Positions 1 through 64,000 of a stretch of DNA of 64,000 nucleotides are shown piece after piece (position 1 is the first letter of the stretch; each line of letters starts with the position of its first letter). The notes under the pieces were generated by a model. It was given only the letters and a program-made list of their open reading frames with translations, had not been told where the DNA came from and did no database searches. The position numbers were made by a program, and so were the translations under genes. This DNA comes from Caballeronia concitans (GTDB taxonomy: Bacteria > Pseudomonadota > Gammaproteobacteria > Burkholderiales > Burkholderiaceae), in assembly GCF_001544615.1 (NCBI RefSeq), contig NZ_FCNV02000004.1:310001-374000 (forward strand), in the 5' to 3' direction.

Positions 1-128
1 AATGGATAGACATCGTCCACGACATCGGATTCGCCCGCTTCCTGCACGAGAAAATCGCTCGCATCGATACGATGCCGCGCGAGGATGGCCAGAAAGTCCG
101 CTTTTTCGTCCGGTGCGATCACTGACAT
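1..128 (-). CDS. Hypothetical protein, 3' part outside the window
   Basis: The start codon is at 126-128 on the minus strand and the frame stays open to the left edge, giving 42 residues beginning MSVIAPDEKADFLAILARHR. The segment is acidic and amphipathic, with no signal peptide or membrane segment. I do not recognise the family and no catalytic motif is visible in the part present. The frame, start codon and third-position G/C bias support coding. Function unknown. Confidence 0.5.
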   Translation of the reverse strand, partial: MSVIAPDEKADFLAILARHRIDASDFLVQEAGESDVVDDVYP

Positions 129-285
129 GGCGGCCTCCACGATCGAACGCTGCTGCATTCAAGGTAGCACACGCGCGCGTGAACGGTGAAGCCGATTGAG
201 CGCACATGCGCGTCACGGCACGCTCGTCCGCGCTGCACGCAAATTGCTCTCGTTTGCGCAAAGATCCATTGGGAGATACGAGCCG

Positions 286-654
286 ATGAAGACGCCGACA
301 TTCCGCCGCGCGCTGCTCTTCGCAGCCGTGATCGCGTGCGCGCACGCCCACGCCGACGATGCCGCATGCGGCGTGCTGCAAGGCGCGTCGGGCAATGCGC
401 TGACGTTGCGCGAAGGCGAGCGCGCCGACCTCAGGCAAGGCGACAAGGCCGTGCACGGCGCGCTGCATGTGTATCGGGATGGCGCGGTGTATCGCGTGTA
501 CTGGCAGCCGGACGGAAGCCCGGAGCAATACGTGCTCGCGAATGCGGGAGAAAACAGCGTGCGTCTCGTTTCCACGCCGCCGCGCGGTGCGAAGGTGGAC
601 GCGGGACCGGGCACGCTGCCGCCGCAGCAAGTGCTGTCGTGTCCCGCGTTATGA
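286..654 (+). CDS. Small secreted hypothetical protein
   Basis: This 122-residue protein begins MKTPTFRRALLFAAVIACAH and has a typical Sec signal peptide with cleavage expected after the AHA-HA region near residue 23. The mature part has a Cys near its N-terminus (DDAACGVL) and another near the C-terminus (VLSCPAL), which could form a disulphide in the periplasm. I chose the ATG at 286 because a GGGAG ribosome site lies 10 bases upstream and because it places the signal peptide at the N-terminus. An earlier in-frame start would bury it. No known domain is recognised. It stands alone, convergent with the tyrB gene that follows. Confidence 0.75.
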   Translation: MKTPTFRRALLFAAVIACAHAHADDAACGVLQGASGNALTLREGERADLRQGDKAVHGALHVYRDGAVYRVYWQPDGSPEQYVLANAGENSVRLVSTPPRGAKVDAGPGTLPPQQVLSCPAL

Positions 655-688
655 CGTAAAGCAGACGTAAAGCGCGAAGTGCGTGGCG

Positions 689-1885
689 TTACTTCGCGAG
701 CACCTTGCCGATCGCATCGGCGACCGTCTGCACGTTGCTGTCGTTGAGGCCCGCCACGCACATGCGCCCCGAGCGCAGGATATACACGCCGAATTCCTCT
801 TTCAGCCGATCCGCCTGTTCCGCGACGAGACCCGTGTACGTGAACATGCCGCGCTGCTTGACATAGCGCGTGAGCATTTCGCCGCGCACGTGGTCCTTCA
901 GGCCGTCGTGAATGGCCTGGCGCATGCGCGCAATGCGCTGACACATCGCCGCCAGTTCTTCGCGCCACGATTGCGCAAGCTCGGGCGTCGTCAGCACCTT
1001 GGTCACGATCTTCGCGCCATGCGTCGGCGGATTGCTGTAGTTCGCGCGCACCGCGCTCGTCAACTGGCCGAGCACGCGATCGGCTTCGGCGGCATCGTCG
1101 CAAAGCACGTGCAGGCCGCCGCAACGCTCGCCATACAGCGAGAAATTCTTCGAGAACGAATTCGCGACGAAAGCCGGCACGCCACGGCGCGCAAGCTCGC
1201 GCACGGCGAACGCGTCTTCATCGAGGCCCGAGCCGAAGCCCTGATACGCCATGTCGACGAACGGCAGCAGATCGCGCGCTTTCAGCACGTCGATGATTTT
1301 CACCCATTGCGCTTCGTCCAGATCGACGCCCGTCGGGTTATGACAGCACGCATGCAGCAGCACGACGCTCTTCGCGGGCAACGCGTCGATGGCTCCGAGC
1401 ATCGCATCGAAACGCAGGCCGCCGGTGGCTTCGTCGTAATAGGGATACGTGTTCACTTCGAAGCCCGCGCGCTCGAAGATGAAGCGATGGTTCTCCCACG
1501 TCGGATCGCTCACCCATACTTTCGAAGCCGGAAAGTAGCGCTTGATGAAATCCGCGCCCACTTTCAGCGCGCCCGATCCGCCGAGCGTCTGCACGCTCGC
1601 GATGCGGCCCTGCGCGCGCGCCGGGCAATCCGCGCCGAACACGAGCGCCTGCACGGCGTCGCGATAATGCGCGAAACCGGCCATCGGCAGATACGGCTTC
1701 GGGCCGAGGTCCTTCAGAATCGAAAGTTCCGCTTCGCGCACGGCCTGCATCACGGGCAGGCGGCCGGCGTCGTCGAAGTAGATGCCGATGCTCAGATTGA
1801 CCTTGTTCGTGCGCGGGTCCTTCTGGAAGTTTTCGTTCAGCGAGAGGATCGGGTCGCCGGGGTAGGCATCGATATGTTCGAACAT
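689..1885 (-). CDS. tyrB: Aromatic amino acid / aspartate aminotransferase (class I, PLP)
   Basis: This 398-residue fold-type I aminotransferase has the usual family length. It should transfer the amino group between aromatic amino acids (or aspartate) and 2-oxoglutarate in the cytoplasm. The Schiff-base lysine lies in NSFSKNFSLYGERCG near residue 245. The substrate and cofactor loop HACCHNPTGVDLD and the N-terminal VNLSIGIY segment are typical of the TyrB/AspC subgroup. Start at 1883-1885 gives the conserved MFEHIDAYPGDPIL beginning; no strong ribosome site is visible there. It lies 34 bases downstream of aroP on the same strand, so the pair probably forms an aromatic amino acid uptake and transamination operon. 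TyrB rather than AspC is inferred partly from that neighbour. Confidence 0.9.
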   Translation of the reverse strand: MFEHIDAYPGDPILSLNENFQKDPRTNKVNLSIGIYFDDAGRLPVMQAVREAELSILKDLGPKPYLPMAGFAHYRDAVQALVFGADCPARAQGRIASVQTLGGSGALKVGADFIKRYFPASKVWVSDPTWENHRFIFERAGFEVNTYPYYDEATGGLRFDAMLGAIDALPAKSVVLLHACCHNPTGVDLDEAQWVKIIDVLKARDLLPFVDMAYQGFGSGLDEDAFAVRELARRGVPAFVANSFSKNFSLYGERCGGLHVLCDDAAEADRVLGQLTSAVRANYSNPPTHGAKIVTKVLTTPELAQSWREELAAMCQRIARMRQAIHDGLKDHVRGEMLTRYVKQRGMFTYTGLVAEQADRLKEEFGVYILRSGRMCVAGLNDSNVQTVADAIGKVLAK

Positions 1886-1919
1886 GGTGTCGGAATCAGG
1901 CGATAAGCAGGAGGAAGAA

Positions 1920-3329
1920 TCACCGGGACGGCACGCGGCGAGTATCGCCCGTGTCATCGCCCCGACTTTTGAGATAGTAGCCGATTCCTAGAACCACGAG
2001 CCAGAGGGGGATCAGGTACACGGACAGGCGCAGCTCGGGCGTTTCGTACATCACCCACACGATGCCCGCGACGAACGCCAGGCAAAGGTAGTTGGTGAGC
2101 GGATAGCCGAGGCTTCTGAACGACGTGGTCACGCCGCGCTCGCGCTTGTCGCGGCGGAACTTGAGGTGAATGATGCTGATCATCGCCCAGTTGATGATGA
2201 GCGCCGTCACCGCAAGCTCCATCAGCAGTTCGAACGCGCGGCCGGGAACGAAGTAATTGATGAGCACGCACGCGCCCGTGACGACGGCCGAAACGAAAAG
2301 CGCGGCGAGCGGAATGCCGCGCCGGTTCGCGCCGCCCAATGCGCGCGGTGCGTTGCCCTGTTGCGCGAGACCGTACAGCATGCGGCTGCTCGCATAGACG
2401 CCGCTGTTGTAGACCGACAGCGCGGCGGTCAGCACGATCACATTGAGCACGTTCGCGATGTACGTGCTGTTCATCTCGCGGAAGATGAGCACGAAGGGGC
2501 TGCCGCCCGTCGCCACCTTGTCCCACGGATACAGCGACAGCAGCACGCCGAGCGCGCCGATATAAAAAATGAGGATGCGGTAGATGACCTGATTCGTCGC
2601 GCGCGGAATGCTGCGCGACGGATCTTCCGCCTCCGCCGCCGTGATGCCGACGAGTTCCAGCCCGCCGAACGAGAACATGATGACGGCCATCGACATGACG
2701 AGTCCGCTCACGCCATAAGGAAAGAAGCCGCCGAGCTTCCACAGGTTCGTGACGCTGGCTTGCGGCCCCGCGTGGCCGGATATCAGCAGATAGCCGCCGA
2801 AGAGAATCATGCCGACGATCGCCGCGACCTTGACGAGCGCGAACCAGAATTCGAGTTCGCCGTACGACTTCACGCTCGTGAGGTTGATCGCGTTGACGAT
2901 GACGAAGCACGCGAGCGCCGATATCCATGTCGGCAAGCCCGGCCACCAGTACTGCATGTAGATGCCGACCGCCGACAGTTCCGCCATGCCGACGAGAATA
3001 TAGATGGCCCAGTAGTTCCAGCCCGAGACGAAGCCCGCCGCGCGGCCCCAGTATTTATCGGCGAAGTAGCTGAACGAGCCGGCGACGGGTTCGTCGACGA
3101 CCATCTCGCCCAGTTGCCGCATGATGAAAAACGCCATGAGCCCGGCGATCGCGTAGCCGAGCAGCGCCGATGGCCCGGCGAGCTTGATCGTCTGCGCGAC
3201 GCCGAGAAAGAGTCCGGTGCCGATCGCGCCGCCGAGTGCGATCAGCTGGATGTGGCGGCTCTTGAGTCCGCGCCTGAGCGATTCTGCTTCGGGCTGGGTT
3301 GCCGTCACGTGGGTATTGCCTGAAACCAT
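1920..3329 (-). CDS. aroP: Aromatic amino acid permease, AroP type (APC superfamily)
   Basis: This 469-residue inner-membrane proton symporter should import phenylalanine, tyrosine and tryptophan. About twelve hydrophobic helices are visible. The first carries the APC motif HIQLIALGGAIGTGLFLG, followed by MRQLGEMVVDEPVAGSFS, and GGLELVGITAAEAEDP lies mid-protein. From memory the protein follows E. coli AroP closely over its whole length, including the VYLIPLWLVVLGIGY end. I chose the ATG at 3327-3329, giving MVSGNTHVT before the conserved GLKSRHIQL; an upstream extension would add an unlikely Arg-rich leader. It is the first gene of the operon with tyrB. Confidence 0.93.
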   Translation of the reverse strand: MVSGNTHVTATQPEAESLRRGLKSRHIQLIALGGAIGTGLFLGVAQTIKLAGPSALLGYAIAGLMAFFIMRQLGEMVVDEPVAGSFSYFADKYWGRAAGFVSGWNYWAIYILVGMAELSAVGIYMQYWWPGLPTWISALACFVIVNAINLTSVKSYGELEFWFALVKVAAIVGMILFGGYLLISGHAGPQASVTNLWKLGGFFPYGVSGLVMSMAVIMFSFGGLELVGITAAEAEDPSRSIPRATNQVIYRILIFYIGALGVLLSLYPWDKVATGGSPFVLIFREMNSTYIANVLNVIVLTAALSVYNSGVYASSRMLYGLAQQGNAPRALGGANRRGIPLAALFVSAVVTGACVLINYFVPGRAFELLMELAVTALIINWAMISIIHLKFRRDKRERGVTTSFRSLGYPLTNYLCLAFVAGIVWVMYETPELRLSVYLIPLWLVVLGIGYYLKSRGDDTGDTRRVPSR

Positions 3330-3670
3330 TTCGATGCCTGCCTTTACTGCACGGTCCGCGCGTCGCCGCGACGCCCGCCGCCGCACCGTCTTTCAAAACG
3401 CACGAAGTGTTGTTTTTTTGCGCGACGCGTTCATCGCGCCCCGCAAAACACCGCTTCGCTTCCCGTTCCGCCCGGACCAAAGTCTGGGATTTTACCGTCC
3501 CGCCGAGCGCAAAGCCTTGTCGCGTGGACGTTTTCGCCCGTTCCGGCAGGTCGGCGGCGCGTCGATGCGGTCAAGAGCGGGAATTGACGCCCAAATCGGG
3601 GCTTTTTCGGGGAATTGAGTCGGGGACCCCGCGCGCAAAATCCGTTCATCCACTCAAACGGGGAAGCGCC
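3330..3670. other. Intergenic region between aroP and a small plus-strand gene
   Basis: This 341-base stretch separates two divergent genes and must hold both promoters. It contains a short T-run (around 3411-3419) but I cannot assign a convincing -35/-10 pair or operator by eye. I see no RNA gene or repeat in it. Confidence 0.4.
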
Positions 3671-3925
3671 ATGTTCCAGACGATGCAACACAACGCCACG
3701 CCGCATCACGTCGCCAATCTGACTGCCCAGGCGCATATCGGCGCTGCCGCGTCCGAAGCGGAACTGTTGGCGCAGCTTCAGGCGGCATCGGACAACGTGC
3801 TGCGCCTCGCGGGCGAAATGACCGCCCGCCCCGACTTCGACGCAGCCGATTCCCTCGCCGAGCAACACGCGCTCGCGCAACGGCTGATCGGCCAGTTGCT
3901 CGCCATGCCTGCATCGCAAAGCTAA
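3671..3925 (+). CDS. Small hypothetical protein
   Basis: This 84-residue soluble protein begins MFQTMQHNATPHHVANLTAQ. It is mostly helical by composition, with two Leu/Ala-rich amphipathic helices (about residues 31-52 and 60-80), and has no signal peptide or membrane segment. A purine-rich ribosome site (GGGGAAG) lies just before the ATG. I do not recognise the family. It is followed after 37 bases by another very small gene on the same strand. Confidence 0.65.
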   Translation: MFQTMQHNATPHHVANLTAQAHIGAAASEAELLAQLQAASDNVLRLAGEMTARPDFDAADSLAEQHALAQRLIGQLLAMPASQS

Positions 3926-3962
3926 GACATCAAGCAAAACGCATCGGACCAGGAAGAACGAA

Positions 3963-4136
3963 ATGAACTACTTGACCATCATCGGGGTTGTGTGGACGGT
4001 TTGCGCGATTTTCGCGGTGCTGTTCATCCGTGGCGCGACCGTGCAGGACAAGAAGCCGGCGCGCGCCGTGCAGATCCGCGAGCGCGCGAGCTCGAACGTC
4101 GCCGGCGCCGCGAAGGAAGTCAGCCGCGCTTCGTAA
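3963..4136 (+). CDS. Very small single-span membrane protein (57 aa)
   Basis: The reading frame begins ATG-AAC-TAC at 3963 and ends TAA at 4134-4136, giving 57 residues starting MNYLTIIGVVWTVCAIFAVL. One hydrophobic helix (about residues 4-22) is followed by a basic, Ala/Ser-rich tail, which suggests a bitopic inner-membrane protein with a cytoplasmic tail. An AGGAAG ribosome site sits 6 bases before the ATG. It is probably co-transcribed with the gene ending at 3925. Function unknown. Confidence 0.65.
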   Translation: MNYLTIIGVVWTVCAIFAVLFIRGATVQDKKPARAVQIRERASSNVAGAAKEVSRAS

Positions 4137-4163
4137 GCGCCGCTTGCGCGACGCATCGCCGGG

Positions 4164-4601
4164 TTACTGAATCGCGGATGCCGCCGCGCGCAAGCCGAGA
4201 AGATAGCTGTCCACGCCGAAGCCGCAGATCTGGCCCTTCACGACTTCGGCGAATACCGAGACGTGGCGGAACGGCTCCCGCGCATGAACGTTCGACATGT
4301 GCACCTCGACGATGGGCACCGTCAGAATGGCGAGCGCGTCGCGAATGGCAATGCTGTAATGCGTCCACGCACCCGCGTTGATGACGACGGCATCGACCTT
4401 TTCGGTGAACGCCTGATGGATGCGCGCGCACATCTCGCCTTCGATGTTCGTCTGATAGCACTCCACTTCCACGCCCAGTTCCTTGCCGAGCGCGCCCAGC
4501 TGCTCGTCGATCTGCGCGAGCGTCGCGGTGCCGTATTGCTTGGGATCGCGCTTGCCGAACATGTTGAGGTTGACGCCGTGCAGCGTCAGAATCTTTGCCA
4601 T
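4164..4601 (-). CDS. aroQ: Type II 3-dehydroquinate dehydratase
   Basis: This 145-residue protein matches the short, dodecameric type II dehydroquinase that converts 3-dehydroquinate to 3-dehydroshikimate. The expected active-site landmarks are present: LHGVNLN near the start, the flexible-lid RDPKQYG with Arg and the catalytic Tyr, INAGAWTHYS with the substrate-binding Asn and catalytic His, and EVHMSNVHAREPFRH near residue 105. It departs from the usual GPNLNLLG consensus (GVNLNMFG here) and has Trp in the AxTH loop. It could therefore be a second, possibly catabolic (quinate/shikimate) paralog rather than the housekeeping enzyme. It stands alone on the minus strand. Confidence 0.88.
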   Translation of the reverse strand: MAKILTLHGVNLNMFGKRDPKQYGTATLAQIDEQLGALGKELGVEVECYQTNIEGEMCARIHQAFTEKVDAVVINAGAWTHYSIAIRDALAILTVPIVEVHMSNVHAREPFRHVSVFAEVVKGQICGFGVDSYLLGLRAAASAIQ

Positions 4602-4716
4602 GGTGGGTCCTTGAATGTGGATGCTGCAGGCCAGGTAATCGACAGATTCTGCAGTCCACGGCGCGCCATGACAATAGCTTCGCCCCGGGCTCCTTCTCGC
4701 GGCCCGCGCCCCGCCG

Positions 4717-8011
<3,295 letters not shown>

Positions 8012-8012
<1 letters not shown>

Positions 8013-8677
8013 CAGGCGAGACCTGTCTTGGCAGCGTATTTGACGAGGTCCACGTGGTTCTCCACGTGCAGCTTGCGCATGGCCGAGCGCTTCTGCGTGG
8101 CGACCGTCGGCACCGACCGGTTCAGCGTGCGCGCAATTTCCGTCACCGAAAGCCCTTGTGCGAAGAGGCGCACGACTTCCAGCTCGCGCGGCGAAAGCGG
8201 CTGTTCGCGTGCGAGATCCTTCGAGGTCGCCCCTTCACGCGCGAGACGAAGTTGAATCTTGGGCGAAATGATGGTTTCCTTCGTTGCGAGCGCACGCATG
8301 CTGATCTGCGCGAGTTCGCTCGCCGGCTCTTCCTTGCTCACGATGGCCGCGACGCCGAGCTTGCACAACTCATGGAACATGCCGCCGCTCGTCATCATGG
8401 TGAGAATCACGAGCGGCACGCGCGGATACGACCGGCGCAGCCGGCTCACGAGGCGCAGGCCGTCGAGTTCGATTTCTTCGTCGCCTTGCATGACGAGATC
8501 GGTGATGACGAGATCGGCCGGTTCCTTTTCGAGCACGCGAATCAACTCCGCGCCCGAATTTACCGTCGCGATGATTTCATAGCCGGGGAGCTTGGAGAAC
8601 TGGTCGGAAACAGCCAGAAGAACGATGGGGTGGTCATCGGCCAGCACCACGCGAACAGTGCGGATTTGCCCTTTCAT
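8012..8677 (-). CDS. RcsB-like response regulator (receiver + LuxR-type HTH)
   Basis: This 221-residue NarL/FixJ-family regulator has an N-terminal receiver (VVLADDHPIVLLAV acidic pocket, phospho-acceptor Asp in LVITDLVMQGDEE near residue 60) and a C-terminal LuxR-type helix-turn-helix (LSPRELEVVRLFAQGLSVTEI). The tail SVPTVATQKRSAMRKLHVEN and the receiver spacing resemble E. coli RcsB more than most NarL members. The partner is the RcsC-like hybrid kinase immediately downstream, coupled by a TGATG overlap. I chose the ATG at 8675-8677 because it puts the receiver at the N-terminus; upstream in-frame sequence is a non-conserved Ser/Arg-rich leader. RcsB proteins often control capsule genes, so the polysaccharide locus 20 kb away is a possible target (inference). 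Confidence 0.88.
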
Positions 8678-8885
8678 GGATACGCCGTCGCTCGAGCCTT
8701 CGATGTCCGCACCGGAAGACGAAACAGAAGCGCGGCTTGCTGCGGAAAAAGCAATCGACGAACGGACCGGCTCATCAGCACGTCTCCCGCACGCATAGAG
8801 ATAGCCAGAATTTATTCTAGGATAGGACGGATTGCCTTGAAAGACTAACTGCAGCGCTTTTGAATATGCCCGCCGGGCGCCCTGG

Positions 8886-9320
8886 TCAAGAACTCTTTTC
8901 ATTCCGGTCTTCACAATAGGTTCTACTCGTGGAGCCGCCCAGACACAGCGGCCCTCCTTCGCTGCGGCACAGGTTGCATTGCATCTGCATCTCATTGCGC
9001 GAGGCGTCGTTGTCATCAATGTCTCTGCAATAAGCCTTCGTCTGTCCGAACTCATGAAGCGGCATGGACATCGCGCACCGGTCCCGGGCTGTCTTGTAGC
9101 GATTGCTCTGCGTGAACAGGATGCAAGTGACTAATAACATACATGCGACGAACGCGATGGAAACAGCCAGCACGATGCACGACCGCGACAGTCCCACCGC
9201 GAAAGCCGCGAGGATGATGAAAGACATCGCGAAGAACACCGGCACCAGCACGAGCGAAGCGATTCCCAAGGATTCCGGTGATTGCTGAACGGCCTGGCGT
9301 ACAGAACGGAACAAAGACAT
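8886..9320 (-). CDS. Hypothetical membrane protein with Cys-rich tail
   Basis: The predicted product has 144 residues starting MSLFRSVRQAVQQSPESLGI. Two adjacent hydrophobic helices (about residues 20-43 and 46-67) are followed by a hydrophilic C-terminal half with seven cysteines, including CNLC near residue 116. This suggests two membrane spans with a C-terminal domain possibly bound to metal or disulphide-linked. Codon bias is weaker than in neighbouring genes and the ribosome site is poor, so coding status is less certain. No family recognised. Confidence 0.5.
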   Translation of the reverse strand: MSLFRSVRQAVQQSPESLGIASLVLVPVFFAMSFIILAAFAVGLSRSCIVLAVSIAFVACMLLVTCILFTQSNRYKTARDRCAMSMPLHEFGQTKAYCRDIDDNDASRNEMQMQCNLCRSEGGPLCLGGSTSRTYCEDRNEKSS

Positions 9321-9911
9321 ACTAGGCACCCGAAAGATGATGACAAGCGCCTCTCGCGGCTGCCTGTCTGCAGAAGCGCATTGCAATTAATGCGGGAACG
9401 AAGACTCGAACAGCAGTCGACCGCGACGCGGAAATGAGTCCGTTAGCTTCGACTGCCCGATGTTAGTCGTCACATCAGGACCGATATATCGAAGAACGTC
9501 TATAAGCGTCTGCCTGCGCGATCGCCGCCGCCTTTCCCTCCTGCCGTTGGTGCTCTCCACGAAAAAGCCGCCCTAAGGGCGGTCAAAAAGCCGTTTGGCA
9601 TGAGCAGCCCGCGCGCATGAGTTTTAAACGCGAGTCATGGCTGATGTGGTCTTCAGGTGACACATTTAACCGCTTAGGCTAACTGAATTATGCCTTTCAG
9701 CATGCTTTTAGGGATATAAACGGAATTTGATTAGCGTCACCGGACGAACTCCTTCTCGAATGCGGGAAATCCTGCAAACACGAACTCCTGCTCATAAAAA
9801 ACTAAAAAGCGAAACCCAAATCGCGCATGGGAAAACAATTCTTTCCGCGAAACGTTCCCGAGCCGTTCGTCGATGAAAGCGGCACGGGAACATCGAGTAA
9901 GGCTGCGCGAA
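9321..9911. other. Intergenic region downstream of the exoprotein gene
   Basis: This roughly 590-base stretch is lower in GC than its surroundings and has no convincing gene on either strand. It contains one good terminator-like hairpin at 9568-9582 (listed separately). I see no RNA gene, direct repeats or attachment site. Confidence 0.5.
9562..9582 (-). terminator. Rho-independent terminator (minus strand)
   Basis: A perfect 6-bp stem (CCGCCC/GGGCGG at 9568-9573 and 9577-9582) closes a TAA loop. On the minus strand it is followed by CTTTTTC (9567-9561). It probably ends the transcript of the exoprotein gene located upstream at 9912-12689. On the plus strand the tail is A-rich, so it would not terminate there. 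Confidence 0.6.
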
Positions 9912-12689
9912 TTACGCCGTCACCGCGCGTTGTGCCTTCTCCATGACCGCCTGGCGCATATGGCCCGCAAGGCGCGCCACGACTTCCGACCAGTCGCAGC
10001 CGAAGCGGCGGCGGAAGAGCCGCATCGTCGGATACCACGGACTGTCTTCGCGCGTGTAATGCCAGCGCCAGTCGCCATACGAAGGCAGCATGAGCCACAC
10101 GGGCTTGCCCATCGCGCCGGCGACGTGCGCAACGGACGTATCCACCGTCAGCACGATATCGAGCGCCGCGATTGCGCTTGCGGTTTCCGCCATCGTGTTG
10201 AGACCGGGGCCGATGTCATGGAAGTTGCGATAAAGCTGTCCGTAGCGCGCGGCTTCGTCGGCGCCCGCGCCTTTTTGCAGGCTGAAGAACTCGACGCCGC
10301 CGAGCTTGACGAGATCGTCCAGCACGCCGAGCGACGGCAGCGAGCGCTGGCTGTCGTTCTCATGCGTCGGATTGCCCTTGAACACGATGCCCACCTTCAG
10401 CGTACCGCTGTTCGTGACGTCAAACGCGGCAAAATTGGGCCAGTAGCCGCCATTGCGTGTATCGATCGCGACGCCTTCGCCTGCAACGGAGGTGCCGGTG
10501 ATATTCAACGTCCCGTGACCGCTCACATTGTTCGTGGTCTTCCAGAAGCCAACGCCGGGACCATTCGTGGACGTCCCTTGGATATTGAAAGTGGCATTGT
10601 CCGTGACGTTCACAGCGACTGCGCTGACCGGGTAACCGATGGACCCGACCGACACGCCGCCGGCGTTCATGCTAGTGCCGGTCACGTCGAGGGTCGCGTT
10701 GTTGAATACACTCACATGCGCCAGACCCTGGAAACTAGAGGTACCGAATTGAACACCGTATCCCTCTGTGGACGTACCCGCGACCGTCATCAGGCCGGCC
10801 GTCTGCGTCAAGTTGGAATTCTCACCGAAACGAACGCCGACATACGAGTTCGATGATCCGTTCACGGTCAGCGTACCGCTGCCGACCTTCGTGAAGTTTC
10901 CGCTGATAACGACACCGTCGCCTATACTGGCGAAACCGTTGATCGACCCGCCGCCGACATTCAGCACGTTGTTCAAAGCGACGCCGTTGTCCGACTTGCC
11001 CGTGGCATCGGCATTGACCGTCAGATTGCCGCCATTGAGATCGATGGTGCTGTTCGATTGCTGCCAGACATGACCAGTGGTGCTGCCCATGGCCGCCGTC
11101 AGGTTCACGTTCAGCTTGTTCGATGTCGACGTGATGTTGCCCGCGAGCGTGATGTCCCCATTGGCCGCCAGCGTCAGGGTCGCCGCCGCGCCGCCGCTCT
11201 TCACGATGTCCGCGCCTTGCGTCTGCGTGATGGTGCCCGTCGCCGCACCCGAACTCGCCGTCGTGATCGTCACGTCCGTGCCCGCGTTCAGCGCGTTGCT
11301 GATGGTCGCGTTGTTCACCGTCGCGCTGTCGTTCGAGCCGCCGCTGAAGCCGCTCGTCACGCCGCCGCTGTAGCCCGAATCCGCGTTTCCGCTGATCGTC
11401 ACATTGGTCGGATCGATCAGCCATTCGCCGGCCTTGCCGTTCGGCGCCGCCGCGCTCACCGCGCCTTGCACGTCGAGGCTATGGCCCGACGTTTCCACGA
11501 AGCCGCCGTTGCCATGAGCCGAGCCCGCGCTGATCCGCGCGCCCATGTCTACTTGCGTGTAGTTCGCGAACTGCACACCGTCTTGCAGCATGCCAGCCGC
11601 CGACGTGCCGTTCAGCTTCTTCAGGCTGTCGCCACCGATGATCACCTTGCCGCCCGCCGCATCGCCGCTCGCGTCGATGCTTGCGTTGCCGAACACGCCC
11701 ACGCGATCGCCCGACAACACCACCGTGCCGCCCACGCCGCCTGCTGCATTGTTCGATGCATCGATCTTGCCGGTCACGGCGACATCGCCCGTGTTGCCGG
11801 CATCGGCCACGACCGTGCCTGCGCGCACCACGCCCGACAGATTCACCACCGTGCTGAGCAGCGTGTTGGTGCCGCGTGCGGTCAGCAGCACCGAGCCGTT
11901 ATCGGCCTTGATCGTGCCGCTGTTTTCCACCAGCGCGTTAGCCGTGGCGTTGGTCAGCGTCAACTGAATGCCCTGGCCGTTCGGCAGCGCGACCGTCGCG
12001 CTATCGCCCGCGGCGAGCACCACCTGGCCGCCTTGTGCCGTGTTGATCGAACCCGTGTTACGGACTTGATCGCCGACGAGCGTCACATAGCCCTGTGCCT
12101 GAATCGAGCCGTCGTTCACGACGCTCGCATTCGTGCCCGTCGAGTTCAGTTGCAGCGTGCCGCCGGCCATGAACGCATCGGGATTGATGGCCTTTGTCGT
12201 CGCCAGCAGCGAGCCGACGTTCACCACCGAACCCTTGCCGAACAGCACGCCGTTGGCGTTCTGGATCAGCACCTGACCGTTAGCCAGCAGCGAACCTTGA
12301 ATATTCGATGCACCGCCGCCCGAGACACGATTCAGTGCCTGCGATTGCGCGTTCGGCTGGTTGAACTGGACCGTGTTGCCCGCGCCGACGTTGAACGAGT
12401 TCCAGTCGATCACGGTGCGCTGGCTACCCTGATTGATGGTCATCGTATTGCTGTTCTGCGAGATCGACGCCTGACCGGCGGTGACCTGGCCGCCCGTCGG
12501 CAGCGCTTGCGCGAAGCTGACGCCGGGCTGCGTCGCGAGCATGGCGGCGGCGAACGCCGTCAGCGCGGAAACAACGCGAAATCCTTCAACAGCACCTGTT
12601 TCGGATGACGAGCCTTCACCGGGCGCCTTGCCCTGGCTGACGACGTCTTCAGCAACAGCGACCAACATTCCAAGTCGCTTGCTAAACAC
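9912..12689 (-). CDS. Chimeric exoprotein: two-partner-secretion haemagglutinin N-terminus fused to a GT9-like glycosyltransferase C-terminal half
   Basis: The open frame has 925 residues. Residues 1-60 form an extended signal peptide (FSKRLGMLVAVAED, then a hydrophobic core ending SFA). A TPS haemagglutination domain follows, with TVIDWNSFNVG and a variant NPNGI motif (NANGV, residues 144-148), then Asn/Gly/Thr-rich beta-helix repeats to about residue 764. From residue 765 (10397 downwards) the last 161 residues are unrelated: KVGIVFKGNPTHEND, FFSLQKG, TVDTSVAHVAGAMGKPVW and DWRWHYTREDSPWYPT. These match the second Rossmann half of TPR-linked, heptosyltransferase-like (GT9) proteins, which are cytoplasmic. 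The fusion is in frame. The displayed start is a GTG without a ribosome site; the natural start was probably codon 12713-12711, now ACG. No TpsB transporter gene is in the window. Probably a deletion chimera and possibly non-functional. Confidence 0.8.
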   Translation of the reverse strand: MFSKRLGMLVAVAEDVVSQGKAPGEGSSSETGAVEGFRVVSALTAFAAAMLATQPGVSFAQALPTGGQVTAGQASISQNSNTMTINQGSQRTVIDWNSFNVGAGNTVQFNQPNAQSQALNRVSGGGASNIQGSLLANGQVLIQNANGVLFGKGSVVNVGSLLATTKAINPDAFMAGGTLQLNSTGTNASVVNDGSIQAQGYVTLVGDQVRNTGSINTAQGGQVVLAAGDSATVALPNGQGIQLTLTNATANALVENSGTIKADNGSVLLTARGTNTLLSTVVNLSGVVRAGTVVADAGNTGDVAVTGKIDASNNAAGGVGGTVVLSGDRVGVFGNASIDASGDAAGGKVIIGGDSLKKLNGTSAAGMLQDGVQFANYTQVDMGARISAGSAHGNGGFVETSGHSLDVQGAVSAAAPNGKAGEWLIDPTNVTISGNADSGYSGGVTSGFSGGSNDSATVNNATISNALNAGTDVTITTASSGAATGTITQTQGADIVKSGGAAATLTLAANGDITLAGNITSTSNKLNVNLTAAMGSTTGHVWQQSNSTIDLNGGNLTVNADATGKSDNGVALNNVLNVGGGSINGFASIGDGVVISGNFTKVGSGTLTVNGSSNSYVGVRFGENSNLTQTAGLMTVAGTSTEGYGVQFGTSSFQGLAHVSVFNNATLDVTGTSMNAGGVSVGSIGYPVSAVAVNVTDNATFNIQGTSTNGPGVGFWKTTNNVSGHGTLNITGTSVAGEGVAIDTRNGGYWPNFAAFDVTNSGTLKVGIVFKGNPTHENDSQRSLPSLGVLDDLVKLGGVEFFSLQKGAGADEAARYGQLYRNFHDIGPGLNTMAETASAIAALDIVLTVDTSVAHVAGAMGKPVWLMLPSYGDWRWHYTREDSPWYPTMRLFRRRFGCDWSEVVARLAGHMRQAVMEKAQRAVTA

Positions 12690-12713
12690 GCGACGAAATC
12701 TATTCTGATTCGT

Positions 12714-13330
12714 TAGAAATTTACCTGCGAAGAAATGACAGACATTCCGAACTGATGGCTCAGTGCGGAACCGACGCGCCGGAGCGCAATCTCCATGAAG
12801 CAGCGCGGAAGGCTCGACGGCCTTGACACGCCTGGATTCGACGACGCCCTTTGCGGTCTTCTCTTGACAAGCCCTGGCTCTGCAGAAAGACTTCGCGCGC
12901 CGATGACGTTCGTCGTCGCGATCACCCTTCAGCCAGGACAGCTTTTCGAATCCAGGGTCGGATGCTAAAAAGCGAAATACAGCGTCGATATAGACGAAGT
13001 TCGAAACGGTCCGATATGCGAAATGAACGCCGTGAAATTCAGAACAATCAGTGGTGACGTGGCGTCATCGTGACGAGCCGGCAACGATTAGATAAGAAAA
13101 CTTCTAATCCAGCGGTCGTCGATTTGAGGAGTTTGGAATGCCGATCCGTCGAAGGAGAGATGACGGACGTTAAGCCGGCGAGATGCATCGTTTTTAGATT
13201 TTTTCTTATTGATCCGACGTTGGCGTACGCAACGCCAACAGTAAGTCCGCGCTGGTAGAGCGGTAAATCGAAGCGCGTCAAGCAGCAGCAATGAAATCAG
13301 CCGCTGCTCGCGTCGCGCTGAAACTGAATA
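12714..13330. other. Intergenic region upstream of the exoprotein gene
   Basis: About 617 bases lie between the exoprotein start region and the downstream end of the second RcsB-like regulator. It should contain the exoprotein promoter, and an AGG ribosome-site core lies about 10 bases before the ACG codon at 12713-12711. A 7-bp inverted repeat (GTTGGCG/CGCCAAC, 13219-13239) is present without a T-tail. A tRNA-like D-arm string near 13247-13262 has no matching cloverleaf. No convincing gene. Confidence 0.45.
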
Positions 13331-14008
13331 TCAAGCCGACCGCAGTTCGTTTCCGGAAGCTGACCGGTCAAGCCAAAGCCCGTGCCCTACCGCGAACCGG
13401 TACATCTCCGATTCCCCGGAGAACCCGAGACGCCTGCACGCTTCCGTGCGCTGCGCGCTGATGGTATTGACACGCCGATGCAGCAACCGAGCCGTTTCAC
13501 ATACCGACAATCCACACAGCATCAGGCCGGTCACTTCCATTTGCCGCCGCGTGAGCGACGTGAACCGCCGGTACGCGGGCAGCGCGCCGAATTCCTGAAG
13601 CGATGCCCGGGCGATCATCGACAAATAGCGTTCGCCGTCTGCCAGCGCGCGCACCGCCGCCAGCACTTCATGCATCTCGTCGCGCTTGCTCACGATTCCC
13701 GAGACGCCGCGTTGAACGAGGCTGCCTACGAGGAAAGGATCGTCGAACTCGCTATAGACGAGCAAAGGCACGTCCGGAAATTCGCTCGATACCGACGCGA
13801 GGAAGCGCCAGCCGTCGAGCCCTTCGTCGCCCGGCATGGAATAATCCGTGAGGACGACATCGCACTCGGACGCACCGAGCATTTTGATTAATTCACTCGG
13901 GCTTGTTACTGCACCCGATACGTCGAAACCAGCGTCTTCCAACGTCTTACGGAGTCCGCAAAGCACGAGCGGATGGTCATCGACGATGGCAACCTTGATC
14001 TGTCGCAT
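13331..14008 (-). CDS. Orphan RcsB/BvgA-like response regulator
   Basis: This 225-residue protein has a receiver domain (KVAIVDDHPLVLCGL at the N-terminus, phospho-acceptor Asp in DVVLTDYSMPGDEG near residue 56, Lys in GIVSKRDEM) and a C-terminal LuxR-type HTH (LTRRQMEVTGLMLCGLSVCETA). An AGGAGA ribosome site lies 6 bases before the ATG at 14006-14008. The SMPGDEGLDGW segment matches the RcsB-like class. No kinase gene is adjacent, so it may be served by the RcsC-like hybrid kinase at 4717-8012 or by an unlinked one (inference). Confidence 0.85.
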   Translation of the reverse strand: MRQIKVAIVDDHPLVLCGLRKTLEDAGFDVSGAVTSPSELIKMLGASECDVVLTDYSMPGDEGLDGWRFLASVSSEFPDVPLLVYSEFDDPFLVGSLVQRGVSGIVSKRDEMHEVLAAVRALADGERYLSMIARASLQEFGALPAYRRFTSLTRRQMEVTGLMLCGLSVCETARLLHRRVNTISAQRTEACRRLGFSGESEMYRFAVGHGLWLDRSASGNELRSA

Positions 14009-14399
14009 CTCTTATCTCCTGACAGGCCCAGCGAGGCCCCTCATCAACTGGCTGTCGCAGGTCTCAGCGCCGGCCCGGCCGCACCGCGATGCGTGAGGCG
14101 AAAGACGATGAGTATTCACTGCCACGTCGTCACGGCGGCATGAATGGAGATGCCTCTTCAGTACGCTGCAATCGCGTATGTTTTCTTCGTGACTTGTATA
14201 GACGATAAGGCGGACGCATGACACCGTCATATAGAACGATGTCGAAAACCCAGTTCGAAGGCGAAAGCCGGCTTCGTGCCGATAGGGAAATTAGTGACTT
14301 GGCGGCGATGGACGCGCGCCAACGAGCGACTTCTACATACCCGATAGGACTAGCAGAAATCCATAGATGAAATTCTAAAGTGGCAGCGGGCGTCGAAAG
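14009..14399. other. Intergenic region
   Basis: This 391-base stretch lies between the end of the GGDEF-EAL gene and the start of the orphan regulator, both on the minus strand, so the regulator's promoter should be here. GC is lower than in the flanking genes. I see no convincing gene, strong hairpin or repeat. Confidence 0.4.
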
Positions 14400-16739
14400 T
14401 CACGCGGGCAACGACGGCTCGGCGAATGCATCGGCTTGCGCGGACTGCTCGATGAGCCATTGCGCGAGCTTCGCGGGCGGCAGCGGCCGGCTCAGATGAA
14501 AGCCCTGCGCGAGATCGCACCCGAGCGCGTTGAGGCGCTGCATCATCGCTTCGTTCTCCACGCCTTCCGCCACCACCTTCAGCCCCATGTTGTGTCCGAG
14601 GTCGATGGTCGATCGCACGATGGTCTCGTCGTCCTTGTGATGCGTCATCCCCATCACGAACGACTTGTCGATCTTCAGCTCATCCACCGGCATGCGCTTC
14701 AGATACGAGAGCGATGAATAGCCGGTGCCGAAGTCGTCGATGGAAAGGCGGATGCCGAGCGCGTGCAGACGGTCGAGCGTTTCGATCGCGTGATTCGGGT
14801 CGTCCATGATCGCGCTTTCGGTGATCTCTATCCACAGGCGGTCCGGCGCGACGCCGTGCTTCTCGAGCAGGCCCTGAAACATCTCGGGCAACGAGGACAG
14901 AATCAGCTCGCGCGCCGACACGTTCACCGAAACGGCGAGTTCGATGCCCTCTGCCCGCCACGCGGCGCATTGCGCGAGGGCCTTGTCCGCGACCCAGCGC
15001 GTGATGGTCTTGATATAGCCGGTCTGCTCCGCGAACGGAATGAACTGGTCGGGCGAGACGAAGCCGCGCGTCGGATGATCCCAGCGCACGAGCGCTTCCA
15101 CATGCGTCACGCGATGTGTCGCCAGGTCCACCTTCGGCTGATAGTAGAGCGTGAGCTGATCGTGCTCGACGGCCTGCCGCAGTTCGCCCATCAGCGAAAG
15201 ACGCTCGGCGCTGTTGTGATCGTGCCGCGCGTCGTAGAGCGCGTGGCCGAGGTTCGCGCGCTTGGCCGCATACATCGCGATATCGGCGCGGCGCAACAGC
15301 ACGTTCATGTCCGTGCCGTGCTCCGGATATATCACGATGCCGATGCTCGCGCCCACATCGACGAGTTGCCCTTCGATGGTGATCGGCTCTTCGAGCGCAC
15401 GCAGCATGCGCGCCGCCACGACGCGCGCCGCCGCGAGATCGCCTTCGGGCAGCAGCACCGCGAACTCGTCGCCGCCCAAACGCGCGACCGTATCCGTCGG
15501 CCGATGCAGCGCCGCGCGCAAACGCCCGGCGACTTCGCACAGCAGCAGGTCGCCGATCGGATGCCCGAGCGTGTCGTTCACGAGCTTGAAGCGGTCGAGG
15601 TCCATCATCATCACGGAGAGCGGGCGGCGGCTTCCGCTGGCGGCGACGATCGCATGTTGCAGGCGGTCGTTGAAGAGCGCGCGGTTCGGCAAGCCCGTGA
15701 GCCGGTCCATATACGCAAGCTCGGTGATGCGGCTCTCGCGTTCGACAATGCCTTCCTGCATCTGATTGAACGCGCTGGCGAGTTCACCGATCTCGTCCTG
15801 ATGCCGGATCTCGATAGGCCCGCTGTAGTCGCCATGTCCGACGCGCCGAGAGAACTGCGCGAGCGCCGCGAGCGGTCGCGTGACCGAGCGCGCCGTCAGC
15901 ACGCTGCCGACGATCGACACGATCACGCCGAGCATCGTGATGAGCAGAAGCGCCGACTGCAATCGACGAAACGGCGCCAGCGCCTCTTTGAGCGAACGAT
16001 CGAGCAGCACCGCCACGGTGCGCCCTTCCGAATGCAGACGCACCATGCGCGTCGCGTAACCGTCGTCCGCGAGCTGCGCCTGATCCTTCAGCCTGACGCG
16101 CGACGCTTCGGGCAGCGAGCTTGCCACGACATCCCATCGGTCGCGCTCGTCCACGGTCAGGAACGACACATCGAGCGATGTGAGCGAACTCATTTCGCGC
16201 GCGAGGACGTCGTCGATAGCGAAGCCCATCACGACCCACGCGATGACGATCGGCGCCTTCACCGGCACCGCGACGAGCTGATACGCCTTGCCGCCGATCA
16301 TGCCGAACGACGACGCATCGCCCTTCTGCGCCACCGTGCGTATGAGGTGCGGGAACGGGAACGCCATGCCTTCGTGCGCGGCGCCGTCGGTATCGGCGAT
16401 CAGCTTGCCGTCGAGATCGACGAGCATCACCGCATCTGCATGAATGCGGTCGCCGTGATTCTGCAACGCGGACGCGACGGTCTTGCTGTCGTGCGTCGCG
16501 ACCGCCTCGCGAAAGCCGAAGTCGGACGCGGCCACGCTCGCCGCCTGCGTCAACTGCTGGCTATTGCTGCGCAGCACTTGCCCGAAGACGCGCTCGGCCA
16601 CGGACAACTGCTCTTCCGCGTTCTCGTGCGCATTCTTCAGGATGACTGAATTAATCACGATGTAAGCCGCAGCCTGCGCGAGGAGCATCAGAACGACGAA
16701 CACGAGCGCGATGCGCGCACGCAGGCTGTGAAGGCGCAT
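14400..16739 (-). CDS. Membrane-bound GGDEF-EAL c-di-GMP protein with periplasmic sensor
   Basis: This 779-residue protein should make and/or degrade c-di-GMP. A TM helix (about residues 7-27), a Cache-like periplasmic domain, a second TM near 278-298 and a HAMP linker precede the GGDEF domain. That domain has an intact LGGDEF motif near residue 420 and an RPTD inhibitory site five residues before it. The EAL domain starts EALVRWDHP near residue 548, with NVSAREL, DDFGTGYSSLSYL and AEGVE present, so both activities look intact. The ATG at 16737-16739 lies one base after the stop of the cupredoxin-like gene, so this is the last gene of a four-gene coupled operon. The upstream products are exported proteins, which suggests the periplasmic domain senses what they bind (inference). 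Confidence 0.92.
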   Translation of the reverse strand: MRLHSLRARIALVFVVLMLLAQAAAYIVINSVILKNAHENAEEQLSVAERVFGQVLRSNSQQLTQAASVAASDFGFREAVATHDSKTVASALQNHGDRIHADAVMLVDLDGKLIADTDGAAHEGMAFPFPHLIRTVAQKGDASSFGMIGGKAYQLVAVPVKAPIVIAWVVMGFAIDDVLAREMSSLTSLDVSFLTVDERDRWDVVASSLPEASRVRLKDQAQLADDGYATRMVRLHSEGRTVAVLLDRSLKEALAPFRRLQSALLLITMLGVIVSIVGSVLTARSVTRPLAALAQFSRRVGHGDYSGPIEIRHQDEIGELASAFNQMQEGIVERESRITELAYMDRLTGLPNRALFNDRLQHAIVAASGSRRPLSVMMMDLDRFKLVNDTLGHPIGDLLLCEVAGRLRAALHRPTDTVARLGGDEFAVLLPEGDLAAARVVAARMLRALEEPITIEGQLVDVGASIGIVIYPEHGTDMNVLLRRADIAMYAAKRANLGHALYDARHDHNSAERLSLMGELRQAVEHDQLTLYYQPKVDLATHRVTHVEALVRWDHPTRGFVSPDQFIPFAEQTGYIKTITRWVADKALAQCAAWRAEGIELAVSVNVSARELILSSLPEMFQGLLEKHGVAPDRLWIEITESAIMDDPNHAIETLDRLHALGIRLSIDDFGTGYSSLSYLKRMPVDELKIDKSFVMGMTHHKDDETIVRSTIDLGHNMGLKVVAEGVENEAMMQRLNALGCDLAQGFHLSRPLPPAKLAQWLIEQSAQADAFAEPSLPA

Positions 16740-16740
16740 G

Positions 16741-17349
16741 CTATTCGGCGGCCTTGAGTTGCAGCGCGAACTTCGCCGACGAATCGGCGGCGGCGGTGAT
16801 CTTCTGCGTCGGCTGCGCATTCGGATCGCCGAGGCGGGAGTGCCAGGCGGTCAGCTTGAGCGCATCGGCGGGCAAGTTGTCGATGACGGCCACACCCTTC
16901 GCATCGGTCTTCGCGAACCAAGGCGTATCCACGATCAGCAGATACGACACCATTTCGTCGTGAATATTGCAGCCCATCACGACGAGGCCGGGCTTGTCGA
17001 ACACGACGGGATTCGCCGGAATGCCGTGATACAGGTTCAGCTCGAAGCGCTTCGCGGGCGAGAACGAATACACGTCATGCTCGATGTTGTCGCGGTTCGG
17101 AAACGTCACCGATGCGCCCGTCTGCACGACCGAAACGAGCGGCACGAAGCGCCGCTTCACCTGATCGATGATCGCGCCGGCGGGCTTCGTCGCGGGCGGC
17201 TTGCCGGTCACGGGCATCGCGTAGACGACGGCGTCGGGCACGGGCGCGCCCGCCTGATCGACGACCTGAACGCGCACGCTCGCCGCCTGCGCAAGCGATG
17301 CAAAAAGCGCCATAAAGGGCACGAGGAAAAACTGAAGGGGCTTCATCAT
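16741..17349 (-). CDS. Exported cupredoxin-like protein (annotated elsewhere as methylamine utilisation protein)
   Basis: This 202-residue protein has a Sec signal peptide (MMKPLQFFLVPFMALFASLA, cleavage near AQA-A). The mature part has an Ig-like/carboxypeptidase-regulatory-like beginning (VRVQVVDQAGAPVPDA) and a plastocyanin-type core. That core has FPNRDNIEHDVYSFS near residue 90 and VVMGCNIHDEMVSY near residue 125, giving the His...Cys...His pattern of type 1 copper sites. The start overlaps the previous stop (AATGATG), so translation is coupled to the globin gene. The role may be electron transfer or copper/redox sensing in the periplasm, but this is not proven by sequence. The methylamine link is a database habit, as no methylamine genes lie nearby. 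Confidence 0.85.
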   Translation of the reverse strand: MMKPLQFFLVPFMALFASLAQAASVRVQVVDQAGAPVPDAVVYAMPVTGKPPATKPAGAIIDQVKRRFVPLVSVVQTGASVTFPNRDNIEHDVYSFSPAKRFELNLYHGIPANPVVFDKPGLVVMGCNIHDEMVSYLLIVDTPWFAKTDAKGVAVIDNLPADALKLTAWHSRLGDPNAQPTQKITAAADSSAKFALQLKAAE

Positions 17350-17783
17350 TCACGGTCCTGCACATCGCGGTACATCGGCGCGAGTTTCGCGAGCAGCTTG
17401 TTTTGCGCATGGAACGGCACGCCGTTCTTGTCCATCGCCGCCTGCAGGTCTTCGACGAGCGCATTGAACGCCGCGCGGTCGATGTTCTGCCCTTCGTGCG
17501 TGCGCTTCATCGGGCGGCCGGTGTAGACGCACGGACCGTCGAGCAGCACGCACAACTGCTCGACGAGCTTCGGCTTGATGCGGCGGATCGGCGCGTTCTC
17601 GAAGTACGGCGCGGTACGCGGATCGACGATCACGGTGGCGTACATGTCATCGACGATGCGCGCAAGCCCTTCCTTCTCCCCGAACTGGCGATACAGCGCG
17701 TTGTCTTCCGCGTGCGCGTTCGCGCTCATGAACGCGGTGAGCATGACGGCGAGCGCCGCGTGCCGAATGGTCGTCGTCATCAT
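17346..17783 (-). CDS. Exported group 1 truncated haemoglobin
   Basis: This 145-residue protein has a signal peptide (TTIRHAALAVMLTAFMSANA, cleavage near AHA-E) followed by a truncated globin of about 120 residues. LYRQFGEKEGLARIVDDMY fits helix A/B, YFENAPI fits the CD turn, and the conserved proximal His is likely H96 in MKRTHEGQNI. An exported truncated globin is uncommon; most are cytoplasmic. It is coupled by TGATG to the DUF3034 gene before it and overlaps the cupredoxin-like gene after it. A haem sensor or scavenger of O2 or NO feeding the c-di-GMP protein is a reasonable inference. Confidence 0.87.
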   Translation of the reverse strand: MMTTTIRHAALAVMLTAFMSANAHAEDNALYRQFGEKEGLARIVDDMYATVIVDPRTAPYFENAPIRRIKPKLVEQLCVLLDGPCVYTGRPMKRTHEGQNIDRAAFNALVEDLQAAMDKNGVPFHAQNKLLAKLAPMYRDVQDRE

Positions 17784-18700
17784 CAGAACCCCGCCTGCAA
17801 GGACACGTAGAGGCCGCGCTGATTCCTGATCGTCGCGATGTCGCCTAACGCGACATACGCAGCCGTCAACGAGACGTGCTTGTTGGGCGCCCACGCGATG
17901 AACGCGTCGTACGCATCCTGTTCGCGGGCAAAGGAAAGGTTATCCGGCTTCGTACGATATTCGCCGCCGATCGCGATGTTCTTCGTCAGCAAGTACGCCA
18001 CCGACGACTCGAACTCCGGCTTGTACGCGTTCGACTTGTCGCCGCCGAAGCCGAGCAAGCCGAACTGGTTCGCCTTCGTGAAGCGCAGCGTGCCGTTGAG
18101 CAGCAGGCTTTGCGCGAGCAGCAGCTTGGTCGCGGACAGATAGAAGTCCGTGCCCGAATTGCTCGCCGCGCCGATCGCCTTCAGCACGCCGCCCTCTTCG
18201 TTGTGCTTGAACTGGATGCCCGCGGCAATCTGCGGCATCCACGTGTCCTGATCGAGCACGGCGTCGCCGATGAGCCGCACTTTCAGCCCGAAGATGTTCT
18301 GGTTGAACGCGTAGCCTTCGCCGAGGCCGAGCTTCGCGCCGGCATCGCGCGTATCGAAGCGCTGGCGCGCAAGCGATAACTCGACGCGGTTTGCCACGCC
18401 CACGGTCAAGCCCCACGAGCCGAGCGCGTAGTCCTGCGTGTGGATATAGGTGCCGTGAACGTTCGCCCCGAGCTGGCTCGCGGTGCCGTATCCGCCGATC
18501 ACGGCCCACGGCGCGAGGCCGCCGCCGGCCGCGCCTTCAATCTGGGATACGCCGCCCGTGAGCAGCAGCTTGCCGCCCGTGAGCGGGAGTTTCGGCAATT
18601 CGGGCGCGTCCGGAACATCGTCGGCCAGCGCGAACGGTGAATGCGCGACGAGCGCGGCCACCGCGCAGGCCAGGCTCGCGGTCTTGCGAAATGAATACAT
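17783..18700 (-). CDS. DUF3034 outer-membrane beta-barrel protein
   Basis: This 305-residue protein has a signal peptide (YSFRKTASLACAVAALVAHS, cleavage near ALA-D) and a mature part of alternating hydrophobic strands ending in Phe (LYVSLQAGF), typical of an outer-membrane barrel. The pattern LTGGVSQIEGAAGGGLAPWA near residues 48-67 is characteristic of DUF3034. It is the first gene of the four-gene operon and shares a TGATG overlap with the globin gene. Function in the family is unknown. The context suggests it works with exported redox or gas-binding proteins. Confidence 0.87.
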   Translation of the reverse strand: MYSFRKTASLACAVAALVAHSPFALADDVPDAPELPKLPLTGGKLLLTGGVSQIEGAAGGGLAPWAVIGGYGTASQLGANVHGTYIHTQDYALGSWGLTVGVANRVELSLARQRFDTRDAGAKLGLGEGYAFNQNIFGLKVRLIGDAVLDQDTWMPQIAAGIQFKHNEEGGVLKAIGAASNSGTDFYLSATKLLLAQSLLLNGTLRFTKANQFGLLGFGGDKSNAYKPEFESSVAYLLTKNIAIGGEYRTKPDNLSFAREQDAYDAFIAWAPNKHVSLTAAYVALGDIATIRNQRGLYVSLQAGF

Positions 18701-18890
18701 TACGTGGATGGGCTCTGGAAACGGGTCCGTGAGAATTCCCGTTCGCCACTGGGAGTGTCGCGTGTCGTGACTGACGACTCCGCGGCGAGCCTGGCGCTTG
18801 GGGACGGACGCGGCGATCTTGGCCGCGACCCTTCATCCACGTGTATACGGCGGCGCTCGTCGAAACTTGATAGAGGCCGCGAGGCGGGCG

Positions 18891-19499
18891 TTACGGCTTG
18901 GGAATGCGGATACGGCTGATCATCAGCGAGCCGGAAAGCGCATAGACGAGCACGAGCGGATGCAGCGTGAAGCCAGCGATACGCCATTCGCCGAACCAGA
19001 GCTGCGGCCCGATTGCACCGAACCAGGCGGCGATGCCGAGCATGAGCACGATGGCGAACGATGTCGGAATGGGCGTGCCCTCGAAGTGCGTGACCTTGCC
19101 GCTTCCGCCCGACATCTCTTCGGTCGTCACGTTGTAGCGCGCGAGACGCGACACGCCGCACGCGACGAAGTACGCGAGCATCACGCGGTCGTAGAGGCCG
19201 CGCATGCCGCATCCATAGCCGATGATCGCCGGCGCGACGCCGAACGAGATGACGTCGGCGAGCGAATCGAGTTCCTTGCCAAGCAGCGACGCCTTCTGAC
19301 GCCACCGCGCGATGCGCCCGTCGAGCACGTCGAAGACGAGCGCCGCGAACACCAGCGCGCACGCCAGATAGATATGCAAGACGTCGGAGTCGTCGATGTA
19401 GCTGATCGTCGAGAACAGGGCGCCCGTTCCGCAGATCGCATTGCCCAGCGTGAACCAGTCGGCGAGATGGAAATCGCGGATCATCGAGAAACGTTTCAT
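18891..19499 (-). CDS. pssA: CDP-diacylglycerol-serine O-phosphatidyltransferase
   Basis: This 202-residue integral membrane enzyme makes phosphatidylserine from CDP-diacylglycerol and serine, the first step to phosphatidylethanolamine. The CDP-alcohol phosphotransferase signature DG-x2-AR-x8-G-x3-D-x3-D is complete (beginning FDVLDGRIARW near residue 59), and about six hydrophobic helices are present. It is the short, membrane-bound type rather than the E. coli phospholipase-D-like type. I chose the ATG at 19497-19499 because MKRFSMIRDFHLADWFTLGN is the family-like start. Monocistronic by spacing. Confidence 0.9.
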   Translation of the reverse strand: MKRFSMIRDFHLADWFTLGNAICGTGALFSTISYIDDSDVLHIYLACALVFAALVFDVLDGRIARWRQKASLLGKELDSLADVISFGVAPAIIGYGCGMRGLYDRVMLAYFVACGVSRLARYNVTTEEMSGGSGKVTHFEGTPIPTSFAIVLMLGIAAWFGAIGPQLWFGEWRIAGFTLHPLVLVYALSGSLMISRIRIPKP

Positions 19500-19629
19500 G
19501 CTTGTTGTCTTTGCAGTCTTGGCTGTCGTTGCATTGGATTCGGGCGGCGCCGAGCACCGGCGGCCGCGGGACGGATCGAGTCTATCATCACGCCCCGCCG
19601 GCATCGCGTGCCGCAAGAGTCGGACCGCG

Positions 19630-19971
19630 TCAGTCGATGGCCTCGCCGTTACGCAGCACGCGCGCGTCGGCGAGCGCTTCGGGCGGCATCATCCGCGTGT
19701 TCACGCCCATCATGGGACGATCGCGGTCGACCGCGCGCCAGTGCGTCACGCATCCGCACGACGCGCAGCGATGAAACTCCAGCCGGCGCGCGCCCCACAT
19801 ATAGATGTCGGTCGGGCCGCAATCGGGCGCGAAGTCCACGCGCGACGGATGGTAATAGGCCCAGCGCGCGCCGTATCGGCGGCAGAGGGAGCAGTCGCAG
19901 TCGTTCACTTCGTCCGGGGCGGCATCCACGGTGAAGCGCACCGCGCCGCAATGGCAGGAGGCGTCGATCAT
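19630..19971 (-). CDS. GFA-family zinc protein (CENP-V/GFA domain)
   Basis: This 113-residue protein belongs to the family named after glutathione-dependent formaldehyde-activating enzyme. Zinc-binding cysteines are visible in order: SCHCGAV at residues 5-9, DCDCSLC near residue 30 and CASCG near residue 72. Most members have no demonstrated activity, so the role is unassigned. The ATG overlaps the stop of the SnoaL-like gene by 4 bases (ATGA), which suggests coupled translation. Confidence 0.85.
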   Translation of the reverse strand: MIDASCHCGAVRFTVDAAPDEVNDCDCSLCRRYGARWAYYHPSRVDFAPDCGPTDIYMWGARRLEFHRCASCGCVTHWRAVDRDRPMMGVNTRMMPPEALADARVLRNGEAID

Positions 19972-20366
19972 GAGACGGTGCGAAGCTGGGCTTCGATGGC
20001 GGCTTTGTCGATGACGGACCACACCTGCACGATCTTGCCGTCGCGGAATTCATAGAACACGTTCTCGGCGAAGGAGATGCGCCTGCCGTCGATATCGAGT
20101 CCGAGGAAATCGCGCGTCGGCGTGCAATCGAACCACAAGCGGCTTGCGACGAATGGCGGATCGGCGGCGAGCAGTTGAATGTGAAAGCGCAGGTCGGGAA
20201 TGTGCCGGAAGTCGCGTTCGAGCATTTGCCGATAACCGGAAAGGCGAAGGACGTTGCCGTTGTGCGTGACGTCGTCGTGTACGAACGTGCCGAGCATCGG
20301 CCAGTTCTGTTCGTTGAGGCAGGCGATATAGCCGCGATAGACGCCGGCGAGGTCGGTTCTTTCCAT
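19968..20366 (-). CDS. SnoaL-like / NTF2-fold protein
   Basis: This 132-residue cytoplasmic protein has the pattern of the SnoaL-like polyketide-cyclase/ester-cyclase group. An N-terminal helix (YRGYIACLNEQNW) is followed by HDDVTHNG, a Phe/Asp-rich strand set (LRFHIQLLAADP), FDCTPTRDFLG and FRDGKIVQVWSVIDKAAI at the end. NTF2-fold members vary widely in function, so no substrate is proposed. It is the first gene of a two-gene unit with the GFA protein. Confidence 0.78.
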   Translation of the reverse strand: MERTDLAGVYRGYIACLNEQNWPMLGTFVHDDVTHNGNVLRLSGYRQMLERDFRHIPDLRFHIQLLAADPPFVASRLWFDCTPTRDFLGLDIDGRRISFAENVFYEFRDGKIVQVWSVIDKAAIEAQLRTVS

Positions 20367-20471
20367 ATGAACGGTCCTTTGCGTGGCAAGGCTCGTCCGT
20401 ATGGTCGCACAATCGGTTCGTCGCGCGCACCGCCTCTGCATTCGGCCGAAGCGGTGCGCGTGAGCCGGTTA

Positions 20472-22214
20472 TCAGCCTTCGATCTTCGACATGACAGCCG
20501 TCGCGGGATCGTAGCGATAGCCCTTCTGCGCGAGTTGCTGCGCGATCTTGTCGCCGATGACGCGTTGCTGCGCCTCGCGGAACACCAGTTCGTGATCGGG
20601 CTTCAGGCGTTCGAGTTCGGTCGAAAGACGGCGCAACAGCGCGACTTCGCCGGTGCTGCGGGCATCGATGAAGAGAATCTTCTCGTTGGCCACATCGAGG
20701 CGCTGCTTGAGGTCGCGCGCATACGTGACCCACTGCTCCGCGTTGGCGCGCAGCTCGTCGTAGGCTTTCGCGTGCGTCTGGGCCTGAGCCGAAATGCGGC
20801 GCTGCAACCCGGCAAGCTCCTCTTCCCTGGCTGCTGCGGACGTCTGCAACGCGATCTTGCTATCGCGCAACTCTTCCCTCGCGGCGGCTTCGCTCTTCTC
20901 GCGCTCGGCAAGCTGTTCCGCGAGACGCGCGGCGTGCTGCTGCGCCTCGTCCGCGCGATGCCCGGCGGCGGCGGCGTCCTCGGACACACGCGCCAGTTCG
21001 GCTTGCGCAGCGGCCTTTTCCTCGCTGACGGCGTTGAGCTGAGCGCGGGCGTCGTCGAGTTCGCGCGTGACGCGGTCGATCGCTTCCTGTCCCGCCGATG
21101 CCCGCGCGCCATGCGCCGCGCTCGTTTCGCGCTCCGTCGCGAGTTCGGTTTCGAGCGACGCGACGCGCGTGCGGCTTTCATCGATCTGCGCGCGCGCTTC
21201 TTCGAGTTCGCGCTTCACGCGCTGCAACGCTTCTTCTTGCGCCGATGCATCCGCGTGACGCGCCGCATTCGCCTCGCGTTCCGTTGCGAGTTCGGATTCG
21301 AGCGACGCGACGCGCGTGCGGCTTTCGTCGTTCTGCGCGCGGACTTCTTCGAGTTCACGTTTGACGCGCTGCAACGTTTCCTCTTGCGCCGATGCATCCG
21401 CTTGACGCGTCGCATTCGCCTCGCGTTCGGTGGCAAGCTCGGCGCGCGCCGCCTGCAGTTCGGCTTCCAGCGCCGCGATGCGCGCGACGCTCTCCGCCGC
21501 TTCCTGCGACGACCGCTCCGCCAGTTGCGATTTCGCCGCGTGTTCTTCGCGCGCTTCGTCCCGCTCGCGAGCAACGCGCTCGATCTCGTCGCGCTTCGCC
21601 GACAACTCCGCGTTCAGCGCTTCGCGCGCCTTGCGCTCTTCGTCGAGCGACATGCGCGCGGCGGCCAGCACGGCATCTTGCGTCGATGCGCGTTCCGCGA
21701 GTTCCGCCGCGCGCGCCTGCGATGCCTCGGCGCGCTCGGTGGCGCCGGCAAGCTGCGCCTGCAGGCGCGCGACCGTCTCCTCGGACGCACGCAGCCCGGA
21801 CGTCAGTTCGTCGTGCTGGCGGCGCACGTCGGCGGCGGCGTCTTCGGCCGTCTGATAGCCGGCGAGCGCTTCGTCGCGCTCGGCCAGCGCCGTTTCGAGC
21901 CGCTTGCCCAGCAGATCGGCGCGCTGCGCGATGGCGCCGTGCGCCTCGTCCCACGACGCCTTCCTGAGCCGGTGCGCGGCGTTCATCAGCGCATCGGCGA
22001 ATTCCTGCGGCATGTCCGCCGAAAACTGCGCGGCCGGCATGGCGGGCTCGCGGGCGTCGCGCCAGCGCTGCAAGGCTTGCGCAATCGACACGGCCGAGCC
22101 GCGACGCAGCTCCGACCAGACGGTGACGGGGGAAACCGGTCGCCCTTCGTCGCTCAGACGTTGGGCAATCGAAATGACTTCTTCATCGGTGATGGTGTCT
22201 GCTTCTGTAAACAT
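20472..22214 (-). CDS. KfrA-like DNA-binding coiled-coil protein
   Basis: This 580-residue protein has an N-terminal KfrA-type DNA-binding region (residues 1-110: ITDEEVISIAQRLSDEGRPV, then TVWSELRRGS) followed by an Ala/Glu/Arg-rich coiled coil from about 110 to 510. A 49-residue unit starting ELATERE is repeated at residues 259, 308 and 357, the third copy partial and diverged. KfrA proteins are plasmid-linked regulators that bind inverted repeats and can form filaments. Here the gene sits in chromosome-like context next to a DUF1016 nuclease. The C-terminal 70 residues (SKIEG end) are globular and not recognised. Confidence 0.8.
   Translation of the reverse strand: MFTEADTITDEEVISIAQRLSDEGRPVSPVTVWSELRRGSAVSIAQALQRWRDAREPAMPAAQFSADMPQEFADALMNAAHRLRKASWDEAHGAIAQRADLLGKRLETALAERDEALAGYQTAEDAAADVRRQHDELTSGLRASEETVARLQAQLAGATERAEASQARAAELAERASTQDAVLAAARMSLDEERKAREALNAELSAKRDEIERVARERDEAREEHAAKSQLAERSSQEAAESVARIAALEAELQAARAELATEREANATRQADASAQEETLQRVKRELEEVRAQNDESRTRVASLESELATEREANAARHADASAQEEALQRVKRELEEARAQIDESRTRVASLETELATERETSAAHGARASAGQEAIDRVTRELDDARAQLNAVSEEKAAAQAELARVSEDAAAAGHRADEAQQHAARLAEQLAEREKSEAAAREELRDSKIALQTSAAAREEELAGLQRRISAQAQTHAKAYDELRANAEQWVTYARDLKQRLDVANEKILFIDARSTGEVALLRRLSTELERLKPDHELVFREAQQRVIGDKIAQQLAQKGYRYDPATAVMSKIEG
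21030..21440 (-). repeat. Tandem 147-bp coding repeats in the KfrA-like gene
   Basis: Two nearly identical 147-base units (21294-21440 and 21147-21293) and a partial, diverged third (about 21030-21146) encode 49-residue coiled-coil segments beginning ELATERE and containing QRVKRELEE and SRTRVASLE. A 49-residue period equals seven heptads, so the copy number changes coil length without breaking the heptad register. Confidence 0.85.
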
Positions 22215-22355
22215 AAGCGCCTCGAGTTACAGGCATCGGGCAAGGTGTGCCGGACGAAAGGAGGGATTATCCAACAAGTTGGCATTGCTTCCCGAATTTC
22301 GCCCGATGAAAGCGCCCGCGTGCCGCAAACCGCAACGATGCCGACCGAAGCGGCC

Positions 22356-23390
22356 TCAGTCCGCGTCCTTGTCGAGCAATCTCGAACGCGCCGCTTCGAT
22401 CGACTGATGCAGCTTCGCCTGCAGCGTTTCGCGCGGCGGCAGCACGGTCAGATATTCCGCCACGTGAATGCCGCTCTTGTTCAGCTCCAGCAGTTCGATC
22501 TGCTCCTGCTTCTTTCCCGCACACAGGATGATGCCGAGCGGCGGCAACTCGTCCGGTTCCTGTTCGTGCTTCGCGAGCCAGCGCAAATAGAGTTCCATCT
22601 GGCTCTTGTATTCGGCCTTGAACGCGCCGAGCTTCAGTTCGATGGCAACGAGCCGCCGCAGCTTGCGGTTATAGAACAGAAGGTCGATGTAGAAATCGTC
22701 CTCGTCGATCTGCAAGCGCTTCTGCCGCGCGACGAACGTGAAGCCGGCGCCAAGCTCCAGCAGAAATTGCTCCATCTCCCGAAGAATCGCGTCTTCGAGA
22801 TCTTTTTCGAGGTAATGGTCGTTGAGCCCGAGAAAGTCGAGGACGTAGGGATCTTTCAGAAGGGTTTCGGGTGCGACGCGCCCTTCGTCGCGCATCACGG
22901 CGAGATCGTGCGCAATGGCGCCTTCCGGCTTGCGGGAGATGGCGCTGCGCTCGAACAGCATCGAATGGATGCGCTCCTGCAGCTGCCGCGACGACCAGCG
23001 CTCGACGCGCGCCAGTTCAATGTAAAAGTCGCGCTTGAGCGGGTCGTCTATATAGATGAGCGTCTTGAGATGCGTCCAGCTCAATTGTCTCCGCACTGCG
23101 GAGACACTTTCCTCGTCGGCGAAGACTTCGGCGAGCCGGATGCAATGGCGCAGTTGCTTGTCGCTCCAGCCGCGTCCATAACGCTCGCTGAGTTCGCGCG
23201 CCAGCGTCGCGACGATCTGGCGGCCGTATTCCGCGCGTGCGCCGCGCAGGACTTCCGCCCGGACGCGGTTGCCGACTTGCCAGTAGAGCAGCGTCAGTTC
23301 CGCGTTGACGGCGGCGGCCGCGCGTTCGCGGGCTGAATCGATCAGCCGCCTGACTTCGTCGAAGAGCGATGAAGGAATGAGGTCGGTCAT
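22356..23390 (-). CDS. DUF1016 (YhcG-type) PD-(D/E)XK nuclease-domain protein
   Basis: This 344-residue protein has an N-terminal DUF1016 helical domain (LTLLYWQVGNRVRAEVL, YGRGWSDKQLRHCIRLAE) and a C-terminal PDDEXK_3 nuclease-like domain. The catalytic set is visible as DEDDFYIDLLFYNRKL followed by VAIELKLGAFKAEY near residues 250-275. The family is widespread on mobile and accessory DNA and is suspected to act in DNA repair or defence; biochemistry is limited. A perfect palindrome lies inside the gene (23086-23106) and again upstream of it (23419-23439). The start at 23388-23390 gives MTDLIPSSLFDEV. Confidence 0.88.
   Translation of the reverse strand: MTDLIPSSLFDEVRRLIDSARERAAAAVNAELTLLYWQVGNRVRAEVLRGARAEYGRQIVATLARELSERYGRGWSDKQLRHCIRLAEVFADEESVSAVRRQLSWTHLKTLIYIDDPLKRDFYIELARVERWSSRQLQERIHSMLFERSAISRKPEGAIAHDLAVMRDEGRVAPETLLKDPYVLDFLGLNDHYLEKDLEDAILREMEQFLLELGAGFTFVARQKRLQIDEDDFYIDLLFYNRKLRRLVAIELKLGAFKAEYKSQMELYLRWLAKHEQEPDELPPLGIILCAGKKQEQIELLELNKSGIHVAEYLTVLPPRETLQAKLHQSIEAARSRLLDKDAD
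23086..23106. repeat. Palindrome copy inside the DUF1016 gene
   Basis: TGTCTCCGC, then a 3-base spacer (ACT), then GCGGAGACA: a perfect 9-bp inverted repeat within the coding region for VSAVRR. The same arms occur upstream at 23419-23439. Confidence 0.8.
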
Positions 23391-23418
23391 ATTGGACGTT
23401 GGGATCGGCGGCGATGAA

Positions 23419-23439
23419 TGTCTCCGCGCCGCGGAGACA
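23419..23439. repeat. Palindrome copy upstream of the DUF1016 gene
   Basis: TGTCTCCGC, spacer GCC, then GCGGAGACA: the same perfect 9-bp inverted repeat as at 23086-23106. It lies 29-49 bases upstream of the DUF1016 start codon, a natural position for an operator. Which protein would bind it is unknown. Confidence 0.75.
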
Positions 23440-23497
23440 ATTGCCCGCGCGGTGCGTTGCATCGCGCAAAAGCCGATCGTAGCGCAAAGCGCCGTCC

Positions 23498-23920
23498 TCA
23501 GAAGCCGGGCGACGCCCCCGCGCCGTCGCGCCAGTCGGATCGCGACACCGTGCCCGTGCCGCCCGCCGCGCGCCCGAGAATCGCCCGCGTGCCCGGCGTC
23601 ACCGACATCGTCGCGAGCTGCGAGAGTTCGACCCAGCGCACTTCCTCGATTCCCGCACGCACGTTCGCACGCGGACGGACCTCAGGCGGAATCGCCACGC
23701 GAAAGACCTGATGCATGTGATGCGCCGACACATGCTGCCACAGGAACGCAGCCGCGTTCGCTTCGACGCACGTTTCCTCGTGCAGTTCGCGAATGGCGGC
23801 GGCCATCGCCAGTTCGCCGGGGCGCAGATCGCCGCCCGGCAGAAACCACGGGCCGCCGCGCTCCTTCACCAGCAGCACTGCGCGATGACGAACCAGCAGC
23901 ACCGTTGCCCGAACCCTCAT
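23498..23920 (-). CDS. Nudix hydrolase
   Basis: This 140-residue protein begins MRVRATVLLVRHRAVLLVKE. The Nudix box is recognisable near residues 37-59: G-x5-E-x7-REL-x-EE, with Cys instead of the usual final Gly. The core catalytic Glu residues are retained, so pyrophosphohydrolase activity on a nucleoside diphosphate derivative is likely; the substrate cannot be read from sequence. Upstream in-frame sequence is Arg-rich and not conserved, so the ATG at 23918-23920 was chosen. Probably a single-gene unit. Confidence 0.82.
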   Translation of the reverse strand: MRVRATVLLVRHRAVLLVKERGGPWFLPGGDLRPGELAMAAAIRELHEETCVEANAAAFLWQHVSAHHMHQVFRVAIPPEVRPRANVRAGIEEVRWVELSQLATMSVTPGTRAILGRAAGGTGTVSRSDWRDGAGASPGF

Positions 23921-24122
23921 GCCCCCGTCTCCAATATGAAATGCCGCGCCGATGTGCAAACGCGTGCGGCGGTGTCTGCCAGCGCCACGCGCCCTTATGG
24001 TCAAATTCTTGTAACGCATAAAGGGCGCAGGGCGCAATCGGTTACACCGCTATTTCGGCATATCGAATGCGAAGTTGAGGGGTTTCGTCGTGCTATCGAA
24101 TGGTATGACGTTTGATGCTGCG

Positions 24123-24914
24123 TCAGAGATATTCGACGTTGCCGTCCACGCTGATTGCCTGCCCGGTCACGTTGCGCGCCGCCGGCGATGCGAGGAACAG
24201 CGTCATGGCGGCGATGTCGTCGACCGTGACCATGCGGCGCAGCGAGATGCGCTTCAAATAGTCGTCGCGCATTTCGTCGAACGTGATGCCGAGCGATTCC
24301 GCGCGGGCCGCGATCACGCGATTCATGCGCTCGCCTTCCACGACGCCGGGAAGAATCGCGTTGACGCGGATATCGCTCGGGCCGAGTTCGACGGCCAGCG
24401 ACTTCACGAGTCCGACGATCGCCCATTTCGTCGCCGCGTAGGGCGTGCGAAACGCATAGCCGAGCCGCCCCGCCACCGACGCCATCGCGATGATGCCCGC
24501 GCGATCCGACGTCTCCTTCAGCACCGGAACCGCGCGGCGCAGGAAGTAGAACTGGCTGTTCAGATTCGTCGTGATCGTGCGTTCCCATTGCGCCGGGTCC
24601 ATGTCCTCGACCGCGCCCGTCGGCCCCGCGATGCCCGCGTTGTTCACGAGCAGATCGAGTCCGCCGAGCGCGCGGCGTGCATCTTCGATGACCGCATCCA
24701 CCTGTCCGATGTTCGCGACATCCGCGACGCTCGCGTGCAATCGCGGCTGCGCGGCCTTGGCCTGCTCCACCGCCGACGCATCGACGTCGCAGATGAAGAC
24801 CTGCGCGTCCGCCTGAATGAACGCCTCTGCAATCGCCGCGCCGATACCGCTCGCCGCGCCGGACACGACCACGCGCAGTCCCGGCGCGGGCTTCAATAGA
24901 TCGAACGTGTTCAT
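24123..24914 (-). CDS. Short-chain dehydrogenase/reductase (SDR)
   Basis: This 263-residue classical SDR has a nucleotide-binding GAASGIGAA motif near residue 19, an Asp at the end of the second strand (CDVDAS) favouring NAD(H), NNAGIAG near 91, the catalytic Ser in MASVAG and YAATK near 160. It is the last gene of a minus-strand cluster with another SDR, an MFS transporter and a BKACE enzyme. It could oxidise a hydroxy-acid intermediate of that pathway (inference). Confidence 0.88.
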   Translation of the reverse strand: MNTFDLLKPAPGLRVVVSGAASGIGAAIAEAFIQADAQVFICDVDASAVEQAKAAQPRLHASVADVANIGQVDAVIEDARRALGGLDLLVNNAGIAGPTGAVEDMDPAQWERTITTNLNSQFYFLRRAVPVLKETSDRAGIIAMASVAGRLGYAFRTPYAATKWAIVGLVKSLAVELGPSDIRVNAILPGVVEGERMNRVIAARAESLGITFDEMRDDYLKRISLRRMVTVDDIAAMTLFLASPAARNVTGQAISVDGNVEYL

Positions 24915-24942
24915 GCTTCTTCCGTTGAATGGCTGCGCGGCG

Positions 24943-25695
24943 TCACAGCGTCATGCCGCCCGATGCCTCGATGACCGCGCCGTTGATATAGCTCGCTTCG
25001 TCGCTAGCGAGAAACGCATAGATGTTCGCGATTTCCTCCGGCTTGCCGAGGCGTCCGAGCGGCACTTGTGCGCGCATTTTCGCGAGGACGTCGTCGGGAA
25101 TCGTGGCGAGGATCGGGGTATCGATGAAACCCGGCGCGACCGCGTTCACGCGCACGCCCTTCGGCCCCAGTTCGCGGCTCCAGGTCTTCGTGAAGCCGAT
25201 CACGCCGAACTTCGCGGCCGCGTAGTTGGTCTGCCCGAAGTTGCCGTAGATGCCGACCACCGAACTCGCGTTCAGGATCACGCCCGAACCCTGCGCGACC
25301 ATGTGGTCCGCGACCGCCTGCGTCGCATGGAACACGGCGCGCAGATTCACGTCGATGACCGCATCGAACTGTTCGATCGTCATCTTCTGCAGGCGCGCGT
25401 CTCGCGTGATGCCCGCGTTGTTCACGAGCACGTCGATTCTTCCGTGACGCTCGCGCACCGTCGCCACCATCTCGTCCACGCGCGCGCGATCCGACATGTC
25501 GATGCAAAACGCGCTCGCTTCACCGCCCGCTTCATGGCCCGCTTCACGGCATGCATCGGCGACGCGCGTGAGCGCATCGTGGTTCAGATCGCACGCCGCG
25601 ACGATCGCGCCTTCGCGTGCGAACTTCAATGCCGTCGCCGCGCCGATGCCCTGTGCCGCGCCCGTGATGATCGCTACTTTTCCCTTTAGCCGCAT
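24943..25695 (-). CDS. Short-chain dehydrogenase, FabG-like
   Basis: This 250-residue classical SDR begins [20 protein letters not shown]. It has the TG-x3-GIG cofactor motif, NNAGIT near residue 90, Ser in NASSVVG and YAAAK near 155. The PGFIDTP and [10 protein letters not shown]-like regions (here [10 protein letters not shown]) resemble FabG-type beta-ketoacyl reductases. Its place between the second SDR and the MFS/BKACE genes suggests a catabolic 3-hydroxy acid dehydrogenase rather than fatty acid synthesis. Confidence 0.87.
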
Positions 25696-25723
25696 TGTCT
25701 CGACCTTCTTGTTGTTGATGGAT

Positions 25724-27058
25724 TCATGAATGCGCGCCCGCCGCCGCGCCGACCGCCGGCCGCGGAGCCGCCTCGCGCCGGATCGCGCGAGCAAGCAAGG
25801 GTACCAGCAGCAGGCCGAGCACCGAAGCGGCGACGATCACCATGAAGCCCGAATCGCTGCGGCCCGTCGCCGTTTCGGTCATGCCGAAGAGATACGGTCC
25901 GACGAATCCCCCGATCAGCCCGATCGTGTTGATGAACGCGAGCCCCGCCGCGGCCTGGATGCCTTGCAGACGCTTCATCGCGATGGCCCAGTACGAGGGC
26001 AGCACCCCGCCCGCGAAGAACGCCGTCACCGCGAGAAGCACCATGCGCGCCACCGGGCTTGCCGTCGCGACGAACGCGCATGCGCCCGCCACGAGTCCCG
26101 CTGTGAGCACGCCGAGATACATGCAGTCGTTTCCATATCGACGATGAATGCGCGGAAGCACGAGCACGCCCAGCAGGAAGCCGACACCCACGCTGCTCGA
26201 CAGCAGGCCGACGATGAACGGCGTCTTGACGTGCATCTGCTGGATCATCGCGGGCGTGAAGAAGTACAGCCCGACAAACGCCACCTGATTCAGAAAATAG
26301 ATGAGGCCGATGAGCACGGTCGTCGGACGCTTGAGCGCGGCGATCCAGTCGGCGGACGTGAGTTCGGGATGACCGTGTGCGTCGATCACGGCGCGCTGCT
26401 CCAGCACATCGATTTCATTCTTCGCGAGCCAGCGCGCATTGCGCGGACGTTCGGGCAGCTTGAAGAACAGCACCACGCCGACGATGATGCTCGGAATGCC
26501 TTCGATCATGAACATCCATTGCCAGCCGTGCAGCCCGCCGATGCCGCCCAGTTGCATGAGCGCGCCGCCGAGCGGGTTGCCGAGCATGAGCGCAAGCGCG
26601 GGCGCGGTGTAGATCCAGCCCACGGCAACGGGCCGGTCGTTCGGCGCGAACCACAGCGTGACCATGTACATCAACGCGGGAAAAAGCCCGGCTTCCGCGA
26701 TGCCGAGCAGCACGCGCAGCACATAGAACGACCACGGGCCCTGCACGAACATCATCGCGGTGGAGAGAATGCCCCACGTCACCGCGATGCGCGCGATCCA
26801 CCGTCGCGGTCCCACGCGATGCGCGGCCAGATTGCTCGGCACTTCGAGCAGCGCATAGCCGATGAAGAAGATGCCCGAGCCGAGTCCGAACGCCGCCGCG
26901 CTGATGCCAACATCGACCGCGAGTTGCGCTTTCGCGAGCGCGACGTTCGTGCGGTCGAGGAACGACATGAAGTAGATCGCGCACATCAGCGGAATGAGGC
27001 GCAGCATCGCCTTGCGTGTCGCGATGCGGTGAGTTTCGTCGATCGATAGCGATGTCAT
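25724..27058 (-). CDS. MFS transporter, anion:cation symporter (ACS) type
   Basis: This 444-residue inner-membrane transporter has twelve hydrophobic segments. The ACS-family pattern [20 protein letters not shown] in the first helix is followed by [20 protein letters not shown] and [22 protein letters not shown] members import organic anions such as aromatic acids, sugar acids or phthalate. Here the substrate is probably the carboxylate consumed by the neighbouring SDR and BKACE enzymes (inference). Confidence 0.88.
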
Positions 27059-27125
27059 GGTGTCTCCATATGTGTCTTTATCGTTATGTCGATGTCACGT
27101 CATGGCGTGGCATTAAGGCGTGACT

Positions 27126-28064
27126 TCAGGGCGTCACTTCGTGGCGGCCCTTGAGGCCGAGCATGGCGCGCACTTCGTCGGGCGTCGCGATCTCGAACGA
27201 AAGCTCTTCGAGAATCCGCCTGATCTTGCGCACCTGCTGCGCATTCGATTCGGCCTTCACGCCCTTCGCGATATACACGCTGTCTTCGAGTCCGACGCGC
27301 ACATTGCCGCCCATGATCGCGCTCATGGTAACGAGCGACATTTGATGACGGCCCGCGCCGAGCACCGAGAAGTGATAGTTGTCGCGTCCGAAGAGGCGGT
27401 CCGCGGTCGAACGCATCACGGTCATGTTCTCCGGGTCCGCGCCCATGCCGCCCAGTATCCCGAACACGGACTGAATGAAGAACGGCGGCTTCACGAGCCC
27501 TTCATCGACGAAATGCGCGAGATTGTAGAGATGCCCGAGGTCGTAGCACTCGAACTCGAAGCGCGTGCCCTTGCCGCCGAGTTCGAGCATGATGTGCTTG
27601 ATGTCCTTGAAGGTGTTGCGGAAGATCATGTCTTCCATGCCTTCCACATAGTCCTTCTCCCAGCCATAGCGCCACGACTGAATCTTCGCGGCGACCGGAT
27701 GAATCGAGAAGTTCATCGAGCCCATGTTGAGCGAGCACATCTCCGGCTGCGCGAGCAACGGATACGCGAGGCGTTCGGCAAGCGTCATGCGCGTGCTGCC
27801 GCCTGTCGTGATGTTGATGACGGCATCGGTCGCTTCGGCGATTTCCGGCACGAACTGGCGGAAGATCTCGGGGCTCGGCGTGGGGCGTCCGTCTTGCGGA
27901 TCGCGCGCGTGAAGATGGATGATCGCCGCGCCGGCCTCTGCGGCTTCGATGGCCTGCGTGCGGATATCGGATGGCGTGAGCGGCAGATACTCCGACATCG
28001 ACGGAACGTGCGTGGCCCCTGTGACCGCGCACGAAATGATGACCTTGCGGCCTGTGGTATTCAT
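27126..28064 (-). CDS. BKACE (beta-keto acid cleavage enzyme, DUF849)
   Basis: This 312-residue zinc enzyme belongs to the family that condenses a beta-keto acid with acetyl-CoA and cleaves it to acetoacetate plus a new CoA ester. The founder is the 3-keto-5-aminohexanoate cleavage enzyme; the dehydrocarnitine-cleaving enzyme is another member. Metal ligands are visible in IIHLHARDPQDG near residue 50 and the Glu of VRVGLEDSVY near residue 250. I chose the ATG at 28062-28064, giving MNTTGRKVIISCAVTGATH. It is the first gene of the minus-strand operon and divergent from the AraC-type regulator. Confidence 0.88.
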   Translation of the reverse strand: MNTTGRKVIISCAVTGATHVPSMSEYLPLTPSDIRTQAIEAAEAGAAIIHLHARDPQDGRPTPSPEIFRQFVPEIAEATDAVINITTGGSTRMTLAERLAYPLLAQPEMCSLNMGSMNFSIHPVAAKIQSWRYGWEKDYVEGMEDMIFRNTFKDIKHIMLELGGKGTRFEFECYDLGHLYNLAHFVDEGLVKPPFFIQSVFGILGGMGADPENMTVMRSTADRLFGRDNYHFSVLGAGRHQMSLVTMSAIMGGNVRVGLEDSVYIAKGVKAESNAQQVRKIRRILEELSFEIATPDEVRAMLGLKGRHEVTP

Positions 28065-28244
28065 CTGGCGTCTCTCTATGTCCAATGTACGTGCCGCGTC
28101 CGGATTCCCGCGCGGCATCTTGTGAGAGCGATATTAGTGGGATAGCATCCGGCCCGTAAGGTCATTTTCGGACAGGCGCGAGTCCCCGGAGGACAACGCC
28201 AAGAGCACGCAAGAGCAACGCAAACAGCACGCGAAGAGGATGCC

Positions 28245-29270
28245 GTGGCCACGAGCCGCCCGCCGTATAACGAGCGCATGTACGCGCCATACAAGATCGC
28301 CGCGCTGGTGGAAGTGCTGGCGGAACAGGGCATCGCGCCCGCCGACAGTCTGCGCGGCACCGGCGTGAATCCCGATCAGATCTACGATGCCTCCGTGCTC
28401 ACGTCGGTCGCGCAATATGCAACCGTATGCAGGAACGCGGTCTCGCAATCATGCGATCCCGCCACGCCGTTCAAGGTCGGCATGCGGCTGCATCTTTCCG
28501 CATACGGCATGTATGGCTACGCGCTCATGTCATGCCTTTCGCTGCGCGAGTACTTCAAGCTGGGCGTGAAGTATCACAGTCTCGCGACGCCCACGGTCAC
28601 GATCGAATGGACGGAGTATCCGGACCGCATGGTGTGGACGTTTCCGGATGCGTTCGTGTCGAGCCCGTCGCGCGAGTTGCGCGAGTTCATCATCGAGCAG
28701 CAATACACGCAGCATGTGACGCATCTTCAGGATGTCGCCGGCAGCGCGTGTCCGCCGGTCAAGGCGTGCTTCTCGTATCCCGCGCCCGCGCATGCGGACA
28801 TTTATTCGCAATATCTGGGTTGCCCCTGCTTCTTCGATCAGCCGCAATGCGAGCTCGTCTATGACAGCGCGATACTCGACCGCAAGCCGCAACTCGCACA
28901 CAAGCTCACGGCCACGCTGCTGCAGGAAACATGCGACAGGCTGATCGGCCAGGCGAAGACATCGACCGGCGTGGCCGGCGAGGTCTATCAGATTTTGATG
29001 AGCACGCCCGGCACGTTCGCCGGCATGGAAGCAGTGGCGCAGTCACTGCACATGACGACGCGCACCTTGCGGCGGCGTCTCGAAGCGGAAGACACGTCGT
29101 TTCTCGCCATCGTGGATGACGTGCGCCGCTCGCTCGCGCTGGAGTATCTGAAGACGACGAAGATGAGCACCGACGATATCGCGATGCTCCTCGGCTTCAG
29201 CGACGCCGCCAACTTTCGCCGCGCACTGAAGCGCTGGACGGGCAAAGGTCCGGGCGAATTGCGGCGTTGA
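28245..29270 (+). CDS. AraC-family transcriptional regulator (OruR/ArgR-like N-terminus)
   Basis: This 341-residue protein has an N-terminal sensing domain of the type seen in OruR-like AraC regulators (YKIAALVEVLAEQGI; QYATVCRNAV) and a C-terminal double HTH (MEAVAQSLHMTTRTLRRRLE, then DIAMLLGFSDAANFRRALKR). The start is GTG at 28245, preceded by an AGAGGA ribosome site; the ATG at 28278 is the alternative. It is divergent from the BKACE operon across a 180-base gap and probably activates it in response to the imported substrate (inference). Confidence 0.87.
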   Translation: MATSRPPYNERMYAPYKIAALVEVLAEQGIAPADSLRGTGVNPDQIYDASVLTSVAQYATVCRNAVSQSCDPATPFKVGMRLHLSAYGMYGYALMSCLSLREYFKLGVKYHSLATPTVTIEWTEYPDRMVWTFPDAFVSSPSRELREFIIEQQYTQHVTHLQDVAGSACPPVKACFSYPAPAHADIYSQYLGCPCFFDQPQCELVYDSAILDRKPQLAHKLTATLLQETCDRLIGQAKTSTGVAGEVYQILMSTPGTFAGMEAVAQSLHMTTRTLRRRLEAEDTSFLAIVDDVRRSLALEYLKTTKMSTDDIAMLLGFSDAANFRRALKRWTGKGPGELRR

Positions 29271-29790
29271 AGCGCCGGTACGCTGCTGCCGAAGCGCTCG
29301 CGCTCGCTGTCTTGCAATCGAACGGCTCGATGGTGCGCGCGGCTATGGTTCTCGTGTTCATACAGACTCCGATGTTCAAGTGCATTCCACACCCGAATCT
29401 CCGCCGACACCGGACTCATTTGCGCACACCTGTTCGATTCGCAGCCCGTTTCATATGGACGACGAAACCTCGATTGGTTAGATGGAATGAGGGATACGGA
29501 CAAACACGGATAAAGGCGCGCTTGCCGCCACGACGCGGAATAGATTAGGCATACGCACGTTATTCAATTTCGTCAGAAAAATTTCACTCGCGACGTCGAA
29601 CCGCGGGCCGCAATGTGGCCTTCCGCGCATACCGGAAAAAAGCAGGCTGATACGGTTTCACCACGCGCAATTCTCTCTCACGCATCCGGGTTGCGATCCT
29701 CTGCTTTCCTTATGAACGATCTTGGAAAGCCCTAACAGCATGTCTGCCCAATCCGTTTGAGCCAACCACACGCGCCGGGGCCTGCTTAAC
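29271..29790. other. Intergenic region upstream of the polysaccharide locus
   Basis: About 520 bases of lower GC precede the tyrosine kinase gene and should contain the main promoter of the polysaccharide operon. I looked for an RcsB-type box and a clear -35/-10 pair but could not support either. No gene, hairpin or repeat stands out. Confidence 0.4.
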
Positions 29791-32037
29791 ATGATTTCCA
29801 AAGTCAAAACGTATGACGAAGCCGTTGCGGAAAACGGCGACGAAATTCCGTTTGCTTCGCTAATCGATACAGTCATCAACCATCGCGTGCTCATTGCAAT
29901 GGTGGTGACGTTCACCCTGCTGCTCGGCGCCGCGTATGCCTATCTGAGTCCGCCCATCTTTCAGTCCGCGATTCTCATCAAGGTCGAGGACAACAAGGAC
30001 GTATCGAATTCGCGTCCCGGCGATCCGTTGAGCAACATGCTGCCGACGCTGGACGATCGTTCGTCCGCTGAAGGCGAGATGCAGGTGATCGGCTCGAAGC
30101 TCGTCGTCTCGCGCGCCGTCGATGCGCTCAAGCTCTATATCAGCGCCTATCCGCGGCGCTTTCCGGTGATCGGCAACCGGCTCGCGCATCACGACGGCCA
30201 GCTTTCGGAGCCGGGACTCTTCGGCTTCGGCGACTACGCGTGGGGCGACGAGTCCATCAGCGTTCCCGACTTCGACGTGCCGCGCCAACTGGAAGGCGTG
30301 AAGTTCACCGTGACCGCACGCAAGGACGGGCAATATGAACTGAGCAATGCCGCGCTCGGCACGCCGGTCGTCGGCACCGTGGGCGAAGTGCTGCTCGTGC
30401 AGACCTCGAAAGGTCCGGTGCGGCTGCTCGTGACCTCGCTGAAAGGCAATCCAGGCGTCGGCTTCGATGTCGTTCATTACTCGCGGCAGTTGACCATCGA
30501 CGCGATTCAGAGCCAGTTGAAGATCACCGAGCAGGGCAACAAGTCGAGCGTGCTCAAGGTGACGCTCGAAAGCGCGGACCCCGTGCAAGTGGCCGCGACC
30601 ATCAACGAGATCGGGCGTCAATATGTCAGGCTCAACGGCGACCGCAAGGCGGTGATCGCGGAGAACTCGCTGACCTATCTGCAGCGGCAGTTGCCCGTGC
30701 TCAAACGTCAGATGGAAGACGCGGAGAATGCGTACAACTCGTATCGCGACAAGAACGCGATGCTGGATACCGACGAAACGAATCGCCTGATTCTGAAGCA
30801 GACCGCCGATGCGAACGCGCAACTGCTGTCGTTGCGTCACACGCGCGATGACCTGGCGACCACGTTCTCCAACGCGCATCCGAGAATCACGTCGATCGAC
30901 AAGCAGATCGCGGCAACCGAGCAGTTCCTGGCCAAGCTGAACGACCGCACCCGTTCCATGCCGATGGAAGAGCAAGGCGCGCTGCGTCTCTTGCGCAACG
31001 TCCGCGTCAGCACGGACCTTTACACGGCGCTGCGCAACAACATCGAAGAGATGATGCTGATCAAGGCGGGCAAGGCGGCGTCCGTTCAGTTGATCGATAC
31101 CGCCGACGTGCCCGAGCTGCCCGTGAAGCCGATCAAATGGCTCGCGTTCGCCATTGCGCTCGCGCTGGGGCTCTTCCTGGCCGTGGGCCTTGCGATGCTG
31201 CTCGACCGCATCTTCCGAGGCGTGACCGACACGCAAGAGATCGAGATCGAAACGGGCCTGAGCGTGTTCGCGACCATTCCGCAGAGCGCGCGTCAGCCTG
31301 CGCTTTCGAGCGTCGTCAACGGCACGGCGCCGCGTCAGGCCGTGCTCGCGGCGCAGTTCCCCAAGGACCCGACGGTCGAAGCGTTGCGCATCCTGCGTTC
31401 GGCGCTGCAGTTCACGCTCGTCGGCGCGCGCAACAACGTCGTGATGATCGCGGGGCCGCTGCCCGGCGTCGGCAAGTCGTTCCTTTCGGCGAATCTCGCC
31501 ACGGTGCTCGCATCGGGCGGCACGCGCGTGCTTCTCATCGATGCGGACCTTCGCAAAGGCTATCTGCATCGGCAATTCGGCATCGAGCAAGGGCCGGGAC
31601 TCGCGAACATTCTGCTCGGCACGCATACGCTCGATGCCTCGATTCATCGCGACGTATTGCCGAATCTCGACGTGCTGCAAGGCGGTCCGTATCCGACGAG
31701 TCCCGCCGAGCTGCTGTTGGGCGCGAAGTATCGCGAGGTGATTCAGGAAGCGTCCTCGCTGTACGACATCGTGCTCGTCGATGCGCCGGCCGTGCTCGCC
31801 GTATCCGATGCGGGCGCGATTGCGCCGGCGGCAGGCTCGATCTTCCTCGTGGGCCTTTATGGGCAAACGCGCGTGGGCGAAATCAAGGAGTCGATGAAGC
31901 GGCTCAATCAGACGGGCGCGCGCGTGACCGGCGTGCTGCTCAACGGCGTCTCGCTGCATACGGCGAACAAGGCGCTTGCAGGACGCTACGGCAGCAGCGC
32001 TTACGTCGCGCATAACTACGAATCCACGCCGGAATAA
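29791..32037 (+). CDS. Polysaccharide chain-length/tyrosine autokinase (Wzc-like BY-kinase)
   Basis: This 748-residue inner-membrane protein combines a Wzz domain (TM helix near residues 31-51, PIFQSAILIKVEDN, second TM near 450-470) with a C-terminal tyrosine kinase. The kinase has Walker A GPLPGVGKS near residue 560, Walker A' VLLIDADLRKG and Walker B DIVLVDAPAVL. The C-terminal tail has a few scattered tyrosines (RYGSSAYVAHNYE) rather than a dense cluster. It should control polymer length and export in Wzy-dependent systems. It is the first gene of the polysaccharide operon, followed by 11-bp repeats. Confidence 0.92.
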   Translation: MISKVKTYDEAVAENGDEIPFASLIDTVINHRVLIAMVVTFTLLLGAAYAYLSPPIFQSAILIKVEDNKDVSNSRPGDPLSNMLPTLDDRSSAEGEMQVIGSKLVVSRAVDALKLYISAYPRRFPVIGNRLAHHDGQLSEPGLFGFGDYAWGDESISVPDFDVPRQLEGVKFTVTARKDGQYELSNAALGTPVVGTVGEVLLVQTSKGPVRLLVTSLKGNPGVGFDVVHYSRQLTIDAIQSQLKITEQGNKSSVLKVTLESADPVQVAATINEIGRQYVRLNGDRKAVIAENSLTYLQRQLPVLKRQMEDAENAYNSYRDKNAMLDTDETNRLILKQTADANAQLLSLRHTRDDLATTFSNAHPRITSIDKQIAATEQFLAKLNDRTRSMPMEEQGALRLLRNVRVSTDLYTALRNNIEEMMLIKAGKAASVQLIDTADVPELPVKPIKWLAFAIALALGLFLAVGLAMLLDRIFRGVTDTQEIEIETGLSVFATIPQSARQPALSSVVNGTAPRQAVLAAQFPKDPTVEALRILRSALQFTLVGARNNVVMIAGPLPGVGKSFLSANLATVLASGGTRVLLIDADLRKGYLHRQFGIEQGPGLANILLGTHTLDASIHRDVLPNLDVLQGGPYPTSPAELLLGAKYREVIQEASSLYDIVLVDAPAVLAVSDAGAIAPAAGSIFLVGLYGQTRVGEIKESMKRLNQTGARVTGVLLNGVSLHTANKALAGRYGSSAYVAHNYESTPE

Positions 32038-32087
32038 GCGTCGAATAAGCGTCGAATAAGCGTCGAATAAGTGTCGAATAAGCGCAG
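32033..32087 (+). repeat. Five tandem 11-bp repeats across the stop codon
   Basis: Five units of AATAAGCGTCG run from 32033 to 32087; the fourth and fifth are slightly changed (AATAAGTGTCG, AATAAGCGCAG). The stop codon of the kinase gene (32035-32037) is in the first unit. Because 11 is not a multiple of 3, successive units place TAA in each of the three frames. Confidence 0.9.
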
Positions 32088-32152
32088 CATGCGCAGTCGA
32101 AACACACGGCGGTATCCGCCCTTCGCGTTGCTTCGAGACTGGAGAGATCTTC

Positions 32153-33430
32153 ATGCGTTCGCTTACTGATCAAAAAATTGCCGTGATCGGCCTGGGCTAC
32201 GTGGGCCTGCCGCTCGCCGTCGAATTCAGCAAGCATCATGCGGTGGTGGGTTTCGATGTGAACCGTCATCGCATCGACTCGCTGCGCGAAGGACACGACG
32301 CGACGCTCGAAGTCGCCGACGAGGAACTGCGCGCGGCGCAATCGCTCGTCTTCACCGACGAGCCCGCGGCGCTCAAGGACTGCACCGTGTTCATCGCGAC
32401 CGTGCCGACGCCCATCGATCGCCACAAGCGCCCGGACCTCGGCATGCTGTTGCGCGCAAGCGAAACCATCGGTTCGGCGCTCAAGCCCGGCGATGTCGTG
32501 ATCTACGAATCGACCGTCTATCCCGGCGTGACCGAGGAAGAATGCGTGCCCGTGCTCGAACGCGTGTCGGGCTTGCGCTTCAATGTCGATTTCTTCGCGG
32601 GCTATAGCCCCGAGCGCATCAATCCGGGCGACAAGCTGCATCGCCTGCCCGACATCAAGAAGGTCACGTCCGGCTCGACGCCCGAAGTGGCCGACGCCGT
32701 CGACGCGCTCTATCGCCAGATCATCACGGCGGGCACGCACAAGGCCAGCAGCATTCGCGTGGCCGAAGCGGCGAAGGCTATCGAGAACACGCAGCGCGAC
32801 GTGAACATCGCGCTCGTCAACGAGCTGTCGATCATCTTCAACAAGATGGGCATCGACACCGAAGCCGTGTTGCTCGCGGCGGGCACGAAGTGGAACTTCC
32901 TCAACTTCAGGCCGGGACTCGTGGGCGGGCATTGCATCGGCGTGGATCCGTACTATCTGACGCACATGGCGCAATCCATCGGCTATAACCCCGAGATCAT
33001 TCTCGCGGGCCGCCGGCTGAACGACAGCATGGGCAGCTATGCGGTCTCGCAACTCGTCAAGGCGATGACGAAGGCGCGCATCTATATTCCCGGCGCGCGC
33101 GTGCTCGTGATGGGTCTCGCGTTCAAGGAGAACTGCCCCGACATGCGCAATTCGCGCGTCGTTGATATCGTCAACGAACTGAAGCAATACGGCACTAACG
33201 TCGACGTCTACGATCCCTGGATCTCGCGCGAAGACGCGTTCCACGAGTACGGCATCCAGCCGATCGAGGCGCCAGCCAAAGGCATGTACGACGCGATCGT
33301 GCTCGCGGTGTCGCATCGCGAGTTTGCCGAGATGGGTGCGGACGCGCTGCATGCGTTCGGCAAGGACCAGCATGTCGTGTACGACCTGAAATATGTGCTG
33401 CCCGCCGATGCAAGCGATCTTCGCCTGTGA
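32153..33430 (+). CDS. wbpO: Nucleotide-sugar 6-dehydrogenase, WbpO/TviB type
   Basis: This 425-residue NAD-dependent enzyme oxidises UDP-GalNAc or UDP-GlcNAc to the uronic acid. Visible features are the N-terminal Rossmann motif [43 protein letters not shown] with the catalytic Lys, and the catalytic Cys in [12 protein letters not shown] near residue 262. The sequence follows P. aeruginosa WbpO closely from memory, including the [14 protein letters not shown] end. With the next gene (WbpP-like) it should provide UDP-GalNAcA for the polymer. Confidence 0.92.
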
Positions 33431-33472
33431 TCGCTGCTCATGACACGCTCGCGATCCGCGCTGGAGAACCCG

Positions 33473-34558
33473 ATGCCCGACCGATACGAATCCGTGTGCG
33501 AAGCATTGCGCGCGCATCCGCAAACATGGCTGATCACCGGCGTGGCGGGCTTCATCGGCTCGAACCTGCTGGAAGCGCTGCTATCGCTGGATCAGCATGT
33601 GGTCGGCCTCGACAACTTCGCGACGGGACATCAGCGCAATCTCGACGAAGTGCGCGGGATTGTCGGTGATAAGCAATGGCGGCGCTTTCGCTTCATTGAA
33701 GGCGACATCCGCAACATGGACGATTGCCGCGCCGCGCTGCATGGCGTGGATCACGTGCTGCACGAAGCCGCGCTCGGTTCGGTGCCGCGTTCGGTGCGCG
33801 ATCCCATCGCAACGCACGACGTGAATCTCAGCGGCTTTCTCAACATACTGTGCGCCGCGCGCGATGCGAAGGTCCAGAGCTTCACGTATGCGGCATCCAG
33901 CTCGACTTATGGTGATCATCCCGGCCTGCCGAAAGTGGAAGACCGCATCGGCCAGCCGCTTTCGCCCTATGCGGTGACGAAGTACGCCAACGAACTGTAC
34001 GCATCCGTGTTCGCGCGCGCGTATGACTTTCATGCGACCGGGCTGCGCTACTTCAATGTGTTCGGCAAGCGGCAGGACCCCGAAGGCGCGTATGCAGCGG
34101 TCATTCCGAAATGGACCGCCGCGCTCATCGAAGACGAGACCATCACCATCAATGGCGATGGCGAAACGAGCCGCGACTTCTGTTTCATCGACAACGTGGT
34201 GCAGGTGAACATTCTTGCGGCCAAGGCGGCGCAGGAAGCAAGGGGACAGGTGTACAACGTCGCGGTCGGCGACCGCACGACGCTCAGGCAGTTATACGAA
34301 GAACTCAAGCGGGCACTCGCGAGACATGGGATCGAGAGCCGCCGGGACGCCGTGTACGGGCCGTTCCGCGCGGGGGACGTGCGCCATTCGCAAGCCGATG
34401 TGTCCAAGGCCGAGCAGCTGCTCGGTTATGGGCGCAAGGTAGTCTTCGCGGACGGCATCGAAAAGGCCATGCCGTGGTATATCCGCTTCCTTTCCGAACA
34501 AGCTGACCGCGAGCCAATCAGCGCATCCGCGCTTTCGGCCGCACGCAGCGGGACATGA
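33473..34558 (+). CDS. wbpP: UDP-GlcNAc C4-epimerase, WbpP/TviC type
   Basis: This 361-residue extended SDR interconverts UDP-GlcNAc and UDP-GalNAc (or the uronic acids). It has the [15 protein letters not shown] cofactor motif, [27 protein letters not shown] with the catalytic Ser and [14 protein letters not shown] with Tyr/Lys. It closely follows WbpP as I remember it. I chose ATG 33473 because a GGAG site lies 7 bases upstream and MPDRYESV fits the family start; an ATG at 33440 is in frame but lacks a ribosome site. Functionally paired with the preceding dehydrogenase. Confidence 0.92.
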
Positions 34559-34568
34559 GGCAGATGCG

Positions 34569-35939
34569 TTGATTTCCCAATTCGCTGCACTGAGAGACCG
34601 TCTTCTGCAGCTTCACCCCGATCATCTGCGCGCGGCGCGCGGCATGGCGAGGGTGGCCATTTTCGTTCTGCTCGGGCGATGCGCGGGCGCGGCCAAGGAG
34701 ATGGTCATCGCGTATCGCTACGGCATCAGCAACGTGGTCGATGCGTATCAGATCACGCTGACGCTCGTCTCGTGGCTGCCCGCCGCATGCTCGGCCGTGT
34801 TCGCCATCGTGCTCGTGCCGATGTTCGTCGATCTGCGCAGGGAGTCCGTCGAGGAAGAAACGCGCTTTCTCGGCGAACTGGTCGCATGGGCGATGCTCGT
34901 CGGCCTGATGTTCACGGCGATCATCTATCTCGTCTGGCCTTATGTCCTGCACTTCATGGCGGGCAATCTGTCGGCGCAGACGCGGGACATGGCGCATCAC
35001 ATGATGGTGGTGATGGCGCCCATCGGCGTGCTCATCATGGTGGTCACCGCTTACTCCACGCGCCTGCAATCGCGCGAACGCCACATCGCGACACTGCTCG
35101 ACGGCCTGCCCGCCGTCATGACGCTGCTGCTCGTTCTCTTCGTCACCGACAAGACCGCGATGGTGCCGCTCATGTACGGCACGCTGATCGGCTATATCGC
35201 GCTCGTGCTCGTGCTGTGGCCGCTCGCGGGCAAGGTCGACGGCAAGTACAGCCGCCTGAGCCTCACGTTCACCTCGCGCCGCTGGCAGCCCATCTATCAC
35301 GCGGTGCGTGTGTTCATGCTCGGGCAACTCGTGGTGTGCTGCTCGCCCGCACTCGATCAGTATTTCGTCGCGCATCTGGGCGATGGCGCCGTCGCCACGC
35401 TCGGCTATGCGAACCGCGTGTTCGGCTTGCTGTTGAGCATGGGCGCGCTTGCCATCGCGCAGGGCACGCTGCCGGTGCTGTCCGACATTCTCGGCAAGGA
35501 CGACATCAACCGCGCGCGCCACACTGCGTTTCTGTGGTCCCTGATGGCGCTCGGCGCGGGAGCGGTGGCCGCGCTCATCACGTATCCGCTTGCGCCGTGG
35601 ATCGTCGAAGTGCTGTTCCAGCGCGGCGCGTTCACCGCGCAGAACACCGTGCTCGTGGCCGACCTCATGCGTTATGCGCTGGTGCAGTTGCCGTTCTACT
35701 TCGCCGCGCTCGTGACGATGAACCTGCTCTCGGTCGAGGGCCGCTACAAGGACATGGCTATCGTGACCGCGCTCGGCTTCGCGGTGAAGGTGGTCGCCAA
35801 TGCGGTGCTCACGCGCTGGATCGGCATGCCGGGCGTGCTCGTCGGAACCGGCATGATGCACGCGACGGTGTTCGTCGTGTCGATGATGATCACGCGGCGG
35901 GTGCCGCCTGCAAATCTCACGGGAGGACCGGTTCGATGA
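34569..35939 (+). CDS. MurJ/MviN-family flippase (likely Wzx role)
   Basis: This 456-residue inner-membrane protein of the MOP superfamily has about twelve to fourteen hydrophobic helices. VDAYQITLTLVSWLPAACSA near residues 58-77 and VLFQRGAFTAQNTVLVADLM near 350 match the MurJ pattern rather than classical Wzx. Inside this locus it probably flips the lipid-linked repeat unit. The start is TTG at 34569 with GAGG 8 bases upstream; the next ATG (34644) would remove the first 25 residues. Its stop overlaps the next start (ATGA). Confidence 0.87.
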   Translation: MISQFAALRDRLLQLHPDHLRAARGMARVAIFVLLGRCAGAAKEMVIAYRYGISNVVDAYQITLTLVSWLPAACSAVFAIVLVPMFVDLRRESVEEETRFLGELVAWAMLVGLMFTAIIYLVWPYVLHFMAGNLSAQTRDMAHHMMVVMAPIGVLIMVVTAYSTRLQSRERHIATLLDGLPAVMTLLLVLFVTDKTAMVPLMYGTLIGYIALVLVLWPLAGKVDGKYSRLSLTFTSRRWQPIYHAVRVFMLGQLVVCCSPALDQYFVAHLGDGAVATLGYANRVFGLLLSMGALAIAQGTLPVLSDILGKDDINRARHTAFLWSLMALGAGAVAALITYPLAPWIVEVLFQRGAFTAQNTVLVADLMRYALVQLPFYFAALVTMNLLSVEGRYKDMAIVTALGFAVKVVANAVLTRWIGMPGVLVGTGMMHATVFVVSMMITRRVPPANLTGGPVR

Positions 35940-37102
35940 ACATCACGCTGCTCGTGAGCTCGATGGGAAGCGGCGGCGCCGAGCGCGTCGCGGCCACGCT
36001 CGTCAACGCATGGAGCGAACGCGGCGACAACGTCACGCTCGTCGCCACATACAGCCGAAAGCGCGCGTGCTTCTACGCGCTGTCGGACAAGGTGCGCTTC
36101 ATCCATCTTGCCGATCGCGTCGGCAAGAGACGCGTCGGTGTGATCGGCTATGTCGAACGCCAGTTGGCCTTGCGCGCGTTTATCCGCGAAAGCCGGCCGG
36201 ATGTCGTTGTCTCGTTCCTCTACAACGTGAACGTGGCGAGCGTGCTCGCGACGGTCGGCCAGCGCGTGCCGCTCATCGTGTGCGAGCACAACGATCCTTC
36301 CGCCGATGGCCGCTCGCCGTTCTGGAATCTGGCGACGCGCATCGCCTATCCGTATGCCGACGCCGTGACGGTGCTCACCGAGAACGTCGTGAAGCCGTTT
36401 CGCGCGATGATACCGCGCGTGCGGCACATGGCGGTCATGCCGAATCCATTGCCGCCGGAACTGTTCTCGCAACCCGCGCCCGCTGCGAGCACGGACGCGC
36501 GCATGCGCCTCGTTTCGTTCGGGCGGCTGCATCCGCAAAAGAACTACGGATTACTTATCGATTCGTTTGCGTCCATTGCGAAGCGTTTTCCCCAATGGGA
36601 TCTCACCATATGGGGCGAAGGCGCGGAGCGCGCGGCATTGCAGGCGCGGATCGACCAACACGGGCTGAACGAGCGCGTGTTCATGCCGGGCGTGACCAGC
36701 GAACCGTGGATGGAAATGCGGCGCGCGCAGGCTTTCGTGATGTCGTCGCGCTTCGAGGGCTTCGGGCTCGCGCTTGCCGAGAGCATGGCGCTGGGCGTGC
36801 CGGCGGTGGCCGTCGATTGTCCGAGCGGTCCGCGCGACATCACACGCGATGGCGAAGATGCGCTGCTCGTGCCGCCGAACGATCGCGACGCGCTCGCCGC
36901 CGCATTGACGCGTCTCCTCGGCGACGAAGCCCTGCGCGCGGAACTCGCACGCAAAGGCGCGGAGTCGATTCGCGAGCGATACGCCGTCAGCGCGATCCTT
37001 CGCCTATGGGACGACCTGTTCGCACACATCGGCGTCTGCACGGCCGATGCGCAACAACCCGTGAAGCATCGCGTGCGGAATCATCAGCGTCAGGCGCTTT
37101 GA
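35936..37102 (+). CDS. Glycosyltransferase family 4
   Basis: This 388-residue GT-B enzyme should add a sugar to the lipid-linked repeat unit on the cytoplasmic face. It begins NITLLVSSMGSGGAERVAAT (donor-proximal glycine loop). It has VVSFLYNVNV, VSFGRLHPQKNYGLLIDSFA at the start of the C-terminal domain, and SRFEGFGLALAESMALG with the E-x7-E-type donor site near residue 280. The ATG overlaps the flippase stop by 4 bases and a GGGAGG site precedes it. Donor and acceptor are not predictable from sequence. Confidence 0.9.
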   Translation: MNITLLVSSMGSGGAERVAATLVNAWSERGDNVTLVATYSRKRACFYALSDKVRFIHLADRVGKRRVGVIGYVERQLALRAFIRESRPDVVVSFLYNVNVASVLATVGQRVPLIVCEHNDPSADGRSPFWNLATRIAYPYADAVTVLTENVVKPFRAMIPRVRHMAVMPNPLPPELFSQPAPAASTDARMRLVSFGRLHPQKNYGLLIDSFASIAKRFPQWDLTIWGEGAERAALQARIDQHGLNERVFMPGVTSEPWMEMRRAQAFVMSSRFEGFGLALAESMALGVPAVAVDCPSGPRDITRDGEDALLVPPNDRDALAAALTRLLGDEALRAELARKGAESIRERYAVSAILRLWDDLFAHIGVCTADAQQPVKHRVRNHQRQAL

Positions 37103-37117
37103 CAGGAGATGCGGGCC

Positions 37118-38293
37118 ATGAACAAAGTCATCCTCTTCGCCAACACGGACTGGTATCTCTACAACTTCCGCCTGTCGCTCGCTTATCGTTTGCGCGACAT
37201 GGGCCATGAAGTCGTGCTCATCTCCCCGCCCGGCGAATACGGCCCGCGACTGCGCGAACTCGGCTTTCGCTGGCATGCAGTGCCGATGATCCGCCGCAGT
37301 CTCAATCCTCTTCGCGAACTGAATCTCGTGCTATGGCTCGCGCGCCTCTTCCGTGAAGAACGGGCCGCGCTGGTGCATGGCTTCACCATCAAGAGCGCGG
37401 TTTACGGATCGCTCGGTGCGAAGCTCGCGGGCGTGCCGGCGCGCGTGAACTCGGTCGCGGGCCTCGGCTATGTATTCACCAGCCGCGATCTCAAGGCGCG
37501 CATGTTGCGGCCCGTCGTGCGCCGCGTGCTGCGTCTCGCACTCGATGGCGACGGCTGCGCGCTCATCCTTCAGAATCCCGATGACGTGCAGATGTTCAAG
37601 ACAGCGCGTCTTGTCGATGAAAGCGCCATCCATCTGATCAAGGGCTCGGGCGTGAACTGCTCGCGCTTCAAGGCGCGTCCCGCCGATGCCCCGCTCTCGC
37701 GCGAACCGCTGCGTGCGCTGCTTGCTGCGCGCATGCTGTGGGACAAGGGCATTGCCGAATTCATCGATGCAGCCCGCGCGCTCAAACGCGAGGGCCGCTC
37801 CATTCGCTTCATTCTCGCGGGGATGCCGGATGCGGGCAATCCCGCGTCGATCGAACGCGCGACCATAGAAGGCTGGGTGGCGGAAGGACTCGTCGAATGG
37901 CGCGGCCACGTCAGCGACATGCCCGCATTGCTCGCTGAAACCGACGTGATGGTGTTGCCGAGCTATCGCGAAGGCCTGCCGAAATCGCTGATCGAAGCGG
38001 CCGCGTGCGCACTGCCGCTCATCACCACCGATGCGCCCGGCTGCCGCGAGGTCGTCAGCGTGAACGGTGAGGACGGCCTGATCGTGCCCGTGCGCGATGC
38101 CGTCGCGCTCGCGAATGCACTGCGTCTTCTCGACGACGACCGCGCGCTCGCGCGCAAGCTCGGCCTCGCCGCCCGCGACAAGGCGTTGCGCGAGTTCGAC
38201 GAAGCCATCGTCATCGACAGGACGCTCGGCGTCTATCAGACGCTTGCGCCCGCGCATCAGGCGGCGCCGTCGTCGGTCGGTATCGCGCGGTGA
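37118..38293 (+). CDS. Glycosyltransferase family 4
   Basis: This 391-residue GT-B enzyme begins NKVILFANTDWYLYNFRLSL, a pattern common in O-antigen transferases that follow WbpP-type pathways. VNSVAGLGYVFTS lies near residue 110 and LPSYREGLPKSLIEAAACAL gives the E-x7-E donor-binding region near residue 290. I chose ATG 37118 because the AGGAG at 37104-37108 is 9 bases away; the ATG at 37109 is too close to it. It is followed by another GT4 gene with a 4-base GTGA overlap. Confidence 0.9.
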   Translation: MNKVILFANTDWYLYNFRLSLAYRLRDMGHEVVLISPPGEYGPRLRELGFRWHAVPMIRRSLNPLRELNLVLWLARLFREERAALVHGFTIKSAVYGSLGAKLAGVPARVNSVAGLGYVFTSRDLKARMLRPVVRRVLRLALDGDGCALILQNPDDVQMFKTARLVDESAIHLIKGSGVNCSRFKARPADAPLSREPLRALLAARMLWDKGIAEFIDAARALKREGRSIRFILAGMPDAGNPASIERATIEGWVAEGLVEWRGHVSDMPALLAETDVMVLPSYREGLPKSLIEAAACALPLITTDAPGCREVVSVNGEDGLIVPVRDAVALANALRLLDDDRALARKLGLAARDKALREFDEAIVIDRTLGVYQTLAPAHQAAPSSVGIAR

Positions 38294-39498
38294 AGATCGT
38301 TCACGTCATCACCGCGCTTCCGGCCGATGGCGCCGAGATGCTGCTTTACCGGCTGATACGCGCATCGCGCGGCAGCGGCGTGAGGCATGCGGTGATATCG
38401 CTGTCGTCGGAAGACACGCTCGCTGCGCGCATCCGCGAAGCCGGGGCCGAGGTGCGCATGCTCGGCATGCGCCGCGGCATGCCCGGCCCCGCGAAGTTCA
38501 TGACGCTCGTGCGCTGGCTCGACGAACTCGATCCGGATGTCGTGCAAAGCTGGCTCTATCACGGCGATCTCATCGGCGGCCTCGCGCTTCACGCGATGAA
38601 CGCGACGCGACGCCTGCGCGGTTCGCGTGCGCCGCGTCCCGCGCTCGTCTGGGGCATCCATCATACGGACCTGCGTTCAACGGGCAGCAGCCGAATGACG
38701 CGCTGGGTCACGAAGGCGTGCGCGATGCTGTCCGCGCGCGTGCCGGATGCCATCGTGTGCTGCGGCGAAGCGGCCATGCAATCGCACGTTCAGGGCGGCT
38801 ATTGCGCCGGGAAGATGACGGTCATTCCCAATGGCTTCGAGCTGGATGTCTGCAAGCCGATGCCGCTCGCGCGCGAGCACTTGCGTCGCGATCTCGGTTT
38901 CGATGCGGATGCGCCGGTGGTCGGCATCGTCGGGCGATATCACGCGGTAAAGGACTACCCGAACTTCATTGACGCGATGCGCCGCGTGCTCGACGTGTTG
39001 CCGCAATGCCGCTTCGTGATGGCGGGCCGCGGGCTCGATCACGACAACGGCGAACTCGTCGCGCGCTTGCATCACGCGGGCATTACGCACGCCGCGCGGC
39101 TGCTCGGTGCATTGGAGCATCCCGAGACCATGCTCGCCGGGCTCGACGTGTTCTGCCTGTCCTCGCGCAGCGAAGGCTTGCCGACTGTCGTGGGCGAAGC
39201 AATGGCGTGCCGCGTTCCATGCGTCGCCACTGATGTCGGCGACACGGCGTGGCTCATCGGCGAGACAGGAACAGTCGTGCCGCCCGGGAACGCGGAAGCA
39301 CTGGCGCACGCACTGATCCATATGTTAAGGATACCTTCAGAAGAACGGCGCGCGCTCGGCCTTGCCGCGCGCGAACGCATCGAGCGTATCTTTTCGATCG
39401 AAACGAGTTGGCGACGCTATGAAGAAACGTACGTGAGCACGATGAACACGCAACGCAAATCGACGCACGATTGCGTCGGGTTCAAACAGACAGACTGA
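38290..39498 (+). CDS. Glycosyltransferase family 4
   Basis: This 402-residue GT-B enzyme begins MKIVHVITALPADGAEMLLY (GTG start at 38290 overlapping the previous stop). The C-terminal domain has VGIVGRYHAVKDYPNFIDAM and SSRSEGLPTVVGEAMACRVP with the donor-site Glu pair. It completes a set of three adjacent GT4 genes, which with an initiating transferase fits a repeat unit of about four sugars (inference). A non-coding gap follows. Confidence 0.9.
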   Translation: MKIVHVITALPADGAEMLLYRLIRASRGSGVRHAVISLSSEDTLAARIREAGAEVRMLGMRRGMPGPAKFMTLVRWLDELDPDVVQSWLYHGDLIGGLALHAMNATRRLRGSRAPRPALVWGIHHTDLRSTGSSRMTRWVTKACAMLSARVPDAIVCCGEAAMQSHVQGGYCAGKMTVIPNGFELDVCKPMPLAREHLRRDLGFDADAPVVGIVGRYHAVKDYPNFIDAMRRVLDVLPQCRFVMAGRGLDHDNGELVARLHHAGITHAARLLGALEHPETMLAGLDVFCLSSRSEGLPTVVGEAMACRVPCVATDVGDTAWLIGETGTVVPPGNAEALAHALIHMLRIPSEERRALGLAARERIERIFSIETSWRRYEETYVSTMNTQRKSTHDCVGFKQTD

Positions 39499-39566
39499 GG
39501 ATTGCGATTCGTGTGTGGAGCGCAGTACGCAATGCTATTGGGACTGCATAATTTGCACAGGCAGAG

Positions 39567-39809
39567 TCATTTGTGATGACCCGAGCGCGATGAATGGCCC
39601 GCTTCTTTCGGCTTCAGTTCGTCCGACTTGTGCATGCGGCCGCGCACGCCGCTAAAGACGCCAGGCGAACGCTCGCCGTTGCCTTCGTCGCTGTCCGTGC
39701 CGCGCCGATGCCGCCGCCGCGAAGGCAGCAGCACGTCGGCCACCGCCAGCAAGGCGAGCGCAACGACAGCGAAAAACGCTATCGTGCCGACAGTAATGGC
39801 GAAGTCCAT
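39567..39809 (-). CDS. Small single-span membrane protein (80 aa)
   Basis: The product begins MDFAITVGTIAFFAVVALAL and has one TM helix (about residues 7-27) followed by a basic, Ser/Gly-rich tail ending in a His/Lys cluster. A strong GGAGAGG ribosome site directly precedes the ATG at 39807-39809, which supports translation. It is on the opposite strand to the glycosyltransferases. No family recognised; function unknown. Confidence 0.6.
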   Translation of the reverse strand: MDFAITVGTIAFFAVVALALLAVADVLLPSRRRHRRGTDSDEGNGERSPGVFSGVRGRMHKSDELKPKEAGHSSRSGHHK

Positions 39810-39952
39810 TCCCTCTCCAGACGAATCGACGCTGGGGTAATCCCGCAGCCGGGGTTACTTAGAGCAGCATCCATGCCATTAGTTTTCGGCATTTTCAGCC
39901 GAAAGTTAAGGGGCAGTACAGGTGATTGGCAGAAAAAGACAGTTGCATGCAC

Positions 39953-39982
39953 AAAAGGGCTGCCTTCGCGGGCAGCCCTTTT
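39953..39982. terminator. Bidirectional Rho-independent terminator
   Basis: An 8-bp perfect stem (GGGCTGCC 39957-39964 / GGCAGCCC 39971-39978) closes a TTCGCG loop and is flanked by AAAA on one side and TTTT on the other, so it can act on both strands. It lies 24 bases downstream of the beta-helix lipoprotein gene (minus strand). Confidence 0.85.
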
Positions 39983-40006
39983 GCCGTCAGCCGGAAACCG
40001 CCTGGC

Positions 40007-41188
40007 TTAACGCGTGTAAGTCATGTTCGTCACTTCGACCGCCGGACCGGCGTTGTCCCAATCCGTCTTGCTGAAGCCGAGCGCCGAGTGCATGTACACG
40101 GGGTTGTCGCTGCTGATATGGCCCGTCACCGAATAGCCGTTCAACTGCAGACCGCCGACCGCGTACGCCACGTGATACGAAGCGTTATCGCGGTGGTTGG
40201 TGATGTCGACCGTCACGGCCTTGGCGACCGGGCCGGGCAACGCGCCGAGATACACGAGAATGCCGTAGCGGCAGTTGTTCGTGGTCGGGCTGATCACCTT
40301 GATGTTCGACAGCACCGCGTTGTTGTCGTTCGGCTCGATATCGAGACCGGCCGAAGGCATCGTGCCCTGCGTGTTCGACCACGTCGGCGTGTCGAACGTG
40401 ATGTTGCTGCCGCTCGTGATCGTCGCGCCCTGGCGACGGCAACCGTCCGCCACGTGCTTCGTGATGGTGATGGCGTTGCTCGGCGTCGTGAGCGAGTGAT
40501 ACGAGCTTCCGATGTAGATGCCGTCGCCCCAGCAGTTGATCGTCGTCGGCGAGGTGATCGTGGAGTTCGTCGCGCCGGCAATCGAAATGCCCATGCCCTG
40601 GCCGCCATCGTTCGGATCGTTCGTCGCGGAGTTGAGCTCCTTGCTGCCGTCCAGGTACGCGTTCTCGATCTGAACGTTGTTCACGTCCCACAGACGCAGA
40701 ATCTGATAGCTCGCCGTGTTGTGCGCGAGCAGCTTGATCGACGCGCCGCTCGCGAAACGCAGGTGCGAGTTCGTGCGCAGATCGAGGCCTGCTGAGTCGA
40801 TGCGGACCTTGCCCGAAATCAGCAGGATTTTGCCGACGGAACCGTCGATGGCCTTCTGAAGCGCCGCGCGGTCGTTGGTGACGCCGTCGGCCTTCACGCC
40901 GAACGTGCTGGCGTCGACCGTGCCGGCCGACGAGGTTGCCGCTGCTTGGGTGGACGATGCGACCGGCGTGCTCGACGCAGAGGTGCTCGACGCGGCCGAG
41001 GTGGTTGCGGCCCCGCCGCGGCGCCAGCGCTTGTCGGTGGCGGCGAGGTCGTCGGCGCTGCCGCCGCCGCACGCGGCCAATGCCACGGTGCCGGTGCCGG
41101 CTGCGAGAGCCGTCAGGAATTTGCGGCGGGTGAAAATCGGGTTTTGGTTTAGTTCAGAAGAAAGCAGATTGTTTTTGATAAAAGGCAT
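40007..41188 (-). CDS. Secreted right-handed beta-helix protein, Tat lipoprotein (pectate-lyase-3-like)
   Basis: This 393-residue protein has a twin-arginine signal (FTRRKFLTALAAGTGTVALA) ending in a lipobox (LAAC near residue 40), then a Ser/Thr/Ala-rich linker. A parallel beta-helix domain starts VDASTFGVKADGVTNDRAAL, the usual pectate-lyase-3/polygalacturonase-like entry. Tandem strand turns such as GMGISIAGATNSTIT and INCWGDGIYIGSSY follow. In a polysaccharide locus such proteins may be lyases, epimerases or binding proteins; no catalytic set can be assigned. A diverged paralog lies at 44567-45571. Confidence 0.85.
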   Translation of the reverse strand: MPFIKNNLLSSELNQNPIFTRRKFLTALAAGTGTVALAACGGGSADDLAATDKRWRRGGAATTSAASSTSASSTPVASSTQAAATSSAGTVDASTFGVKADGVTNDRAALQKAIDGSVGKILLISGKVRIDSAGLDLRTNSHLRFASGASIKLLAHNTASYQILRLWDVNNVQIENAYLDGSKELNSATNDPNDGGQGMGISIAGATNSTITSPTTINCWGDGIYIGSSYHSLTTPSNAITITKHVADGCRRQGATITSGSNITFDTPTWSNTQGTMPSAGLDIEPNDNNAVLSNIKVISPTTNNCRYGILVYLGALPGPVAKAVTVDITNHRDNASYHVAYAVGGLQLNGYSVTGHISSDNPVYMHSALGFSKTDWDNAGPAVEVTNMTYTR

Positions 41189-41695
41189 TGTGCTTGACGT
41201 TATTGATAGGCGACTGGGAAAAAGAAATGTCCGTCGGGACCGCAAAATCGGACGAAGGCAAAGCCGTTCAACCGGGGCAATAAAACGCCCGAAGCATTTT
41301 GGTCACGAGATGCCGGTCAAACTTACTTCATAACGCAGACTAACGCTTGCGGGTAATGGCATGTAATACCGATACCGGGTTCGAATGATACACACCGTGG
41401 TATGACAATTAAGATTGTTTCGTAACGCGATGTAACTAATTAGCGGGGACAGGTGTGAATAGCGAGAACGTACGTTCTCCGTATCCCAAGCGGAGCGCGG
41501 GATTCGGGAAAACGCTTGCTTATTGATCGGACGATTTAAAAAAAATCGTCGAGAGGGGAAATAAGGGTTGTCGTTGCTACCGAACGACAGGTTTCACGTA
41601 TGAAGAAAACCGCATTTATTGCTTGAATTATTCTTCCGATTATTGATATGGCGCGCCGATTATATTTTTATTGGCGCGCTTTCGCTTTCATTTGT
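41189..41695. other. Lower-GC intergenic region upstream of the beta-helix lipoprotein gene
   Basis: This 507-base stretch is clearly AT-richer than the surroundings. It contains a 16-bp perfect palindrome at 41464-41479 (listed separately) and an A-rich hairpin (GACGATTT/AAATCGTC at 41530-41550). The promoter of the lipoprotein gene should be here. No gene is convincing. Confidence 0.5.
41464..41479. promoter_or_regulatory. 16-bp perfect palindrome, candidate operator
   Basis: The sequence GAGAACGTACGTTCTC is a perfect palindrome about 276 bases upstream of the beta-helix lipoprotein start codon, inside AT-rich DNA. Its symmetry suggests a dimeric regulator site. I know of no assigned regulator for it. 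Confidence 0.5.
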
Positions 41696-42829
41696 CTACG
41701 ACGTCATTTCCGCATTACCGCGCCGCATTCCCGCGCGAATTGCCGCGAGTTTGCTGATACCGTCGTTCATGACGAAAGCCACGCGCCCCCACGACGACTT
41801 CGCGATCTGCACGCTTGTCGCCGTGGACACATTGCCCTTGCTCCAGTACGGCTTGAACGTCTCCGCGCCGGCGCCCAGATCGAAGTCGAACCGGTTTTCG
41901 ATCGCCCAGCGCACCCAAGCCTCGATGCTGATCGCGCCGGGCGCGAACTTGCCGAACGCCCGGTCGAAGCCGGTCATCACACCGAGCATGATTCCCTGGC
42001 CGAGTCCGACCATGTTCGCGGCGATTGGCACGCCGTCCAGCACAAGGACCATGATCCGCGAATAGGGTTTTCCCTCGCTATCGGCGGGATGATTCGCCAG
42101 CGCGACGAGATAATCGCGAAACGCCTGCGAATAGAGCCACGCGCCCTTCTTGTCCACGCGCTCGGCCCAGCCACGCTTGCATTCGAGCATCCAGTCGACC
42201 ATGCGTGCGTTTTCGTCCGCGTCGTCGGGACCGAGCACGCGCATCTCGACCTTCCCCTGCCGCTCGAGCCGCCTGAGCAGCGCGCCCGGCTTCTTGCCCG
42301 ACAGCGTCCCGAGCGGAGCCGCGAAGCTCTCCCAATCCTTCTCTTGCGACAGGCGCGCGATGGCATAGGGATGCGCCTTCGCCGTCATCAATCCTTCATG
42401 CGCCATTGCGAGCCGATAGAGCGCACTGTCGTGATCGAGATACGGCAACAGGAAGATGTCGGCCGGGCAGCGTTCGAGCGCCGCGCGCCAGATCGATTCG
42501 ATCAGTTCAACTGAATCATGTTCGGGGTCGACGAGCACGGTCGTGTAGTCCGCCGATTCGGGGCTCAATGGACGCATCACGGTCCAGAGCCGATTACGCG
42601 AACGAACGAGCGGCCACACCGCGATGAGCCGCTCGCCGCGATGAACCGCGATGATGCGAAGCGACCGGCCCATCGGCTTCGCCACGCATTCCCAACTGAG
42701 CCGGCACGTCACGAATGACTCGTGATGCCGCCCCCGCGCGCGCCGCCACAAGGCTTGCCATTCGTCTCCGAGCGCATGGAATTCATCTGTCGTTTCGATG
42801 ATGTCGATACGTGTGGCTGGTGCGATCAT
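41696..42829 (-). CDS. CelD/BcsL-type GNAT acyltransferase (FemAB-like fold)
   Basis: This 377-residue cytoplasmic protein belongs to the BioF2-like acetyltransferase group (Acetyltransf_6) often found in cellulose and capsule loci. Family features are FHALGDEWQALWRRA at the N-terminus, RLSQEKDWESF-to-LRRLERQGKVEM in the middle and FDFDLGAGAETFKPYWSKG near residue 320. It may acylate a lipid-linked sugar or a carrier-bound intermediate; no substrate is known. It is divergent from a second, only distantly similar protein at 43225-44319. Confidence 0.82.
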   Translation of the reverse strand: MIAPATRIDIIETTDEFHALGDEWQALWRRARGRHHESFVTCRLSWECVAKPMGRSLRIIAVHRGERLIAVWPLVRSRNRLWTVMRPLSPESADYTTVLVDPEHDSVELIESIWRAALERCPADIFLLPYLDHDSALYRLAMAHEGLMTAKAHPYAIARLSQEKDWESFAAPLGTLSGKKPGALLRRLERQGKVEMRVLGPDDADENARMVDWMLECKRGWAERVDKKGAWLYSQAFRDYLVALANHPADSEGKPYSRIMVLVLDGVPIAANMVGLGQGIMLGVMTGFDRAFGKFAPGAISIEAWVRWAIENRFDFDLGAGAETFKPYWSKGNVSTATSVQIAKSSWGRVAFVMNDGISKLAAIRAGMRRGNAEMTS

Positions 42830-43224
42830 GAGAATCTCTGCGACGGCACATGGTTTGCGATGGCTTGCGCATCGAGCAGTTCACGCAAGCTACATCGTTC
42901 GTGAATAGACATCATTTGGCTGTCCTTCGCTTGGCGCATCTTGCATCGCGAAGCAACTGGCGCAACGTGCGATGCCGTACAGTGGTGCACTCGATTGCTC
43001 ATTTACGCTCCGGTAAACCCTTGTAATAAGTCGCCCGACGTATTCTCTTGACATCGTCGAAATCATGCATCACCTCTTCTGACTCACGCCGCCGACTCCG
43101 CGTCTGTCATTCCGTCGCGCCAGCCATTGGACGCTGTCGGCCGCGTGCTAACGCCCGTGCTGAAGTTTTGCAGCGCACATTAAACGCATAGCGAACTGCA
43201 TCATGAACCAAGTTGCGAGGCACA
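42830..43224. other. Divergent promoter region between the two acyltransferase genes
   Basis: This 395-base stretch separates two divergent genes and should contain both promoters. A TTGACA hexamer on the plus strand near 43050 is a possible -35, but a matching -10 cannot be fixed with confidence. No gene or repeat is seen. Confidence 0.35.
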
Positions 43225-44319
43225 ATGAATAACGAATGTTTTTCAGCAGGCTCTTCAACTGTCGCGATCAAACCCAAGCCCGCGAAAGGCAAACAGAATA
43301 AAGCCAAGGAAAATGTCAAGATCGCCGTGACAAGCGACGTGAAGCCGCAAGGATTGACTGCACGATCGATCTTTCATGAACCGTGGTGGCTCGAGGCGGC
43401 AACCGACGGTAAATGGGATGTCGTCGAAGTCAGACAGGGCGATGAAGTCATCGGTGAAATGCCTTATATGCTGGAGCGTAAAGGCATATGGCGAATATCC
43501 GAATTGCCGTCGATCACGCGCACGCTCGGTCCTGTCATCAAACCGCAACGCGCGGGCAGCAGCGAGCGCGAATGGTGTTATCGCATGGAGATTGCGAGTC
43601 AGCTCGTGGCGAAACTCCCGTCGTGCGCGCACTTTCATCAATTGATGGACACGCGCATGTCGGAAGCCGAGGCCATTGCGTTCTCGCTGCATGGCTATGA
43701 TGTTTCCATCGGCTATACGATGGAGATTCCCCCGGACCGCACCGAAAGCGAAGCGTGGTCGGCCTTGCGTCGTAACACGCGCAACTGGGTGCGCCGCGCG
43801 ACCGAGCGTCTCGCGATACGGGAGATACCGAACGCCGATGCCTTCGTCGACTTCTACGACAGCAATCTCGCCGTTCGCAAACGCAATAACGTGTATGGCT
43901 CGACCATCATGCGACGCGTGCTCGGCGAAGTGCGCAAGCGCAACGCAGGCGTGATGCTCGGCGCGTTCGACGAAGACGGCGCGCTCGTTGCCGAGACCGC
44001 GCTCGTGTGGGACGACCGTGCGGTGTATTACCTGTTGTCCTCGCGCCGCCCGGATGCGCACGGCGGCGCCATCAGCCTGTTGATCTGGGAAGCCGCGCGG
44101 ATCTCACGCGAACGCAAGCTGATCTTCGATCTCGACGGCATTTCGACCGCGGCCATTCTCGAATTCCTGTCGGGCTTCGGCGGGCGGCTCGTGACGCGCT
44201 ATGAGATCGAACGCATGCGCGCGGATTACGGCGCGCTGCGCAGAGTGCTTCGCGGCGAGAGCATGGCGAGAAAGACGGGCGCGAAACGTCTGCGCAAAAT
44301 GCCCTCGGAAAAGACCTGA
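43225..44319 (+). CDS. GNAT/FemAB-like acyltransferase
   Basis: This 364-residue protein has a Lys-rich N-terminus (KPKPAKGKQNKAKE), then a FemAB/BioF2-like domain. IFHEPWWLEAATDGKWDVVE near residue 50 is a typical opening, ALRRNTRNWVRRA lies near 185 and YYLLSSRRPDAHGGAISLLI near 275. Such enzymes transfer acyl or aminoacyl groups and are common in exopolysaccharide clusters. The ATG at 43225 follows a GCGAGG ribosome site. Substrate unknown. Confidence 0.8.
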   Translation: MNNECFSAGSSTVAIKPKPAKGKQNKAKENVKIAVTSDVKPQGLTARSIFHEPWWLEAATDGKWDVVEVRQGDEVIGEMPYMLERKGIWRISELPSITRTLGPVIKPQRAGSSEREWCYRMEIASQLVAKLPSCAHFHQLMDTRMSEAEAIAFSLHGYDVSIGYTMEIPPDRTESEAWSALRRNTRNWVRRATERLAIREIPNADAFVDFYDSNLAVRKRNNVYGSTIMRRVLGEVRKRNAGVMLGAFDEDGALVAETALVWDDRAVYYLLSSRRPDAHGGAISLLIWEAARISRERKLIFDLDGISTAAILEFLSGFGGRLVTRYEIERMRADYGALRRVLRGESMARKTGAKRLRKMPSEKT

Positions 44320-44341
44320 ACTCGACTTCGTCATCGATGGT

Positions 44342-44554
44342 TCATGCTTTTACCGTCGATGACGAACTGCATCGCACAAACTTGCTGCCGATGAAATACG
44401 CGTATTCGCCTTCGTGATAGCGCATGAGATAGAGCCACCAGCGCAAATACCATCGCGCCCGCGCCGGCGAACGCGAGCCGTCTGCGATCGCCGCATAGCC
44501 GCATAGCCGAATGACGATGAGCAACAGCGCGGGTATCGCGCTGTCCCACAGCAT
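44342..44554 (-). CDS. Possible small membrane protein downstream of the second beta-helix gene
   Basis: A 70-residue frame begins MLWDSAIPALLLIVIRLCGY, 12 bases after the stop of the beta-helix gene on the same strand. It has one hydrophobic helix (about residues 5-24) and a basic/aromatic middle (RWYLRWWLYLMRYHEGEYAY). No ribosome site is clear and no family is recognised. The position in the transcript and the composition make it plausible, not proven. Confidence 0.4.
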   Translation of the reverse strand: MLWDSAIPALLLIVIRLCGYAAIADGSRSPARARWYLRWWLYLMRYHEGEYAYFIGSKFVRCSSSSTVKA

Positions 44555-44566
44555 GCGAACGCTCGT

Positions 44567-45571
44567 CTAGCGGATCAAGCGCAGCCCCGTCACCACGACA
44601 GCGGGACCGCGCTTGTCATAGTCCACGCTTTCCACCGAAGCGAGCCGCGAATCGACCCATACGGGCGAACGGCTTTCCACGCGGCCTTTGACAATAAAAC
44701 CCTTTGTATCGAGACCTGAAACGCTGAAGGCATTATCGGTCGAACCTTCATCGCGATGACCGCTAATCGTTATATCGACACGCTTGGCAAGCGGCCCCGG
44801 CATTTCAGCGAGAAAAACGAGAATGCCGATTTTGCAGCGGCGCGTAACGGGATCGACGATGCGGACATTTTCCAGCACGTCGCGATTCGAATTCGGCTCG
44901 ATATCCAGCCCCGCCGACGGGGCGGTGCCTCCGATGTTTTCCCACACGCCGCGTTCGATCACGATATTTCTGCCGCTGATAATGGACACGCCCTGCCGCC
45001 GGCAATTGCTCGCATGGTGATCGACGATGCGAATATCTTCGGGGGCCACGTACTGCGCGCGATAACTGTTGGCGATATACACGCCATCGCCCCAGCAGTT
45101 GATGGTCGTGGCGGATTTGATGGTCACGTTCGTGCTGCCCGCGATCGAAATGCCCATGCCGTAGCCCTCGTCGCGGCGCTTCGGCTGCGCGGCATTCAGA
45201 TCCTTGCTGCCGTCGAACGTGCCGCCTTCGAGCACCACGTTGGTCACGTCCCAGATGCGGATGATCTGGTAGAACGGCGTGTCGTGTGCAAGCAGCTTGA
45301 TGGACGCGCCGGAGTCGAAACGCACGCGCGTTCCGCTTCGCAGATCCAGCCCTTTCGCATCGATGCGGCAACGCCCGCTGATGACGAGCGTCTTGCCGAC
45401 GGATTCATCTATCGCAGTCTGAAGCCTTACGCGGTCGTTGCTCGTGCCGTCGCCCTTCACGCCGAACGTGCTGGCGTTCACGGTCTCCGCGGCGTGAAGC
45501 GGCTTCGAAGCGAGGGTTTCCACCAGCGCGCCGAGCGCAATGAGCTTGAGCGCAATCCTTCTTTTTCGCAT
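44567..45571 (-). CDS. Secreted right-handed beta-helix protein (paralog, Sec signal)
   Basis: This 334-residue protein has a Sec signal peptide (RIALKLIALGALVETLASKP, cleavage near HAA-E) and then the same beta-helix domain as the protein at 40007-41188. It starts VNASTFGVKGDGTSNDR, with GMGISIAGSTNVTIK and INCWGDGVYIANSY aligned to the paralog. It lacks the lipobox and Ser/Thr linker of the paralog, so it should be periplasmic or released rather than membrane anchored. Possible roles are polymer lyase, epimerase or binding protein. Confidence 0.84.
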   Translation of the reverse strand: MRKRRIALKLIALGALVETLASKPLHAAETVNASTFGVKGDGTSNDRVRLQTAIDESVGKTLVISGRCRIDAKGLDLRSGTRVRFDSGASIKLLAHDTPFYQIIRIWDVTNVVLEGGTFDGSKDLNAAQPKRRDEGYGMGISIAGSTNVTIKSATTINCWGDGVYIANSYRAQYVAPEDIRIVDHHASNCRRQGVSIISGRNIVIERGVWENIGGTAPSAGLDIEPNSNRDVLENVRIVDPVTRRCKIGILVFLAEMPGPLAKRVDITISGHRDEGSTDNAFSVSGLDTKGFIVKGRVESRSPVWVDSRLASVESVDYDKRGPAVVVTGLRLIR

Positions 45572-45694
45572 GACGCGGCGGGCTCCTTGATGCGTCGTTT
45601 GGATACATCGAATGAAATGTGAGTTCTCAAACTTATACGCGATCCGTGTCCCGTTACGCTACCGCGCAACGCACCTTTTTTCGTTAGGTTACCG

Positions 45695-46249
45695 ATGAAA
45701 CCGCTTGATCTGATCAGGAGCGATCTCTACCGCTATGCAGGCTCCTCCGATACGGGAACGCTCGTTCGCAAGTTCATTTCATCGGAAGGATTCAACTATT
45801 CGGTGTGGTTCCGTCTTGCGTCGGCCAGGCCGCACGGATTTCTTGGCGGACTCCTCAAGATCATTCTGCGCCGCAAGCAGCGCCAGTTCGGCATCATCAT
45901 TCCGGCGGGCACCCAAGTGGGACCGGGGCTCTTTATTGGGCATTTCGGCAATATCGTGATCAACGAGACCGCTGTCATAGGGGCGAACTGCAATCTCTCG
46001 CAAGGCGTGACCATCGGTTCCAACGACGGTAAAGCGGCGACCATTGGGGATAACGTTTATATCGGGCCGAATGTATGCATCGTCGAACACGTGATAATCG
46101 GCGATTCAGTGACGATCGGCGCGGGCAGTGTCGTGACGTCGAATGTGCCGGCCAACGTGACGGTGGCGGGCGTGCCCGCGCGCGTCGTGAGCGATGACCT
46201 CGCGCGCAATCGCGAAGGCCGATACGTGCTGCGCCGATGGAATGCGTGA
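45695..46249 (+). CDS. Hexapeptide-repeat acetyltransferase (serine acetyltransferase / WcaB-like)
   Basis: This 184-residue left-handed beta-helix enzyme begins MKPLDLIRSDLYRYAGSSDT. The hexapeptide core runs GIIIPAGTQVGPGLFIGHFG, INETAVIGANCNLSQGVTIG, ATIGDNVYIGPNVCIVEHVI, and it ends VAGVPARVVSDD. The catalytic His is likely in GHFGNIVIN. In capsule loci such enzymes O-acetylate a sugar of the repeat unit using acetyl-CoA. It is divergent from the second beta-helix gene. Confidence 0.87.
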   Translation: MKPLDLIRSDLYRYAGSSDTGTLVRKFISSEGFNYSVWFRLASARPHGFLGGLLKIILRRKQRQFGIIIPAGTQVGPGLFIGHFGNIVINETAVIGANCNLSQGVTIGSNDGKAATIGDNVYIGPNVCIVEHVIIGDSVTIGAGSVVTSNVPANVTVAGVPARVVSDDLARNREGRYVLRRWNA

Positions 46250-46664
46250 CCATTATGTGATTACCGCGTTAAAGGGGTCGTCATCATGCCGACACACGCG
46301 GTGTATGCCATCGCTCGAAAGCACAAAAGAAGGCTTGTGAGAGCAGCCAATTCTTAGCGGCTACGCGGCCTAGCCAACACTTCATCAACAAAAAAACGTG
46401 CCATCCAAAAGGCATGTCGCGCGATGATATTCGGACTCCCAACGTGATTGGGATAAGCGGGATATCCCTGATTAATCATAAAAAAAGACTCAGGAATAAA
46501 TAGGGTTATCGCGCGTTTTACGGGCTACGTATCCGTGTTTCGCTTCGACGCAGTGGCTTGATCGAAAGACTCGAGGGCCGAGTCATCGGCCCGCATGTAC
46601 GGCATTGGCTAATTAATTCTGATTCCGATCGACCGTCCGCGCTGTTGACCATGAGCACACGACA
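46250..46664. other. Intergenic region before the initiating transferase gene
   Basis: This 415-base stretch is AT-richer than its surroundings. It includes short A-runs and a 10-bp palindrome (GGGATATCCC, 46459-46468) of uncertain meaning. It probably carries the promoter of the downstream transferase gene. I see no gene. Confidence 0.4.
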
Positions 46665-47795
46665 ATGCTGAATCTCGCCCTCGGCTGCCTGACATCGTTT
46701 TGTCTGACACTTTGGATCGTGAAGCACACGAGCCGTGCCGGTTCGCGGTGGCTCGACACGGATCTCACCGGAGTCCAAAAGATGCACGCGGTGCCCGTCC
46801 CGCGCGTCGGCGGCGTTGCGATCATGGGCGGAACGGGTATCACTTTCGTCGTGGGCGGCGTCTTCGACGGCAATCCGCTCGGCGATGCCTTGCTGCTCTT
46901 CGGCTGCGCCGCGATTCCGTTCGTCGCGGGATGCGTGGAAGACGTGACCAAGCGCGTGAGCCCGCGCATTCGGCTTCTCGCCGCGATGGCCGGCGCGATC
47001 TGCGCGGTCTATGGGCTGAACGCGGTGCTCGGCCGCGTCGACCTGCCTATCGTCGATCGCGGTCTCGCGCTCTTGCCGGTGGCTATCGGCCTCACGGTGC
47101 TCACGGTGTCGGGCCTGACCAACGCCATCAATCTGATCGACGGCATGAACGGCCTCGCATCGGTATCGGCCATATTGATCTTCGGTTCGATCGGCTATGT
47201 CGCGCATCAAGTCGGCGACTGGCTCATCATGAGCGTGGCGCTGACGATGATCGGCACCATTCTCGGCTTTGCGGTGTGGAACTATCCGGGCGCGGCGATC
47301 TTTCTCGGCGACGGCGGCGCGTATTTCATCGGCTTTCTCATGGCCGAGCTGCTCGTGCTGCTCATTGCGCGGCATCCGAACGTCTCCGCGTGGTATGCGG
47401 CTGTCGTCGCGATTTACCCGCTATTCGAAACGATCTTCTCGATATACCGGCGCAAGTTCGTGCGCGGGCGGCCCGTCAGCGAGCCGGACGGCGTCCATCT
47501 GCATACGCTGATCTATCGCCGCATTGCGCTGCGCGGCGCCGACTATCGCGATTTGCGTCAGCGCAGCCGCCGCAACGCGCGAACGTCGCCTTATCTGTGG
47601 GCGTTGTGCGCCGTGGGCGTCGTGCCGGCTTCGTTCTTCTGGAATCAGCCGGTCGTGCTGTTCGCAACGGACATCGTGTTCGTCGGCGCTTACGTGTGGT
47701 TCTACGCATGCATCGTCCGATTCAAGACGCCGCGCTTCCTGCTCGGCCATTCGTCGATCACGCCGCCGGCCACGTCGCAGGAAACGCGTCGCTAA
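46665..47795 (+). CDS. WecA/MraY-family polyprenyl-phosphate sugar-1-phosphate transferase
   Basis: This 376-residue membrane enzyme should start repeat-unit assembly by moving a HexNAc-1-phosphate from UDP to undecaprenyl phosphate. It has about ten TM helices. Cytoplasmic-loop motifs are VQKMHAVPVPRVGG near residue 37, DDVTK-like EDVTKR, NAINLIDGMNGLA near 155 and FLGDGGAYFIGF near 215. A His-containing loop (HLHTLIYRR) completes the active-site set. UDP-GlcNAc or UDP-GalNAc is the likely donor. Confidence 0.9.
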   Translation: MLNLALGCLTSFCLTLWIVKHTSRAGSRWLDTDLTGVQKMHAVPVPRVGGVAIMGGTGITFVVGGVFDGNPLGDALLLFGCAAIPFVAGCVEDVTKRVSPRIRLLAAMAGAICAVYGLNAVLGRVDLPIVDRGLALLPVAIGLTVLTVSGLTNAINLIDGMNGLASVSAILIFGSIGYVAHQVGDWLIMSVALTMIGTILGFAVWNYPGAAIFLGDGGAYFIGFLMAELLVLLIARHPNVSAWYAAVVAIYPLFETIFSIYRRKFVRGRPVSEPDGVHLHTLIYRRIALRGADYRDLRQRSRRNARTSPYLWALCAVGVVPASFFWNQPVVLFATDIVFVGAYVWFYACIVRFKTPRFLLGHSSITPPATSQETRR

Positions 47796-47813
47796 AGCCG
47801 AAGAAGCGGCGCT

Positions 47814-48833
47814 TCAGAGCGTCGCTTCGATCGCGCTTGGCGCACGATCATTCGCGTGATGACGTACGCCGATCGCGCACAGCTCTTCCATGTTCAACGA
47901 GACGAAGCCGTATCGCTCGCGAAGAAAGACGTAATGCGCCGCGATGCGCTCGACGAACGCGATATTCTGCGCGGTATCGCGCCCGAAATTATGCGGATGC
48001 CACCACAGGTGATAAAGCCGCTTGTGAATGGCGGCATGCGTCATGGCGTCCTTGATTCGCTTGAGGCGCAAATCGTCGAGCATCGCAGCGCGGCGCCTGA
48101 ACGGCCTTAAAAAACTGCTCGCCGGAAAATTGAACGGCATCGCGCGATAGCAGTCTTCGAGCGCATGCGTGTTGTGGCCCGATACGCTCACGTAAGCATC
48201 GAGCAGGCGGCTCGCGCGCTTGAAGCGGCTCTGGCCCGCTTTGTCGGATGCCGCATAAGCCTGTCCGTGCTGCGTGCCGCGATAACAAAGAATGCCGAAG
48301 CGGCTGAGCACGGCGAGATAAGCGTCGTTGCATTGGTTGCGCGGAAACACGATGCTTTTGATCTCGATGCCCGCGCGCCGGGCCACTTCCACGGCGCATT
48401 CCAGGTCTGCTTCGAACTCGCGCACGCCCTGCCCCTCTTCGAGACAGTAATAGTGCGAATACGTGTGCGTGCCGACGGCCTGCCCCGGCGCTTCCTGAAT
48501 CAGCGCGATTAACTCCGGCGCGAAGTGATAAAGCGGATCGAGGCTTTGCGCGGCATCGATATAGTCATACGGCGATATGCCCGGCCGCTTATAGTGCGGA
48601 CGCACGCGCGGCAGGCTGGCTTTCAGTTCGGCGATATCGTGATGAAACATGAAGCCCACGGTCGCCCAGGTCGCGTGAATGCCGCTTTTGCGAAAGACGT
48701 CCAGCATCTGCGGAATGGCGCGCCGCCCGCCGCGCAGATTCTCGCCATAGCTTTCGATGGTCCGCGTCTCCCGCACGCCCCAGAGCAGTTCGAAGTCCAG
48801 CGAGACGGTGAATACGCCGTGGTCGAATGTCAT
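47814..48833 (-). CDS. Polysaccharide deacetylase (NodB-like)
   Basis: This 339-residue protein has the CE4/NodB pattern. The catalytic-base Asp is in FTVSLDFELLWG near residue 12, metal-binding His residues are in GTHTYSHYYC near 130, and MLDVFRKSGIHATWATVGFM lies near 45. There is no signal peptide, so a cytoplasmic substrate (a sugar nucleotide or lipid-linked sugar) is possible. I chose the ATG at 48831-48833; an in-frame start at 48890 would add 19 residues. It is convergent with the WecA-like gene and closes the polysaccharide locus. Confidence 0.82.
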   Translation of the reverse strand: MTFDHGVFTVSLDFELLWGVRETRTIESYGENLRGGRRAIPQMLDVFRKSGIHATWATVGFMFHHDIAELKASLPRVRPHYKRPGISPYDYIDAAQSLDPLYHFAPELIALIQEAPGQAVGTHTYSHYYCLEEGQGVREFEADLECAVEVARRAGIEIKSIVFPRNQCNDAYLAVLSRFGILCYRGTQHGQAYAASDKAGQSRFKRASRLLDAYVSVSGHNTHALEDCYRAMPFNFPASSFLRPFRRRAAMLDDLRLKRIKDAMTHAAIHKRLYHLWWHPHNFGRDTAQNIAFVERIAAHYVFLRERYGFVSLNMEELCAIGVRHHANDRAPSAIEATL

Positions 48834-49018
48834 GTGTCGGCCTGATCGATGGAAATGCGGACGGTGCCTGTTCCGAACGGCATCGGTCATGTTCGCTCAT
48901 TTTCGTGCACGCGATGGTGGGCTACCGCACCGTATGCCGCGTATCGGCATGAGCGCGCTGTGCACGGCCGCGCGATGCGGATACAGTGGCGCTACCGCGC
49001 ATGTCACGCCTATCGACG

Positions 49019-49672
49019 ATGAACGAAACCTTCAACAGCTTCACCGATTCCGAACGCAACGCCGTCTATCGCGCCATCGCGCAACGCCGCGACATGCGGC
49101 ACTTCGCAAGCGATCCCGTCGCGCCGGACGTCATGCAGCGGCTCATCGACGCCGCGCTGCACGCGCCGAGCGTCGGCTTCATGCAGCCGTGGCGCATCGT
49201 GCGGATCACATGCAAGGACGTTCGTGCGCAACTTCATGCGGCGGTGGAACGCGAACGGATGCTCACCGCAGATGCGCTCGGCGAGCGCCGCGACGCGTTC
49301 ATGAAGCTGAAGGTGGAAGGCATGCGCGAATGCGCGGAAGTGCTCGTGATGGCGCTGATGGATGGCCGCGAACATCACGTCTTCGGGCGCCGCACGTTGC
49401 CGGAGATGGACCTCGCGTCCGTCGCCTGCGCCATTCAGAACATGTGGCTCGCGGCGCGCGCGGAAGGCATCGGCATGGGATGGGTGTCGCTCTTCGATCC
49501 GCGCGAGATCGCCGAGCTGCTTGCCATGCCGCCGGGCGCGCGGCCGGTCGCGATTCTGTGCATCGGGCACGTCGAACGTTTCTATGACGCGCCGATGCTC
49601 GAAACGGAAGGCTGGGCGAAGCGCCGGCCGCCGGAGGAATGCGTCTTTGAAAACCGGTGGCCGACGAAGTGA
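49019..49672 (+). CDS. bluB: 5,6-dimethylbenzimidazole synthase (flavin destructase)
   Basis: This 217-residue nitroreductase-fold enzyme converts FMNH2 and O2 to 5,6-dimethylbenzimidazole, the lower ligand of cobalamin. BluB-type features are YRAIAQRRDMRHFASDPV near residue 15, the conserved loop LHAPSVGFMQPWRIVRI near 45 and GIGMGWVSLFDP near 155. Starts at 48986 (GTG), 49001 (ATG) and 49019 (ATG) are in frame; I prefer 49019 by family length. No other cobalamin gene is adjacent. Confidence 0.87.
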   Translation: MNETFNSFTDSERNAVYRAIAQRRDMRHFASDPVAPDVMQRLIDAALHAPSVGFMQPWRIVRITCKDVRAQLHAAVERERMLTADALGERRDAFMKLKVEGMRECAEVLVMALMDGREHHVFGRRTLPEMDLASVACAIQNMWLAARAEGIGMGWVSLFDPREIAELLAMPPGARPVAILCIGHVERFYDAPMLETEGWAKRRPPEECVFENRWPTK

Positions 49673-49675
49673 GCG

Positions 49676-50890
49676 TCAGCAGGCCGTGGGCTTGAGGCGC
49701 TCCACTTCGAGACCGAACAGCGGACGCAGCCGCGTGCCCAACACGTTGCCGAAGAACGCGGCGACGAGCCACAGCCAGCCGTGCAGACTGCCCGACACGA
49801 TGCCGCTGAAATACGCGCCGATGTTGCATCCGTACGCGAGCCGCGCGCCATAGCCGAGCAGCAGACCGCCGACGATCGCCGCGACGAGCGAGCGCATCGG
49901 CACGCGCCATACCGGCGCATAGCGGCCCGCGAGCGCGGCGGCGAGCATCGCGCCGAGCACGATGCCGATGTCCATCACGGAAGTGACGTCGTGCGAGATC
50001 GGCGCGGCGAGCGTGGCCGCGTTCGGCTTGCTCATCCAGTACGGCCAGCTTGCCACATCGACGCCCATCGCCGATGCCGCCTTCGCGCCCCACAACGCAA
50101 ACGCGGAAGTCACGCCCCACGGCCGCCCGGACAACGCGAGCGTCGCGAAGTTGAGCACGGCGAGCGCGAGCGCGCCGGCCAGCAGCGGCCACGGCCCATG
50201 CAGCCACGGCGACGTATGCGCGGGCTGCACATGCGCCGCGACGAGCTTGCCGTGCCGGCGCTTTTCGACGACCACGGTCAACGCCGCGATCAGCGCGAAG
50301 ACAATCCAGTTGAGCGCGAGCGCGGGCGCGAGTCCCATCGACTTGACGAGCGAGACGGGTTTCAGCGAAGGCAACGCGGTCCAGAACGGCATGTGCGCGG
50401 TCGCGATCACCGAGCCGAGAATGAACGCGGCGAGCGTCACGATCATGCGCGTGCTGCCGCCGCCGACCGTGTACAGCGTGCCGGACGCGCATCCGCCGCC
50501 GAGTTGCATGCCGATGCCGAACATGAACGCGCCGACGATTACGGACGTCCCCGCCGGCGACACGAGCCCGGTCACCGGCGTGCCGAACAGCGAGCCTGCC
50601 GCGAGCGCGGGGAAGAACAGCGCGACGCCCACCGCGAGCATCAGCATTTGCGCGCGCAGGCCCGCGCCGCGGCCATCGGCGATGAACACGCGCCACGCGG
50701 ACGTGAAGCCGAACGCCGCGTGATAGAGCGCGACGCCGAGCAGCGCGCCGACGACATAGAGCGCCGCCTGACGCACGCTCGCGGTTTGCGCGAGATACAG
50801 CGCGCCCGCGACGATCAGGAGCGCGGCAACACCGAGCGGCTTCGGGTTGATGTCGCTGCGGCGAGGAAGAGAGGTCGTGAAATCGGACAT
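49676..50890 (-). CDS. YeeE/YedE-family sulfur transporter
   Basis: This 404-residue inner-membrane protein is a fused YeeE/YedE (TsuA-like) transporter of thiosulfate or related sulfur compounds. About nine to ten helices are visible. The functional cysteines sit in the repeated motifs GGGCASGTLYTVGGGS near residue 153 and YGCNIGAYFSG near 360, as in TsuA. No TsuB/TusA-like partner lies next to it in the window. Confidence 0.87.
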   Translation of the reverse strand: MSDFTTSLPRRSDINPKPLGVAALLIVAGALYLAQTASVRQAALYVVGALLGVALYHAAFGFTSAWRVFIADGRGAGLRAQMLMLAVGVALFFPALAAGSLFGTPVTGLVSPAGTSVIVGAFMFGIGMQLGGGCASGTLYTVGGGSTRMIVTLAAFILGSVIATAHMPFWTALPSLKPVSLVKSMGLAPALALNWIVFALIAALTVVVEKRRHGKLVAAHVQPAHTSPWLHGPWPLLAGALALAVLNFATLALSGRPWGVTSAFALWGAKAASAMGVDVASWPYWMSKPNAATLAAPISHDVTSVMDIGIVLGAMLAAALAGRYAPVWRVPMRSLVAAIVGGLLLGYGARLAYGCNIGAYFSGIVSGSLHGWLWLVAAFFGNVLGTRLRPLFGLEVERLKPTAC

Positions 50891-51001
50891 GGCGTTTCTG
50901 CTTTAGGGGGTTGGGTTAACCCCGATATTGTCCGATTTTTGAGAGAGGATTGCTTGCGGACGCGCGGGGCACCGGTTTTGGCAGCATTGACCGTTCCGCG
51001 C

Positions 51002-52102
51002 TTACCGCTTGCCCGCTCCGATCGCCTTCGCGTAGCCCGTCAACTCCAGATATCCCCGGCCTTTCTGGCCGGCGCTTTGCGCATCGCCCGTCACCGTGAC
51101 CGCGCCTTCCCAATACAGCGCGCCGGTCGATTCGCGCGAGTCCAGTTCCTGATCGTCGATGAGCGGCGCCAGTCGCCAGCGCATGCCGCCGACGCGTACC
51201 GTCATCGCGACCGGATACGCCGTGTTCGTGCGCGGCGAGCGCCACTCGCGCTCCGGCGTGAATTCGACATCGCCCGGGCCGAATTGCGTCGTGCGGCCGT
51301 CGCGCGAACGCAGCGCGGCGTGCGCCCAGACCGCGCGGCCATCGCGGGAGCGGACCTTGAACGCCATCAGCGCGGAGCCGTCGTCCAGATTCGCGCCGAG
51401 CCAGTCCCAGCCCGCCGCATCCGCCGAGAGCAACGTGCTCGACCACTCGTGATCGAGCCACGCGCTGCCGGCCACATCGACCGTTTCGCCTTTGCCCGAC
51501 GCCGACGGCCGCGTCACCTTCCCGCTCACCTGCAATTGCGGCTCGCTGTAGTAATAGCTCGCCTGCTGCGGCTGCGGACCCTTGCGCGAATAGCCGCGCT
51601 CGCCCTGGATCATCGGCGGCTGCGTCGGCGCGAAGACGAGATGGAGCGCGAAACCGGCGGCATCGGCATCGACGGCGTAGCGGCCATCGGCTTCGCGGAC
51701 CATGCGCCAGGCATCGAGCTTCACGTCGGTATTGCCGCTGTTCGCGTAGGCCAGCCCGAAGCCCTGCCGCGCGATGTTCTGATCGTGCACGAGCCGGCCA
51801 TACGCGGGATCCGACAATGCCGCGTGCGCGACGATCAGTTGCGACGGATCGAACGCGCCCGCGCCGTCGCCCTTGCCGGTATTCGAGCGAAAGAACGTGA
51901 TCTGGAAACCGAGCGGCTTCTTGTCCGGCGTCTCCAGCCAGCCGGTCGCGTACCACCATTCCGTGCGATACGCCGGATGCGCGCCGCTGTCCTGCGGCCA
52001 GTCGATCGCGCGTCCCGGCACGACCGCCGCGAACTGCGGCTCGGCGGCGAATGCCGTCGGCATCGAAAGAAGCGACATCAGCATGATGAGCAACGCGCGC
52101 AT
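51002..52102 (-). CDS. AttH-like lipocalin-family exported protein
   Basis: This 366-residue protein has a signal peptide (RALLIMLMSLLSMPTAFAAE). The AttH/carotenoid 1,2-hydratase-like domain shows DWPQDSGAHPAYRTEWWYAT near residue 35, GFQITFFRSN near 65 and SAWLDHEWSS near 215. AttH proteins accompany ABC transporters of the LolD/FtsX type and are thought to act in the periplasm on lipids or lipoproteins, but their chemistry is unclear. The ATG overlaps the stop of the permease gene (TGATG), so the three genes are one operon. Confidence 0.86.
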   Translation of the reverse strand: MRALLIMLMSLLSMPTAFAAEPQFAAVVPGRAIDWPQDSGAHPAYRTEWWYATGWLETPDKKPLGFQITFFRSNTGKGDGAGAFDPSQLIVAHAALSDPAYGRLVHDQNIARQGFGLAYANSGNTDVKLDAWRMVREADGRYAVDADAAGFALHLVFAPTQPPMIQGERGYSRKGPQPQQASYYYSEPQLQVSGKVTRPSASGKGETVDVAGSAWLDHEWSSTLLSADAAGWDWLGANLDDGSALMAFKVRSRDGRAVWAHAALRSRDGRTTQFGPGDVEFTPEREWRSPRTNTAYPVAMTVRVGGMRWRLAPLIDDQELDSRESTGALYWEGAVTVTGDAQSAGQKGRGYLELTGYAKAIGAGKR

Positions 52103-54663
52103 CACCAGTCCTCCCGCACGGCGCGCACCGCATCGACGGAGACGGCGCGCCGCCCCGCCAGCACCGCCGTCGTACACGACGACACGAGCATCACGCAGCC
52201 GATGACGAGCAGCAGGGTCCACGGAATGTGCAGCGACATCGTCCAGTGGAACGATTGCGGATTCACGATGAAAACGAGGATCAGGCTGATCGCGAAGCCG
52301 AGCACGCAACCCATCGCGATGCCGAGCATCGTCAGGAGTCCGCCTTCGGATGCGAGCAGCGCGAGAATCTGCTTCTTCGTGACGCCGACATGCCGCAGCA
52401 TGCCGAACTCCCGCGAGCGCGCGAGCGTCTGCACCGAGAACGTCGCGGCCACGCCGAAGAGACCGATGACGATCGCCACCGCTTCCAGCAGATAAGTGAC
52501 CGCGAAGCTGCGATCGAAGATGGTCAGCGTGCGCGCGCGGATATCGCCCGGCTGCGAGAACTCGAGCGCATCGCCGAAAGGCAGCTTCTTCAACGCCGCG
52601 ATGACTTGTCCCGCCGATACGCCCGCGCGCAACGTGATGGCGGCATCGGTCGCGCCCATGTCGCCCGTCAGCCGCCGATAGTCGGAAAGCCGAATCTGCA
52701 GCGCGCCCGTCTGCCGCACGTAATCGCGCCAGATGCCCGCGACGACGAAGTGCTCGCCCGCGCCGCCGATCGGCAGCGTGAGCCGTTGCCCCGTGCGATA
52801 GCCGTAGAGATCGGCCATCGCCTCGGACGCCCACACGGGCGTTTCGTCCGCGCTCCACGCTTCGGGCGGCAGCGTCGCGCCGGTCATCTGGAGCATCGCG
52901 CCCGGGTCCGCGCCGTCGATCTCGCGGGCGATCAGCGCGACGGGCGGCTTCGATGCATCGAGCGTCACCTGCGATGCGCGCGAGAACGCCGCGTGCGCGA
53001 CGCCCTTCGTCGCCACGATCCGCGCCTGCTGGTCCGGCGTGAGGCCGCCCGTGTCGCCGCTCGCGGCCACGCGCGCGTAGACATCGGCGGAAAGGAGATG
53101 CTCGAGCCAGTTCTCGACCGACAGGCGAAAGCTCGCCACCATGATCGCCATCGCGACGATCAGCGTGAAGCTCGACAGCACGCCGCCCATTGCAATGGAC
53201 GCCTGCCCCGGCGCGTTCGCGAGCCGCGCGAGCGCGAGCGTGGCGACGGCGCTTCGGCCGCGCTCGCGGCGCAGCCACGCGTAGCTCGCGCTCGCCGCGC
53301 CGAACATGATGGCCGTGAGACGCGGCATCAGCGCGATCCCGCCGATCAGCAACAGCGCGACGGACGCGTAACCGGCGAAGGGCGCATCGTCGATGGGCGG
53401 CGACTGCGTGAGCGCCGCGCCGACGGCGAGACAAAGAAGCGCGGGCCACGGCGTCGACAGCGGCGAGAGCGCGGCTTCCTCGCTGCCCGCCTTCAACGCG
53501 GGCGCGGGCCGCGCGCGCGCCGCTTCGAACGCGGGGACGAGCGTGCCCGCGAGCGCCACGCCGATGCCGAGCGCGAGGAAGACCGCCGTCGATATCGGCT
53601 CGAATCGCACGCGCGGCTGGACGCCGGGGAAGTATCCGCCGCCGAGATCGCTGCCGAAAAAGCGCAACGCGATGGCCGCGACCGCGAAGCCCAGCGCGAT
53701 GCCGAGCACCGCGCCCGCCACGCCGAGCAGCGCGCCTTCGAACAGGATCTGGCGCACGAGATGCCCGCGCGTCATGCCGAGCACGCGCAGCATCGCGAAT
53801 TGCGCGCGGCGGCGCACGACGCCCGCAGCCTGCGTCGAAAAGACGAGAAACGCGCCCGTGAACAGCGCGACGAGCGCCAGCACGTTCATGTTGATGCGAT
53901 ACGCGCGCGAGAGCCGGTCCGTGCGGCTTTCGATGTCGCGCGTCTCGGCCACGACGATGCGCGCGCCGAGTTCGTCCTGCAGCGCGAGCCGGAACGCTTC
54001 GCGATCGACGCCGCGTGCGAGTTGCAAGTCGATGCGCGTCAGTCTGCCCTGCATGCCGAAGCGCGACTGCACTGCCGCAATGTCCATCACGCCGATGCGC
54101 TGCCCCGGCAACGCCCGCACGACGCCGCCCGCCACGCGCAGCGGCACCGGCGACGTGCCGTTCTGCAATTCGACCTTCAGCCCGACGCCCGTATGCAGCC
54201 ATTGCTGCGCGGCGGGCGAGAGAAAGATCGCATCGTCGGACAACACGTCGAGCGGCGCTTGCGGCGACGGCACGCCGGTCAGATCGGGCGCAATGCGCTT
54301 CGCGCGAAACACGTCGATGCCGAGCACCTTGAGCGGCGCGGTCTGCTTCGGCACGGCGACGTCCACTTCGAGCACGGGACTCGCCACCGCGACGCCCGCG
54401 CGCATCGCGAGCATCGGATAAAGACGCTCGTCGATGAACGGCTGCACGCCGCGCACCTGAAGATCGGCCTGGCCGGAGAGACTGCGCGCGGCGGCGGAGA
54501 ATTCGTTGAACGCGGCGCTGTTGATGAGCTGCACCGCATAGCCCAAGCCCACGCCGAGCGCGATCGTCACGATGGCGACGAGCGCGCGTCCGCGATGACT
54601 GCGCCATTGCGCGCCGAGCAGCCAGCGCGACAGCATCCGGTGAGCGGCGACGCGCGCCGTCAT
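52102..54663 (-). CDS. ABC transporter permease with two FtsX-like domains
   Basis: This 853-residue inner-membrane protein has an N-terminal TM (VAIVTIALGVGLGYAVQLIN), a periplasmic domain, an FtsX/MacB-like bundle near 270-400 (QFAMLRVLGMTRGHLVRQIL) and a second bundle at the C-terminus (EFGMLRHVGVTKKQILALLA). This duplicated layout is typical of LolCE-type exporters. It is coupled on both sides by overlapping stop/start codons, to the ATPase (ATGA) and to AttH (TGATG). Confidence 0.9.
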   Translation of the reverse strand: MTARVAAHRMLSRWLLGAQWRSHRGRALVAIVTIALGVGLGYAVQLINSAAFNEFSAAARSLSGQADLQVRGVQPFIDERLYPMLAMRAGVAVASPVLEVDVAVPKQTAPLKVLGIDVFRAKRIAPDLTGVPSPQAPLDVLSDDAIFLSPAAQQWLHTGVGLKVELQNGTSPVPLRVAGGVVRALPGQRIGVMDIAAVQSRFGMQGRLTRIDLQLARGVDREAFRLALQDELGARIVVAETRDIESRTDRLSRAYRINMNVLALVALFTGAFLVFSTQAAGVVRRRAQFAMLRVLGMTRGHLVRQILFEGALLGVAGAVLGIALGFAVAAIALRFFGSDLGGGYFPGVQPRVRFEPISTAVFLALGIGVALAGTLVPAFEAARARPAPALKAGSEEAALSPLSTPWPALLCLAVGAALTQSPPIDDAPFAGYASVALLLIGGIALMPRLTAIMFGAASASYAWLRRERGRSAVATLALARLANAPGQASIAMGGVLSSFTLIVAMAIMVASFRLSVENWLEHLLSADVYARVAASGDTGGLTPDQQARIVATKGVAHAAFSRASQVTLDASKPPVALIAREIDGADPGAMLQMTGATLPPEAWSADETPVWASEAMADLYGYRTGQRLTLPIGGAGEHFVVAGIWRDYVRQTGALQIRLSDYRRLTGDMGATDAAITLRAGVSAGQVIAALKKLPFGDALEFSQPGDIRARTLTIFDRSFAVTYLLEAVAIVIGLFGVAATFSVQTLARSREFGMLRHVGVTKKQILALLASEGGLLTMLGIAMGCVLGFAISLILVFIVNPQSFHWTMSLHIPWTLLLVIGCVMLVSSCTTAVLAGRRAVSVDAVRAVREDW

Positions 54664-55355
54664 CGTGCGCGCGCTTCGTTGAACGCGGCAAGCGATGCCG
54701 CTTCGTGCAGCGTGCCGTCCGCGAGAACCAGCACGCGGTCCGCGAACGCGGCTGCCGCTTCCGAATGCGTGACCATGATCGCGGCCGCGCCGGTCGCCTT
54801 CGTTTCGGCGCGCAGGAGCCCCAGGATTTCGTGCGCGGTTTGGGGATCGAGATTGCCGGTGGGTTCGTCGGCGAGGATGAGGCGCGGCCGATGCACCAGC
54901 GCCCGCGCGATCGCCACGCGCTGCAGTTCGCCGCCCGAAAGCTGACGCGGCAGATCGTCCTGACGATTGAAGAGGCCCACTGCGGCGAGCATGCCGTGCG
55001 CGGGCGTGATCGGCAGGCCATTAAGCAGAAGCGGCACGGCGACGTTCTGCACGAGCGTCAGATGCGGCAATACGTGAAACGCCTGGAACACGAAGCCGAG
55101 CTTCTCCCGACGCGTCCTGGTGGCGGCTTCGTCGCTCAACCTGGAGATGGACACGCCGTCGATCAGGATTTCGCCGCCGTCGGGGGCGTCGAGGCCGGCG
55201 ATGAGATTGAGGAGCGTGGACTTGCCGACGCCCGAATCGCCCATGATCGCAATGAACTCGCTCGATCCGAGCGTGAAGTCCAGGCCCGCGAGGATGGTTC
55301 TGCCAGGACCAAAGCTCTTATGAAGGCGGCGGCATTCCAGGGCGGGGCGGGTCAT
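54660..55355 (-). CDS. LolD-like ABC transporter ATPase
   Basis: This 231-residue ATPase has Walker A GDSGVGKST near residue 40, the LSGGELQRVAIARAL signature near 140, Walker B LILADEPTGNLD and the H-loop His in VTHSE. It matches the LolD/MacB type that drives extrusion by FtsX-fold permeases. First gene of the operon with the FtsX permease and AttH. Confidence 0.92.
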   Translation of the reverse strand: MTRPALECRRLHKSFGPGRTILAGLDFTLGSSEFIAIMGDSGVGKSTLLNLIAGLDAPDGGEILIDGVSISRLSDEAATRTRREKLGFVFQAFHVLPHLTLVQNVAVPLLLNGLPITPAHGMLAAVGLFNRQDDLPRQLSGGELQRVAIARALVHRPRLILADEPTGNLDPQTAHEILGLLRAETKATGAAAIMVTHSEAAAAFADRVLVLADGTLHEAASLAAFNEARAR

Positions 55356-55520
55356 AGGCAGGCGCGTTCCGGTGTCCTCAGGGTGATGCCTATTATGCCT
55401 AGGTGTTTTGTCTATTGTTTCGTCTGTTGTTTCCTCGGACGTAGCGAGTCTCGTCCCTTCGCGGGAAGCGAACGGTCGTGTGCTTCGTAATGTTTTATTC
55501 AGGATTCCGTTCTTTGCTCA

Positions 55521-56054
55521 TCAACTCCAATCGTCCATATCGTGCTTGATGCTATGGCGATTCGCGATCAACGTCTCCACGCTCGGCTCGTTGTTCATCG
55601 CGCGCTGGATGGCGAGCTTCGTGGCTTCGTAGTTCGTGCGATACATGTCCTTCTTGTCGAGATTCGCATCCGTTACGCAGCGCGGGTCGATCCAAACGAG
55701 GCTGATGATGCACAGTTCGTTCGCCTGATCCTTCGGCAGAATGCCTTCGATAAGACAATCGACGATCGCATCCGCAGTCGCGGACTGCACCACTCCGCCG
55801 AAGAGGTCGATGGTCGCCATGTCCTTCAGCGTGACCTTCGGGACGATCATCGTCGCGGGCCGGACCATCTGATTGCACGCGCGGATGGCGAACATCGCGG
55901 TATGGCCTTTCGACTGCGCCATCATGTTCGCGAACGCATGGCCGACGGGCCCGTCGACGCGGCCGATCAGGATTTCAGGCATGGCGTCGGTGGCCTGGCC
56001 GGGCGCGGCGAAGACGGTGGCTTCGCCGGCGCGGAAGGTGAGGTCTTGGGACAT
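55521..56054 (-). CDS. Formaldehyde-activating enzyme (Fae) homolog lacking the expected catalytic His
   Basis: This 177-residue protein follows the Fae fold. LIGRVDGPVGHAFANMMAQS, KVTLKDMATIDLFGGVVQSA, EGILPKDQANELCII and YEATKLAIQRAMNNEP are all in the positions of true Fae. True Fae has a catalytic His in the stretch just before the IIG-RG segment (HIDLIIG); here the sequence is AMPEILIG, with no His. It may therefore bind a pterin or aldehyde without the classical condensation, or act in regulation. No tetrahydromethanopterin genes are next to it. GAGGAG lies 8 bases before the ATG. Confidence 0.85.
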   Translation of the reverse strand: MSQDLTFRAGEATVFAAPGQATDAMPEILIGRVDGPVGHAFANMMAQSKGHTAMFAIRACNQMVRPATMIVPKVTLKDMATIDLFGGVVQSATADAIVDCLIEGILPKDQANELCIISLVWIDPRCVTDANLDKKDMYRTNYEATKLAIQRAMNNEPSVETLIANRHSIKHDMDDWS

Positions 56055-56220
56055 GGGTGTGGCTCCTCGGGTTCGGTCAGATCAAACCGGGAAGCCAAGG
56101 CAAGGACGATGCCATGCGCAAACGAGCGCGCAACGAACGTGAAAGGCGCGATGCTGAGCCGCGCGCGTGACACTTTGTTCTGCACAGTGCGTCGTCAGCG
56201 AGAGATCGATAACGCAGTGT

Positions 56221-56886
56221 TCAGCGCGGGCCGGTGCCTTCCGCCGACCGGTCCCAACCGAACGCCTGCACGCCCGTCACCGGCTGATCCACGGCGACGA
56301 CGCCGCAAATCTCTCCGGGCATCGGCAGCACGAGTCCATGCCACGACGACGAATCCGCGCCCGGCTCGCCGCGCTCGGCGCGCGCTCTCGCGCGGCGCGC
56401 CGCCTCCGCAACCGCAGCAGGCGCGCCCTGCACGCCCGGCGCCTCGATGCTGAGCCCGATCCCCACGTTCGCCGCCGCCACCGCGACCACGATCCAGATG
56501 CCCGAGTACGACACATCGACGCCCAGACTGCGTTCGCCGCTCGCGTCGCGGACGACGAGGCGTTCGTCCGGCGCATCTTCCACGCGCACTTCCTGCGGAC
56601 GGCAGGCGAACATCTGCGATACGACGAGCCGCAACGTCGCGCGCGCGACGCCGAAGCGCCGGCCGATCGATGAATTCGGATAAAGCCGCGCCCGTCTGCG
56701 CTCGGCAATGCTGAGCCAGCTGCCGATATTCGATGCCGATGCAAAGCGGAATTCGCTCGTGACGAGCCACAGACAGACTTCGCCCTTTTCGGGCACGCGA
56801 TCGACGGTGCGCGACTTGGCGAGATCGTGGAAATGCCAAGGCAGGTTGTCCGCCAGTTCGAGCGGAAGGCCGGTGGAGTCGTCCAT
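56221..56886 (-). CDS. Degenerate 4'-phosphopantetheinyl-transferase-like protein
   Basis: This 221-residue protein has the general layout of a Sfp-type PPTase. VCLWLVTSEFRF is followed by LSIAERRRARLYPN, RRFGVARATLRLVVSQMFAC, then SYSG and IGLSIEA. True PPTases have NLSHSG and VGVDIE, whose His, Asp and Glu bind CoA and Mg. Here His is Tyr (SYSG, residues 126-129) and the first acidic Mg ligand is Ser (IGLSIEA, 143-149). Transferase activity is doubtful. It lies 166 bases upstream of the Fae homolog on the same strand, so the two could be co-transcribed. Start ATG at 56886; a GTG three bases earlier is possible. Confidence 0.65.
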   Translation of the reverse strand: MDDSTGLPLELADNLPWHFHDLAKSRTVDRVPEKGEVCLWLVTSEFRFASASNIGSWLSIAERRRARLYPNSSIGRRFGVARATLRLVVSQMFACRPQEVRVEDAPDERLVVRDASGERSLGVDVSYSGIWIVVAVAAANVGIGLSIEAPGVQGAPAAVAEAARRARARAERGEPGADSSSWHGLVLPMPGEICGVVAVDQPVTGVQAFGWDRSAEGTGPR

Positions 56887-57183
56887 CACGTAGTCGTTCC
56901 CAGCGAAACGGCGGCTTCACACGGCATGGCGGCGCTCCTTGCGATTATTTTGACGTTGTGCGTCCCGAGCGGGCAAAGGACGATTTTCCGGAGCCGATCC
57001 TTAACAAATGCTTAGGCGCATCGGAAACATCCGAAATCGTTTGCGGAGAAGCCCTTACGGGTCATTCCGGAGTTGATCGCATCTCACACACACCCTCAAA
57101 AATCCTCGATTCCTTCGCCGTGAAGCGCCGCCGCAGAATGCCGCATCCACCAACGGAGCCGACCTTCGACGACAGAACGTCAT

Positions 57184-58245
57184 TCAATCCCGATAAAGCG
57201 CACTCGCCATATAACGGCGCTGCAGGTCGCCCAGAACGGCTGCCAGGATCGCGCTGACGGGCAGTGCGAGCAGCACGCCGAAAAAGCCGAACAACTGGCC
57301 GAATGCGAGCAGCGCGAAGATCACCGCGAGCGGGTGCAGCCCGATGCGGTTCCCCACGAGTTTCGGCACGAGAAAACAGCTCTCCAGGATCTGCCCGGCT
57401 CCGTACACGGCGGCGACCGCAGCGAGTCCGTACCATCCGCCAAACTGAAGCACGCCGGCGATAAGGGCGAGCACCAGCCCCAATGCGAAGCCCACGTATG
57501 GAATGAAGACCGCGAAGCCGGTGAAGAGTCCGATCGGCAACGCGATCTCGACACCGGTCATGCTCAACGCTATCGAGTAGAAGACGGCCAGCAGCGCCAT
57601 CACCACCAACTGGCCGCGCAAGTATTGCGAGAGCATACGATCCATCTCGGTCACCAGACGCCGGACGTTGGCAACCCACCGTCGCGGCACGAGGCTTTCC
57701 ATGCGCGCGAATATCTGATGCCTGTCGTAGAGCTGATAGAAGAGCACGAGCGGCACCAGCACGAGGTTGCTCACTACGGGCAGCACGATGTCGGTGCCCG
57801 TGCGCACGTAGCGCCATGCAGCGACCACGACGGTCTGACCGTCTCCGATCGTGTCGCCCGCCAGTAGATGGCGGACTTCCGCGAGGTCGAGCGAGTAGCT
57901 GATCCCCAGCAGTGCCAGACGTGGCTGCAGGCACGCGTTCAGGTTCGCGACGAACACGGGAATGTTCCTCGCGAGTTGTGGTCCCTCCTTGTGCACGACC
58001 GCGAACACGAGCAGCGGCAGCAACGTCAGGACCAACGCGAAAGCGAACATCATCAGCAACACCGCAACTGCACGTGGCACGCGCTGGCGCACCATCCATT
58101 CGACGCCCGGTTGCAACACGTACGCGATGAGCGCACCGAGCAGGAATGGCGTCAGGACCGGGCGCAAGATCCATAGAAGAACACCGAGCGCAGCCGCGAT
58201 GGCGCCCCAGGCAAGCGTCTGACGCTGATAGGAAGTGAGAGTCAT
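57184..58245 (-). CDS. AI-2E (PerM) family transporter
   Basis: This 353-residue membrane protein has about eight helices. The characteristic FLLGALIAYVLQPGVEWMV lies near residue 35 and FIPYVGFALGLVLALIAGVL near 230. Family members are proposed to export autoinducer-2 or to act as ion-coupled antiporters; the substrate here is unknown. It is the last gene of the NodT-EmrA-EmrB operon, 29 bases after emrB. Confidence 0.86.
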   Translation of the reverse strand: MTLTSYQRQTLAWGAIAAALGVLLWILRPVLTPFLLGALIAYVLQPGVEWMVRQRVPRAVAVLLMMFAFALVLTLLPLLVFAVVHKEGPQLARNIPVFVANLNACLQPRLALLGISYSLDLAEVRHLLAGDTIGDGQTVVVAAWRYVRTGTDIVLPVVSNLVLVPLVLFYQLYDRHQIFARMESLVPRRWVANVRRLVTEMDRMLSQYLRGQLVVMALLAVFYSIALSMTGVEIALPIGLFTGFAVFIPYVGFALGLVLALIAGVLQFGGWYGLAAVAAVYGAGQILESCFLVPKLVGNRIGLHPLAVIFALLAFGQLFGFFGVLLALPVSAILAAVLGDLQRRYMASALYRD

Positions 58246-58274
58246 GGTGAAACGTCGGCCATCGGTAGTCGCGA

Positions 58275-59816
58275 TCAATGCGCCTGCGAGGTATCCGCAA
58301 TACGCGTCGGTCTGGGCGCTAGCCAGATCGCGAGCGCCCCGATCACGAAGCAACACGCGATGTCGAAGAACAACTGGTTCGTGGCGAGCATTACCGCTTG
58401 GGACTCGACCATGTTGCTGATCTGCGCCTGCGCCTGATGCACGCTCCACCCCGAATGCGTCAGGGTGGCCGCATAGTGACCGGCCTGATCCACGAGGCCC
58501 GACAACTCCGCGCGGTTGTATTTGGTTTTGTCCTCCCACAGCGTATTGACGAGCGACGTGGCGATCGCCCCGCCGAAGGTCCGGCAGAAGTTCATGAGCC
58601 CCGCCGCCGACGCAGTCTCCGGCTCGTCGACGCTGCTCAAGCCGAGGCTCGTGACCGGCACGAAGAACATCGGCAGGCCGATGCCCAGCAACAGCAGCGG
58701 CAACGCCACCTGCCAGAAGTCCATCGCCGAATTGTTGTGCGTGCGGTAGAGCGTGACCGAGCCGAGCCACATCACACCGCAGAACACGAGCCAACGCGGG
58801 TCGGCCTTGGTCGAAAGCCGCGCGGCGATCGGCGCCACGATGACCGCGAAGATGCCGGTCGTGGCCGTCGCGTACCCGGCCCACGTCGCCGTGTAGCCCA
58901 TATTGCTTTGCAACCACAACGGCGTGAGCACCGTGGCGCCGAAGTACGCGCCGAATGCCAGCGACACGGTGAGCACGCTCGCGGCGAAACCGCGATGGCG
59001 GAACACGCGCAGATCGACGACGGGGTTGCGCTCAGTCAGTTCCCAGATGAGAAAGGCAATGAAGCCGAGCACCGCAATCACCGCGAGCACGCGAATCTCC
59101 ATCGAGCTGAACCAGTCCTTGTCCTTGCCTTCGTCGAGCATGATCTGCAGCGCCGAGACCCAGATGACGAGCAGCGCGAGACCGATCGCATCGATGCGCG
59201 TGCGTATCGTCACGGTCTCGTAACGCTTGACGAGCAGCCACCCGAAGTAACCGCAGATCAACGCAACCGGGACGTTGATGAAGAAGATGTACGACCAGTG
59301 GTAATCGTCGCAGATGATGCCGCCCAGCACGGGACCCATCACGGGCGCGATGAGCGTCGTCATGCTCCACAGCCCCAGCGCGACGGCGGCCTTCTCTTTC
59401 GGGAAAATACGCAGCAGCAACGTTTGCGACAGCGGCATGAGCGGGCCGCCCGCGAGCCCCTGAAACACGCGAAACAGCACGAGCGTACCGAGCGATGTGG
59501 CCATGCCGCACAGCGCCGAACAGACCCCGAACATGACAAGCGCCGTGATGAACACGCGCACCGTTCCGAAGCGGCTCGCGAGCCAGCCTGTCAGCGGCAC
59601 GGTGATCGCTTCGGCTACCGCGTACGACGTGATCACGTAGGTCCCCTGGCTCGTCGAAGAGCCGAGAGCACCGGAAATGGTCGCCACCGAAACGTTGGCG
59701 ATGGTGGTGTCCAGCACCGCGACGAAGTTGGCCGCGGCGATCATCAACGCCGCGACGATCAGCATGGGCCCGCTCAGCGGCGGCAACGAGATGTCGTTGA
59801 CCTGACTGGTAGACAT
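58275..59816 (-). CDS. emrB: DHA2-family multidrug exporter, EmrB type
   Basis: This 513-residue MFS exporter has fourteen hydrophobic helices. DTTIANVSVATISGALG lies in the first helix, GWLASRFGTVRVF in the first loop and GPVLGGIICDDYHWSYIFFI near residue 160, all typical of EmrB/DHA2. It should pump hydrophobic toxicants through the EmrA adaptor and the outer-membrane NodT partner encoded just upstream. It starts 12 bases after emrA ends. Confidence 0.91.
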   Translation of the reverse strand: MSTSQVNDISLPPLSGPMLIVAALMIAAANFVAVLDTTIANVSVATISGALGSSTSQGTYVITSYAVAEAITVPLTGWLASRFGTVRVFITALVMFGVCSALCGMATSLGTLVLFRVFQGLAGGPLMPLSQTLLLRIFPKEKAAVALGLWSMTTLIAPVMGPVLGGIICDDYHWSYIFFINVPVALICGYFGWLLVKRYETVTIRTRIDAIGLALLVIWVSALQIMLDEGKDKDWFSSMEIRVLAVIAVLGFIAFLIWELTERNPVVDLRVFRHRGFAASVLTVSLAFGAYFGATVLTPLWLQSNMGYTATWAGYATATTGIFAVIVAPIAARLSTKADPRWLVFCGVMWLGSVTLYRTHNNSAMDFWQVALPLLLLGIGLPMFFVPVTSLGLSSVDEPETASAAGLMNFCRTFGGAIATSLVNTLWEDKTKYNRAELSGLVDQAGHYAATLTHSGWSVHQAQAQISNMVESQAVMLATNQLFFDIACCFVIGALAIWLAPRPTRIADTSQAH

Positions 59817-59828
59817 GGCGTCGTATCC

Positions 59829-61043
59829 TCAGTGTGCGGGGGCGTCGTTGCCGCCCTGCGTGTCGACAGTCGCTTCCATCGACAGATTGATGCCGAGCGG
59901 ATGCGCACGAAGTTCGGCCGGATCGAGCCTGACGCGCACCGGAAGGCGCTGAACGACCTTGATCCAGTTGCCGGTTGCGTTCTGCGCGGGAATCATCGCG
60001 AACGCGGAGCCGGAACCGCCCGCGAGACCCGAGACCGTTCCGTGATAGACGACCTTGCTGCCGTACAGGTCCGACTTCAGTTCGACCGGCTGACCGATAC
60101 GAACCTTGCCGAGTTGCGTCTCCTTGAAGTTGGCATCCACATACACCGATTCCAGCGGCACGACCGACATCAACGACGCGCCGGTCTGCACGCGCTGACC
60201 GATCTGCACCTGGCGGCTCGCGACGACGCCGTCGACCGGCGCGCGCAGCACCGTGCGCTCCAGATCGACGCGTGCCTGATCGCGCTTCGCGCGGGCGAGC
60301 AGCACTTCCGGATTGGTCTCGACGGTCGTGTCCGCGATCAGCACCTTGTTCGCCGCAAGCGATCCGATTGCCGCGTCGCGGCTCGCCTTCGCCTGGGCCG
60401 CCGCGGCGCGGGCCGCGTCGAGCGCCGCCTTGGCCGTGGAGAAAGCGGCTCGCGCGTTGCTCAGTTCTTCGCCGGATACGCTGCCGGTATGGCTCAGCAC
60501 TTCGCGACGTTGCAGATCGATCGCCGCGCGGTCGAAGTCGGCCTGCGCCGAGGCGATCTGCGCGGCCATGCGCGTTTCCTCGGCTGCGCGCGCATTGACC
60601 TGCGCGGCGAGTTCGGTGCCGGTCGCAACATAGCCGCGCACCTTGCGCTCGGCGCGGCCCAGATCCGCTTCGGCCTGCGCCAGCGCGATCTTCGCGTCGG
60701 TGTCGTCGATCACGGCGAGTACGTCGCCTCGATGAACCCGCTGCGTGTTCACGACCGGCACGCTCTTCACGATTCCGCTCACGGCCGGCGTGATCGATGC
60801 CACTTCCGCCGCGGTGTAGGCGTTGTCCGTCGAGACATAACGCGATGCAACGAAGTGCCAGTAGCCCGCAAAGCCGAGGCCGCTCACAGCAATCGCGCCG
60901 GCGAAGAGCGCGAAGAGCTTCTTGCGCCTGGAAGGAGGCGCGTCGGCCTGAGCATGAGCGCCGGTATCAGCGGGCGCTGCGGCTGCGGAAGGCGAGTCGG
61001 GCATCAGAGACTCTTTGTTCTTCAGGAGCTGGGTTTCAGACAT
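59829..61043 (-). CDS. emrA: EmrA-type membrane-fusion (HlyD family) adaptor
   Basis: This 404-residue periplasmic adaptor is anchored by one TM helix near residues 43-63. The beta-barrel/lipoyl entry is STDNAYTAAEVASITPAVSG, a long Ala-rich coiled coil spans about 105-220, and DGVVASRQVQIGQRVQTGAS completes the lipoyl half. VDANFKETQLGKVRIGQPVE is typical of EmrA. An AAGGA site precedes the ATG. Located between the NodT-like gene and emrB. Confidence 0.91.
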   Translation of the reverse strand: MSETQLLKNKESLMPDSPSAAAAPADTGAHAQADAPPSRRKKLFALFAGAIAVSGLGFAGYWHFVASRYVSTDNAYTAAEVASITPAVSGIVKSVPVVNTQRVHRGDVLAVIDDTDAKIALAQAEADLGRAERKVRGYVATGTELAAQVNARAAEETRMAAQIASAQADFDRAAIDLQRREVLSHTGSVSGEELSNARAAFSTAKAALDAARAAAAQAKASRDAAIGSLAANKVLIADTTVETNPEVLLARAKRDQARVDLERTVLRAPVDGVVASRQVQIGQRVQTGASLMSVVPLESVYVDANFKETQLGKVRIGQPVELKSDLYGSKVVYHGTVSGLAGGSGSAFAMIPAQNATGNWIKVVQRLPVRVRLDPAELRAHPLGINLSMEATVDTQGGNDAPAH

Positions 61044-61060
61044 GATCGTGATCCTTGGAG

Positions 61061-62570
61061 TCAGCTTTGCTTGTTGGGATGGCCGTCGTCGTTCGCGCTC
61101 GCCACGCTGGCCTGGAAGCCGCCGCCAAGCGCGCGCACGAGGGCGACATCGAGCGAGAAGGTGCGGGAGCGGATATCGGCGAGCTGGCGCTGCGCGGATG
61201 TCATGGTGTCGGCGGCGTTCAGCACTTCTATGTATCCCGCCAGCCCTGCGCGATAGCGGTCGAGCGCCACTTGATGCGCTTGCGACGCAGCGTCATACGC
61301 GGCTTGCGCGGCCTGCAGGCGGTCGCCCAGCGCGCGTTTGCTCGCGGCGACGTCGGCCACGTCGTGCAGCGCCTTGGTCAGCGTTTCGTCGTAGTTCGCG
61401 ACGGCCTCGTCGTACGTCGCCCGCGCGCCGCGCAGTTCGCCGCGCAAGCGTCCGCCGTTGAAGATGGGCAACGTGACCGCAGGCCCGAAGTTGCCGACGA
61501 GTGAACCGGAATTCGTGAGCATGTTCAGCCCGAGCGACTGAAAGCCGATCATCGCGCCGAGGTTGACGTTCGGATAGAAGCCGGCCCGCGCGACGTCGAT
61601 CCGTTTGGCCGCTGCCTCGACCCGCAGGCGCGCGATGACGACATCCGGGCGGCGGCCCAGCAGACCCAGCGCAAGATTCGAAGGCATGCCGGCTGGCTGA
61701 GTGAGATCGACGGCCGGACGCGCGATCCGCAAGCCCCGGTCAGGACCAGCGCCCATCAGCGCTGCGATCTGATTGCGCTCGAGCGCAATGGATTCGTCGA
61801 GTGCGAGCAAGTCGGCCTGCGCGCTTTGCTGCTTCGACTCGGCTTGCTTCACGCCCGCCTGCGTTTCGAGTCCGTTCGCGAAGCGTTCTCTGAACAACTG
61901 CGCGGATTCGGTGCGCACCTGCAATGCGGCCCGCGCGCTGTCGCGTTCGGCAAAGAGCCGCGCGAGGTCGGCATACGCTGCGGCAATCGACGTAGATAAC
62001 ACCATGCGGGCCTGCGCAGCGTCGGCGCGGGCGGCTTCCAGTTCCGACGTCGCCGCGGCGAGCGCCGCGCGATTCTTGCCCCCAGAAGTCAATTTCGTAG
62101 TTGAAGTTGAGTTCGGCGCTGCCGTAAGGACGCCATCCGTGAGGCACGAACTCGGACGGGATGCCGTTGTTGTAGCTCTGCTTCTGCTTTTCGACCGAGC
62201 CCTGCGCGTTCACTTCCGGCAGCAGCGCGGCACCTGCTACTTGCGCCGACGCCTCCGCGTTATGCAGGCGGGCCTGAGCGGCGGCTAGTGTCGGCTCGTC
62301 GTTGAGCGCTTCCGCGATCAGGCCGTTCAGTTGCGAGTCGTTGTAGCCGACCCACCATTGATCCCTCGGCCAGACGGCTGGAGTGCCGGCCTCTTTGCCG
62401 GCGTCCGCGCCGAGCGTCTGTGCCATCTCGTACCGGCCGATGTCCTTCGTGACCGGCTTCTCCGGCATGTCAGGCAACTGCGCGCACGCGCTCGCCACCA
62501 TCGCGAAGGCCATCGCGACGGCCACCTTCATTGGCATGGCTCGACTTCGAGTTTCCGTGATTGCTTGCAT
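61061..62570 (-). pseudogene. NodT-family outer-membrane efflux lipoprotein, interrupted by a one-base frameshift
   Basis: With one correction this encodes an outer-membrane efflux channel of about 500 residues. A signal peptide ends in a lipobox (ASAC near residue 29), WPRDQWWVGYNDSQLNGLI follows, then the helical barrel repeats (ALNDEPTLAAAQARLHNAEA) and the second half ending in the NodT pattern. The frames switch at FNYEIDFWG: the minus strand reads TGGGGGCAAGAAT where W-G-K-N needs TGGGGCAAGAAT. So 62079-62083 is a C5 (G5 on the coding strand) run with one extra base. This may be a real phase change, decay or a sequencing error. First gene of the efflux operon. Confidence 0.85.
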
Positions 62571-62606
62571 CGTCCTTACTCCGCATCGCTCATTTCGATA
62601 CTGAAC

Positions 62607-62635
62607 AGTCTAGTTATGCATAAAACGGTTGTCAA
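62607..62635 (-). promoter_or_regulatory. Sigma-70-type promoter of the efflux operon
   Basis: On the minus strand a perfect -35 TTGACA (62635-62630) is followed after 17 bases by TAGACT (62612-62607), a 4/6 match to the -10. Transcription would start near 62600, about 30 bases before the NodT-like start codon. Confidence 0.65.
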
Positions 62636-62643
62636 CAAAAACA

Positions 62644-62655
62644 AACCGTACGGTT
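62644..62655. promoter_or_regulatory. Palindromic operator candidate (AACCGTACGGTT)
   Basis: A 12-bp perfect palindrome lies between the divergent efflux operon and TetR-type regulator gene, 8 bases upstream of the efflux -35 box. Its position and symmetry fit a binding site for the TetR-type regulator encoded at 62754-63371. Confidence 0.6.
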
Positions 62656-62753
62656 CAGATATGGTAGATTGATGACATGGAAGACAGCGTCGGCTGCGGG
62701 CGGAGTCCGCGCGCCGTGCCGTTGCATCACCGTTCAGACGGAGGGAATTGACA

Positions 62754-63371
62754 ATGAGAGTGAAGACAGAAGAAAAGCGGCAGGCGATCATCGACGCCGC
62801 GTTCCAGGTATTCAGCGAAGTAGGATTCGAGCGAGCGTCGATGTCCGAGATCGCCGCGCGGGCAGGCGGATCCAAGGCCACGCTTTACAGCTATTACGAG
62901 TCGAAAGAAGTGATGTTCGCCGACGTCATGATGGCTGCGGCGGAGGAAGCGAAAGTGGCGGTCGAGTTGCTCAAGAGCGCCGCGCCCGTGCGGGAAACGC
63001 TGCTGAAGTTCGGCAAGCACTATCTGGCCGCGACACTGACGCCGCAAGTCATGGCGGTGCGCCGTCTCGCTCATCACGAAGGCGGCCGATCGACCGTCGG
63101 CGCCCTCTTTTATGAACGCGGACCCAAGCCCGCCTGGCAGTTGATGACCGACTTCCTGCAACGCGCGATCGAGGCCAAGGAACTACGCAATTGCAACCCG
63201 GAGGTCGCGACCGCGCATCTGCGAAGTCTGTATGAAGCGGAATTGCTGGAGCCGTGCCTCGTTGGCGCGCCCGCGGATACGAGTGCTCGCAACATCGCGA
63301 AGGTCGTTCAGAGAGCGGTCGATGTGTTTCTCGCCGCGTACGGTCCGACGAAGAAGGGCGACGCCGAGTAG
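62754..63371 (+). CDS. TetR/AcrR-family regulator (AefR-like C-terminus)
   Basis: This 205-residue regulator has an N-terminal TetR HTH (AIIDAAFQVFSEVGFERASM, then ARAGGSKATLYSYYESKEVM). The C-terminal domain shows AHHEGGRSTVGALFYERGPK, the AefR-like pattern. I chose ATG 62754, with GAGGG upstream; a TTG two codons earlier is possible. It is divergent from the EmrAB-NodT operon and probably represses it through the AACCGTACGGTT palindrome (inference). Confidence 0.88.
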   Translation: MRVKTEEKRQAIIDAAFQVFSEVGFERASMSEIAARAGGSKATLYSYYESKEVMFADVMMAAAEEAKVAVELLKSAAPVRETLLKFGKHYLAATLTPQVMAVRRLAHHEGGRSTVGALFYERGPKPAWQLMTDFLQRAIEAKELRNCNPEVATAHLRSLYEAELLEPCLVGAPADTSARNIAKVVQRAVDVFLAAYGPTKKGDAE

Positions 63372-63828
63372 GCCGTCACTGGCCGCGTTCGACGCCCAAG
63401 CGTGGCGTTGTGGAGCGACCGGGCTCGGCGAGCGCACGGCAGCGAAGCAAAGCCGGGCATGATTTCGCCGACGGCGCTCAATCCGGCTTCAGCTTGCGCC
63501 AAGTGCATCGTCCACGAGCGGCAGAGGACGCGTGGCAATCTTCTCTGCCTCAGCGCGCTTGAGCCCCAAAGTCTGGAGCAGCATCGCAGCCGTACGTTCA
63601 GGGAGATGCTCTCCGCTGAAGCCAAGCTCCGCCAGCACTCGCGCGCGTGGCGATGCGGCACGCGTTCTGACGCGATTCCGTCAATCGGCGTAATCAGGAA
63701 GGCCGTTCCAGTGAATAGCCGAACGGCCTTCGTGCATATCGGGGCGCTTCAATGCAGCGGAATGCAGATTGCTGCCCTTGCGCGGTGACGCCGCCTCATC
63801 GGCGATCGCAAACGAACAGGAGCATCGC
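63372..63828. other. Intergenic region with a possible short coding remnant
   Basis: About 457 bases lie between the TetR-type gene and the OYE gene. On the minus strand 63489-63638 there is a 49-residue frame with protein-like composition (listed separately). No hairpin terminator or repeat is clear; the OYE promoter should lie near the right end. Confidence 0.4.
63489..63638 (-). CDS. Possible very small protein or gene remnant
   Basis: A frame from GTG (63638-63636) to TGA (63491-63489) gives 49 residues containing LAELGFSGEHLPERTAAMLL and a Lys/Glu-rich helix. Composition is natural for a soluble helical protein, unlike the other frames here. No good ribosome site is seen, and an in-frame stop lies a short way upstream. 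It may be a small gene or a decayed end of a longer one. Confidence 0.3.
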   Translation of the reverse strand: MLAELGFSGEHLPERTAAMLLQTLGLKRAEAEKIATRPLPLVDDALGAS

Positions 63829-64000
63829 ATGGCACAGACACCCGCTCTCTTCACCCCCGCGCGGCTGCGCGGCCTCGAACTCGCGAACCGCATCGTCATT
63901 GCGCCGATGTGCCAGTACTCGGCCGAAGACGGCTGCATGAACGACTGGCATCTCATCCATCTCGGGCAACTGGCGCTGTCGGGCGCGGCGCTGCTGACCA
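63829..64000 (+). CDS. Old Yellow Enzyme family NADH:flavin oxidoreductase, 5' part
   Basis: The first 57 residues are present and the frame runs off the right edge. It begins MAQTPALFTPARLRGLELAN, and the FMN-site pattern NRIVIAPMCQYSAEDG is typical of YqjM-like OYEs, which reduce activated C=C bonds such as those of enones. An AGGAG site lies 9 bases before the ATG. Substrate cannot be inferred. Confidence 0.88.
   Translation, partial: MAQTPALFTPARLRGLELANRIVIAPMCQYSAEDGCMNDWHLIHLGQLALSGAALLT

What the first reader, a model, noticed from the sequence alone, without database searches (positions are those of the whole stretch)
9912..12689. In-frame fusion of a secreted haemagglutinin to half of a cytoplasmic glycosyltransferase
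Residues 1-764 are a two-partner-secretion exoprotein. From residue 765 (junction near 10398) the product changes abruptly to the second Rossmann half of a GT9/heptosyltransferase-like, TPR-linked glycosyltransferase (SLQKG, VDTSVAHVAGAMGKPVW, DSPWYPT). TPS systems of the HMW type use a partner glycosyltransferase, so one idea is that a deletion joined an exoprotein gene to its neighbouring glycosyltransferase gene. The GT half lacks its acceptor domain and would be exported, so activity is doubtful. The alternative is a new exoprotein architecture.
Basis: partly seen in the sequence, partly recalled or inferred. Interest (0 to 1): 0.75.

Follow-up and report, generated by a model that had tools for sequence, protein, structure and literature searches.

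The report
Deletion-made adhesin–glycosyltransferase fusion gene
A large deletion has most likely glued the front of a secreted adhesin gene to the back of a sugar-transferase gene; the chimera itself is probably a dead remnant, but it marks a stretch of DNA that related bacteria keep breaking and rejoining in different ways.

Summary
One open frame (9912-12689, minus, 925 codons) joins a two-partner-secretion exoprotein (PF05860, 3e-36) to the second half of a GT9-like glycosyltransferase; the joint lies at about 10398-10410. Related Caballeronia keep separate genes here: exoprotein, HMW1C-like N-glycosyltransferase (NGT), TpsB, second NGT, methyltransferase-GT9 protein. Against the intact C. 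cordobensis locus the window lacks about 8.1 kb, and its genome shows no HMW1C-like enzyme and no close TpsB. The joint was found in none of 57 other genomes of the genus. The start codon conserved in relatives is also lost. The larger finding is a rearrangement hotspot: 11 of 32 mapped loci carry a gene-gene joint, each different, and two C. zhejiangensis strains, about 99.98% identical over 183.5 kb, differ here. Seven of 11 joints are in frame. Codon-phase bias of short matches in GC-rich genes can account for that if joints share 4-6 bases, but shared bases were measurable at few joints, so selection is not excluded.

The parts
10407..12689 (-). 5' part of the chimera: TPS exoprotein (TpsA), about residues 1-761, cut inside its repeat region
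   Evidence: PF05860 3e-36 and TIGR01901 1e-20; repeats align with TpsA of L078 (41%) and L082 (31%) up to residues 756-764; sequon-rich
11781..12512 (-). TPS secretion domain, residues 60-303
10398..10410 (-). deletion joint
   Evidence: GT9 similarity of relatives starts at 10401-10408
9912..10397 (-). 3' part of the chimera: second half of the GT9 domain of the methyltransferase-GT9 gene, with its stop
   Evidence: PF01075 5.9e-5 for the half alone; up to 82-83% protein identity to the ends of genes in relatives
12711..12713 (-). place of the start codon conserved in relatives; not ATG/GTG/TTG here
13331..14008 (-). LuxR-type response regulator (first of two in relatives; the second is not found here)
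8012..9055 (-). response regulator downstream of the locus
4717..8012 (-). hybrid histidine kinase, split into two frames near 5976-5979
8886..9386 (-). small open frame; relatives also have a small hypothetical gene between the GT9 gene and the regulator (not compared in detail)

Best explanation
The ORF is a deletion chimera. A deletion of about 8.1 kb, measured against C. cordobensis, removed the end of the exoprotein gene, the HMW1C-like N-glycosyltransferase genes, TpsB and most of the methyltransferase-GT9 gene, and joined what was left in frame. Shown: the gene order in relatives, the sharp start of GT9 similarity at the joint, the absence of the partners from the genome. Inferred: that the ancestor had the full order, that the break was illegitimate recombination, and that the product is not a working system. 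Without its TpsB it should not cross the outer membrane, half a GT-B enzyme should have no activity, and the usual start codon is gone. The event is one of many at a rearrangement-prone HMW/Etp-like glycoadhesin locus. Codon-phase bias of short matches between GC-rich genes is a likely, unproven, reason why so many joints are in frame.
For: Separate genes in the same order in relatives. NGT identity: NF049992 E 1.3e-198 (661.5 bits, under its cut-off of 1000), 3q3e E 8.5e-162. Partners missing: only NGT match in own genome 25% identity, only TpsB match 26%. Joint not found in 57 other genus genomes. Eleven gene-gene joints in 32 mapped loci, 7 in frame. Exact matches of 4, 5, 6 bases between these genes are in phase in 0.49, 0.53, 0.58 of cases, giving P 0.25-0.47 for 7 or more of 11. 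Clone pair. GT9 half: 0 changes at positions otherwise invariant in 15 aligned loci, window included (others 0-4), dN/dS against the rest 0.11-0.21, in the range of the other pairs, so the event looks recent.
Against: The frame is still open and the GT9 half shows no decay, which could also mean that the chimera is kept. No close parent of the exoprotein side was found, so shared bases at this joint are unknown. At 7 other joints an automatic estimate gave at most 6, 4 and 2 shared bases at three and no resolvable overlap at four; with no match the in-frame expectation is 1/3 and 7 of 11 has P 0.039. Three ShlB-type matches exist elsewhere in the genome and might export the exoprotein. Assembly error cannot be excluded without reads.
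Confidence: 0.84

Rival explanations
1. Diversity-generating locus: frequent recombination is tolerated or favoured because it remodels a surface glycoprotein, and chimeras such as this one are expressed variants.
For: Eleven different gene-gene joints in 32 loci. Two near-identical strains differ here. In-frame joints exceed one third (7 of 11, P 0.039), and shared bases could be resolved at few joints.
Against: Phase bias of 4-6-base matches would explain the in-frame share. Four of 11 are out of frame. Most broken loci have lost or cut TpsB, NGT or the TPS domain (my reading), which ends the system rather than varying it. No recombinase among the annotated genes of L008-L010 (that gene table is incomplete). 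No systematic search for a joint motif or for donor copies was run. Start codon lost in the window.
Confidence: 0.15
2. New exoprotein architecture: the GT9-like segment is a useful C-terminal domain of a TPS exoprotein.
For: Open frame; L072 carries an independent in-frame TpsA-GT9 joint.
Against: Different joints (TpsA 608/GT9 425 here, TpsA 115/GT9 305 in L072); the segment is half of an enzyme; conserved start lost; not seen in 57 other genomes of the genus.
Confidence: 0.04
3. Assembly artefact: the joint was made by the assembler.
For: No reads here; draft of 47 contigs. The split histidine kinase downstream could be a sequence error.
Against: The partner genes are missing from the whole assembly, rated 99.97% complete; comparable joints occur in records described as complete sequences (L008, L009).
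Confidence: 0.06

Closest known systems
HMW1ABC / EtpBAC two-partner secretion systems with an HMW1C-like N-glycosyltransferase
   Same: Relatives of this locus encode a TPS exoprotein rich in N-x-S/T sites, an ShlB-type partner and HMW1C-like enzymes side by side; PMC3983070 (passages read) names predicted members in Burkholderia spp.
   Different: Several Caballeronia loci have two NGT genes plus a methyltransferase-GT9 gene between response regulators; the window keeps only the exoprotein front and the GT9 end.
GT9 / heptosyltransferase family (PF01075)
   Same: The C-terminal 161 residues match profile positions 150-205 of 247.
   Different: The first half of the fold and the methyltransferase domain are missing.
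Gene decay by illegitimate recombination (recalled as a general process)
   Same: Abrupt joints with no long shared sequence; deletions, inversions and an IS110-like insertion in relatives.
   Different: The concentration at one locus, down to a nearly clonal pair, seems unusual; no genome-wide rate was measured.

Membership tests
HMW1/Etp-type TPS glycoadhesin system | TPS secretion domain in the exoprotein | tested here: met
   PF05860 3e-36
HMW1/Etp-type TPS glycoadhesin system | Intact export start (extended signal peptide) | tested here: inconclusive
   ESPR 18.7 bits under cut-off 25; conserved start codon lost
HMW1/Etp-type TPS glycoadhesin system | Adjacent TpsB partner | tested here: not met
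   Absent from the window locus; only own-genome match to the relatives' TpsB 26%. Present in relatives
HMW1/Etp-type TPS glycoadhesin system | Adjacent HMW1C-like N-glycosyltransferase | tested here: not met
   Only a 25% match, in an OGT-like GT41 protein, in the genome. Present in relatives
HMW1/Etp-type TPS glycoadhesin system | Sequon-rich exoprotein | tested here: met
   18 N-x-S/T in residues 331-764 against 9.7 in shuffles, 4 of 1000 shuffles reach it; the shuffles do not keep the repeats
HMW1/Etp-type TPS glycoadhesin system | Secretion and N-hexosylation | not testable with these tools
   needs cells and mass spectrometry
GT9 glycosyltransferase | Second half of the domain present | tested here: met
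   23.0 bits alone (cut-off 22), 19.2 within the whole protein; alignment with intact genes
GT9 glycosyltransferase | Complete two-domain enzyme | tested here: not met
   Similarity starts at residue 425 of 588 of the intact gene
Programmed contingency locus | Variation between near-identical strains | tested here: met
   One C. zhejiangensis pair only; not tested for the window's own species
Programmed contingency locus | Dedicated recombinase, repeated site or donor cassettes | tested here: inconclusive
   No recombinase among annotated genes of L008-L010 (incomplete gene table); joints differ by eye; no systematic motif or donor search

The most novel reading that the evidence does not exclude
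The Caballeronia glycoadhesin locus is a true hypervariable contingency locus: a very high local deletion and inversion rate keeps producing expressed chimeras of adhesin, transporter and glycosyltransferase parts, some of them serving as altered surface proteins in plant or insect association.
Probability: 0.13. Interest if true: 0.8.

Novelty: new variant of a known kind. Interest (0 to 1): 0.45.

Why it matters
The chimera alone is gene decay. Two points reach further. First, one surface-glycoprotein locus is broken in 16 of the 18 Caballeronia loci mapped and differs between two nearly clonal strains, so either it is intrinsically unstable or its loss is repeatedly favoured; passaging can tell these apart. 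Second, in these GC-rich genes short exact matches lie in the same codon phase in about half to two thirds of cases (4-8 bases), so deletions that use such matches would make in-frame chimeras well above one third of the time. That is a warning against reading such fusions as designed, and a possible route by which new domain combinations arise.

Tried and rejected
Selection for in-frame fusions: 7 of 11 has P 0.039 against 1/3. Against the in-phase share of exact matches of 4, 5, 6, 7, 8 bases (0.49, 0.53, 0.58, 0.62, 0.66) P is 0.25, 0.36, 0.47, 0.60, 0.70. An attempt to measure shared bases at 8 joints gave at most 6 (L009), 4 (L037) and 2 (L074), no resolvable overlap at L008, L044, L082 and L072, and no left parent for the window. 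So selection is set back, not excluded. In checking, I lowered the best explanation from 0.87 to 0.84 and raised the contingency readings from 0.12 and 0.10 to 0.15 and 0.13 for this. The 11 joints were found through open-frame comparison, which may favour in-frame cases.

Exoprotein-side parent of the window joint: not found. The first attempt used a wrongly framed query. The correct one finds repeat homologues, the best at 41%. The same slip made the reference named TpsAw useless; rows with that name were ignored and nothing rests on them.

Programmed inversion or cassette system: considered; no recombinase among annotated genes of three loci and no common joint sequence by eye. No systematic search was made.

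Structure of the intact GT9 protein: not obtained, the service was busy.

Literature: listings (titles and starts of abstracts) only for (19 of 20 papers shown; 1; 15 of 38; 1; 9; 2; 10 of 30); passages of PMC3983070 read. None of the titles or abstract starts speaks of this instability; the library holds open-licence papers only.

Full report
What is there. The frame 9912-12689 (-) has 925 codons and no stop. Residues 60-303 are a TPS secretion domain (3e-36). The last 161 residues hold the second half of a GT9 domain: 5.9e-5 and 23.0 bits alone (cut-off 22), 19.2 bits within the whole protein. In relatives' DNA the GT9 similarity starts abruptly at window 10401-10408. The exoprotein side is cut inside its repeats, which align at 31-41% with longer exoproteins elsewhere up to the joint.

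Where it comes from. The window lies on contig C35 of a 6.17 Mb genome. The named relatives nearest to it are Caballeronia; the species is not known to me. Of 58 genomes of the genus (own included), 23 have a match to the GT9 half at E up to 1e-40, 25 matches in all. I fetched surroundings for 20 of the 24 outside the window; 14 of the 20 lie in the same kind of locus, and in 6 (L050-L055) only the methyltransferase-GT9 gene of the set was found. The four not fetched are in G043, G028, G035 and G010. One search gave 41 named loci, all mapped; several repeat genomes.

The ordinary locus. In C. cordobensis (L041/L065) the order is two response regulators, TpsA, HMW1C-like NGT, TpsB, second NGT, methyltransferase-GT9, response regulator, hybrid histidine kinase. 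P. rhynchosiae (L081) has one NGT. The NGT proteins match HMW1C_N, HMw1_D2 and the NGTferase model (E 1.3e-198, 661.5 bits under a cut-off of 1000), and 3q3e at 8.5e-162. TpsA is enriched in N-x-S/T: 28 against 13.0 in shuffles for L041 and 23 against 14.8 for the window part; TpsB and NGT controls are not (2 against 2.9, 2 against 1.5). A review reports predicted HMW1C-like enzymes in TPS loci of Burkholderia spp. (PMC3983070, passages), so the kind of system is known.

What the window lost. Against L041 the joint removes about 8.1 kb. The genome has no HMW1C-like enzyme (one 25% match) and no close TpsB (one 26% match), although three ShlB-family matches exist. The second response regulator, seen in 11 relatives, is not found: the 12.7-13.3 kb stretch shows no similarity to that gene in 6 loci compared. 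The conserved start codon is not a start here, and the hybrid kinase is split into two frames near 5976-5979. The GT9 half shows no excess of changes. Together this reads as recent loss of the system, with a chimera left open; whether by chance is inferred.

Hotspot. I count 32 distinct loci with the methyltransferase-GT9 end and at least one other gene of the set: 18 in the genus of the window (window, L008, L009, L036-L049, L104) and 14 others (L064, L070, L072, L074, L075, L077, L078, L079, L081, L082, L087, L103, L105, L106). In the genus one is intact (L041), one cannot be judged because the contig ends in TpsA (L036), and 16 are broken; two of these (L040, L049) look like general decay. 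Gene-gene joints occur in 11: in frame in the window (TpsA-GT9), L008 (TpsB-GT9), L009 (TpsA-TpsB), L044 (response regulator-TpsB), L072 (TpsA-GT9), L074 and L082 (TpsA-NGT); out of frame in L037, L039, L047, L104. L043 and L048 carry inverted pieces. Among the 14 others, 3 have joints (L072, L074, L082), L070 has a frame break in its NGT, L105 has TpsA in two frames, and in L106 no TpsB was seen; several exoprotein genes run off the stretch, so their 5' ends were not judged.

Clone control. C. zhejiangensis OP-1 (L047) and A33_M4_a (L104): a 189 kb contig of OP-1 aligns in four blocks of 183.5 kb in all, 99.94-99.98% identical, 40 mismatches (blocks over 300 bases only). Three larger differences remain: this locus, a 2.6 kb insertion in OP-1 and one replacement (the labels IS21-like for the insertion, mobile-looking for the replacement and IS110-like are my own reading of the proteins). 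OP-1 joins TpsA near residue 605 to GT9 388; A33_M4_a has a shorter TpsA followed near residue 35 of the methyltransferase-GT9 gene, plus the IS110-like insertion. So this locus changed at least once, probably in both strains, while only about 40 point differences arose in 183.5 kb. This is one pair.

Why in frame. Exact matches of 4 to 8 bases between the genes of one locus (four loci, NGT-NGT pairs left out) lie in the same codon phase in 0.49 to 0.66 of cases, rising with length. At 4-6 bases, 7 or more of 11 has P 0.25-0.47; with no match the expectation is 1/3 and P 0.039. Shared bases could be estimated at only three joints, at most 6, 4 and 2, because the known parents have diverged too far. 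The bias is therefore a sufficient but unproven cause.

Function. Most likely none. If translated, export would need a foreign TpsB, and the half enzyme lacks its first domain. Expression and export were not tested.

Noticed in passing
window 4717-8012 (-): Hybrid histidine kinase split into two frames near 5976-5979; C. grimmiae (L008) has one frame of 1097 codons. Real break or sequence error is not known.
   Followed up: partly
window 12690-13330: The second LuxR-type response regulator present in relatives between the first regulator and tpsA is not found here.
   Followed up: partly
L008 7037-9487: C. grimmiae Lep1A1 protein annotated as ShlB/FhaC is a TpsB front joined in frame to a methyltransferase-GT9 end; L009's exoprotein likewise ends in a TpsB barrel. 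Both are annotated as ordinary proteins.
   Followed up: yes
L010 9837-13356 (same record as L048): Caballeronia sp. M1242: NGT with an in-frame internal deletion, and an inverted block holding the methyltransferase part and an NGT end.
   Followed up: partly
L104 9640-10954: IS110-like element (my reading) inserted in the methyltransferase-GT9 gene of C. zhejiangensis A33_M4_a.
   Followed up: partly
L050-L055, L083, L084, L086: Methyltransferase-GT9 paralogues with no TPS genes of this set in the fetched stretch; function unknown.
   Followed up: no
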